Positions 1-39,180 of a stretch of DNA of 39,180 nucleotides are shown in pieces. The translations under genes were made by a program, and so were the position numbers. This DNA is from an uncultured Oscillospiraceae bacterium (GTDB lineage: Bacteria > Bacillota > Clostridia > Oscillospirales > Oscillospiraceae), in NCBI GenBank assembly GCA_947628805.1, contig CANRBG010000013.1:1-39180 (forward strand), given 5' to 3'. The first letter of the stretch is position 1. The number at the start of each line of letters is the position of its first letter. The notes beneath the pieces are model-generated. The model was not told where the DNA came from. It made no database searches and saw only the letters and a list, made by a program, of their open reading frames with translations.

Positions 1-1727
1 TCCACCGTGCCGGGGGCGTCCATCATCAGGTCCTGGGCGTTCTTGTTCATGGGGAAGGGGATGATCTCCCGGATGGAAGGCTCGCCGGCCAGCAGCATCA
101 CCATCCGGTCCACGCCGGGGGCGATGCCCGCGTGAGGGGGCGCACCGTAGCAGAAAGCGTTGTACATGGCCGGGAACTTGGCTTTCACGTCGGCCTCCCC
201 CAGACCCACCATCTCAAAGGCTTTCACCATGATGTCGGGGTCGTGGTTGCGGACCGCGCCGGAGGAAAGCTCCACGCCGTTGCACACCAGATCGTACTGA
301 TAGGCGTAGATGTCCAGAGGGTCGATCTCGCCCCGTTCGGCCTTTTCCAGCACCTCCAGGCCACCGTTTGGCATGGAGAACGGGTTGTGGCAAAACTCCA
401 GCTGGCCGGATTCCTCCCCGATCTCGAACATGGGAAAGTCCACGATCCAGCAGAAAGCGTACTGCTTCTCGTCCATGTGGCCGGGCACCAACCCGCCCAG
501 CATCTTCACCGCCACGCCGGCGGTCTTTAACGCCGCGTCCTTCGTGCCGGCGGCGATCAGGCCCAGGCTGCCGGGGACCAGGCCCAGCTCCTGAAGCGCC
601 GCCTCATGGCCCGTCAGGAACTTAGCCACGCCGCCCACCAGGGCGCCGGACTCGTCCATCCGGACCCAGTAGGGCTTCTGGCCTGCCTGGACCGCCACGT
701 CGTCGCAGAGCTTTTCGATCTGCTTGCGGGTCAGCTCCGACCCGGTGCAGGGCACGATCTTCACCACAGCGGCCTGCTCAAAGGGGGCGAACCCCTCGGC
801 GGTCTTGGCCAGGGCGGTCATGTCCTTTACGGTCAGGTCGATGCGCAGATCCGGCTTGTCGGTGCCATAGGTCTCCATGGCCTCGTTGAAGGGGATGCGC
901 CGGAAGGGGGCCTTGGAGGCCACGTCGTAGGTGCCATACTTGGCGAAGATGGGCGGCAGCACGTCCTCGATGACGGCGAACACGTCCTCCTGGCCGGCGA
1001 AGGCCATCTCCATATCCAGCTGGTAGAACTCGCCGGGGGACCGGTCGCCCCGGGCGTCCTCGTCCCGGAAGCAGGGGGCGATCTGGAAATACCGGTCGAA
1101 GCCGGAGGTCATGAGCAGCTGCTTGAACTGCTGGGGAGCCTGGGGCAGGGCGTAGAACTTGCCGGGATGTTTTCTCGCCGGTACCAGGTAATCCCGGGCG
1201 CCCTCCGGGCTGGAGGCCGTCAGGATGGGGGTGGTGATGTCCAGGAAGTCGTGTTCCAGCATAGCCGCGCGCAGGGCCGCGATCACGTTGCAGCGCAGGA
1301 TGATGTTTTTCTTCACCGCCGGGTTGCGCAGGTCCAGATAGCGATATTTCAGTCTCAGAGCCTCGTCGGCCTCCCGGCTGCGGTTGATCTCAAAGGGCAG
1401 CTCGTTGTAATGGCAGCGGCCCAGCACCTCCACCTTTTCCGGGACCACCTCCACGTCGCCGGTGGGCAGCTTGGGGTTTTTGCTGTCCCGCTCCCGGACC
1501 GTGCCCTCCACGGAGACGGTGCTCTCCTTGTTGATGGAGCGGAAGACCTTGACCATCTCCTCCGTCTCGGCCACCGCCTGGGTGACGCCGTAAAAGTCCC
1601 GGATCACCACGAAGGCCAGGGACGCGCCCACCTCCCGGACGTTCTCCATCCAGCCCACCAGCTTCACTTTCTTGCCCGCGTCCGCCAGCCGCAGCTGGCC
1701 GCAGGTATGAGTACGCATCTGAGTCAT
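1..1727 (-). CDS. aspS: Aspartyl-tRNA synthetase (3' end cut by window edge)
   Basis: Charges tRNA-Asp with aspartate in the cytoplasm (class IIb synthetase). About 575 residues are visible and the family is usually near 590, so only a short C-terminal tail lies outside the window. Seen: an N-terminal OB-fold region (VKLVGWMENVREVG), class II motif 2 (CFRDEDARGDRSPGEFYQLD), the bacterial GAD-type insertion in the middle, and motif 3 (GVDRMVMLLAG) near the end. The ATG at 1727 overlaps the hisS stop codon in an ATGA arrangement, which implies translational coupling to hisS; an in-frame ATG three codons downstream is a less likely start. I cannot tell whether the enzyme is discriminating or also charges tRNA-Asn. 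Confidence 0.96.
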   Translation of the reverse strand, partial: MTQMRTHTCGQLRLADAGKKVKLVGWMENVREVGASLAFVVIRDFYGVTQAVAETEEMVKVFRSINKESTVSVEGTVRERDSKNPKLPTGDVEVVPEKVEVLGRCHYNELPFEINRSREADEALRLKYRYLDLRNPAVKKNIILRCNVIAALRAAMLEHDFLDITTPILTASSPEGARDYLVPARKHPGKFYALPQAPQQFKQLLMTSGFDRYFQIAPCFRDEDARGDRSPGEFYQLDMEMAFAGQEDVFAVIEDVLPPIFAKYGTYDVASKAPFRRIPFNEAMETYGTDKPDLRIDLTVKDMTALAKTAEGFAPFEQAAVVKIVPCTGSELTRKQIEKLCDDVAVQAGQKPYWVRMDESGALVGGVAKFLTGHEAALQELGLVPGSLGLIAAGTKDAALKTAGVAVKMLGGLVPGHMDEKQYAFCWIVDFPMFEIGEESGQLEFCHNPFSMPNGGLEVLEKAERGEIDPLDIYAYQYDLVCNGVELSSGAVRNHDPDIMVKAFEMVGLGEADVKAKFPAMYNAFCYGAPPHAGIAPGVDRMVMLLAGEPSIREIIPFPMNKNAQDLMMDAPGTV

Positions 1728-3064
1728 ATCGTCTTCTCCTTCACCGGCCTTGCCGGGTCTTTCAAACTGTCCAGGATGATGGCGGCGGCCTCGTCCGCCG
1801 TCACGGTCACTTGCGTGCCGGTCCGCAGGTCCTTCAGGCCCACCGTGCCGGCCGCTTCCTCGTCGGCGCCCACCACCGCCGCGTAGGGGATGGCAAGCTT
1901 GTCCGCGTAGGCGAACTTGGCCTTGACCTTTTTCTTCTCCGTGTACACCTGGGTCCGGACCCCGGCGGCCCGCAGGGCCGCGGCGCACCGGACCGCGTAG
2001 GCCGGATCATCCCCCAGGGGGATCACCAGCGCGTCGCAGGGGGCGGTGGGCAGGGCCTCGTTCAAAAGCCCCTGCTCCTGCAAGATATAGAAAAGCCGCG
2101 TCACGCCGATGGAGATGCCCACGCCGGGCAGCTTTTTGTCCGTATAGTATCCGGCCAGATCGTCGTACCGGCCCCCGGAGCAGACCGAGCCCACCTCGGG
2201 ATAGTCCAGCAGCTGGGTCTCATAGACCGTGCCGGTGTAGTAGTCCAGGCCACGGGCGATGGTCAGGTCCACCCGCCACTTGCCGTCGGGGACACCCAGG
2301 CCCGGCAGCAGGTCCGTCATGGCTTTCAGCTCCGCCACGCCCGCGTCCAGAGCGGCGCACTTGCCCGCCAGGGCCTCCAGCGTGCCCATGGGGTCCGCCG
2401 CCGACAGGATGTCCAGCAGCTGGATCGCCTTGTCGGAGGCCATCCCCAGATCCGTGAGGATAGCGGCCACCTTGTCCCGGCCGATCTTCTCCAGCTTGTC
2501 AATGGCGCCCATGACGTTCACCGGGTCCTGTACGCCCAGGTATTCGAAAAGACCGTTGAGGACCTTGCGGTTGTTGATGCGGATGCAAAACCGCTCCAGC
2601 CCCAGCCGGCGGAACACCTCGCAGATGACGGCGGGCATCTCCGCGTCGTTGGCGATGTCCAGCTTCCCGTCGCCGATCACGTCGATGTCGGCCTGGTAAA
2701 ACTCCCGGAACCGGCCCCGCTGGGCCCGCTCCCCCCGGTAGACCTTGCCGATCTGGTACCGGCGGAAGGGGAAGGCCAGCTGACCGTAATTCATGGCCAC
2801 GTACTTGGCCAGGGGGACGGTCAGGTCAAAGCGCAGGGCCAGGTCGCTGTCGCCCTTGGTGAAGCGGTAGATCTGTTTTTCCGTCTCGCCGCCGCCCTTG
2901 GCCAGCAGCACCGCCGCCGCCTCCACGGCGGGGGTGTCGATGCTGGAAAAGCCGTACAGGGCGTAGGTCCGGCGCAGCACGTCCAGCACCGCGTCCATCT
3001 GGGCCTGCTTCGGCGGCAAAAGCTCCATAAACCCGGACAGGGTCCGGGGCGTGATCCGTTCCAT
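1724..3064 (-). CDS. hisS: Histidyl-tRNA synthetase
   Basis: Charges tRNA-His with histidine (class IIa, cytoplasmic dimer). The 446-residue product fits the family. Seen: RFDLTVPLAKYVA early in the catalytic domain, a motif 2 region (QIGKVYRGERAQRGRFREFYQ), the histidine-binding signature GLDYYTGTVYE, the CSGGRYDDL segment, motif 3 (GVGISIGVTRLF), and a C-terminal anticodon-binding domain. The reading frame stays open upstream to 3286, but I chose the ATG at 3064 because it has an AGGAG ribosome site 5 bases upstream and the protein then begins at the normal MERITPRTLSGFMELLPP start. It is followed directly by aspS, a pair common in Firmicutes. Confidence 0.96.
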   Translation of the reverse strand: MERITPRTLSGFMELLPPKQAQMDAVLDVLRRTYALYGFSSIDTPAVEAAAVLLAKGGGETEKQIYRFTKGDSDLALRFDLTVPLAKYVAMNYGQLAFPFRRYQIGKVYRGERAQRGRFREFYQADIDVIGDGKLDIANDAEMPAVICEVFRRLGLERFCIRINNRKVLNGLFEYLGVQDPVNVMGAIDKLEKIGRDKVAAILTDLGMASDKAIQLLDILSAADPMGTLEALAGKCAALDAGVAELKAMTDLLPGLGVPDGKWRVDLTIARGLDYYTGTVYETQLLDYPEVGSVCSGGRYDDLAGYYTDKKLPGVGISIGVTRLFYILQEQGLLNEALPTAPCDALVIPLGDDPAYAVRCAAALRAAGVRTQVYTEKKKVKAKFAYADKLAIPYAAVVGADEEAAGTVGLKDLRTGTQVTVTADEAAAIILDSLKDPARPVKEKTI

Positions 3065-3122
3065 AAAATCTCCTATCCATAACGCCGCGGGCCTGCCCGG
3101 CCAAAGGGCGGCGTCATTATAA

Positions 3123-3145
3123 CGGCAGCCGGGGACCGGCTGCCG
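3123..3145 (-). terminator. Stem-loop between mgsA-like gene and hisS
   Basis: A perfect 10-bp G+C-rich stem (CGGCAGCCGG / CCGGCTGCCG) closes a 3-base loop just after the mgsA-like stop. On the minus strand it is followed by TTATAATG, not a T-run, so it is at best a weak terminator or attenuator. The TATAAT after it could be a -10 box for hisS-aspS, but I see no matching -35. Confidence 0.35.
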
Positions 3146-3162
3146 CCAGTATTGTTTCTTTT

Positions 3163-3573
3163 TCAGCGCCCCTTGTTTTTGGGGTTGACGATGTCGCGCC
3201 AGGCGAAGTCGCCCCGGCGCAGGCCCTGGACCAGCACCTCCGCCGTGGCCATGTTGGAGGCGAAGGGGATATTGTGGTTGGCGCACAGCAGCGCGATCTC
3301 GTTGACCGGGCCGAACAGCTCCGGGTGATAGGGGTCGGCGAAGAACATCACCAGGTCGATCTCGTTGTAGGCGATGCGGGCGCCGATCTGCTGGATGCCG
3401 CCCTGGGAGGAGTTCATATACAGCTCGATGGGCAGGCCCGTGGCCTCGCTCACCAGCTTGCCGGTGGTGTTGGTGGCGATGATGTTGTGCTCCGCCAGGA
3501 TGCCGCAGTAGGCGATGCAGAATTGCACCATCAGTTCCTTTTTTCCGTCGTGGGCCATTAACGCGATATTCAT
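3163..3573 (-). CDS. Methylglyoxal synthase-like protein lacking catalytic residues
   Basis: The 136-residue product aligns end to end with methylglyoxal synthase (dihydroxyacetone phosphate to methylglyoxal). Fold and phosphate-site features are kept: IALMAHDGKK at the N-terminus, ATNTTG (residues 33-38), GGxQQIGA (58-65), FFADP (77-81) and NMATAEVL. However, the general-base aspartate of the GGDQQ motif (D71 in E. coli) is I60 here, and the PHEPD segment that supplies H98 and D101 is replaced by LFGPVNE, so those residues appear lost. D80 (D91 in E. coli) remains. An ATG with AGGAGG upstream is a firm start. The gene sits where clostridial mgsA often sits, downstream of elongasome genes. 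It may be an inactive MGS-fold binding protein; mgsA would be the automatic label. Confidence 0.85.
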   Translation of the reverse strand: MNIALMAHDGKKELMVQFCIAYCGILAEHNIIATNTTGKLVSEATGLPIELYMNSSQGGIQQIGARIAYNEIDLVMFFADPYHPELFGPVNEIALLCANHNIPFASNMATAEVLVQGLRRGDFAWRDIVNPKNKGR

Positions 3574-3614
3574 GGAAATCCTCCTAGATATAAAGTCGTG
3601 GGGCGGACAGGTCG

Positions 3615-5714
3615 TTATGACAGCAGCGTGAGCTCGCTTTCCGTCTGCTGGGTACTGACCTGGAAGTCGAAATAGTATTGGAGCATGTCCCGGGCCATAA
3701 CGCCCAGGTTGGCTCCCTTGGAGCCGTTCTCGATGGCCACGGCCACGGCGATCTCCGGGTCGCTGTAGGGGGCGAAGCAGATGAAGAAAGCGTCGTTGGT
3801 GCTGCTGCCGGTCTCGGTGGTGCCGGTCTTGGCGGCCACCTCGTACTCGAAGTTCACGAAAGGCTCCCAGGCGGTGCCCCAGCGGTTGGTGACGGCGCCA
3901 CGCATGCCCTCGTGGATCAGGTCCCAGTTGGCGTCGCTTGTCTCCACCTTGTTGAACAGCTCCGGCTCCCGCTCGTATACGCTCTCGGAGTAGTCGTAGC
4001 TGGAGGCGGACTTGAGGATGGAGCAGTTAAAAACGGAACCCCGGTTGGCGATGGCGGCGGCGTACCGGGCCAGCTGGATGGGGGTGATCAGGGTAAGGCC
4101 CTGGCCGATGGAGGCCAGCAGGGTGTCCGCCGCGTACCAGGAGGCCACGCGCTGGCCGGCGTAGAGCCGGGATTTCAGCTCCGGAGAGGCCACCTGGCCG
4201 GTGGCCTCGTCCAGCTCAATGCCGGAGGGCTGGCCCAGGCCAAGCTTGGCGGCGTATTTGTCGATGTTCTCAATGCCGATGGTGTCGCCAACGGTAAAGA
4301 AGAAGAAGTTGCAGCTGTAGGTCAGGGCCTGGCTCACGTTCATGGCTCCGTGGGGGCCGCCGGTGCAGCCGGGGGCGTAGCCGGAGGAACGGTATTTATC
4401 AAAGATGGTGGTGCAGACGATAGTGGTGTTCTTGTCGATGAACCCGTCCGCCAGGGCCGCCAGGGCCATGCAGGGCTTCCAGGTGGAGCCGGGGGAGTAC
4501 AGGCCCGACAGGGCCCGGTTCACCAGGGGATTGTTCTCCGTCTCCAAAAGGGTGTCGAAATCCTCCAGATAGGTCTCCAAATTGAAAGAGGGGTAGCTGG
4601 CCATGCAAAGGGGCTCGCCGGTCTTGGCGTTCACGGCCACGATGGCCCCGCCGGTGATCAGCTCCCGGATCTCCGAGCGCTTGCCCTCCTGCTCGTATTT
4701 CTGGTTATCCGCCTCGGTCTGGGCGTTGTTGGTCTCGATGTAGGAGGCCAGGGTGGACTCCGCCGCAGCCTGCAGCTCGATGTCCAGCGTCAGATAGATG
4801 TTGTCGCCGGGCTCCGGGACCTTGTTGTACACGGTGCTGGTGACCACGCCCTCGCTGGTGCGGGTGATCTCCGCTTCGCCGTCCACCCCGTGGAGCAGCT
4901 CCTCGAAGGCAGATTCCACGCCGGCTTTGCCCACCACCGCGTTGAGGGGATAGTCCTTTTCCTTGTAGACCTTATATTCCTCCGCGCTCATGGCGCCGGT
5001 GTAGCCTAGAATATGGGGGGCGTAGGTGGTGTTATACTCCCGCAGGTAGCTGACCTGCACCTCAAAGCCGGGCAGGTCCGCCTCCATGAGGGAGGTGATG
5101 GTGCCGATGGACACGTCCTGGGCGAACACATAGTCGGAGGTGTTGACCACGTACCGCACGTTCACCCCGTAACGCACTCCGGCTATGACCCGCATGTCCT
5201 CGGCGCTGTAGTTGCCGTCTATGCCGTAGCGGGTGCGCATTTTGGCCATGATCTCCACCGCCGAGGCATCCGGCGACAGGCCGTTGGCGGTGAGCCAGGC
5301 GCTGAGCAGGATGGACTGGGTGTCGGACATGTCCGTGAATTCCCAGGGGGTGGTCATGGAGATGGGCAGCTCGTCGTTATAGGTGTCCCCGTTGGCTTCG
5401 ATGAGCTGGCACATCTGCAATATGATGGCGTTGGCCTGGTTGCTGTCCAGATCTCCCATCAAAAGCTCCTCATCCTTGATGAGCAGGTTATTGCAGTTGC
5501 GGTTGGATACCAACAGCCGGCCGTAACGGTCCATGATGTTGCCCCGGGCGGCGATCACGTCCTCGTGGGAGATGATGGAGTTGATGGACGCCTCATAGTT
5601 GCGGTTACCCTCCACGATCTGCAGCCGGTAGAGGGTGACGGCAAATACGCCCAATATGACCAGGACCACGATGCCCATAAACAAGAGCCGTCCTGTACTG
5701 ATCAGCTTTCTCAT
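3615..5714 (-). CDS. mrdA: Penicillin-binding protein 2 (class B transpeptidase)
   Basis: Cross-links peptidoglycan in the elongasome, outside the membrane and with RodA as the usual partner. The 699 residues contain an N-terminal membrane anchor (about 9-29), a PBP dimerisation region beginning at RGNIMDRYGRLL, and the transpeptidase domain with all three motifs intact: STWK (S410, K413), SCN (467-469) and KTG (629-631). The ATG at 5714 is the family-typical start (MRKLISTGRLL), although its ribosome site (GAGG, about 13 bases away) is weak. It follows mreD on the same strand and precedes the mgsA-like gene, as in other clostridial mre clusters. No rodA lies in the window. Confidence 0.93.
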   Translation of the reverse strand: MRKLISTGRLLFMGIVVLVILGVFAVTLYRLQIVEGNRNYEASINSIISHEDVIAARGNIMDRYGRLLVSNRNCNNLLIKDEELLMGDLDSNQANAIILQMCQLIEANGDTYNDELPISMTTPWEFTDMSDTQSILLSAWLTANGLSPDASAVEIMAKMRTRYGIDGNYSAEDMRVIAGVRYGVNVRYVVNTSDYVFAQDVSIGTITSLMEADLPGFEVQVSYLREYNTTYAPHILGYTGAMSAEEYKVYKEKDYPLNAVVGKAGVESAFEELLHGVDGEAEITRTSEGVVTSTVYNKVPEPGDNIYLTLDIELQAAAESTLASYIETNNAQTEADNQKYEQEGKRSEIRELITGGAIVAVNAKTGEPLCMASYPSFNLETYLEDFDTLLETENNPLVNRALSGLYSPGSTWKPCMALAALADGFIDKNTTIVCTTIFDKYRSSGYAPGCTGGPHGAMNVSQALTYSCNFFFFTVGDTIGIENIDKYAAKLGLGQPSGIELDEATGQVASPELKSRLYAGQRVASWYAADTLLASIGQGLTLITPIQLARYAAAIANRGSVFNCSILKSASSYDYSESVYEREPELFNKVETSDANWDLIHEGMRGAVTNRWGTAWEPFVNFEYEVAAKTGTTETGSSTNDAFFICFAPYSDPEIAVAVAIENGSKGANLGVMARDMLQYYFDFQVSTQQTESELTLLS

Positions 5715-5740
5715 AGGATTCGGTATTGCCTCGCTTAAGG

Positions 5741-5758
5741 CCGCGCCCGCGGGCGCGG
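5741..5758. repeat. Perfect 18-bp G+C palindrome upstream of PBP2 gene
   Basis: CCGCGCCCGCGGGCGCGG reads identically on both strands. It lies in the 72-bp gap between mreD and the PBP2 gene, within their common transcript. It could fold as a stem that limits readthrough or shields the PBP2 leader; no T-run follows. Confidence 0.5.
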
Positions 5759-5786
5759 ATAGAAGTTGCCTGCGTTTTGACGAATT

Positions 5787-6341
5787 TTATTTTCCCATCG
5801 GCCTCGCGGCGATGATCTTACAGGGGAAGTAGAGGGGCAGGGACAGGATCAGGCTCCAGATCACCTGTATGAGCCCCGTGCGCAGCACGGGCCAGTAGGC
5901 CGCCCCGGCGATATACAGCGCGTGGAAGGTCCGCTGGTCCTCGTCGGCCAGAAACAGGAACCGGAACATCTGGCAGAAGGTGACCACGGTCAGGGCCAGC
6001 AGCACCATGGCCACATAGGAAATGAAGCCCCTGTGCAGCATGTACTTGCCCAGCACGCCGGTGAAAAAACCCAGGGCGGACAGCGTTATCGTGAACAGGA
6101 CCACGTGATCGGCGTAGCTGAAATCGGCGAAGTACCCCGCCGCCAGACCCAGTACGCCGCCCCAGACGCCGCCCTCGAACAGCGCTACCGCCACCACGAA
6201 GGCCGGCAGCAGCAGCGGCCGGACCCCCAGCACGGGCACCCGGGAGACGATCTGGTTTTGCAGCACCAGCACCGCCGCCAGCAGCAGACCGTAAACGATG
6301 GCCCGCCGCAGCTTTGATAGGTCGATAAGGTCAAGCAGCAT
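5787..6341 (-). CDS. mreD: Rod shape-determining protein MreD
   Basis: Small integral membrane subunit of the elongasome; works with MreC and PBP2 in side-wall synthesis. The 184 residues form about five hydrophobic segments (from YGLLLAAVLVLQ near residue 18 to IQVIWSLILSLPLYFP near the C-terminus), and the PLLLPAFVVAVALFEG and GLAAGYFAD segments are typical of MreD. The start has a GGGAG ribosome site. It is placed between mreC and the class B PBP gene, which supports the call as much as the sequence does. Confidence 0.9.
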   Translation of the reverse strand: MLLDLIDLSKLRRAIVYGLLLAAVLVLQNQIVSRVPVLGVRPLLLPAFVVAVALFEGGVWGGVLGLAAGYFADFSYADHVVLFTITLSALGFFTGVLGKYMLHRGFISYVAMVLLALTVVTFCQMFRFLFLADEDQRTFHALYIAGAAYWPVLRTGLIQVIWSLILSLPLYFPCKIIAARPMGK

Positions 6342-6427
6342 GTTTTTTCTCCCGGATAGGCACAGTCAGATATCTTTCACAAAATCACGAAGCCCGGTCA
6401 GGGACCCGCTTTCGCCGGGGGCGAGGG

Positions 6428-7270
6428 TCACTCCTGGGTGGTAAAGTCCGTGATGATGAACACCTGGGAAAGACTGCCCAGGTCGCAGGCGGGCTCCACG
6501 ACCCCGTAAAGGGTCTGGCCGTTGCCCTCGCTGAGTACGGCGTTGATATAGCCGATGATCAGTCCCTGGGGGATGGAGCCACGGCCGGAGGTGAGCACCG
6601 CCTCGCCCTCCACCAGCTGGGCGTTTTCGGACAGGTATGTCAGCCGCAGCATGTTGTCCTTCATCAAGGCGAAGTCGCCCACGCACATGCCCACCGCGCC
6701 GGCCTGACCCACCAGCGCGCCTACGTCGATGGCGGAGTCGATCAGCGTGCGGACCGTGCACCAGCTGTCTCCCACCTCAATAACCTGGCCCACCAGCGCG
6801 CCATATTCCGTGATGACGCAGTCGCCCACCGCGATCTCCGCGTTGGCGGAGCCCTTGGAAAGCCGGAACGTGCTCTCAAAATTGGAGCTGGACCACTCGG
6901 TGATCTTGGCCGGCTCCATCACGTAGTCCGTGTGCTGCTGCTTAAAATCCAAAAGCTCTCGCAGACGCACGTTCTCCTCCTCGAACTGGGAGGCGTTGAT
7001 GGCGGCCTGCTGGGCCTCGGCCAGCTGGGCCCGGAGCGAGTTGTTCTCCGCCACCAGCTGATCGTACTTGTAGATATAGCCGTAGATGCCCTCGATCCAC
7101 TCCACGGCGGAGGAGGCGGCCTGTCCCACGGGACTGGAAACGGCCCCGGATATGTTGGCCAGCAGTCCCGCCCGGCCGTGCATCAGCGCGGTGGCCAGCA
7201 CCACGATCAGCACCACGGCGATGACGGCCGCGCCCACGCGCACGCCGTATTTTTTCACGTATTCCTTCAA
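6428..7270 (-). CDS. mreC: Rod shape-determining protein MreC
   Basis: Extracytoplasmic scaffold of the elongasome that activates PBP2. The 280 residues show an N-terminal membrane anchor (about 11-27), a coiled coil (about 65-110, with YDQLVAENNSLRAQLAEAQ) and a beta-rich C-terminal domain containing GALVGQVIEVGD and LTSGRGSIPQGLIIG. Translation appears to start at TTG 7270, overlapping the maf stop as TTGA; no nearby ATG or GTG gives the normal MKEYVKKYG start. Coupling to maf is therefore likely. Neither mreB nor radC, which often sit between maf and mreC in clostridia, is present here. Confidence 0.92.
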   Translation of the reverse strand: MKEYVKKYGVRVGAAVIAVVLIVVLATALMHGRAGLLANISGAVSSPVGQAASSAVEWIEGIYGYIYKYDQLVAENNSLRAQLAEAQQAAINASQFEEENVRLRELLDFKQQHTDYVMEPAKITEWSSSNFESTFRLSKGSANAEIAVGDCVITEYGALVGQVIEVGDSWCTVRTLIDSAIDVGALVGQAGAVGMCVGDFALMKDNMLRLTYLSENAQLVEGEAVLTSGRGSIPQGLIIGYINAVLSEGNGQTLYGVVEPACDLGSLSQVFIITDFTTQE

Positions 7271-7836
7271 TGCAGCTCAACTCCCGTTTCCCGCAGCATC
7301 TGCCCCAGAAGGCACAGCGGCAGGCCCACAACGTTGAAAAAATCTCCCTCGATGCGCTCCACATACATCCCGGCCCGGCCCTGGTAGCCATAGGCCCCGG
7401 CCTTGTCCATGGGCTCCCCCGTGGCGATATAGGCGTCGATCTCCCCGACGGACATCTTTCGGAAGAACACCCGGGTCATGGCCGTGCGGGTGCGCTGGAA
7501 CGCCCCGTCCCGGACAAGGCTCACGCCGGTCCAGACCCGGTGCTCCCGGCCGGAGAGCAGCCGCAGCATCCGCCGGGCGTCCGCCTGGTCCCGGGGCTTG
7601 CCCAGGATCGTGCCGTCGATCTCCACCACCGTGTCCGCGCCGATCACCAGCGCGCCGGGATGGGTCCCGGCCACCTGGCGGGCCTTTTGCAGGGACAGGA
7701 CCCTCACCATCCGCTCCGCGTCAGCCCCGTCGGGGGGTTCCTCCGGCCCCGGGGCCGGGATCACGGCAAAGGGGATGTCAAAGTATCCCAAAAGCTCCCG
7801 CCGCCGGGGGGAGGCGGAGGCCAGTATCAGCTCCAT
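7267..7836 (-). CDS. maf: Maf-like nucleoside triphosphate pyrophosphatase
   Basis: Hydrolyses non-canonical or pyrimidine NTPs (dTTP/UTP type) to monophosphates in the cytoplasm; historically a septum-formation inhibitor. The 189 residues carry the family N-terminus ILASASPRRRELL, the central VIGADTVVEIDGTILGKP, the MLRLLSGREHRVWTGVSL block and the C-terminal GAYGYQGRAG segment. The open frame continues upstream to 8112, but the ATG at 7836 gives the correct N-terminus and lies 10 bases inside the end of the U32 gene, so the two are translationally close. Its TGA overlaps the TTG start of mreC. Confidence 0.95.
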   Translation of the reverse strand: MELILASASPRRRELLGYFDIPFAVIPAPGPEEPPDGADAERMVRVLSLQKARQVAGTHPGALVIGADTVVEIDGTILGKPRDQADARRMLRLLSGREHRVWTGVSLVRDGAFQRTRTAMTRVFFRKMSVGEIDAYIATGEPMDKAGAYGYQGRAGMYVERIEGDFFNVVGLPLCLLGQMLRETGVELH

Positions 7837-9923
7837 AGCGCGCCTTTCTGGTAGGCGCCCCGGCTGGCGTTGATGGGCAGATAATCGCTCTCGCCCTTGT
7901 ATCGCTGGGTGATCAGCACGCACTCCCGGGGGCTCTCCGTGGTGAACAGCAGCCGCAGTCCCCAAAGGCCCACGCCGGTATATACCTCCGGGTGGTCGGC
8001 CAAAAAGGTCTTGCGGGCGTCGTAGACCGTGTTGCGGCAGCCGAATTCCTTTTCCACCGGATACACGCCGCCAAACACGTCGCTCATGCTGGTGGGGGTG
8101 GCGCAGGAGCACCGGCCCGCGCTGTTGCGGATGATGCAGTGGTCCGTCACCATCACCGGCAGCCGGCCGTAGACCACCATCTCCGTGTCGGCGGTCTTGG
8201 CCAGGGCCCCGATCTGCCGGGCGGTCAGCTCCCCGGAGGCGGTGACGGATTTAAAGCCGCCCCGGCTGAGGAATTTCAGCGTCCAGGAGTTGGCGATGTT
8301 CAGCCCCAGGTCGCCCCGCAGCTCCATCCCCGCCTGGCGCACCGCCGGCAGCATGCCCAGGTTGCCCGCCAGTACCTCCGTTATGCCCCGAGCCTTCAGC
8401 GCCGCCAGCAGCTCCCGCAGCACCGGGCCCTCCGCCTCGGATATGACCCGGGGCAGAGCCGCGGCGATCTGGGTCCCCTGTTCCAGAAACGGGGATATGT
8501 CCGCCGTCCCCGCCGCCAGTATCTCCGCGGGCACGTATAAAAGATCCGGTTTGGTGGCGGCCAGGTCCGCCGTGATCTGGTTCTCGCCGGTCACCTGGAT
8601 TACCAGCTTGGGCGGGCCGTCCACCCCCGGGCCCTCCGGCCTGGGCGGCGTCTCCCGCTCCGTGACGGCCACCGGCTCCCGGGTCTTGTCCGCGATCTGG
8701 TGCAGCAGGTCCCGGCGGGCGGCCTCGATGGCCTCGTCGGGATAGTCAAGATTCGGCTCGATGGCGCAGTTGACCGCCGTGCAGTTGAAAGGGGTGCCGC
8801 CGGTCCGGTAAAGGATCTCCCGCACACGGCTCTCGCTGACGCCCTGGCGGCCCAGATCCATGGGCTCGAAGCCCTTGACGGTGGCGTGGTTGCCCCGCTC
8901 ATCCTCCGCGGCGAAAAGGGCCGGCTCGCCGGCTTTCAGCACCGCGTAAAACTTCACAGGCACCCGCCGCAGCTCGCCGTTGGAATAGCCCTTGCGCAGC
9001 TCGGTATAAAACCGGGCGGGTATCTTGTCCGCCTCGGGCGCCGGGGCGAACATGGCCGGGCCCATCTCGCCGGTATAGTAGCCGTCGGACAGGCCGGTGG
9101 CGGAAAAAGCGTGTAAAAGGTAGTCTTTTTCCTCCTCGGTGGGGAGGACCTGCTCCCGGATGGCCCGGGAATAGAGCCGGGTGGTGTAAGCCACATATTC
9201 CGGCCGGCGGCTCCGGCCCTCGATGGCGGCGCAGCCCACGCCGATGGTCTGCAGGGCCTCCACATGGTCGATCAGGCACAGGTCCGCCATGGACAGGGGC
9301 TTTTCATCCAGCCGGCCCCCCAGAGAGAACCGGCCCCGGCAGGGCTCCGTGCAGCGCATGCAGCTGTCGCTTTTGTGCTCGTGAGCCAGGGCGCCTATGT
9401 AACACTGGCCGCTGTGGGCCACGCACACCGGGCCGTGGACGTACACCATGGTCGGGATGGGGCTGCCCTGGGTGATGGAGGCGATCTGCTCCATGCTCAG
9501 CTCCGGGGCCAGAAACACCCGGCTCAGCCCCATGGCCGCCGCCGTGGCGGCGCCCTCCACGCAGGTGACCCCAAGCCGCACATCCCCCCAGAGGGGCATG
9601 TCCGGCAGGACCCTGCGCAGCACATCGATAAGCCCCACGTCCCGCACCAGCAGGGCGTCCGCTCCCGCCCGGGCGGCGAACCGGGCCAGATCCACGGCCT
9701 GGGCCATGGTCTCGTCCGTGAAAAGCCCGCACAAACTCACCGCCGCCGTGCAGTTCCGCACCCGGCAGTAGCGGATGGCCTCGCGTATCTCCTCCCGGCC
9801 AAAGGCTCTTTCGCCCCGGCCCGGGGCGGTGAGACGGTCCGCCATATATACTGTATCCGCCCCGTTCTGCACGGCGGCCATCACAGCCTCCATGCTCCCG
9901 GCGGGCGCTAACAACTCCAGCAT
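7827..9923 (-). CDS. U32-family protein with DUF3656 domain (RlhA-like)
   Basis: U32 proteins of this layout include RlhA, which hydroxylates a 23S rRNA cytidine; older annotations call them collagenase-like peptidases. The 698 residues start with the family signature LLAPAGSMEAVMAAVQNGAD and hold a cysteine cluster in SDSCMRCTEPCR (about residues 215-225) suited to an iron-sulfur cluster. A DUF3656-type middle follows (TGGTPFNCTAVNC), then a C-terminal repeat of the U32 barrel with more cysteines (AGRCSCATPTS, EFGCRNTVYDA). The frame is open to a GTG at 9956, but ATG 9923 has GAGGGA 5 bases upstream and begins at the conserved motif. It is the first gene of the minus-strand block. Substrate not proven; rlhA is the best guess. 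Confidence 0.85.
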   Translation of the reverse strand: MLELLAPAGSMEAVMAAVQNGADTVYMADRLTAPGRGERAFGREEIREAIRYCRVRNCTAAVSLCGLFTDETMAQAVDLARFAARAGADALLVRDVGLIDVLRRVLPDMPLWGDVRLGVTCVEGAATAAAMGLSRVFLAPELSMEQIASITQGSPIPTMVYVHGPVCVAHSGQCYIGALAHEHKSDSCMRCTEPCRGRFSLGGRLDEKPLSMADLCLIDHVEALQTIGVGCAAIEGRSRRPEYVAYTTRLYSRAIREQVLPTEEEKDYLLHAFSATGLSDGYYTGEMGPAMFAPAPEADKIPARFYTELRKGYSNGELRRVPVKFYAVLKAGEPALFAAEDERGNHATVKGFEPMDLGRQGVSESRVREILYRTGGTPFNCTAVNCAIEPNLDYPDEAIEAARRDLLHQIADKTREPVAVTERETPPRPEGPGVDGPPKLVIQVTGENQITADLAATKPDLLYVPAEILAAGTADISPFLEQGTQIAAALPRVISEAEGPVLRELLAALKARGITEVLAGNLGMLPAVRQAGMELRGDLGLNIANSWTLKFLSRGGFKSVTASGELTARQIGALAKTADTEMVVYGRLPVMVTDHCIIRNSAGRCSCATPTSMSDVFGGVYPVEKEFGCRNTVYDARKTFLADHPEVYTGVGLWGLRLLFTTESPRECVLITQRYKGESDYLPINASRGAYQKGALWS

Positions 9924-9995
9924 TCGTTCCCTCGATATCCCCACCGGCACGCCCACGCGCCGGCAAACTTACCCAATATACTTATAATCCATTAC

Positions 9996-10024
9996 ATTAT
10001 AAACAATATCAGGCAATAAAACAA
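9996..10024 (-). promoter_or_regulatory. Promoter for the U32-maf-mre-PBP2 block
   Basis: On the minus strand TTGTTT (10024-10019), a 17-base spacer and TATAAT (10001-9996) form a sigma-A-type promoter, giving a leader of about 65 bases before the U32 start at 9923. The surrounding 100 bp are strikingly A+T-rich for this window. Confidence 0.7.
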
Positions 10025-10059
10025 GAGCAAATCCCAATTTCTGGCGACTGTCGCAAAAA

Positions 10060-10908
10060 CTACCGGCAGGCCGCCCGCAGGCCGTCCAATACCGCGTAAG
10101 GGACCCGCAGAGTCCCGTCGATGCCGGAGCCCATGCGGACGGAGGGCTTCCGGTCCCCGTGAAAATCGCTGCCGCCGGATGGGGCCAGGCCGTACCGGTC
10201 CGCCAGCGAGAGCAGCAGCTCCCGCTGGGCGGGGCCATAGCCGGAATACCACACCTCCATGGCCCGACACCCGGCGTCCTTCCCCCGCTGGAGAAAACGC
10301 TCCAGCGCCGGCTGGTCGTAGCCATACTGGAGGGGGTGGGCGATGACGGCTATGCCGCCGGCGGACCGGATGGCCTCCGCGGCCCGGTCAAGGCTTATCC
10401 GCTCCCTGGGCAGGTAATAGGCACAGCCTTTGTTCAGGTACCGGCCAAAGGCGTCGGCGGTGTCGGCGGCAAGACCCTGCCGCACCAGCCACCCGGCGAT
10501 GTGTGGCCGGCCCAGCACCGCGCCGGGATAGGCCGCCTGCAGCGCCTCCATGCTGATGGAAAACCCATCCGCCGCCATGGCGGCGACGATCTTCTCGTTA
10601 CGGGCCCGCCGCCGGTCTCGGGACCAGGCCAGCGCGTCGGCCAGACCCGCCCCGTCCGGGTCGATGAAAAGGCCCAGGATGTGTACGTCCCGGCCCAGAT
10701 AGTCCGTAGAAAGCTCCGCCCCGGGGATCACCTCCGGACCCAGCCGCGCCCCGGCGGCCAGGGCCTCCGGGACCCCGGCAACGGTGTCGTGGTCCGTGAT
10801 AGCGATGGCGGCCAGTCCCAGGTCCCGGGCCATAGCCACGGCTTGCTCCGGGGACAGGGTCCCGTCCGAGGCGGTGGTGTGGATATGCAGATCGACAAGA
10901 CGCTCCAT
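10060..10908 (-). CDS. PHP-domain phosphoesterase (TrpH/RNase AM type)
   Basis: Metal-dependent phosphoesterase of the polymerase-and-histidinol-phosphatase superfamily; the TrpH/YciV branch acts on nucleoside 3',5'-bisphosphates and on short RNAs. The 282 residues show the metal ligands in order: DLHIHTTASDG (residues 6-16), ITDHDT, GAELST, a GRPHIA segment at mid-length, IAHPLQYG, and GGSDFHGD near the C-terminus. A good ribosome site (GGGAGG) precedes ATG 10908. It is divergent from dnaD and faces its own promoter. The exact substrate cannot be read from sequence. Confidence 0.88.
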   Translation of the reverse strand: MERLVDLHIHTTASDGTLSPEQAVAMARDLGLAAIAITDHDTVAGVPEALAAGARLGPEVIPGAELSTDYLGRDVHILGLFIDPDGAGLADALAWSRDRRRARNEKIVAAMAADGFSISMEALQAAYPGAVLGRPHIAGWLVRQGLAADTADAFGRYLNKGCAYYLPRERISLDRAAEAIRSAGGIAVIAHPLQYGYDQPALERFLQRGKDAGCRAMEVWYSGYGPAQRELLLSLADRYGLAPSGGSDFHGDRKPSVRMGSGIDGTLRVPYAVLDGLRAACR

Positions 10909-10928
10909 ATACCGATCCTCCCAACGGT

Positions 10929-10959
10929 ATTATACCATGTCGCGCGGTTTCGGTGTCAG
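10929..10959 (-). promoter_or_regulatory. Promoter for the PHP gene
   Basis: On the minus strand CTGACA (10959-10954) and TATAAT (10934-10929) are separated by 19 bases, slightly longer than ideal. The -10 lies inside an 11-bp palindrome GGTATTATACC (10926-10936). The predicted start site leaves a leader of only about 14 bases holding the ribosome site. Confidence 0.55.
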
Positions 10960-10985
10960 CCGGGAGCGCGACCGGTATTTTTCCC

Positions 10986-11014
10986 CTATAATAGCGCCAA
11001 CGTCGCTATTATAG
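10986..11014. promoter_or_regulatory. 11-bp inverted repeat in the PHP-dnaD divergent spacer
   Basis: CTATAATAGCG and CGCTATTATAG are perfect inverted arms around a 7-base centre (10997-11003). The repeat lies 26 bp upstream of the dnaD -35 and about 27 bp upstream of the PHP -35, midway between two divergent promoters. It could be an operator for a dimeric regulator or a hairpin; each arm also contains a TATAAT. Confidence 0.5.
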
Positions 11015-11015
11015 C

Positions 11016-11028
11016 ACCGGGACCCGGT
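11016..11028. promoter_or_regulatory. ACCGGG-A-CCCGGT palindrome next to dnaD promoter
   Basis: Perfect 6-bp arms around one base, ending 11 bp before the dnaD -35 and two bases after the larger inverted repeat. Possible second operator half; function unknown. Confidence 0.3.
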
Positions 11029-11039
11029 TTAAGCAAAAC

Positions 11040-11068
11040 TTGTAACTGCCGGTCGAAGATGCTATAAT
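11040..11068 (+). promoter_or_regulatory. Promoter for dnaD-dnaC
   Basis: TTGTAA (11040-11045), a 17-base spacer and a perfect TATAAT (11063-11068). The predicted transcript starts near 11075, downstream of the GTG at 11069, which argues for the ATG at 11117 as the dnaD start. Confidence 0.8.
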
Positions 11069-11116
11069 GTGGAGCACACACTTTTTCGTTCGACACAAAA
11101 GACAAGGATCGCTCGC

Positions 11117-12058
11117 ATGGATGACGGTAAGCTCAAACTGAACCGGCCCAGCCTGCTGGCCGTGCCCCTCCGGGACGCGGACGCGCTGCTGGAGGCCGGG
11201 GACGGGGACGGGGCGCTTTTGTACCTGTACCTGGTGAAAAACGGCGGGGTCCTGGATGTGGACCGGGCCGCGGCGGAGCTGCGTCTGTCGGTCCGGGCGG
11301 TCCGTCTGATCGCCCAGCGGCTGGAGCGGCTGGGTCTGTTGGATACCGGCGCGCCGGACCGAGGGAAAGCGCGGCCCGCCGGGGAGATCCCGGAATACCA
11401 GGCGGCGGACGTGGCCCGCCGGAGCCAGACCGATCCGGCCTTTCAGGACCTGGTGAAGGAGACCCAGCAGACCTTGGGCCGGACGCTGAATTCCACGGAC
11501 CTGAAAAAGCTCTTCGGCATATATGACGACCTGTCTTTGCCGGCGGACGTGATCATGCTGCTGATCCACCACTGCAAGGAGGAGCACGACGAGCGGTACG
11601 GGGCCGAAAAGCATCTGGGCTTCGCGGTCATCGAAAAGGAGGCCTACCGCTGGTTCGACCAGGAGATCATGACCTATGAGCAGGCGGAGAGCTGGCTGGC
11701 GGAGCTGGACCGGCGCAAGAGCATGCTGGGCCAGATGCAGCGGGCCATGGGCATCCGAAACCGGGACCTGTCCGCCACGGAGCGGAAATATCTGCTGGCC
11801 TGGATGGAGCTGGGCTTCGGTCCGGAGGAGCTGGCCCTGGCGGCGGACCGGACGGTGACCAATACCGGCGAGCTGAAGTGGCGGTACATGAATTCCATCA
11901 TCCAGTCCTGGCACAGCAAGGGTCTGCACACGGTGGACGAGATCGAGCAGGGGGACCGCAAGCCCGCCCGGCAGAACCAAAAGGCTGCCTCTTCCGCCCC
12001 GGACGCGGCGGAGCTGGAGCGGATGCGGAAGCTTCGGGAGAGACTGAAAAACGGCTGA
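11117..12058 (+). CDS. dnaD: DnaD-domain primosome protein
   Basis: DnaD proteins remodel DNA and recruit the helicase loader during replication initiation and restart in Firmicutes. The 313 residues have an N-terminal winged-helix-like region (VDRAAAELRLSVRAVRLIAQRLERLGLL), then a C-terminal DnaD/DnaB2-type helical domain including LKKLFGIYDDLSLPADVIMLLI, and finally ELKWRYMNSIIQSWHSKGL, which matches the YxxxIxxxW signature of that domain. The ATG at 11117 follows AAGGAT by 7 bases and lies downstream of the promoter; a GTG at 11069 in the same frame sits at the -10 box and cannot be used by that transcript. The helicase-loader gene follows after 10 bases, so the two are an operon. Confidence 0.9.
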   Translation: MDDGKLKLNRPSLLAVPLRDADALLEAGDGDGALLYLYLVKNGGVLDVDRAAAELRLSVRAVRLIAQRLERLGLLDTGAPDRGKARPAGEIPEYQAADVARRSQTDPAFQDLVKETQQTLGRTLNSTDLKKLFGIYDDLSLPADVIMLLIHHCKEEHDERYGAEKHLGFAVIEKEAYRWFDQEIMTYEQAESWLAELDRRKSMLGQMQRAMGIRNRDLSATERKYLLAWMELGFGPEELALAADRTVTNTGELKWRYMNSIIQSWHSKGLHTVDEIEQGDRKPARQNQKAASSAPDAAELERMRKLRERLKNG

Positions 12059-12068
12059 GGGAAGAAAG

Positions 12069-13061
12069 ATGGACGGAAAGCTGCTGGCCCAGGCCAGGGA
12101 GGAAAAAGAGGATATACGCCGCCGGGCGGTCCAGACAGACCGGCTGCGCCATGCCCAGGCCTACGCCAAAGTCCCGGCCCTGCGGGAGCTGGACGGGCAG
12201 ATCGCGGCCCTGATCCCCCAGGCGGCAACGGCCGCGGCGGGAGGCCCCGCCGCTCTGGAGGCCCTACGCCGGGAGAGCCTGGAGCTGCAGGCCCGCCGGG
12301 CGGAGCTGCTGGTGGCCAACGGCTGGCCCATAGACTGGCTGGATGGGGCCTGGGGCTGCCCCCGCTGCCGGGACACCGGCTATGTGGAGGGCAGGATGTG
12401 TTCCTGCCTGAAGGAGCTTTACGATCAGGCCCAGCGGCGGGACCTGTCCGAGCTGATGAAGCTGGGCACAGAGAGCTTCGGCACCTTTGATCTGGGCCTT
12501 TACGACGACCGGCCCGACCCGGTCTCCGGTGTGGCTCCCCGGACCCAGATGGAGACGGTGTTCGGCATCTGCTACGACTACGCCCTGGACTTCGGCCGCC
12601 GGCGGGAAAACTACCTGTTCCGTGGCGGCACGGGCCTGGGCAAGACATTTTTATCCGCCTGCATCGCCAAGGAGGTGGCCAAGCAGGGCTTTTCCGTGGT
12701 CTACAAGACGGCGGTGGAGGCCCTGGGAGCCTATGAACAGCAGCGATTCGCCAAGGAGGAGGATTCGGTGGCCCAGGCGGAGGGGCAGATCCGCCGAATG
12801 CAGGAGTGCGACCTGCTCATTGTGGACGATCTGGGCACCGAGATGGTGACGGAGTTCACCCGCAGCGCCCTGTATACCCTGGTCAACACCCGGCTCATCG
12901 GCCGCAAGAAGATGGTGATCAGCACGAACCTGTCCGCCGCCCAGATGGAAAAGCACTACACCCCCCAGATCGTCTCCCGCCTGGAGGGGGAATTCCAGGT
13001 CCTGTCCTTCGCCGGCACGGACATCCGCCTTTTGAAAAAAGAACGGGGCCTGGTAGATTGA
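12069..13061 (+). CDS. DnaC/DnaI-type replicative helicase loader ATPase
   Basis: AAA+ ATPase that loads the replicative helicase onto DNA. The 330 residues start with a helical region, then a zinc site CPRC-x9-CSC (about residues 97-112), as in DnaI, and an AAA+ core with Walker A GGTGLGKT, Walker B LLIVDDLGTE, a sensor region (KMVISTNLS) and an arginine-containing IVSRLEGEF segment. Ribosome site and spacing after dnaD imply co-transcription. The last base of its TGA is also the first base of the structured repeat at 13061. Firmicutes nomenclature varies (dnaC or dnaI), so no symbol is given. Confidence 0.92.
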   Translation: MDGKLLAQAREEKEDIRRRAVQTDRLRHAQAYAKVPALRELDGQIAALIPQAATAAAGGPAALEALRRESLELQARRAELLVANGWPIDWLDGAWGCPRCRDTGYVEGRMCSCLKELYDQAQRRDLSELMKLGTESFGTFDLGLYDDRPDPVSGVAPRTQMETVFGICYDYALDFGRRRENYLFRGGTGLGKTFLSACIAKEVAKQGFSVVYKTAVEALGAYEQQRFAKEEDSVAQAEGQIRRMQECDLLIVDDLGTEMVTEFTRSALYTLVNTRLIGRKKMVISTNLSAAQMEKHYTPQIVSRLEGEFQVLSFAGTDIRLLKKERGLVD

Positions 13062-13168
13062 AACTGCTCGGCGGAAGTGAATCCCGCCGGCAGGAAGTCA
13101 AAAGCCTGTCGCACAGCGGCTTTTGACTTCGACGCGCGGGAATGCCGCGCGGCTCGCCCTGACCGGGC
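13061..13168 (+). repeat. Structured dispersed repeat, copy 1
   Basis: The first 48 bases (13061-13108) recur without mismatch at 39133-39180, where the window ends. The copy folds as successive hairpins: CTGCTCGGCGG/CCGCCGGCAG with one bulged T (13064-13093), a perfect 13-bp stem GAAGTCAAAAGCC/GGCTTTTGACTTC (13094-13130), CGCGCGG/CCGCGCG (13133-13151) and GCCC/GGGC (13156-13168). Both copies lie just downstream of a gene. The true right end is unknown because copy 2 is cut. No open reading frame is apparent in it. Confidence 0.85.
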
Positions 13169-13202
13169 TTCGCCCCTATTTATCGTTCTTTGACTGTCTG
13201 AA

Positions 13203-13237
13203 CCCCGCCCTGTCTGATGGATAGGGCGGGGCTTTTT
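13203..13237 (+). terminator. Rho-independent terminator of dnaD-dnaC
   Basis: A perfect 9-bp stem CCCCGCCCT/AGGGCGGGG with an 11-base loop, followed by CTTTTT. It comes after the hairpin repeat and before the promoter of the next gene. Confidence 0.88.
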
Positions 13238-13264
13238 GCGGGAAACTAAAAATGTGTGCAATAA

Positions 13265-13276
13265 ATTTATATAAAT
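13265..13276. promoter_or_regulatory. ATTTATATAAAT palindrome (candidate operator 1)
   Basis: Perfect 12-bp palindrome ending 3 bases upstream of the -35 of the RHH-like gene. Its core TTTATATAAA recurs at 13988-13997 just before clpB. Ribbon-helix-helix proteins commonly bind such short palindromes at their own promoters, so autoregulation is a reasonable inference. Confidence 0.5.
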
Positions 13277-13279
13277 CGC

Positions 13280-13308
13280 TTGACAAAATTAATGCGCTGA
13301 TGTAGAAT
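13280..13308 (+). promoter_or_regulatory. Promoter for the RHH-like gene and clpB
   Basis: Consensus TTGACA (13280-13285), a 17-base spacer and TAGAAT (13303-13308). This is the strongest promoter-like match in the window. I see neither a CIRCE element nor CtsR heptads around it. Confidence 0.88.
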
Positions 13309-13327
13309 TGTTTTCGAGGTGAGAGAT

Positions 13328-13978
13328 ATGAAAAAGACCCTGTACAGCCTGATGCTCTCGGACGACGTGGTCCGGGCGGTGGACGATCTGGCCCACCGGA
13401 TGGGCACCAACCGCTCCGCCCTGGTGAACCAGATATTGGCGGAGTACACGGACCTGGTGACCCCTGAGCGGCGGGTCCAGGACATCTTCCGGCAGATCGG
13501 CGAGATACTGGACGCGGACCGGGCCCTGGTGCCTTTTATCACCCCCAACTCCATGACCATGAGCGTGAAGTCGAGCCTGCAGTACCGCTACCGGCCCACG
13601 GTGAAGTATTCGGTAGAGCTGTACCGGGATCGGGACGACTCCCTGGGGGAGCTTTCGGTGGTGTTCCGGACCCAGTCCCAGGAGCTTCTGGAGGCCATGG
13701 GGCGGTTTTTCCGGCTTTGGAAGCAGGTGGAGGATGAGCTGATCGCCCCCTACCACGCCCTGCCGGTGGACTACGCCCTGTATCCGGGCCGGTTCACCCG
13801 GTCCATCGCCCTGCCCGGCAGCCGGGACTATACCAGCGCCGATGTGGCGACGGCCATCAGCGCCTATGTGCGGCTTTTTGACCGGCTCATGAAAGCCTAT
13901 CTGGCCGGCGAGATGAGCGGGGCGGCGGTCCGCAGCGAGTACATCGGCTGGCTCCACGAGGGTAACATCATTTTGTGA
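13328..13978 (+). CDS. Ribbon-helix-helix-like protein with long unknown C-terminal region
   Basis: The product has 216 residues. The first 45 (LMLSDDVVRAVDDLAHRMGTN, then RSALVNQILAEY) read as a CopG/MetJ-type ribbon-helix-helix DNA-binding motif: a strand, a helix, the turn G-T-N-R, and a second helix. The remaining 170 residues match no family I recognise; they include VKYSVELYRDRD and LSVVFRTQSQELLEAMGRFFRLW, which look like alternating strands and helices. ATG 13328 follows GAGGTGAG by a proper distance; a GTG three codons earlier is part of that site. The gene lies 33 bp upstream of clpB with no terminator between, so it probably shares the transcript and may regulate it. Role unproven. 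Confidence 0.7.
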   Translation: MKKTLYSLMLSDDVVRAVDDLAHRMGTNRSALVNQILAEYTDLVTPERRVQDIFRQIGEILDADRALVPFITPNSMTMSVKSSLQYRYRPTVKYSVELYRDRDDSLGELSVVFRTQSQELLEAMGRFFRLWKQVEDELIAPYHALPVDYALYPGRFTRSIALPGSRDYTSADVATAISAYVRLFDRLMKAYLAGEMSGAAVRSEYIGWLHEGNIIL

Positions 13979-13987
13979 TCGAAAGAG

Positions 13988-13997
13988 TTTATATAAA
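13988..13997. promoter_or_regulatory. TTTATATAAA palindrome (candidate operator 2)
   Basis: Perfect 10-bp palindrome in the 33-bp gap between the RHH-like gene and clpB, overlapping the clpB ribosome site (AAGGA, 13996-14000). It is identical to the core of the palindrome at 13265-13276. Confidence 0.5.
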
Positions 13998-14011
13998 GGA
14001 CAGTGATCGGT

Positions 14012-16606
<2,595 letters not shown>

Positions 16607-16621
16607 ACGAAAGCACAAAAT

Positions 16622-16656
16622 GAAAATGGCATGACCGTGAAGGCCATGCCATTTTC
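16622..16656. terminator. Bidirectional terminator between clpB and the beta-helix gene
   Basis: A perfect 12-bp stem GAAAATGGCATG/CATGCCATTTTC with an 11-base loop between two converging genes. The A-rich left arm and T-rich right arm suit termination from either side. Confidence 0.75.
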
Positions 16657-16673
16657 TGCGCCTGTCCGAAGCG

Positions 16674-18326
16674 CTATGCGCCGGCGGGCTCTTCGGGGGG
16701 AGCGGCGCCGTTTTCCATATCGCCCTGGGGCATGTCGGGCGGCGTGTTGCCGTCCGGCTTTTCAGGGGGAGTCCCCTCTGTTTCCATGCCGCCCAGGGGC
16801 ATTTCCGGCGGGGTGCTGCCGTTGCCCGTGTCGCCTTGGGGCGGCTCAGGCGGGGTGCCGCCATTTTCCTTGCCGCCCTGGGGCATGTCGGGCGGTGTAC
16901 CGCCGTCGCCCATGCCGTTCATGCCGCCGGTGGTCCGCGAGCCGGTATTGACCTGGGCGTCCTCGAAAGCGGTGACCGTTCCCGCGCCGGAGAGATCGGC
17001 GGCGGCGTCATAGTCGGAGACGGTCACGGTATACTGGCTGTCGCCGCTGACATAGACGGTCCCGTCGGTCCCCTGGATCGTGACCGTATGGCCGTCCCCG
17101 TCCACGATGGTTCCCGCGTTGTGCAGGGAGGAAAGGACGCTGTCCCCGGTGACGACCCACCGGGAGTTCCCGTCGATGTAGAGCGCGGCATAGCCGTCGC
17201 CGCCGTCGCCCGCGCATCTCTCGTCCTGGACCACCGCACCGGTCAGCGTGCTGCCCTCGGTCACATACAGGTCAAGGCTGCTGATGGAGTCCCAGACCAC
17301 GTTCCCGCGCATATCCTGGCTGATGGCGGTGAAGGTGCAGTCCGCGCCGTTGCTGCCGGCCTGGCCCCAGCCCCGCTGGTTTTGGTTGCCGGTGCAGCGC
17401 AGGAAAAAGGGGCTGCCGTCGGCACAGACGATCCGGACGTCCTCCAGAATGAATGTGGATTCGGTGTTGGTGGTGTAGAACACCCCGCCGTTTTTAGCCG
17501 TCAGGGTGCCGCCAGTCATTTGGAAGGTGCTGTTGCCCACCTGGGAATCGCCGGACATGCTCTGGTAGAGGATCACGTTCCAGGTGCAGTCGTTTTGCTG
17601 GGAGTCGGGCATATCGCCGGACAGGTCGCAGTCGTAGAGATACAGGCTGTTCAGTCCCTCGATGCAGACCGCTTCGGAGCTGTTGGCGGTGAGCCCGGCA
17701 TTCTCGGCGGCGATGGTGGCCGTGCAGTAGACCGCCGGAGAGCCGGTGCCGTTGGAGGTGTAGTCGCCGCCGCTCACCACCATGAGCCCGCCGCCCCGGT
17801 CGGAGCGGATGGCGGCGGAGGATTCGCCCTCCGTGGTGGCGGTGACGTTGGTGGCGTACAGGGTGCCGCCCCCCGCAGCGTGGATGCCGCCCGAGGTGTC
17901 CCGGGCGGTGGCGATGGTGCTGTCGCTGATATGGACGACGCCGTCTCCGTAGGCGAAGACTCCCGCGCCGCCCTTGACGTCCGTGGTGATCTGAGCGTCT
18001 GTGATGTCCGCCGTGCCGCCGGTGGCGAGGATGGCCGCGCCGGTGCCATAGAAGCTGGCATTATCGCCCCCTGTTGAGTCGGCAGATGTGCGGTCCACGG
18101 TGATCTGGTCCAGCGTCACCGCACCATCCTCAATCAGGATGGCGTTTTCGTCCGTCCCGGTGGACGTATAGTCCTCCCCGGACACAGCCGTGTCCTCTCC
18201 GTAGGTCACAGCGGCGGTATAGTCTGCGGCCCCGGAAGAAGGCGCCGGCCCAACTGCGGCCTGGGCCGTCACGCCCAGACCCAGCAACATAGCCGCTGCC
18301 AATGCCAAACACAATGTCCTCTTCAT
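16674..18326 (-). CDS. Secreted beta-helix-like protein with Pro-rich C-terminal repeats
   Basis: The product has 550 residues. A signal peptide (MKRTLCLALAAAMLLGLGVT, cut near AQA) is followed by a long region rich in Gly, Thr, Ser and Asp with repeated short strands (AILIEDGAVTLDQI, GTADITDAQITTD, GVVHISDSTIAT, GTLYATNVTATT), the pattern of a right-handed parallel beta-helix. The last 84 residues (467-550) are about six imperfect TPPxMPQG-type repeats. There is no LPXTG, C-terminal membrane segment or S-layer domain, so attachment to the cell is unexplained. Similar beta-helix proteins bind glycans or act as adhesins, but no function can be assigned here. Ribosome site AAGAAGG precedes ATG 18326. 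Confidence 0.75.
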   Translation of the reverse strand: MKRTLCLALAAAMLLGLGVTAQAAVGPAPSSGAADYTAAVTYGEDTAVSGEDYTSTGTDENAILIEDGAVTLDQITVDRTSADSTGGDNASFYGTGAAILATGGTADITDAQITTDVKGGAGVFAYGDGVVHISDSTIATARDTSGGIHAAGGGTLYATNVTATTEGESSAAIRSDRGGGLMVVSGGDYTSNGTGSPAVYCTATIAAENAGLTANSSEAVCIEGLNSLYLYDCDLSGDMPDSQQNDCTWNVILYQSMSGDSQVGNSTFQMTGGTLTAKNGGVFYTTNTESTFILEDVRIVCADGSPFFLRCTGNQNQRGWGQAGSNGADCTFTAISQDMRGNVVWDSISSLDLYVTEGSTLTGAVVQDERCAGDGGDGYAALYIDGNSRWVVTGDSVLSSLHNAGTIVDGDGHTVTIQGTDGTVYVSGDSQYTVTVSDYDAAADLSGAGTVTAFEDAQVNTGSRTTGGMNGMGDGGTPPDMPQGGKENGGTPPEPPQGDTGNGSTPPEMPLGGMETEGTPPEKPDGNTPPDMPQGDMENGAAPPEEPAGA

Positions 18327-18434
18327 GTTTTACCTTCTTTCCATCGAATGCCCGGAGCATAACATGGATTTTTGAACGGAATACGGCCCCTTTGTGAAGA
18401 ATTTGAGAATAACGCCGTGGGCTTCACAGCGCGC

Positions 18435-18459
18435 AGCGGATGGCACAAGGCCATCCGCT
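18435..18459. terminator. Stem-loop between lipoprotein and beta-helix genes
   Basis: Perfect 9-bp stem AGCGGATGG/CCATCCGCT with a 7-base loop, located 65 bp after the lipoprotein stop. On the transcribed (minus) strand no T-run follows, so termination strength is doubtful. Confidence 0.4.
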
Positions 18460-18525
18460 GTCATTTTGCGCCATTCAGACGCCGGTATTCTGTTCCGATC
18501 CCCCGGGGCGTACGCCGGTCCCCGG

Positions 18526-19158
18526 TCAGCCCAGGGTGACCTTGCTGAACCACAGGGGGATCTGGGCCACGGCCTCGTCGCCCTCCGGGGCGTAGCCGGC
18601 CAGAACGGCGTAGGAATCGGTCCCGGCCTTCGGCACGTAATATACCGTCAGGCCGTCGCTTTCAATCCAGTCCGCAAACAGGTCGCCGAACTCGTCCGTA
18701 TTAAAGGCCGCGGCCTCCGGCATATCTCGGCGCACCATATCCCAGGCGGCAAAGTCCTCCAGCGCCGCCGGCATGGACTCGCCTGCCGCCTGGAAGCTGT
18801 CGGCGCCGTACAGGACGGCCCGGATGGTCACGTTTTCTTTGGTAAAGGTGACGCTGCGGGCGGGTATGGGATCTGAAAGCGCCTCGACGGCCATGTCAAA
18901 GCCGGCCGGCAGCCAGAACAGGCCCACGCCCTCGACGGCGTATTCCTGTAGGGCCTCCGGGTCCGGGGTCGCCGTGGCCTCCCGGGTGGGCGTGGGCGCG
19001 GCCTGCCGGAAGGTCATGCCCGCCGGGGCGGACGCGTCCTCTTCCGCGGTGGAGACAGACGGCCCCGAGGCCATATCCTCGCCGCCGTCCCGGCCGCAGC
19101 CACACAGCAACGCGGCGCAGAGCCATACGAACAGCAAAATGGAAATCAGGCGTCTCAT
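18526..19158 (-). CDS. Predicted lipoprotein of unknown function
   Basis: The product has 210 residues. The N-terminus MRRLISILLFVWLCAALLCG-C has a basic start, a hydrophobic core and a lipobox-like LCGC, so the second cysteine is the likely lipidated residue. A Ser/Thr/Pro/Ala-rich linker (about 30-65, with TPTREATATPDPE) leads to an 145-residue mixed domain (EYAVEGVGLFWLPAGF, SVTFTKENVTIRAVLYG, GLTVYYVPKAGTDSYAVLAG). I do not recognise the domain. The frame is open upstream, but ATG 19158 has AGGAG 10 bases before it and gives a proper signal peptide. A good promoter lies at 19207-19235. Confidence 0.8.
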   Translation of the reverse strand: MRRLISILLFVWLCAALLCGCGRDGGEDMASGPSVSTAEEDASAPAGMTFRQAAPTPTREATATPDPEALQEYAVEGVGLFWLPAGFDMAVEALSDPIPARSVTFTKENVTIRAVLYGADSFQAAGESMPAALEDFAAWDMVRRDMPEAAAFNTDEFGDLFADWIESDGLTVYYVPKAGTDSYAVLAGYAPEGDEAVAQIPLWFSKVTLG

Positions 19159-19206
19159 GTCATGCGTTCTCCTTTTTGTCTTTCCGACGCGCCCGGTGTT
19201 GGACGC

Positions 19207-19235
19207 ATTATAACGCGGCGTACAGGATTTGTAAA
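19207..19235 (-). promoter_or_regulatory. Promoter for the lipoprotein gene
   Basis: On the minus strand TTTACA (19235-19230), a 17-base spacer and a perfect TATAAT (19212-19207), about 50 bases before the start codon. Confidence 0.8.
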
Positions 19236-19251
19236 CAAAATGGATATTTTT

Positions 19252-19284
19252 TTCAAATTTTACGGGATATGGCGTATATACGCC
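19252..19284 (+). promoter_or_regulatory. Weak promoter overlapped by a 14-bp palindrome, upstream of DUF378
   Basis: TTCAAA (19252-19257), 17 bases, TATATA (19275-19280): each box matches consensus at 4 of 6. The perfect palindrome GGCGTATATACGCC (19271-19284) covers the putative -10, the arrangement expected of a repressor site. Both parts are tentative. Confidence 0.4.
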
Positions 19285-19347
19285 GGGGTTTTCGGGCACA
19301 CTAGGCCTGCAAGACCAATTCAGTCTGATCGAAAAGGAGTCTTTTTC

Positions 19348-19560
19348 ATGGTCATCGACAAGATAGCCCTGATCCTCGCCATCATCGGCGGATTGAACTG
19401 GGGCAGCGTCGGTCTGTTCCGGTTCGATATCGTAGCTTGGATCTTCGGCGGCCAGACCAACCCGGTTAGCCGGGTAGTCTATACGCTGGTGGGCCTGGCG
19501 GCGCTGTGGTGCATCTCGCTGCTGTTCCGCTCCCGCGACGAGGCGGACGAAGAGGCGTAA
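19348..19560 (+). CDS. DUF378 small membrane protein
   Basis: The product has 70 residues. It starts MVIDKIALILAIIGGLNWG, the diagnostic beginning of DUF378 proteins, and has two membrane segments (about 4-25 and 43-62) with a short acidic tail. Function of the family is unknown. AAAAGGAG lies 7 bases upstream of the ATG. The gene stands alone between a divergent lipoprotein gene and a convergent zinc-ribbon gene. Confidence 0.9.
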   Translation: MVIDKIALILAIIGGLNWGSVGLFRFDIVAWIFGGQTNPVSRVVYTLVGLAALWCISLLFRSRDEADEEA

Positions 19561-19589
19561 AGGCGCCCCAGCCGCCGGAAAACGAAAGA

Positions 19590-19628
19590 GGCCGGACCCA
19601 TCGGGGCCCGGCCTTGCTTTATTTTTTT
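19590..19628 (+). terminator. Terminator of DUF378 gene
   Basis: GGCCGG (19590-19595) pairs with CCGGCC (19608-19613), followed by TTGCTTTATTTTTTT. The T-run abuts the stop codon of the converging gene. Confidence 0.75.
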
Positions 19629-20061
19629 ATTCGTCCTTGCTTTCGTCTTCCGTCTCCAGCTCGAATTCCAAAAGCTCGCCGCAGGCGGGGCAGGGGATGG
19701 AACCCTTGGCCAGATCGTTCTCGTCAAAGGTCACGGTCTCGCCGCAGGCGGGGCACTTGATGTCGTAAAAGACAGTCTTGCCGTCCCAGTCCGAGATCTC
19801 CAGGTCCTCGTCGTCCTCATCTTCGTCCTCGTCGTCCAGGTCGCCGAAGAGGATCTCCTCCACGTCGCCCAGGTCGTCGCTGACGGCGTCCAGGCCCTCG
19901 CCCAGCTCCGCCACGTCCGCCGCCAGGTCCTCCTGATCCAAGGCCAGGTCCTCCAGAATGTCCAGGATCGTGGCCAGCAGCTTGCCCTCCTTGGTGGCGG
20001 GGTCCGTGCCGTAGCCCTCGGCCAGGCCCTTCAGATACGCGACTTTTTCAGAAGTGGTCAT
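19627..20061 (-). CDS. CD1247-type acidic zinc-ribbon protein
   Basis: The product has 144 residues in three parts: an N-terminal helical domain (MTTSEKVAYLKGLAEGYG, then DILEDLALDQEDLAADV) of the type annotated as CD1247 N-terminal in clostridia; a very acidic linker (about 70-90, nearly all Asp and Glu); and a zinc ribbon with CPACG twice, 17 residues apart (about 103-127). The helical domain may bind a nucleic-acid or protein partner, but no role is established. It lies 21 bases downstream of efp on the same strand and is probably on the efp transcript. Confidence 0.85.
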   Translation of the reverse strand: MTTSEKVAYLKGLAEGYGTDPATKEGKLLATILDILEDLALDQEDLAADVAELGEGLDAVSDDLGDVEEILFGDLDDEDEDEDDEDLEISDWDGKTVFYDIKCPACGETVTFDENDLAKGSIPCPACGELLEFELETEDESKDE

Positions 20062-20082
20062 GGTGAAAAGCCCTCCCGGAAC

Positions 20083-20646
20083 TCAGCCCTTGGCCCGGCC
20101 CAGATACTCGCCGGTACGGGTGTCGATCTCAATGCGCTCGCCGGGCTCGATGAACAGGGGGACCTTGATCTCCGCGCCGGTCTCCAGGGTGGCGGGCTTG
20201 GTGGCGTTGGTGGCGGTGTTGCCCGCAAAGCCCGGGTCGGTCTCGGTGATCTCCAACGTGACGAAGTTGGGGGGATCCACGGCGAACACCACGCCCTTGT
20301 AGGAGCTGATGGTGCAGACCTCATTTTCCTTCACGAAGCGGAAGCCGTCGGACAGCTTGCTCTTGTCGATGGGGATCAGCTCATAGGTCTCGCCGTCCAT
20401 GAAGTAGTAGATATCGCCGTCGGCGTAGCTGTACTCCATGTTCTTGCGCTCCACGTAGGCGTTTTCAAACTTCTGGGTGGGGTTGAAGGAGGTCTCCACC
20501 ACGGCGCCGGTGATGACGTTCTTCATCTTGGTGCGCACGAAAGGAGAGCCCTTGCCCGGTTTCACGTGCTGGAACTCGATGACCTGCATGACCTGGCCGT
20601 CCATCTCAAAGGTCACGCCGTTGCGGAATTCGCCTGCTGAAATCAT
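20083..20646 (-). CDS. efp: Elongation factor P
   Basis: Binds ribosomes stalled at polyproline and stimulates peptide bond formation. The 187-residue length fits. Seen: N-terminal KOW-like domain with the modification loop [13 protein letters not shown], whose tip lysine is K32, and C-terminal OB domains ([34 protein letters not shown]). No modification enzyme gene is in the window. The window itself encodes a protein with several PP motifs (the beta-helix tail), a plausible client (inference). A promoter lies just upstream at 20688-20716, separating it from pepP. Confidence 0.97.
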
Positions 20647-20687
20647 ATGATTATCCTCCGTTTGAGTGTTTGTTTCAACAACAACTC

Positions 20688-20716
20688 ATTGTACAATAAT
20701 TTTTCCTCTTTGGCAA
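20688..20716 (-). promoter_or_regulatory. Promoter for efp
   Basis: On the minus strand TTGCCA (20716-20711), a 17-base spacer and TACAAT (20693-20688), about 40 bases before the efp ATG. Confidence 0.75.
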
Positions 20717-20723
20717 CCCTCTT

Positions 20724-21785
20724 TTAGAGGATCGTCAGCTCCTTGGGGGCCTTCGTCAGGTTCTCGGCCCCGCCGTCGTGGAGCCAGAGCATGTCCTCGA
20801 TCCGGACCCCGAACCGGCCCGGCAGATAGATGCCCGGCTCGGCGGAGATCACCGCCCCCTCCGGCAGAGGCCGGTCGTTGGCGGGCCGGGCTCCGGGATC
20901 CTCGTGGATCTCCAGGCCCAGGCTGTGGCCGAAGCCGTGGCCGAAATATTGGCCGTAGCCCGCGTCAGCGATGACCTTGGCGGCGGCGTTGTGGACGTCC
21001 CGCCCCGGTACGCCGGGCCGGGCGGCCTCGATGCCCGCCAGCTGGGCGGCCAGCACCGTGTCGTAGACCCGGCGCATCTCGTCCGTCACATGGCCCACCG
21101 CCACGGTGCGGGTCATGTCCGAGCAGTAGCCGTTATAGAGGGTGCCGAAGTCCATGGTCACGAAGTCCCCGTCCCGGATCACGTTGTCCCCGGGGACTCC
21201 GTGGGGCATGGAGCTCTTGGCCCCCGTCACCACGATGGGGTCAAAGGAATTGCCCTCGCCGCCGTATTTGTACATCCGGTAGACCAGCTCCGCGGCGATC
21301 TCCTTTTCGGTGACGCCGGGCCGGATCAGGCCCAGCACCTCGTCCAGGGCCTTTTCCGCGATCCGCTGGGCGGCGACGATGCTGTCCACTTCTTCTTGGT
21401 CTTTCCGGGCCCGCAGGTCTTTTAAGAGGTCCCCGGCGGAGACCAGGGGCACGCCCACGGCCTCTTCCAGCCAGCCCCACTGGGCGTGGCTGAGCCGGTC
21501 CGGCAGGGCCCCGGCTCCGGCAAAACCGTTTTGGGCGAAAAGCTCTCCCAGCATCCGGCCCAGGCTGTGGTCCCGGTCGGTGCACAGCACCTCCATGTCC
21601 CGGATGGCCGCGCTGGCCGCCTCCACATACCGGGAGTCGGTGATCACCCAAGCCCGGTCCCGGGCTACCACCGCGGCGCCGTCGTCGATGTGGAAGCCGC
21701 AGGCGTAGCGGATGGAGACCGCGTCCGTCATGACCAGGGCGGGCAGGTCCCCCAGGGCCTGCTGGATCTTTTTCACATGTGTCAT
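20724..21785 (-). CDS. Xaa-Pro aminopeptidase family (M24) protein
   Basis: Dimetal peptidase that removes residues preceding proline in short peptides. The 353 residues comprise an N-terminal creatinase-type domain (VMTDAVSIRYACGF, VITDSRYVEAA) and a C-terminal pita-bread domain with the five expected ligands: two Asp in TMDFGTLYNGYCSDMTRT, His in GHGFGHSLGLEIHE, Glu in ISAEPGIY and Glu in GVRIEDML. HG in SSMPHGVPGD is the usual substrate-site histidine. AAGGAG lies 10 bases before ATG 21785. Adjacent to efp, an arrangement widespread in Firmicutes. The split between PepP and PepQ specificity is not decidable here. Confidence 0.92.
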   Translation of the reverse strand: MTHVKKIQQALGDLPALVMTDAVSIRYACGFHIDDGAAVVARDRAWVITDSRYVEAASAAIRDMEVLCTDRDHSLGRMLGELFAQNGFAGAGALPDRLSHAQWGWLEEAVGVPLVSAGDLLKDLRARKDQEEVDSIVAAQRIAEKALDEVLGLIRPGVTEKEIAAELVYRMYKYGGEGNSFDPIVVTGAKSSMPHGVPGDNVIRDGDFVTMDFGTLYNGYCSDMTRTVAVGHVTDEMRRVYDTVLAAQLAGIEAARPGVPGRDVHNAAAKVIADAGYGQYFGHGFGHSLGLEIHEDPGARPANDRPLPEGAVISAEPGIYLPGRFGVRIEDMLWLHDGGAENLTKAPKELTIL

Positions 21786-21805
21786 TATCTTATCGCTCCT
21801 TGCTG

Positions 21806-23263
21806 TTATGATCGATCTGTGCGGTCCGCCGCCGGGGCCCGGAGAGGGAAGGAAACGGTGAATTCGGTGCCGCCCTGGGGCCGGGGTGCCGCCTGGATGG
21901 TCCCGCCGTTGGCCACCACCGCGTCGTGGACGATGGCCAGGCCCAGACCGCTGCCGCCGGAGGCCCGGGAGCGGGCCTTGTCCACCCGGTAGAACCGGTC
22001 GAAGATATGCTCCATGTCCGCCTCCGGGATGCCGATGCCCGTGTCCGCCACGGTCAGCAGAGCCTGCCCGTCCGCCTGCCGGAGGGCCAGGTCCACGCTG
22101 CCGCCGGGGTGGTTGTATTTTACGGCGTTCTCCGCCAGATTGAAGATGATCTGATAGAGGTCGTCCGCCGACGCGGAGACCACGCAGCCCTCGGCCAGAT
22201 CCGTCCGCAGACGCACGTCCTGCTCCGCCGCCAGCGGCTCCAGCAGATGCAGGGTCCGCTCCGCCACGGCCTTCATGTCCACCGGCTCCGGCTGCCGGTC
22301 CGTCACGCCGGAGTCCAGCTTGGTCAGGGTCATGAGCTTTTCTGTGATGCGCTGGAGCCGGTATGCCTCCGCGCCGATATCCCGGGCGAATTCCCGCATG
22401 GTGTCCGGGTCCATACTGTCGGACTGGGTGATGCTGTCGGACAGCAGCCGTATGGCTGCCAGGGGCGTGCGCAGCTCGTGAGAGGCGTCGGAGACGAACC
22501 GGCGGCGGGCCTCCTCCGTGGCCTCCAGCCGGCCGGTCAGCACGTTGAATTCCTCCGCCAGCGCGGCCAGCTCGTCCTTGCCCCGGACCGTGATCCGGTG
22601 GCTGTAGTCCCCGCCGCGGACCACGTCCATGGCCTTGCTCAGCCGCTTGATCCGCCGGGTGAGGGTGGTGGAGATGACGATGATGATCACCAGGCCCGCC
22701 CCGCCGAACAGGGCGGACATGTTGCCCAGGTTCTGCTGCAGGCCGGCGATGATATCCCCCTGCTCGGTGTCGTACTCATAAAGATACACCGCCCCCGTCA
22801 CGCCCGCCGCCCCTGCCACCGGCACGGTGCACCGGCTGGTAAAGGACCCGGCGGTATAAGAGTAAGCGCAGGAGAACCGGGTGTATCCGCCCAGGGCCTC
22901 CTCCACGCCCCACAGGGGGCCGCCGTTGTCGGCGCCGCCGGTATCGTAGAGCACGCGCCCGTCCGGATCCGTGACCACCAGACGAGTCATGGGAGCCATG
23001 TCCAGAAGCTCCATGACCTGCTCCACATTCTCGGCGGAGAGCTTCTCCAGCGCGGAAAGGGAGCTGGAGATCACCGAGCCCTGGCTCTGCAGGGCGCTCC
23101 GCTTGGTGGCGAACACCATGTCCCGGCTGACGTAGATGGGGTAGATGTTCATAAAAAGCAGCAGCGCCGCCGTGAACAGGGAGAAGACCGCCGCGATCTT
23201 GAACCGGACGGAAACGATCCGCCGGACTTTTTTCCCCTCAGTCCTTGAAATAGTAACCCACAC
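21806..23263 (-). CDS. Membrane sensor histidine kinase
   Basis: Autophosphorylating sensor for the adjacent response regulator. The 485 residues show membrane segment 1 (about 22-42), an extracytoplasmic domain (about 46-183), membrane segment 2 (about 184-200), a HAMP linker, a HisKA box VSDASHELRTPLAAIR with phospho-acceptor H262, an N-box NLAENAVKYNH, and ATP-lid motifs DTGIGIP and SGGSGLGLAI. The domain order resembles PhoR/WalK-type kinases but without a PAS domain. The only usable start upstream of the first membrane segment is GTG 23263, which overlaps the regulator gene by 26 bases; no ATG is available, so this start is uncertain. Signal unknown. Confidence 0.92.
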   Translation of the reverse strand: MWVTISRTEGKKVRRIVSVRFKIAAVFSLFTAALLLFMNIYPIYVSRDMVFATKRSALQSQGSVISSSLSALEKLSAENVEQVMELLDMAPMTRLVVTDPDGRVLYDTGGADNGGPLWGVEEALGGYTRFSCAYSYTAGSFTSRCTVPVAGAAGVTGAVYLYEYDTEQGDIIAGLQQNLGNMSALFGGAGLVIIIVISTTLTRRIKRLSKAMDVVRGGDYSHRITVRGKDELAALAEEFNVLTGRLEATEEARRRFVSDASHELRTPLAAIRLLSDSITQSDSMDPDTMREFARDIGAEAYRLQRITEKLMTLTKLDSGVTDRQPEPVDMKAVAERTLHLLEPLAAEQDVRLRTDLAEGCVVSASADDLYQIIFNLAENAVKYNHPGGSVDLALRQADGQALLTVADTGIGIPEADMEHIFDRFYRVDKARSRASGGSGLGLAIVHDAVVANGGTIQAAPRPQGGTEFTVSFPLRAPAADRTDRS

Positions 23264-23921
23264 CCCACTTGGTGATGATACATTCCGGCGCGGCCGGGTC
23301 CCGTTCCAGCTTCTCCCGCAGTCTTCGGATGTGCACGTCCACCGTGCGGATATCCCCCTGGTAGTCGTAGCCCCAGACCAGGTCCAGCAGATTCTCCCGG
23401 GAATAGACCTTGCCGGGATTGCGCATGAGAAGCTCCACCAGGTCGAACTCCTTCACCGTCAGCTCCACGGGCTTTCCGTCCGCCAGGGCGGAGCGGCGCT
23501 CCCGGTCGATGGTGATATGCCCCCGGGTCAGCCTGCCCTCCGGCTCACCGGCCCCGGGCTGGAGCCCGGCCCGGCGCAGCAGCGCCCGTACCCGGGCTTT
23601 CAGCTCCAGGATGTTGAAGGGCTTGGTGACGTAGTCGTCGGCCCCGTACTCAAAGCCGATGAGCTTGTCCGTATCCTCGCCCTTGGCCGTCAGCATGATG
23701 ATGGGCACGGTGGAGAACTCCCGTATCTTCATACAGGCGCTCAGCCCATCCAGCTTTGGCATCATCAGATCCAGCAGGATCAGGCCGTAGCCGCCGGACC
23801 GGGCCATGTCCACCGCCGTCTGTCCGTCATAGCAGACGTCTACCTCGTAGCCCTCGTTTTCCAGATTGAATTTGATCCCCTTGACGAGCAGCTCCTCGTC
23901 GTCCACCACCAGGATCTTCAT
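23238..23921 (-). CDS. OmpR/PhoB-family response regulator
   Basis: The product has 227 residues. Receiver domain with the acidic pocket VVDDEE, phospho-acceptor D51 in LILLDLMMPK, the LTAKG threonine segment and TKPF lysine; then a winged-helix DNA-binding domain (VELTVKEFDLVELLMRNPGK, RTVDVHIRRLREKLE, WGVGYYF). ATG 23921 follows GAGGTG by 7 bases; a GTG five codons upstream is within the comEA stop region. It is 11 bases downstream of the comEA-like gene and overlaps the kinase gene, so all three are one transcript. Targets are not known; the divergent S11-like gene next door is one candidate. Confidence 0.95.
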   Translation of the reverse strand: MKILVVDDEELLVKGIKFNLENEGYEVDVCYDGQTAVDMARSGGYGLILLDLMMPKLDGLSACMKIREFSTVPIIMLTAKGEDTDKLIGFEYGADDYVTKPFNILELKARVRALLRRAGLQPGAGEPEGRLTRGHITIDRERRSALADGKPVELTVKEFDLVELLMRNPGKVYSRENLLDLVWGYDYQGDIRTVDVHIRRLREKLERDPAAPECIITKWGVGYYFKD

Positions 23922-23932
23922 GTTGACGCACC

Positions 23933-24280
23933 TCACTCATAACGGATGAACGGTCCGACGGCCTGGCACAGGGCGGGACCCACGCCGGACACCCGCAGCA
24001 GGTCCTCCGGCCCGGAAAAGGGACCGTGCTCTTCCCGCCAGGCCAGGATGCGCCCCGCCAGGGCGGGGCCGATGCCCGGCAGTTCCTCCAGCTCCGCGGC
24101 GGTGGCCGTATTCACGTTCAGCGGAGCCTGCCGCTGCCGGACGGCGCTCTCCGCCGGGGAGAATGTCGCCGGCTGCATGTCCCGCCGGTCCAGGGCATAC
24201 CACCCCAGCGCCCCGGCCGCCAGCAGCCCTGTCCCGACCCACGCGGCCCACAGACGGGCCTTCTGACCTTTATCGGACAT
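23933..24280 (-). CDS. ComEA-like membrane-anchored helix-hairpin-helix protein
   Basis: The product has 115 residues. An N-terminal membrane segment (about 9-28) precedes a linker and a double helix-hairpin-helix domain: NVNTATAAELEELPGIGPAL and EDLLRVSGVGPALCQAV. ComEA is the surface DNA receptor in natural transformation. This copy lacks the SLBB domain of B. subtilis ComEA, and no comEB or comEC follows, so the com role is an inference. ATG 24280 has no clear ribosome site. It heads the regulator-kinase pair. Confidence 0.82.
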   Translation of the reverse strand: MSDKGQKARLWAAWVGTGLLAAGALGWYALDRRDMQPATFSPAESAVRQRQAPLNVNTATAAELEELPGIGPALAGRILAWREEHGPFSGPEDLLRVSGVGPALCQAVGPFIRYE

Positions 24281-24306
24281 TTCGGAAAGTTTTCATAAAA
24301 CAGTGG

Positions 24307-24335
24307 TTGCTTTTCCATTGGATTTTTTTTATAAT
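24307..24335 (+). promoter_or_regulatory. Promoter for the S11-like gene
   Basis: TTGCTT (24307-24312), a 17-base spacer ending in a T-tract and a perfect TATAAT (24330-24335), about 57 bases before the start codon. Confidence 0.8.
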
Positions 24336-24391
24336 GGGATGAAAAGCATCTGCCTTTGTGTACATCATATCATACTTTTCCGGAGAATGAC

Positions 24392-26182
24392 ATGAAAAAA
24401 TTCAAGCTGCTGTCCCTTCTTCTGATCATATCGCTGTTTGCCGCCGTTTTGCCCGTTCCGGCCCTGGCGCTGGACACGCCGGAGCTGTGGGCCCAGTCGG
24501 CGGTGATCATGGACGCCGTCTCGGGAGAGGTGCTGTTCCAGATAAACGGGACCCGGTCCGTGGATGCCGGCAACCTGACAAGACTGATGACCGTGCTGCT
24601 GGTGAGCGACGCCATCCAGCGGCAGGACATCTCTTTGGACGACGCCGTCACCGCGTCGGATACGTTCGGATACAACTTTACGGCGGACAGCTTTTTTGCC
24701 AGTCCGGCCATCGTGCCCGGGGAGACGCTCACCGTGAAAGATCTGCTCTATCTGTCGTTGTTCCAGGTGGCGGAGGACGCCTCCAACATCCTGGCGGAGT
24801 ATGTGGGCGGCACCGTGGAGGCTTTCGTGGAGAGCATGAATACACGGGCGGCGGAGCTGGGCTGCGTCAATACCCACTTCTCCAACGCCAACGGCGTGCT
24901 GGCGGCGGACAACTACACCTCCGCCGGCGACGTGGCCCTCATGGCCCAGGCTGTCTTTGCGGACGAGACGCTGCGCGGCATTTTGTCGGACGCCTCCTAT
25001 ACCACGGATCCCACCGAATTCAACGAGCCCAGGACCGTTGCCAATATAAATGGCCAGCAGATCGACGGCAACAGCGCGAGATATGAATACGCAACGGTGG
25101 GCGTGCTGGGCAGCAGCGTGCAGGACGGCAATATACTGGGTCTTGATATCGCGGAGGAGGGTCTGTATAACGAGATGAGAGTCATCGTGGTGGCGCTGGA
25201 CTGCCCCGATGTTGACAGCCGGTATTCCGACGCCGTCACCATGTTCAAATGGATCTTTGACAATTTCAGCTACCGTGTGCTTCTCAGCTCCACCGATATC
25301 CTGACCACCATCCCCGTACAGATGGGCAATCCCGGGGAGGTGAGCGTCCGGGCGGAGACGCCGGTCCGCATCATCCGCCCCGCCGATCAGCAGATCGGCG
25401 AGATCACCTACGAGGTGAGCTACCAGCATGAGAAAGAGGGCAAGGCCCTGGTGGCCCCCATCGAGGTGGGGACGTACCTGGGCGAGGTGACGGTGTATAT
25501 GAACGGCGTCCCCTACGGTACCTCCCGTCTGGTGGCCGGCGCGGCGGTGGATATCTCCCGGATGGAGTACCTGCAGAGCCAGATGTCCGTACTGAGCCAG
25601 ACGGAGTCCGTCCGCCAGATCATAAAGGTCTTGATCATCGTCTTTTGCATATATCTGCTGCTGGTGTGCATCTACCTGTTCCAGCGGGTCCGGCATATGC
25701 ACAGCCTGCGCAAGGCCCGGCGGGAACGGTCCCGGACCCGGGCCCAGCAGGAGGTGGAGTGGCTGGATATCCCGGCGGAGGACGGCCAGGGACCCGCCGC
25801 GGGGTATATCCCCCAGCCGGCCATGGCCCCGGCGGAGGAGCCGCCCGCCGACGGCGGCCAGTACCCCGGGGAGAGCGAGCCCTCCGACGAAGGTCAGTAC
25901 GTCGATGAAAACCCGTATGTTGACCAGGGCCAGTACGCCGACCAAGGCCCGTATGCCGATCCGGAAGAGCGGGCGGCCGAAGGCCAGTACGCTGACGAGG
26001 GCCAGTACGCCGACGAGGGTCAGTACGCCGACGAAGGCCAGTACGCTGACGAGGGCCAGTACGCCGACGAAGGCCAGTACGCTGACGAGGGCCAGTACGC
26101 CGACGAGGGTCAGTACGCCGACGAGGACCAGTACCCTGACGGTCAGGATGGCTATTACGACGACGAGCCGCCCCGCCGCTGA
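24392..26182 (+). CDS. Catalytically degenerate S11 (DacA-type) membrane protein with hexapeptide repeat tail
   Basis: The product has 596 residues. Signal peptide (1-27, cut near ALA), then an S11 D-Ala-D-Ala carboxypeptidase-type domain recognisable by SAVIMDAVSGEVLF, LTVKDLL, AFVESMNTRAAELG and NTHFSNANGV. All three catalytic motifs are altered: SxxK is N61-L-T-R64, SxN is V126-A-E128, and the KTG region reads GVLGSS (about 237-242). A beta-rich region with VSYQHEKEGKALVAPI resembles the PBP5 C-terminal domain. One membrane segment (about 411-430) and a basic flank (RVRHMHSLRKARRERSR) place the C-terminus in the cytoplasm. That tail ends in EGQYAD repeats. ATG 24392 follows GGAG; an upstream ATG at 24356 would spoil the signal peptide. 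Probably binds rather than cuts peptidoglycan (inference). Confidence 0.88.
   Translation: MKKFKLLSLLLIISLFAAVLPVPALALDTPELWAQSAVIMDAVSGEVLFQINGTRSVDAGNLTRLMTVLLVSDAIQRQDISLDDAVTASDTFGYNFTADSFFASPAIVPGETLTVKDLLYLSLFQVAEDASNILAEYVGGTVEAFVESMNTRAAELGCVNTHFSNANGVLAADNYTSAGDVALMAQAVFADETLRGILSDASYTTDPTEFNEPRTVANINGQQIDGNSARYEYATVGVLGSSVQDGNILGLDIAEEGLYNEMRVIVVALDCPDVDSRYSDAVTMFKWIFDNFSYRVLLSSTDILTTIPVQMGNPGEVSVRAETPVRIIRPADQQIGEITYEVSYQHEKEGKALVAPIEVGTYLGEVTVYMNGVPYGTSRLVAGAAVDISRMEYLQSQMSVLSQTESVRQIIKVLIIVFCIYLLLVCIYLFQRVRHMHSLRKARRERSRTRAQQEVEWLDIPAEDGQGPAAGYIPQPAMAPAEEPPADGGQYPGESEPSDEGQYVDENPYVDQGQYADQGPYADPEERAAEGQYADEGQYADEGQYADEGQYADEGQYADEGQYADEGQYADEGQYADEDQYPDGQDGYYDDEPPRR
25889..26140 (+). 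repeat. 18-bp coding tandem repeat (14 units)
   Basis: Fourteen in-phase 18-bp units encode six-residue steps. The first five are degenerate (EGQYVD, ENPYVD, QGQYAD, QGPYAD, PEERAA), the next eight (25979-26122) are all EGQYAD and the last is EDQYPD. The eight perfect protein units differ only at synonymous third positions (GAA/GAG, GGC/GGT, GCC/GCT), so the peptide is conserved more strictly than the DNA. Confidence 0.95.
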
Positions 26183-26197
26183 TCAAATAGAATAGGT

Positions 26198-26234
26198 AAA
26201 GACCGAAGAGCGCCGCGCTCTTCGGTCTTTTTTA
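26198..26234. terminator. Strong bidirectional terminator
   Basis: A perfect 15-bp stem AAAGACCGAAGAGCG/CGCTCTTCGGTCTTT with a 3-base loop, flanked by A's and T's on both sides, between the S11-like gene and the convergent AraC-family gene. Confidence 0.92.
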
Positions 26235-27440
26235 TCGGTTTGCGGCCCGGTATGCGGTAGGAGAGCAGCCGATGTGCTTTTTAAACAGCGCGCTGAAATA
26301 GTGGGCGTCCCGAAAGCCGGCGGCTCGGGCTGTCTGCCCGATGGGCAGGTCCGTTTCGCGCAGCAGCCGCTTGGCCAGATCCAGGCGTCTTTCCGTCAGA
26401 AGATCGGTGAAAGTGCGGCCCAGTTCCCGGCGGAACAGGGCGGACAGATAGCTGGGCGTGAGGCCGGCGCAGCCGGCGGCGTCCGCCAGCGTGAGTCCCG
26501 GGTCCGCCTCGCGGCGGCGGATATAGTCCAGCGCCCGGCCCAACGGTCCGGTCCGGTCCGGTCCGATCTCCGCATCCCGCAGGGCCATGGCCCCGGTCAG
26601 GATCGCCTCCGCACTCCGGAGCACGTCCGCTCCGTCTTCCGGCTCCGCCCAGGGGGGCAGATTCTCGTCGATTCGCTCCGGGGACACCCCCAGAGCGGCC
26701 AGGGCCCTGACGGCGGCGAAGCGGACGCTGAGGACCGCGTAATGCCGGAAAGGCCGGAAATCCATGCCCCCTGCCAGGCCCGCAAGCCACCGCTCCGTGA
26801 AAGCGGGGACATCCTCCGGCGCACCCGACTCCAGGAGCTCCCGCAGGGGGGCCGGATCGGTCCCGGCAGGGTCTGCGGCCAGCAGGGCGTTCTCGTCGCC
26901 GGGTCCGGCGGGCATGTCTGCCATGCCCGGGCCCAGCACATGCAGGTCCGGCCGCATGAATCGCCAGGCCCACAGCCGGGACAGCTCCCGCCAGCGGTCC
27001 GGCAGATCCTCCAGCCGGGAGACGGGGCGGCCCACGGCGATGTGCCAGCTCCGGATACCGCCGCGCCCGAACCGGTCCCGCACCGTCTCCACACATCGGC
27101 CGATCAGCTCCGGCAGAGACGGGCCGCCCTGGATCAGCACCGCGAACAGCGTGGCGCTGCAGGGGAACAGCTCGTACTCGGAATATTTCATGAAGTATGC
27201 CAGCAGCTGGCTGCGGACCTGACTGGCCGGGTCGGAGAAGAAGTCCGCCGGGCTGCCGGGGGACAGGGGCAGTTCCAGCAGCGCCAGGGCGTAATCGGGC
27301 CCGTCCAGCTCTATATCCAGCCGCCGGGCGGTCTGGCGGGCCTGTGAGGGTGTGAGAAGCCCCGCCGTCAGCCGGTCGAAGAACCACCGGCGCACATAAG
27401 GGGCCAGCTCCGGGTCCTGCAGGATGTCTTCCAGGGGCAT
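26232..27440 (-). CDS. AraC-family transcriptional regulator
   Basis: The product has 402 residues. The C-terminal 100 residues are a double helix-turn-helix AraC domain (ALDYIRRREADPGLTLADAA, TPSYLSALFRRELGRTFTDL, then IGQTARAAGFRDAHYFSALF and KKHIGCSPTAYR). The first 300 residues show no receiver or cupin that I recognise; their start (PYVRRWFFDRLTAGLLT, YALALLELPL) resembles the middle region of YesN-type regulators. AAAGGAGG precedes ATG 27440. It lies 21 bases downstream of araR on the same transcript and opposite the arabinose operon, so a role in pentose or arabinan response is likely but unproven. Confidence 0.85.
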   Translation of the reverse strand: MPLEDILQDPELAPYVRRWFFDRLTAGLLTPSQARQTARRLDIELDGPDYALALLELPLSPGSPADFFSDPASQVRSQLLAYFMKYSEYELFPCSATLFAVLIQGGPSLPELIGRCVETVRDRFGRGGIRSWHIAVGRPVSRLEDLPDRWRELSRLWAWRFMRPDLHVLGPGMADMPAGPGDENALLAADPAGTDPAPLRELLESGAPEDVPAFTERWLAGLAGGMDFRPFRHYAVLSVRFAAVRALAALGVSPERIDENLPPWAEPEDGADVLRSAEAILTGAMALRDAEIGPDRTGPLGRALDYIRRREADPGLTLADAAGCAGLTPSYLSALFRRELGRTFTDLLTERRLDLAKRLLRETDLPIGQTARAAGFRDAHYFSALFKKHIGCSPTAYRAANR

Positions 27441-27461
27441 GGAAATGACAGCCTCCTTTCC

Positions 27462-28538
27462 TTATGAGCGGCTGCTGCCCCGCTCCATCAGCTCCCAGTC
27501 CAGGGAGCGGGACACGCCGGGATGGCCCTGGAGGATGCGGATCAGCTCCTCCGCCGCCACCCGGCCCATCCGGTCGTGGCGGTGCCAGAGAGAGGTGATG
27601 TGCACGGGGCCGATCTGGCTGTAGTAGCTGTTGTCGAAGCTGACCACCGCCACGTCCTCCGGCACCCGCCGGCCCATGGCCAGCAGGGCCCGAATCAGGT
27701 GGAACGCCACCTCGTCGTTATAGCAGATCACCGCCGTCACGTCGTCGAGCCGCTCGGTCAGAAACCGGCGCAGCATCTTGCTGTCCTGCTGGGCCAGCAT
27801 GTCCAGCCGGTCCTGGGTGTCATACCAGCAGAACCGCCGGTCGGAGATGGGCAGATCCCGGTCCCGGATGGCGGAGAGGGCCCCATAGTACCGCTGGGGG
27901 CCCTGGACGTCGTCGGACTTGAAGATGCCGCCGATGCTCCGGTGGCCCCGATCGATAAGGTACCGGGCCAGCTTGTAGCCGCCGCCGTAGTTGTCGTCGG
28001 CGATGCAGGGCACCCCCGCCAGCTCCCCATAGGCCCCGTGGAGAAACAGCATGGGGGTCCCGGACCGGCGCAGCCGCTGGTACAGGTCCCCGTTGGGGCT
28101 GGGCAGAGCGGTCTTGGAGCCCTCCACCAAAATGGCGGCAACCGGCCGTTCCAGCAGCTTCAGCAAGATCTCCCGCTCCCGGCTGACCTGGTTTTCCGTG
28201 GCGAAGACCACGGTGGAGTAGCCCCGTCCGGCAAAGACGTTCTGGGCGTCGTGCAGGATGGTGGGGAAGATGTAATCGTCCAGAAATGAGGATATCACCG
28301 CCACCTGCCGGCCGTCGGGGCCGCCAGTCCTGCCGGTGGCGTAGGTGCCGCTGCCCTGCCGGGACTGGACCGCGCCCTCCTGCGCCAGCTGCTGCAACGC
28401 CCGGCGGACGGTCTGGCGGCTGACATGGAACCGGCGGCAAAGCTCCGCCTCCGTGGGCAGGCGGCGGCCCGCTTTCCAGTCGTGCAGACGCATCTCCTCC
28501 CGCAGCTGGTCGGCCAAAAGCTGGTATTTCAGCGGCAT
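27462..28538 (-). CDS. araR: AraR-type arabinose repressor (GntR HTH plus LacI sugar domain)
   Basis: The product has 358 residues. N-terminal GntR winged helix (YQLLADQLREEM, RRLPTEAELCRRFHVSRQTV, RRALQQLAQEGAVQSRQGSG) joined to a LacI/PBP1-type effector domain (VAVISSFLDDYIFPTIL, GGGYKLARYLIDRGHRSIGG, AVICYNDEVAFHLIRALLAM, VAVVSFDNSYYSQIGPVHIT). This fusion is characteristic of AraR, which leaves its operators when L-arabinose binds. ATG 28538 follows GGAGG by 9 bases; upstream in-frame codons lack a ribosome site. It is divergent from the arabinose operon, the expected target. Confidence 0.93.
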   Translation of the reverse strand: MPLKYQLLADQLREEMRLHDWKAGRRLPTEAELCRRFHVSRQTVRRALQQLAQEGAVQSRQGSGTYATGRTGGPDGRQVAVISSFLDDYIFPTILHDAQNVFAGRGYSTVVFATENQVSREREILLKLLERPVAAILVEGSKTALPSPNGDLYQRLRRSGTPMLFLHGAYGELAGVPCIADDNYGGGYKLARYLIDRGHRSIGGIFKSDDVQGPQRYYGALSAIRDRDLPISDRRFCWYDTQDRLDMLAQQDSKMLRRFLTERLDDVTAVICYNDEVAFHLIRALLAMGRRVPEDVAVVSFDNSYYSQIGPVHITSLWHRHDRMGRVAAEELIRILQGHPGVSRSLDWELMERGSSRS

Positions 28539-28936
28539 GATCCCCGTCCTCCCGTTTATACTTAAACTCTGCAATTTACACCGTCCGCCGCTCCGTCCGG
28601 CCGAAAAAAAGAAAATACCGGCGAAAAAGCGGACGAATCACGTAAATTTGTTCGTTTTTTCTGAGTGGGACAATACAAATATTGATATTTTACGCACGGA
28701 TCTTGGCCGTCCGGCCGCCGTTTTGGGCGGTATGAGCAATTTGCCGAAAGGTTTTTTTAGAAAATGTCCGAACGGGATCATAAAATATCAAACTGATTAT
28801 CCCATAAAATCAAAAATAATTCAACTAAAAAGAAAAAATCGCCCGCTGTCCGAGAAAAATTGTCCTGAAATGAAAGTGCTTTGCAATAACTTGTATTATC
28901 GAATGACACGAATTTGGCGAATCACACAAATCCGGA

Positions 28937-28965
28937 TTGACTTTTCAACGATTTTTTGATTTAAT
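28937..28965 (+). promoter_or_regulatory. Promoter for the arabinose transport and catabolism operon
   Basis: TTGACT (28937-28942), a 17-base spacer and TTTAAT (28960-28965), about 50 bases before the binding-protein start codon. Confidence 0.78.
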
Positions 28966-28978
28966 ACGTATATCAATC
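28958..28978. promoter_or_regulatory. Candidate AraR operator over the -10
   Basis: GATTTAATACGTATATCAATC centres on ATACGTAT. The two half-sites read GATT-TAATACG and, on the other strand, GATTGATATACG, so symmetry is imperfect by one base. B. subtilis AraR boxes also centre on an ACGT core with A+T-rich flanks. The position over the -10 suits repression. No second clear copy found. Confidence 0.4.
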
Positions 28979-29018
28979 ACCCGGGCCTGACCCGGGAAAA
29001 ATGGAAGGAGCATTTACT

Positions 29019-30068
29019 ATGAAGAAGATCCTTGCGATCGCCCTGGCGCTGGTCATGGTGCTGAGCCTTGGCGCCATTGCCTTTGCCGACGATGAGCCCA
29101 TTAAGGTCGGCATCATCAACAACGACCCCAACGAGTCCGGCTACCGCACCGCCAACGTGGCTGACTTCGAGCGCGTGTTCTCCGAGGAGAACGGCTACGA
29201 GGCCCAGACCTTCTACAGCCTGAAGAACGACGAGCAGATCGCCGCCGCTCAGCAGATGATCCAGGGCGACATCGACTTCCTGCTGCTGTCCGCCGCCGCT
29301 ACCACCGGCTGGGACTCCGTGTTGCAGGACGCCCAGACCAACGGCATCCCCGTGATCCTGTTCGACCGTACCATCGACGCTGACGAGAGCCTGTACGTGG
29401 CCTCCGTCGTGTCCGACATGGCCAAGGAAGGCGAGACCGCTGTCAACTGGCTGGCTGAGCAGGGCCTGGATGAGTACAACATCATCCACATCCAGGGCAC
29501 CATGGGCTCCGCCGCTCAGGTGGGCCGTACCGGCGCGCTGGACGAGAAGGTCGCCGCTGAGGACAGCTGGAACATCGTGACCCAGCAGACCGCCGACTGG
29601 AACGCCGAGACCGCGCAGCAGATCGTGCAGTCCGTTATCGACTCCGGCGAGGACTTCAACGTCATCTACGCTGAGAACGACGATATGGCCCGCGGCGCTG
29701 TGGCCGCTCTGGACAAGGCCAACATCTCCCACGGCGTTGACGGCGACGTGATCGTGATGGGCTTTGACTGCAACAAGTGGGCTCTGGAGGAAGTGCTCGC
29801 CGGCCGCTGGAACTACGACGGCCAGTGCAACCCCTTCCAGGCTGACACCATCGACGGCATCATCAAGGACCTGATGGCCGGCAATGAGCCCGCTGAAAAG
29901 ACCATCATCATGGAAGAGGTCGGCTTTGACGCCGCCACCATCACCCAGGAGGACATCGATGCTTCCGGCATCGGCGTTGGCTCTGAGGAGATGGCCGAAG
30001 AGGCTGAGGCCGAGGAGCCCGCTGAGGACGCCGAGGAAGAGCCTGCCGAAGAGGAAGCCGCGGAATAA
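29019..30068 (+). CDS. Sugar ABC transporter binding protein (type 1, RbsB/YtfQ-like)
   Basis: The product has 349 residues. It captures sugar outside the cell for the ATPase and permeases encoded next. Signal peptide MKKILAIALALVMVLSLGAI with a probable cut after AFA (residue 23); there is no lipobox cysteine. The mature part has the PBP1 fold: IKVGIINNDPNESGYR, AAAQQMIQGDIDFLLLSAAA, GIPVILFDRTID, then VIYAENDDMARGAVAALDKA and VIVMGFDCNKWALEEV. The last 26 residues are almost only Glu, Ala, Asp and Pro. AAGGAG lies 8 bases before ATG 29019. Operon context points to L-arabinose, or arabinose-containing sugars. Confidence 0.93.
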   Translation: MKKILAIALALVMVLSLGAIAFADDEPIKVGIINNDPNESGYRTANVADFERVFSEENGYEAQTFYSLKNDEQIAAAQQMIQGDIDFLLLSAAATTGWDSVLQDAQTNGIPVILFDRTIDADESLYVASVVSDMAKEGETAVNWLAEQGLDEYNIIHIQGTMGSAAQVGRTGALDEKVAAEDSWNIVTQQTADWNAETAQQIVQSVIDSGEDFNVIYAENDDMARGAVAALDKANISHGVDGDVIVMGFDCNKWALEEVLAGRWNYDGQCNPFQADTIDGIIKDLMAGNEPAEKTIIMEEVGFDAATITQEDIDASGIGVGSEEMAEEAEAEEPAEDAEEEPAEEEAAE

Positions 30069-30100
30069 CTTTCCCGGTATTTCCCCGGAACAGATCATAA

Positions 30101-30136
30101 ACACGCGGTACGGTATTTTCATACCGCACCGCGTGT
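30101..30136 (+). other. Intercistronic stem-loop after the binding-protein gene
   Basis: ACACGCGGT/ACCGCGTGT (9 bp) and CGGTAT/ATACCG (6 bp), separated by one A-C mismatch, close a TTTC loop. No T-run follows, so it is more likely an mRNA stability element that keeps binding-protein transcript above that of the transporter core than a full terminator. Confidence 0.65.
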
Positions 30137-30161
30137 ATTTCATTGATAGGAGGCGAATGCA

Positions 30162-31676
30162 ATGCAGGAAGGCGCAGTGCTGGAATTGCGCGGGATCAGT
30201 AAATTCTTCCCCGGCGTCAAAGCCCTGCAAAATGTGGACTTCACCCTGCGCGCCGGAGAGGTCCACGCGCTGATGGGTGAGAACGGCGCGGGCAAATCCA
30301 CCCTGATCAAATGCCTGACCGGCGTCTATCCCAAGGACGAGGGCGAGATCTATATGGCCGGCCACGACAAGGCCGTGACCATCCGCTCCCCCCAGGACGC
30401 CCAGAATATCGGCATCAGCACGGTGTATCAGGAGATCACCCTCTGCCCCAACCTGACGGTGGCGGAGAATATGTACATAGGCCGCACCAAGGGCAATATC
30501 ACCCACTGGAAACAGATGAACGAGGGCGCCGGCAAGATCCTGGCGGAGCTGGGCATCCCGGCGGCCCCCGGTCAGCAGCTTTCCAGCTGCTCCATCGCGG
30601 TGCAGCAGATGGTGGCCATCGCCCGGGCGGTGGATATGGACTGCAAGGTGCTGATCCTTGACGAGCCCACCTCTTCCTTGGACGAGTCGGAGGTGGCGAA
30701 GCTGTTCAAGCTCATGCGGGACCTGAAAGCCCGGGGCGTGGGCATCATCTTTGTGACCCACTTCCTGGATCAGGTCTATGAGATCAGCGACCGGATCACG
30801 GTGCTGCGGGACGGCCAGCTGGTGGGCGAGTATGTGATCGAGGATATGCCCCGTGTGGAGCTGGTCAGCAAGATGCTGGGCAAGGAGCTGGGCGATATCT
30901 CCTCCATCAAGGAGCACAGCGACGCGTCGGTGGACATGGACGCCGTGCCGGTGCTGGAGGCGGAGCAGCTTGCCAGCACGGCGGGCATCAAGCCCTTCGA
31001 CTTCGTCATTCACAAGGGCGAGGTCAACGGCTTCACCGGCCTGCTGGGCTCCGGCCGCAGCGAGTGCGTCCGGGCCATCTTCGGCGCGGACCGGACCAGC
31101 GGCGGCACCATCAAGATGAACGGCAAGCCTGTGAAGATCAAAAAGCCCCTGGACGCCATGAAAAACGGTATCGGCTATCTGCCCGAGGACCGGAAGCTGG
31201 ACGGCATCATCGGCGACCTGTCGGTCCGGGACAACATCATCCTGGCCTTGCAGGTGATGAAGGGCTTTTTCAAACCCTTCTCCCGGGCCCAGGCGGAGGC
31301 CTTCGCGGACGAATACATCAAGAAGCTGGAGATCAAGACCGCCTCGTCCGATACCCCCATCAACTCTCTCTCCGGCGGCAACCAGCAAAAGTGCATCGTG
31401 GCCCGGTGGCTGCTCACCGATCCGGTGTACCTGATCCTGGACGAACCCACCCGGGGCATCGACGTGGGCACCAAGACCGAGATCCAGAAGCTGGTCCTGG
31501 AGCTGGCCGGCGAGGGCAAGAGCGTCACGTTCATCTCCTCCGAGACCGACGAGATGCTCAACACCTGCTCCCGGCTGATCGTCATGCGGGACCGGAAGGT
31601 CGTGGGCGAGCTGAAGGGCGCGGATCTGAACCAGGATATGATCATGGCCACCATCGCAGGAGGTGAAGCGCAATGA
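30162..31676 (+). CDS. Sugar ABC transporter ATPase (two NBDs, MglA/RbsA/YtfR-like)
   Basis: The product has 504 residues. It drives monosaccharide import with two fused nucleotide-binding domains. NBD1: Walker A GENGAGKST (about residues 39-47), Walker B VLILDEPTSSLD, H-loop FVTHFLDQ; its signature is degenerate (LSSCSIAVQQM), as is usual in this family. NBD2: a non-canonical P-loop GLLGSGRSE (normal for these proteins), signature LSGGNQQK, Walker B LILDEPTRGID and FISSETDE in place of an H-loop histidine. GATAGGAGG precedes ATG 30162. The stop overlaps the next start as ATGA. Confidence 0.95.
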   Translation: MQEGAVLELRGISKFFPGVKALQNVDFTLRAGEVHALMGENGAGKSTLIKCLTGVYPKDEGEIYMAGHDKAVTIRSPQDAQNIGISTVYQEITLCPNLTVAENMYIGRTKGNITHWKQMNEGAGKILAELGIPAAPGQQLSSCSIAVQQMVAIARAVDMDCKVLILDEPTSSLDESEVAKLFKLMRDLKARGVGIIFVTHFLDQVYEISDRITVLRDGQLVGEYVIEDMPRVELVSKMLGKELGDISSIKEHSDASVDMDAVPVLEAEQLASTAGIKPFDFVIHKGEVNGFTGLLGSGRSECVRAIFGADRTSGGTIKMNGKPVKIKKPLDAMKNGIGYLPEDRKLDGIIGDLSVRDNIILALQVMKGFFKPFSRAQAEAFADEYIKKLEIKTASSDTPINSLSGGNQQKCIVARWLLTDPVYLILDEPTRGIDVGTKTEIQKLVLELAGEGKSVTFISSETDEMLNTCSRLIVMRDRKVVGELKGADLNQDMIMATIAGGEAQ

Positions 31677-32794
31677 GTACTGAGACGACGACGAAGAAAA
31701 CCCCCGTCAAAAAGCAAAGCCGCAGCTTTGGCGAGATCATGAAGGGACTGGTCCGGCAGCAGCTGTTCATCCCCGTTGCCGCGCTGCTGGCCCTGGTGCT
31801 GTTCAACCTGATCGCCGACCCCTCGTTCTTCGCCATCAAGCTGGGTACCAACAGCGCCGGCGACCCGGTGCTGACCGGTTACCTGATCACCATTTTGGAC
31901 AACGCCTCGGAGCTGGTCATCCTGGCCATCGGCATGACGCTGGTGACCGCCGCCTCCGGCGGACAGGACATCTCCGTGGGCGCCACCATCGCCATCGCCG
32001 GCAGCGTGATGCTGCGCATCCTGTGCGGCGCCAACGCCTCGTCTACCTTGCAGGCGCCTATCTGGGTGGCCTTCCTGGTCTGCTGTGTGGTGAGCATGCT
32101 GTTCGGAGCCTTCAACGGCATCCTGGTGGCATATTTGAAGATCCAGCCCATGGTGGCGACCCTGATCCTGTTCACGGCGGGCCGCTCCATCGCCGCCTGG
32201 ATCAATAACAACCAGCTTCCCATCGTCAGCGATCCCACCTTCTCTTACGCGGGCACCTTCATCCCCGGCTGCCCGGTGCCTACCCCCATCTTCATTGCCA
32301 TCGCGTGCGTGGCGGTCATCTTCCTGGTGCTGAAATTCACCAACCTGGGCCTGTACACCCAGGCGGTGGGCATCAACGCCCAGTCCTCCCGGCTCAACGG
32401 CATCAACCCGGAGAAGATCAAGTTTCTGGCCTATGTGATCCTGGGCCTGTGCGTGGCGGTGGCGGGCTACATCAAGGTCAGCCGCTTCTCCACCATCAAC
32501 TACTCCGTGGTGGCCAAGGATATCGAGATGGACGCCATCCTGGCGGTGGCTCTGGGCGGTAACGCCTTGGGCGGCGGCAAATTCAACATGGCCGCCTCTG
32601 TACTGGGCGCCTATGTGATCCAGTTTTTGACCACGACGCTGTTCAAGTTCAACGTGGACTCCAGCGCGCTGCCCGCCTATAAGGCTGTGGTCGTGATCAT
32701 CCTGGTGGTCATGAGCGCGCCCGCCGTGAAGGCCAAGATCGGCAGTATGCGCAAGAAGAGCGGCACGGCAAAACCTGCAAAGGAGGCGGCGTGA
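31673..32794 (+). CDS. Sugar ABC transporter permease 1 (YtfT-like)
   Basis: The product has 373 residues. Membrane channel subunit of the BPD_transp_2 family. After a basic cytoplasmic N-terminus (about 35 residues) come eight to ten membrane segments, with the family segment MTLVTAASGGQDISVGATIA and the late GGNALGGGKFNMAASVLGAY. The ATG overlaps the ATPase stop, so translation is coupled. With the next gene it forms a heterodimeric channel, like E. coli YtfT-YjfF (galactofuranose importer), whereas AraH and RbsC act as homodimers. Confidence 0.92.
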   Translation: MSTETTTKKTPVKKQSRSFGEIMKGLVRQQLFIPVAALLALVLFNLIADPSFFAIKLGTNSAGDPVLTGYLITILDNASELVILAIGMTLVTAASGGQDISVGATIAIAGSVMLRILCGANASSTLQAPIWVAFLVCCVVSMLFGAFNGILVAYLKIQPMVATLILFTAGRSIAAWINNNQLPIVSDPTFSYAGTFIPGCPVPTPIFIAIACVAVIFLVLKFTNLGLYTQAVGINAQSSRLNGINPEKIKFLAYVILGLCVAVAGYIKVSRFSTINYSVVAKDIEMDAILAVALGGNALGGGKFNMAASVLGAYVIQFLTTTLFKFNVDSSALPAYKAVVVIILVVMSAPAVKAKIGSMRKKSGTAKPAKEAA

Positions 32795-32795
32795 C

Positions 32796-33827
32796 ATGAA
32801 AGAGGATAAAACTCTCCAGAAAAAACACAGCATGTCCGACACGAACACCCTTCTGACCATCACCATCGTCGTGTTCGTGCTGATGTACCTGTTTGCCATG
32901 GTGTTCCTGAAGGGCGCGTTCTTGAAGCCCCAGAGCTTCTGCAACCTGCTCAATGAAAATGCCGCGCTGATCATCCTGGCCTGCGGCATGAGCCTGGTCA
33001 TGATCACCGGCGGCATCGATATCAGCGTAGGCTATCTGACCGCGCTGGTGTGCATGAGCTGCGCGGTGCATCTGGACTACGGCGGCGGCAGCGTGGGCAC
33101 GGCCATGCTCCTGGCCCTGGGCATCGGCGTGGCCTTTGGCGTGGTCCAGGGTTTCCTGGTGGCCTACCTGGAGATCCAGCCCTTCATCATCACCCTGGCG
33201 GGCATGTTCTTCGCCAAGGGCATGACCACCATCGTCAATAACACCCAGTTCAACGTGGCCCACGAGGGCTTCCAGGCCCTGAAGGCCACCCGTATCTATC
33301 TGCCGGTAGGCTCCGTGAACCGGCTGGGCGTATATGTTCCGGCCTATGTGGAGATCGGCGTCATCGTGGCGCTGGTGGTGGTCGTGGCGCTGTTCATCGT
33401 GCTGCGCTGGACCAGGCTGGGCCGCAGCCTCTACGCCGTGGGCGGCAACAACCAGAGCGCCAATATGCTGGGCATCAACGTCAAGCGCAACAAGTTCTAC
33501 GCCCATCTGCTGTGCAGCATCCTGGCCAGCATCGGCGGGTTCGTGTACTTCCTGCATGTGGGCTCCGGCTCCCCCTCCCACGCCAGCGGCTATGAGATGA
33601 ACGCCATCGCCTCCTCCATCATCGGCGGCACCCTGCTGACCGGCGGCGTGGGCAACATTGCCGGCACTTTCTTCGGCGTACTGAGTCTGGGCACCATCAA
33701 GAACATCGTCTCCTCCATCGGCCTGGACGAGGCCTGGTGGACCAACATCACCGTGGCGGCCATGATCTGCCTGTTCCTGGTCATCCAGAGCGTGGTGCTG
33801 ATGCGCAAGCACAAGAAAAAGGTGTGA
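32796..33827 (+). CDS. Sugar ABC transporter permease 2 (YjfF-like)
   Basis: The product has 343 residues. Second channel subunit, same family as its neighbour: ACGMSLVMITGGIDISVG, LEIQPFIITLAGMFFAKGMT, GRSLYAVGGNNQSANMLGIN and SIIGGTLLTGGVGNIAGTFF are typical of YjfF-type permeases. Eight or more membrane segments and a basic C-terminal tail (MRKHKKKV). It starts one base after the previous stop with AAAGGAGG about 10 bases upstream. Followed after 3 bases by the kinase gene. Confidence 0.92.
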   Translation: MKEDKTLQKKHSMSDTNTLLTITIVVFVLMYLFAMVFLKGAFLKPQSFCNLLNENAALIILACGMSLVMITGGIDISVGYLTALVCMSCAVHLDYGGGSVGTAMLLALGIGVAFGVVQGFLVAYLEIQPFIITLAGMFFAKGMTTIVNNTQFNVAHEGFQALKATRIYLPVGSVNRLGVYVPAYVEIGVIVALVVVVALFIVLRWTRLGRSLYAVGGNNQSANMLGINVKRNKFYAHLLCSILASIGGFVYFLHVGSGSPSHASGYEMNAIASSIIGGTLLTGGVGNIAGTFFGVLSLGTIKNIVSSIGLDEAWWTNITVAAMICLFLVIQSVVLMRKHKKKV

Positions 33828-33830
33828 GCT

Positions 33831-35366
33831 ATGGACGATAAGAAACTTTATCTGGGCGTGGAGTTCGGCTCCACCCGCATCAAAGCTGTCGCCATAGACG
33901 GGGCGTACAGCCCCGTCTCCACCGGCGACTACACCTGGGCCAGCACCTATGAAAATGGCGTGTGGACCTATTCCCTGGACGAGGCTTGGGCGGGCCTGAA
34001 AAAGGCCCTGTCCGGCGTGGAGGGCCGGGAGGATATCCGCGCCATGGGCGTTTCCGCCATGATGCACGGCTACCTGGCCTTTGACGCGGACTGGAATCTG
34101 CTGGTCCCGTTCCGGACCTGGCAGAACACCATCACCGGCCCGGCAGCGGCGGAGCTGACCGCCCTGTTCGGCTTCAACGTGCCCCAGCGGTGGAGCATCT
34201 CCCACCTGTATCAGGCCGTCCTGAACGGGGAGGAGCATGTCTCCCGGGTGGCCCACATCACCACCCTGGCGGGCTATATCCACCACGCCCTCACCGGCGT
34301 GAACGCCGTGGGCGTGGGCGAGGCCTCCGGCATGTTCCCCATCGCCGCCGACGGCAAGGGCTACGATGCGGATATGCTGGCTAAGTTTGAAAAGCTGGCG
34401 AAGGAAAAGGGCATGCCCTGGAAGGCGGCGGACCTGCTGCCCAAGGTGCTGCAGGCCGGCGAGAGCGCCGGCGTCCTCACCGAGGCGGGAGCGGCGCTGC
34501 TGGACGGGCTGCTGCCGGCGGGCATCCCCCTGGCGCCGCCGGAGGGCGACGCGGGCACCGGCATGACCGCCACCAACGCGGTGGCCCCCCGGACCGGCAA
34601 CGTGTCCGCGGGCACCAGCATCTTCTCCATGGTGGTGCTGGAAAAGCCCCTGGAGCACGTACATGAGGAGATCGACGTGGTGACCACCCCCACGGGCAAG
34701 CCCGTGGCTATGGTCCACTGCAACAACTGCACCAACGACACCAACGCCTGGGTGGGCGTGCTCAAAGAGACGGCGGAGCTGTTCGGCGCGGAGCCCGACA
34801 CCGGCGCCCTGTACACCAAGCTCTACGAGAAGAGCCTGGAGGGGGACCCGGACTGCGGCGGCGTGCTGGTGTGCAACTATCTGGCCGGAGAGGGCGTCAC
34901 CCACATGGACGCGGGCCGGCCCCTGGTGGTCCGGACCCCGGACGCCAAGTTCACCCTGGCCAACTTCTTCCGGGCCCAGCTTTACGCCACTATGTCCACC
35001 CTGAAGATCGGCATGGACATCCTGGCCCAGGAGCACGTAGCCATCGACTCGCTGACCGGCCACGGCGGTCTTTTCAAGACCCCGCTGGTGGGGCAGAAGT
35101 ACATGGCCGCCGCCTGCAATGCCCCGGTCACCTGCATGGAGACCGCTGGGGAGGGCGGCCCCTACGGCATGGCCCTGCTGGCGGCCTATCTGGTGGATAA
35201 GGCCGAGGGCGAGAGCCTGGAGGACTACCTGAACGCCCACGTGTTCGCGGGCGTGACCGGCTCCACGGTGACCCCGGACCCGGCGGACGCGGCGGGCTTC
35301 ACCGCCTACATCCAGCGGTACAAGGCTCTGCTGAACGTGGAGCGGACCGCGGTGGAAGATCTTTGA
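33831..35366 (+). CDS. FGGY-family sugar kinase, probable L-ribulokinase
   Basis: The product has 511 residues. By position it should phosphorylate L-ribulose to L-ribulose 5-phosphate. FGGY features: N-terminal phosphate segment YLGVEFGSTRIKAVAIDG (Glu in place of the more usual Asp), PFRTWQNT, the GDAGTGMTATNAV segment in the region expected to supply the catalytic Asp, an adenosine-binding SAGTSIFSMV, and the C-terminal TGHGGLFKTPLVGQKYMAAA. It is shorter than and not close to E. coli AraB (566 residues), and belongs to the branch often annotated only as an FGGY ATPase. It sits directly before araA with GAGG spacing typical of one operon. Confidence 0.85.
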   Translation: MDDKKLYLGVEFGSTRIKAVAIDGAYSPVSTGDYTWASTYENGVWTYSLDEAWAGLKKALSGVEGREDIRAMGVSAMMHGYLAFDADWNLLVPFRTWQNTITGPAAAELTALFGFNVPQRWSISHLYQAVLNGEEHVSRVAHITTLAGYIHHALTGVNAVGVGEASGMFPIAADGKGYDADMLAKFEKLAKEKGMPWKAADLLPKVLQAGESAGVLTEAGAALLDGLLPAGIPLAPPEGDAGTGMTATNAVAPRTGNVSAGTSIFSMVVLEKPLEHVHEEIDVVTTPTGKPVAMVHCNNCTNDTNAWVGVLKETAELFGAEPDTGALYTKLYEKSLEGDPDCGGVLVCNYLAGEGVTHMDAGRPLVVRTPDAKFTLANFFRAQLYATMSTLKIGMDILAQEHVAIDSLTGHGGLFKTPLVGQKYMAAACNAPVTCMETAGEGGPYGMALLAAYLVDKAEGESLEDYLNAHVFAGVTGSTVTPDPADAAGFTAYIQRYKALLNVERTAVEDL

Positions 35367-35379
35367 GGAGGACGACGCT

Positions 35380-36852
35380 TTGAGCAAGTATGAATTTTGG
35401 TTCGTGGTGGGCAGCCAGTTCCTGTACGGCCCCGAGGTCCTGGAGACGGTAGAGGCCCGGGCTAAGGAGATGGCGGCGGAGATGAGCAAGAGCCTGCCCT
35501 ATCCGCTGGTCTACAAGGTCACCGCCAAGACCAACAAGGAGATCGCCGACGTGGCGAAAGAGGCCAACCATGACGACGCCTGCGCCGGCATCGTCACCTG
35601 GTGCCACACCTTCTCCCCCAGCAAGATGTGGATCAACGGCCTGGCCAGCCTGCAAAAGCCCTATTGCCACTTCGCCACCCAGTACAACAAGGAGATCCCC
35701 AATGAGGAGATCGACATGGACTTCATGAATCTGAACCAGGCCGCCCACGGCGACCGGGAGCACGGATTCATCGCCGCCAGGCTCCGTATGCCCCGGAAAG
35801 TCATCGCCGGCTACTGGAAGGACGAAAAGGTCCTGGGCCGCATCGGCTCCTGGATGAAAGCCGCCGTAGGCGTGGCCGTGTCCAAGGGCATGAAGGTCAT
35901 GCGTTTCGGCGACAACATGCGGGAAGTGGCCGTCACCGAGGGCGACAAGGTGGAGGTCCAGACCAAGCTGGGCTGGCAGGTGAACACTTGGGCCGTGGGC
36001 GACCTGGTCAAGGAGATGAACGCGGTCACCGAGGCCGAGATCGACGAGCTGGTCAAGGTCTACGAGGCCAATTATGACATCGCCACCGACAACACCGCCG
36101 CCATCCGCTACCAGGCCCGGGAGGAGATCGCCATCGAGAAGATGATGGACGCCGAGGGCTGCAAGGCCTTCTCCAACACCTTCCAGGACCTGTACGGCAT
36201 GGAGCAGCTGCCGGGCCTGGCAAGCCAGCATCTGATGGCCCAGGGCTACGGCTACGGCGGCGAGGGGGATTGGAAAGTGTCCGCCATGACCGCCATTTTG
36301 AAGGCCATGGGCGAGGGCGGCAACGGCGCCTCCGCTTTCATGGAGGATTATACCTACCATCTGGTGGAGGGCCAGGAGTACTCCCTGGGCGCCCACATGC
36401 TGGAGGTGTGCCCCTCCCTGGCGGCAGGAAAACCCCGCATCGAGACACACCACCTGGGCATCGGTATGAACGAGAAGGACCCGGCCCGGCTGGTGTTCGA
36501 GGGCAAGGCCGGTCCCGCTATCGTGGTGAGCCTGATCGACATGGGCGGCCGGCTGCGGCTGATCTGCCAGGACATTGAGGCGGTCAAGCCCATCATGCCC
36601 ATGCCCAACCTGCCCGTGGCCCGGGTCATGTGGCGGGCCATGCCGGATCTGACCACCGGCGTGGAGTGCTGGATCACGGCGGGCGGCGCCCACCACACGG
36701 TGCTCAGCTACGACGTGACCGCCGAGCAGATGAAGGACTGGGCCAACATGATGGGCATTGAGTTCGTCCACATCGGCAAGGACACCACCGTGGAGGGTCT
36801 GGAAAAAGAGCTCTTCTGGAACGACATCGCCTGGAAGCTCAAGGCGATATAA
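35380..36852 (+). CDS. araA: L-arabinose isomerase
   Basis: Converts L-arabinose to L-ribulose; Mn-dependent, cytoplasmic. The 490 residues match the family length. Seen: N-terminal FWFVVGSQFLYG, TWCHTFSPSKMWI, and the metal ligands in order: Glu in GEGDWKVSA, Glu in FMEDYTYHL, His in GAHMLEVCPSL, His in ITAGGAHHTV (E306, E333, H350 and H450 of E. coli). Translation starts at TTG 35380, preceded by GAGGAGG; no ATG is available near the conserved N-terminus. Gene order kinase-araA-araD. Confidence 0.97.
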   Translation: MSKYEFWFVVGSQFLYGPEVLETVEARAKEMAAEMSKSLPYPLVYKVTAKTNKEIADVAKEANHDDACAGIVTWCHTFSPSKMWINGLASLQKPYCHFATQYNKEIPNEEIDMDFMNLNQAAHGDREHGFIAARLRMPRKVIAGYWKDEKVLGRIGSWMKAAVGVAVSKGMKVMRFGDNMREVAVTEGDKVEVQTKLGWQVNTWAVGDLVKEMNAVTEAEIDELVKVYEANYDIATDNTAAIRYQAREEIAIEKMMDAEGCKAFSNTFQDLYGMEQLPGLASQHLMAQGYGYGGEGDWKVSAMTAILKAMGEGGNGASAFMEDYTYHLVEGQEYSLGAHMLEVCPSLAAGKPRIETHHLGIGMNEKDPARLVFEGKAGPAIVVSLIDMGGRLRLICQDIEAVKPIMPMPNLPVARVMWRAMPDLTTGVECWITAGGAHHTVLSYDVTAEQMKDWANMMGIEFVHIGKDTTVEGLEKELFWNDIAWKLKAI

Positions 36853-36863
36853 AACAGGACTGG

Positions 36864-36888
36864 ACCGCCGGGCCGACGGCCCGGCGGT
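36864..36888 (+). other. Intercistronic stem-loop between araA and araD
   Basis: Perfect 11-bp stem ACCGCCGGGCC/GGCCCGGCGGT with a GAC loop, followed by TTATC only. It may modulate araD expression or protect upstream mRNA; too few T's for a reliable terminator. Confidence 0.55.
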
Positions 36889-36909
36889 TTATCAAAAGGA
36901 GACATCGAC

Positions 36910-37605
36910 ATGCTTGAAAAATTGAAAAAGGCGGTCCTGGAGGCCAACCTGCTCCTGCCGAAGCACGGACTGGTCACGTTCACCTGGGGCAACGTATCCG
37001 GCATCGACCGGGAAAAGGGCCTGGTGGTCATCAAGCCCTCCGGGGTGGAGTATGACGGCATGCAGGCTGAGGACATGGTGGTGGTGGACCTGGACGGCAA
37101 CCGGGTGGAGGGCAAGTACAAGCCCTCCAGCGATACCCCCACCCACATCGCGCTGTACAAGGCGTTCCCCGCCCTGGGAGGCGTGGTCCACACCCACAGC
37201 CGCTGGGCCACCAGCTTCGCTCAGGCGGGCAAGGGCATCCCCGCCTTCGGCACCACCCAGGGTGACTATTTTTACGGGGAGATCCCCTGCACCCGGAAGA
37301 TGACACCGGCGGAGATCAGCGGCGAGTATGAGCTGGAGACGGGCAACGTGATCATCGAGACCTTCCGGTCCCGGCACATCGACCCGGCCCAGGTGCCCGC
37401 CGTGCTGGTGCACAGCCACGGTCCCTTTGCCTGGGGCACGGACCCGGCCAACGCGGTCCACAATGCCGTGGTCCTGGAGGAGGTGGCCTTTATGGCGTTC
37501 CACGCCATGGCCCTGACCCCGGGTCTGCCCCCCATGCAGCAGGAGCTGCTGGACAAACACTATCTGCGCAAGCACGGCCCCGGCGCCTATTACGGCCAGG
37601 GCTGA
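36910..37605 (+). CDS. araD: L-ribulose-5-phosphate 4-epimerase
   Basis: Epimerises L-ribulose 5-phosphate to D-xylulose 5-phosphate for the pentose phosphate pathway. The 231 residues match class II aldolase/Ara[11 protein letters not shown] near the N-terminus, [25 protein letters not shown], the zinc site [10 protein letters not shown], the catalytic-loop segment [10 protein letters not shown], and the third zinc His in [20 protein letters not shown] lies 7 bases upstream of ATG 36910. Last gene of the arabinose operon. Confidence 0.97.
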
Positions 37606-37626
37606 GCGCGGCGCACACAGCAAACG

Positions 37627-37662
37627 GCGGCCCCCTTGCAAAAGGGGGCCGCGAAGCTGTTT
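37627..37662 (+). terminator. Terminator of the arabinose operon
   Basis: Perfect 11-bp stem GCGGCCCCCTT/AAGGGGGCCGC with a GCAA (GNRA) loop at 37638-37641, followed by GAAGCTGTTTT. It lies 14 bases before the MATE start codon, so some readthrough into that gene is possible. Confidence 0.75.
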
Positions 37663-37675
37663 TCCCGGAGGGTCT

Positions 37676-39055
37676 ATGAAAAAAGACAACGGATTTCTCG
37701 CCACGGAGCCGGTGGGAAGGCTCCTTTTCAAGCTGGCCGTACCCACCATCGCGGCCCAGATCATCAACATGCTCTACAACGTGGTGGACCGCATCTACAT
37801 CGGCCACATGCCGCAAGACGGGGACCTGGCCCTGACGGGGGTGGGGGTGTGCATGCCCATCATCATGTTCATCTCCGCTTTCGCGGCCCTGATCAGCGCC
37901 GGCGGCGCGCCGAGGGCGTCCATCTACATGGGCCGGGGGGACAACGACACGGCGGAAAAGACCATGGGCAGCTGCTTCAGTTTGCAGCTTGTTATCTCCG
38001 CCGTGCTGACGGCGGCGCTGCTGCTGTGGGCCCGGCCCATGCTGCTGGCCTTCGGGGCCAGTGAAAACACCATCGGCTACGCCGCAGCCTATATGCGCGT
38101 CTACACTGTGGGCACGGTGTTCGTGCAGCTCACCCTGGGCATGAACGCCTATATCACCGCCCAGGGCTTCGCCAGGACCGGGATGCTGACTGTGCTGATC
38201 GGGGCGCTGTGCAACATCGCGCTGGACCCGGTGTTCATCTTCCTTTTGGGGATGGGGGTCCGGGGCGCGGCCCTGGCAACGGTGCTGAGCCAGGGGATCT
38301 CCTGCGCGTGGGTGGTGTGGTTCCTCAGCGGGAAAAAGACCATTTTGCGCCTGAAAAAGGAGACTTTGCCCATCCGGATGAAGCTGGCGGCCCCCTGCAT
38401 CGCCCTGGGCACGGCCACGTTCATCATGCAGGCCAGCGAGAGCGTGATCTCCGTGTGCTTCAACTCGTCGCTTTTGCGATACGGCGGGGACTTGGCCGTG
38501 GGGAGCATGACCATCCTCACCAGCGTCATGCAATTCGCCATGATGCCTTTGCAGGGCCTGGGCCAGGGGGCCCAGCCCATCACCAGCTATAACTATGGCG
38601 CGGGCAACGCCGACCGGGTGAAGCAGATATTCCGGCTGCTGCTGACCGTGAGCCTGAGCTATTCCGTGACCCTCTGGGGGCTGATCATGCTGTTTCCCCG
38701 GCTGTTCGCGGGGATCTTCACCCCGGACCCGGTGCTGCTGGACTTTACGGGCCGGTCCCTGCGGGTGTACTGCGGGGCCACGCTGCTGTTCGGTATCCAG
38801 ATCGCCTGCCAGATGACCTTTGTGGCCCTGGGCAACGCCAAGGCGTCTGTTACCGTGGCGGTGGTGCGCAAGTTTGTGCTGCTGCTGCCGTTCATCTACC
38901 TGATGCCCCGGCTAATGGCCGACAAGACCATGGCGGTGTACACCGCCGAGCCGGTGGCGGACGCCATCGCCGTGACGTTTACGGCGATCTTGTTCACCGG
39001 CCAGTTCAAAAAGGCGGTCCGGAGCATATCCGGTCCGCCGGGCAAGGAAGCATAA
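37676..39055 (+). CDS. MATE-family multidrug/Na+-type exporter
   Basis: The product has 459 residues. Twelve membrane segments in two related halves, consistent with MATE antiporters: N-half PVGRLLFKLAVPTIAAQIIN, MLYNVVDRIYIGH, and RASIYMGRGDNDTAEK; C-half LGQGAQPITSYNYGAGNADR, the mirror of the MxxQ segment. GGAGGG lies just before ATG 37676. I see no promoter of its own in the 70-bp gap after araD, where a terminator sits. Substrate unknown; no functional link with arabinose is implied. Confidence 0.93.
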   Translation: MKKDNGFLATEPVGRLLFKLAVPTIAAQIINMLYNVVDRIYIGHMPQDGDLALTGVGVCMPIIMFISAFAALISAGGAPRASIYMGRGDNDTAEKTMGSCFSLQLVISAVLTAALLLWARPMLLAFGASENTIGYAAAYMRVYTVGTVFVQLTLGMNAYITAQGFARTGMLTVLIGALCNIALDPVFIFLLGMGVRGAALATVLSQGISCAWVVWFLSGKKTILRLKKETLPIRMKLAAPCIALGTATFIMQASESVISVCFNSSLLRYGGDLAVGSMTILTSVMQFAMMPLQGLGQGAQPITSYNYGAGNADRVKQIFRLLLTVSLSYSVTLWGLIMLFPRLFAGIFTPDPVLLDFTGRSLRVYCGATLLFGIQIACQMTFVALGNAKASVTVAVVRKFVLLLPFIYLMPRLMADKTMAVYTAEPVADAIAVTFTAILFTGQFKKAVRSISGPPGKEA

Positions 39056-39064
39056 AAGGCACAA

Positions 39065-39118
39065 GGCCGGCGGCCTGTCCGCCGGCCCTTGCTGAGCTTG
39101 TCCAAAAACAAGTTTTTT
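39065..39118 (+). terminator. Tandem terminator after the MATE gene
   Basis: First stem GGCCGGCGG/CCGCCGGCC (39065-39087) with a CCTGT loop. Second, weaker stem CTTGT/ACAAG (39097-39112) is followed by TTTTTT (39113-39118), giving the release tract. Confidence 0.8.
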
Positions 39119-39132
39119 GACCGCTCTGATAT

Positions 39133-39180
39133 AAACTGCTCGGCGGAAGTGAATCCCGCCGGCAGGAAGTCAAAAGCCTG
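39133..39180 (+). repeat. Structured dispersed repeat, copy 2 (cut by window edge)
   Basis: The 48 bases to the window end equal 13061-13108 exactly, including the bulged first hairpin and the left arm of the 13-bp stem. It begins 15 bases after the T-run of the preceding terminator, in a gene-free position. Confidence 0.9.

Follow-up and report, generated by a model that had tools for sequence, protein, structure and literature searches.

The stretch of DNA analysed here, hereafter the window, spans 39,180 nucleotides and constitutes the whole of contig CANRBG010000013.1 (positions 1-39,180, forward strand; assembly GCA_947628805.1) from an uncultured Oscillospiraceae bacterium, whose own genome amounts to 1.72 Mb at 82% completeness. 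The gene of interest is an open reading frame on the plus strand with its ATG at 24392 (24392..26182), which encodes 596 residues and was assigned as a family S11 pseudo-D,D-carboxypeptidase with the help of Pfam and the orthologs of the genus. Divergent from it on the minus strand are the genes of a ComEA-like helix-hairpin-helix (HHH) protein (23933..24280; HHH_3, E 1.5e-19), an OmpR-type response regulator (23238..23936) and a histidine kinase (21806..23263), the latter two identified by profile match and found to be linked by locus comparison, together with an M24 peptidase and EF-P. A promoter and terminator scan covered 24200-26300, and no result from it is used here. Elsewhere in the window, a 42-bp unit is repeated in 3.2 copies at 16784-16917, within a minus-strand open reading frame at 16674-18326.

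The protein begins with an export signal (residues 1-26; 24392..24469, plus strand like all parts of the gene), read from the sequence and accompanied by a low-confidence model helix at residues 3-17. The S11 domain follows (residues 28-291; 24473..25264), in which the Peptidase_S11 profile of Pfam matches residues 28-192 (E 1.8e-33; 116.4 bits against a curated cut-off of 27.6) and the predicted fold of residues 27-291 matches solved S11 enzymes at an rmsd of 1.9-2.0 (VIA-align); by this modelled fold the protein is a member of peptidase family S11. A PBP5_C-like domain (residues 292-386; 25265..25549; Pfam E 3.4e-6) precedes the only hydrophobic segment in the hydropathy profile, at about residues 410-428 (25619..25675; model helix 405-454), which is succeeded by a basic juxtamembrane flank with an EWLDIP box (residues 429-461; 25676..25774), conserved by majority frequency and by omega. 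The chain ends in an acidic Tyr/Gln-rich tail (25787..26179), which holds a tandem array of EGQYAD units (25846..26134; repeat scan, 18-bp unit, 16.1 copies). The tail is predicted to be cytoplasmic from the charge pattern, that is, one hydrophobic segment with a basic flank after it.

All three catalytic motifs of active S11 enzymes are degenerate in this scaffold. In the alignment SxxK reads N61-L-T-R64 (24572..24583), SxN reads V126-A-E128 (24767..24775) and KTG reads V238-L-G240 (25103..25111). In the predicted fold N61-R64 occupies the place of the nucleophile at the start of helix 60-76, and a scan of the window ectodomain for SxxK elsewhere found none. The first-pass annotation of this DNA, made from the letters alone, had described an exported single-span protein with an S11 scaffold, three degenerate motifs, a basic flank and an acidic tail inside, and had left room for an intact triad elsewhere in the chain; the profile, fold, alignment and hydropathy agree with its description, and the ectodomain scan yields no SxxK from which such a triad could be built. 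A four-residue insertion, GNIL (residues 246-249; 25127..25138), is unique to the window among the 35 genus orthologs.

An ortholog is present in 35 of 35 genus genomes, the other 34 being 42-75% identical in a search with the window protein; in G228 the contig stops within the gene. Of the 35, 10 have the full set of Ser, Lys, SxN and KTG. Ser61, Lys64 and Asn128 each occur in 10/10 of these active members and in 0/25 of the remaining species, hereafter motif-less, and the loss being common to 25 species rules out both a decay confined to the window strain, by which the first-pass annotation would have been refuted, and an assembly artefact. Other parts of the motifs are partially retained by the 25 (S126 in 19, K238 in 16, T239 in 12 and G240 in 14). 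No replacement is favoured, since seven residue types (N, A, G, T, E, V, F) are met at the Ser position and eight at the Lys position; the proposal that N61 and R64 might themselves be conserved accordingly failed, each being found in one of the 25.

In a genus tree built with the motif columns left out and 15 family outgroups, one of which (L033) is itself Ser-less, the 25 motif-less rows form one clade (support 100/99) nested among active genus members and outgroups. The most plausible reading is that the nucleophile was lost in one early event, with KTG and the SxN Ser eroding later and unevenly within the clade. Two other S11 genes of the window genome, both on other contigs, keep all motifs, and in all 25 motif-less genomes the two S11 genes that score next best are intact, giving 50 of 50 cases, 49 by pattern and one by direct reading (IASTTKIMS, SGND, KTG). 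The loss is therefore specific to this locus among the S11 genes read, further S11 matches existing in G209, G220, G227, G230 and G231.

It can be gathered from the codon analysis that the motif-less protein is under purifying selection, relaxed but not free. Twenty-four of the 25 motif-less frames are open to the stop codon and the remaining one runs off its contig. Under a GY codon model with a single omega, the ten active rows gave 0.048 for the S11 domain and the 25 motif-less rows 0.129 (about 2.7-fold weaker constraint). For the C-domain the values are 0.045 (active) and 0.148 (24 motif-less rows), and for residues 401-465, which hold the membrane part and the flank, 0.051 (active) and 0.074 (24 motif-less rows). 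Omega = 1, compared at the best of four kappas, was rejected in every set (2dlnL 228 to 1428; in motif-less rows 1428 for the S11 domain and 379 for the membrane and basic part). Pairwise NG86 ratios over 13 pairs were mostly low, the highest in single motif-less pairs being 0.55 for S11, 0.88 for the C-domain and 0.67 for the transmembrane part.

What is retained is concentrated in the fold core and next to the membrane. Residues kept in at least 90% of motif-less rows include G45, F145, M149-N150, A153, L156-G157-C158, F163, G168, D180 and N220 in the S11 core, and Y428, Q431-R432, H435, R440, A442, R446, E454 and W457 in the flank. Going from active to motif-less rows, the S11 domain drops in mean majority frequency from 0.77 to 0.60, the C-domain from 0.75 to 0.68 and residues 401-430, which hold the membrane segment, from 0.81 to 0.66, with no drop over residues 431-460 (0.74 to 0.77). 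Relative to its neighbours, the S11 protein has a mean protein distance ratio of 3.35 in motif-less against 1.38 in active pairs for PepP, 27.6 against 5.2 for EFP and 2.2 against 1.6 for the histidine kinase; it is level for ComEA (1.00 against 0.96, one active pair) and runs against the trend for the response regulator (1.84 against 3.62), whose set probably holds non-orthologous hits. These ratios rest on 36-55 motif-less pairs and no more than 6 active ones.

The divergent pairing of ComEA with the S11 gene was found in 19 of 20 fetched loci, L096 being the exception. At 15 other loci, comprising 14 Ser-less ones and G176, which there has Ser and is devoid of KTG, the kinase and/or regulator is present in 13 and ComEA in 10; as judged from these sequences the linkage is old and wide. 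Nevertheless, both kinase and regulator are absent from three of 12 motif-less loci (G221, G217, G211) that retain the S11 gene, which argues against an obligatory local partnership. The first-pass suggestion that the divergent comEA-regulator-kinase transcript could be a partner thus agrees with the arrangement of the genes, and kinase and regulator would at most be non-obligatory local partners. At L084, L085 and L087 there is no histidine kinase or regulator between ComEA and the M24 peptidase.

The tail, predicted to be cytoplasmic, is acidic throughout the motif-less clade and diverse in its design. The 24 closed motif-less tails comprise 65-298 residues and are 27-47% D or E, with the count starting 30 residues after the membrane segment. 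Tyr-acidic repeats of several designs are seen in the window and in G218, G216, G230, G211, G209, G231, G212 and G227, and DDYDDY stretches are already present in some active genus members. As the designs vary, the EGQYAD array is best read as a recent expansion and not as a conserved signal; conservation of the repeat tail, which the first pass had put up for testing, holds in kind for some relatives only. Three motif-less tails (L036, L047, L053) finish, after long acidic repeats, in basic-aromatic stretches that resemble one another (KRRWWRR, KRRWWKRR and KRHWWKRK).

In the genus, the active orthologs whose tail is closed, eight in number, all terminate in D[YF]FDSFF, a motif that the window tail lacks. 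It persists as DYFDSYF in four of the 24 closed motif-less tails, with NYFDTYF in two more, and a slightly wider pattern matches 21 of the 27 family rows in the first batch and 5 of the 60 in the second. A D[YF]F[DE]xFF-like motif lies at or near the C-terminus in L007-L021, L024, L026, L028, L030, L032 and L033, and likewise in L005, L006, L055, L057, L059, L060, L071 and L074. A docking motif shared with other proteins was considered and rejected: across 120 genomes the D[YF]F[DE]xFF pattern occurred at 35 places in 30 genomes, 15 by position in this gene and 20 elsewhere, and the pattern read backwards as a control occurred at 18 places. With no excess outside the S11 gene, no common partner is suggested. 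Phosphorylation of the tail by a BY-kinase was also discarded, as TIGR01007 scores above its cut-off in 17 of the 35 genus genomes and in none of the window genome (G000) and its closest relatives G218 and G216 (82, 97 and 87% complete).

Beyond the genus, 199 of 200 family genomes (own included; 196 of 197 outside the genus) contain a match. The best-scoring 87 of the 196 (27 + 60) were read, a non-random sample drawn with a query that is itself motif-less; a Ser-less domain was found in 15 of the 87, and Ser is kept in every domain read in the other 72. On a quick 123-row tree with SH-aLRT support only, the nucleophile is replaced at least nine times, eight changes being forced by starred branches, and a single origin of the 40 Ser-less rows is rejected (593 log units worse, p-AU 1.76e-5). 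These nine are changes of state, and we infer that they were losses. A group of three genomes (g12) has lost Ser and Lys with SxN and KTG altered, at an omega of 0.065, and a Ser-to-Asp group (g41/g43) gave 0.074 (five rows) against 0.058 in active controls (five rows).

A change of Ser need not equal a dead enzyme. The Asp group retains its Lys, and the g41/g43 clade (L033, L133, L136, L139, L153, L155) has a conserved PADTxK, SxN changed to SxD and K[TSA]G kept. G009 (L146) reads PSCISK, with a Cys in place of the nucleophile Ser, an intact SxN and KSG; this could be a cysteine variant, and the protein may have kept its activity. The order of loss may also differ from that in the window clade, as L163 (G176) keeps Ser-Lys and SSN and has lost KTG (IAS), and its sister row L182 (G008) has lost Ser and KTG. 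In G040 (L153) an intact S11 domain is fused to a following Ser-to-Asp S11 domain in one chain of 934 residues, and G190 holds two S11 matches in tandem.

The closest known systems are the class S11 low-molecular-weight PBPs, such as Escherichia coli PBP5 and PBP6, Pseudomonas aeruginosa PBP5 (4k91) and Staphylococcus aureus PBP4, from which the window protein differs in having neither Ser, Lys, Asn nor the KTG Lys and in carrying a membrane-spanning helix followed by an extended acidic tail. Active genus and family orthologs at the same locus resemble it in locus order, S11 domain, C-domain, membrane helix and basic flank; the ten of the genus differ in keeping all motifs and, where closed, in the tail terminus described above. 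Structural roles of PBPs are on record. According to the accessible text of PMC5656894, a catalytically dead Bacillus subtilis PBP 2B still supports division through a structural role, and in that of PMC12713402 the structural role of Clostridioides difficile SpoVD with a dead active site is only partly independent of its chemistry. Both cases share with our reading a PBP role that does not, or only partly, need the chemistry; they concern class B PBPs and laboratory mutants, whereas the present loss is natural and in an S11 protein. Enzyme folds without catalytic residues, as here, are also the subject of a survey counting 42 prokaryotic inactive serine-protease homologues (PMC2605481), which in its accessible part covers the trypsin, subtilisin, S12, Clp and Lon families and not S11.

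Since the catalytic centre is lost and the protein remains under selection, a structural rather than a chemical job is most likely. We therefore consider, with a probability of roughly 0.6, that this is a membrane-anchored pseudo-D,D-carboxypeptidase maintained as a non-catalytic scaffold, whose ectodomain is a docking module beside the wall synthesis machinery. An active S11 enzyme at this locus would have lost Ser, Lys and the SxN Asn once, in the ancestor of the 25 species, the chemistry being left to the other S11 enzymes of each genome; the protein would have survived because a non-catalytic job was already present or was gained. The folded ectodomain would then most likely dock beside the cell-wall synthesis machinery, held in place by the transmembrane helix and the basic flank, with the acidic tail as a flexible cytoplasmic extension. 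The loss, its single origin, the purifying selection, the intact paralogs and the conserved fold core and flank are read from the sequences, and the docking, the identity of its partner, the localisation, the tail function and the job itself are inferred from them.

The first-pass annotation had offered a peptidoglycan-binding sensor or a scaffold, and of the two the scaffold is favoured. As a sensor, the ectodomain would bind peptidoglycan or a beta-lactam in the old groove without hydrolysing it and signal through the tail or the neighbouring kinase, a role with which the retained fold, the KTG Lys (16/25), the SxN Ser (19/25) and the old kinase/regulator linkage are all compatible. The columns around the old pocket speak modestly against it. 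Eight thinned active rows share 100 invariant S11 columns. Scored in 21 thinned motif-less rows, the 21 near the motifs, a pocket set by sequence position and not by coordinates, keep the active residue at a mean of 0.39 and the other 79 at 0.71 (Mann-Whitney p 1e-4; Fisher on half-kept columns p 0.014). Excluding the seven catalytic positions left 0.43 (14 columns) against 0.71 (p 0.003, Fisher 0.049), and the motif segments alone gave a modest 0.45 against 0.69 (p 0.03, Fisher 0.44). Set beside the retention of core and flank, this is modest evidence that fold core and juxtamembrane flank, rather than a ligand groove, have been maintained; with the seven and eight residue types at the Ser and Lys positions and the pair absent from three of 12 loci, we regard the sensor as unlikely. 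Relocated catalytic residues are more doubtful by far: S11-like folds can in principle take other nucleophiles, and in G009, a relative outside the genus, a Cys stands in for the Ser, but the window ectodomain has no SxxK and the 25 share no replacement at Ser, Lys or Asn, so that a surviving enzyme is very improbable.

Under slow decay the gene would be that of a superfluous enzyme, in the course of being lost and held by inertia. The relaxed omega, the lower majority frequencies and the faster change than PepP, EFP and HK mean that part of the signal could indeed be of this kind, and two intact paralogs would render the protein enzymatically redundant. An omega of 0.129 is nonetheless far below 1, no frame is broken in the 24 closed orthologs, the gene persists in 35 of 35 genus genomes and the juxtamembrane flank is as well kept as in active rows, for which reasons decay as the whole explanation has a small chance. 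We rate no higher an allosteric or regulatory subunit, in which the dead copy would bind and control an active S11 enzyme or another PBP. Such a role is common for pseudoenzymes in the accessible text of PMC11266112 and PMC10211241, and the fused chain of G040 joins an intact with a Ser-to-Asp domain; both paralogs of the window genome, however, lie on other contigs.

Compared with these alternatives, the scaffold reading may extend beyond the clade. Tentatively, and at somewhat less than even odds, the S11 protein at this locus could be two-job throughout the Oscillospiraceae, as D,D-carboxypeptidase and as membrane scaffold. Its scaffold job would be indispensable, so that lineage after lineage, with at least nine origins, abandoned or altered the nucleophile without parting with the protein. 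The result would be a naturally recurrent S11 pseudoenzyme family whose cytoplasmic docking end comprises the basic flank, the EWLDIP box and, where kept, a DYF[DE]xFF terminus. In the open-access papers searched, judged by title and the start of the abstract, no account of S11 pseudoenzymes was found. D,D-carboxypeptidases are read as wall-trimming chemistry. Where a conserved locus loses that chemistry time and again and still retains its protein, nature supplies separation-of-function variants, with which one can ask how much of what a carboxypeptidase does for shape and division is structural. In gut Oscillospiraceae, moreover, a gene annotated as S11 need not encode a penicillin target. 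Outside the family, a shorter S11-like match in a metagenome-assembled genome of Candidatus Blautia merdipullorum (L070), in which LGRLGQ replaces the SxxK region, is apparently another motif-less S11 by its sequence.
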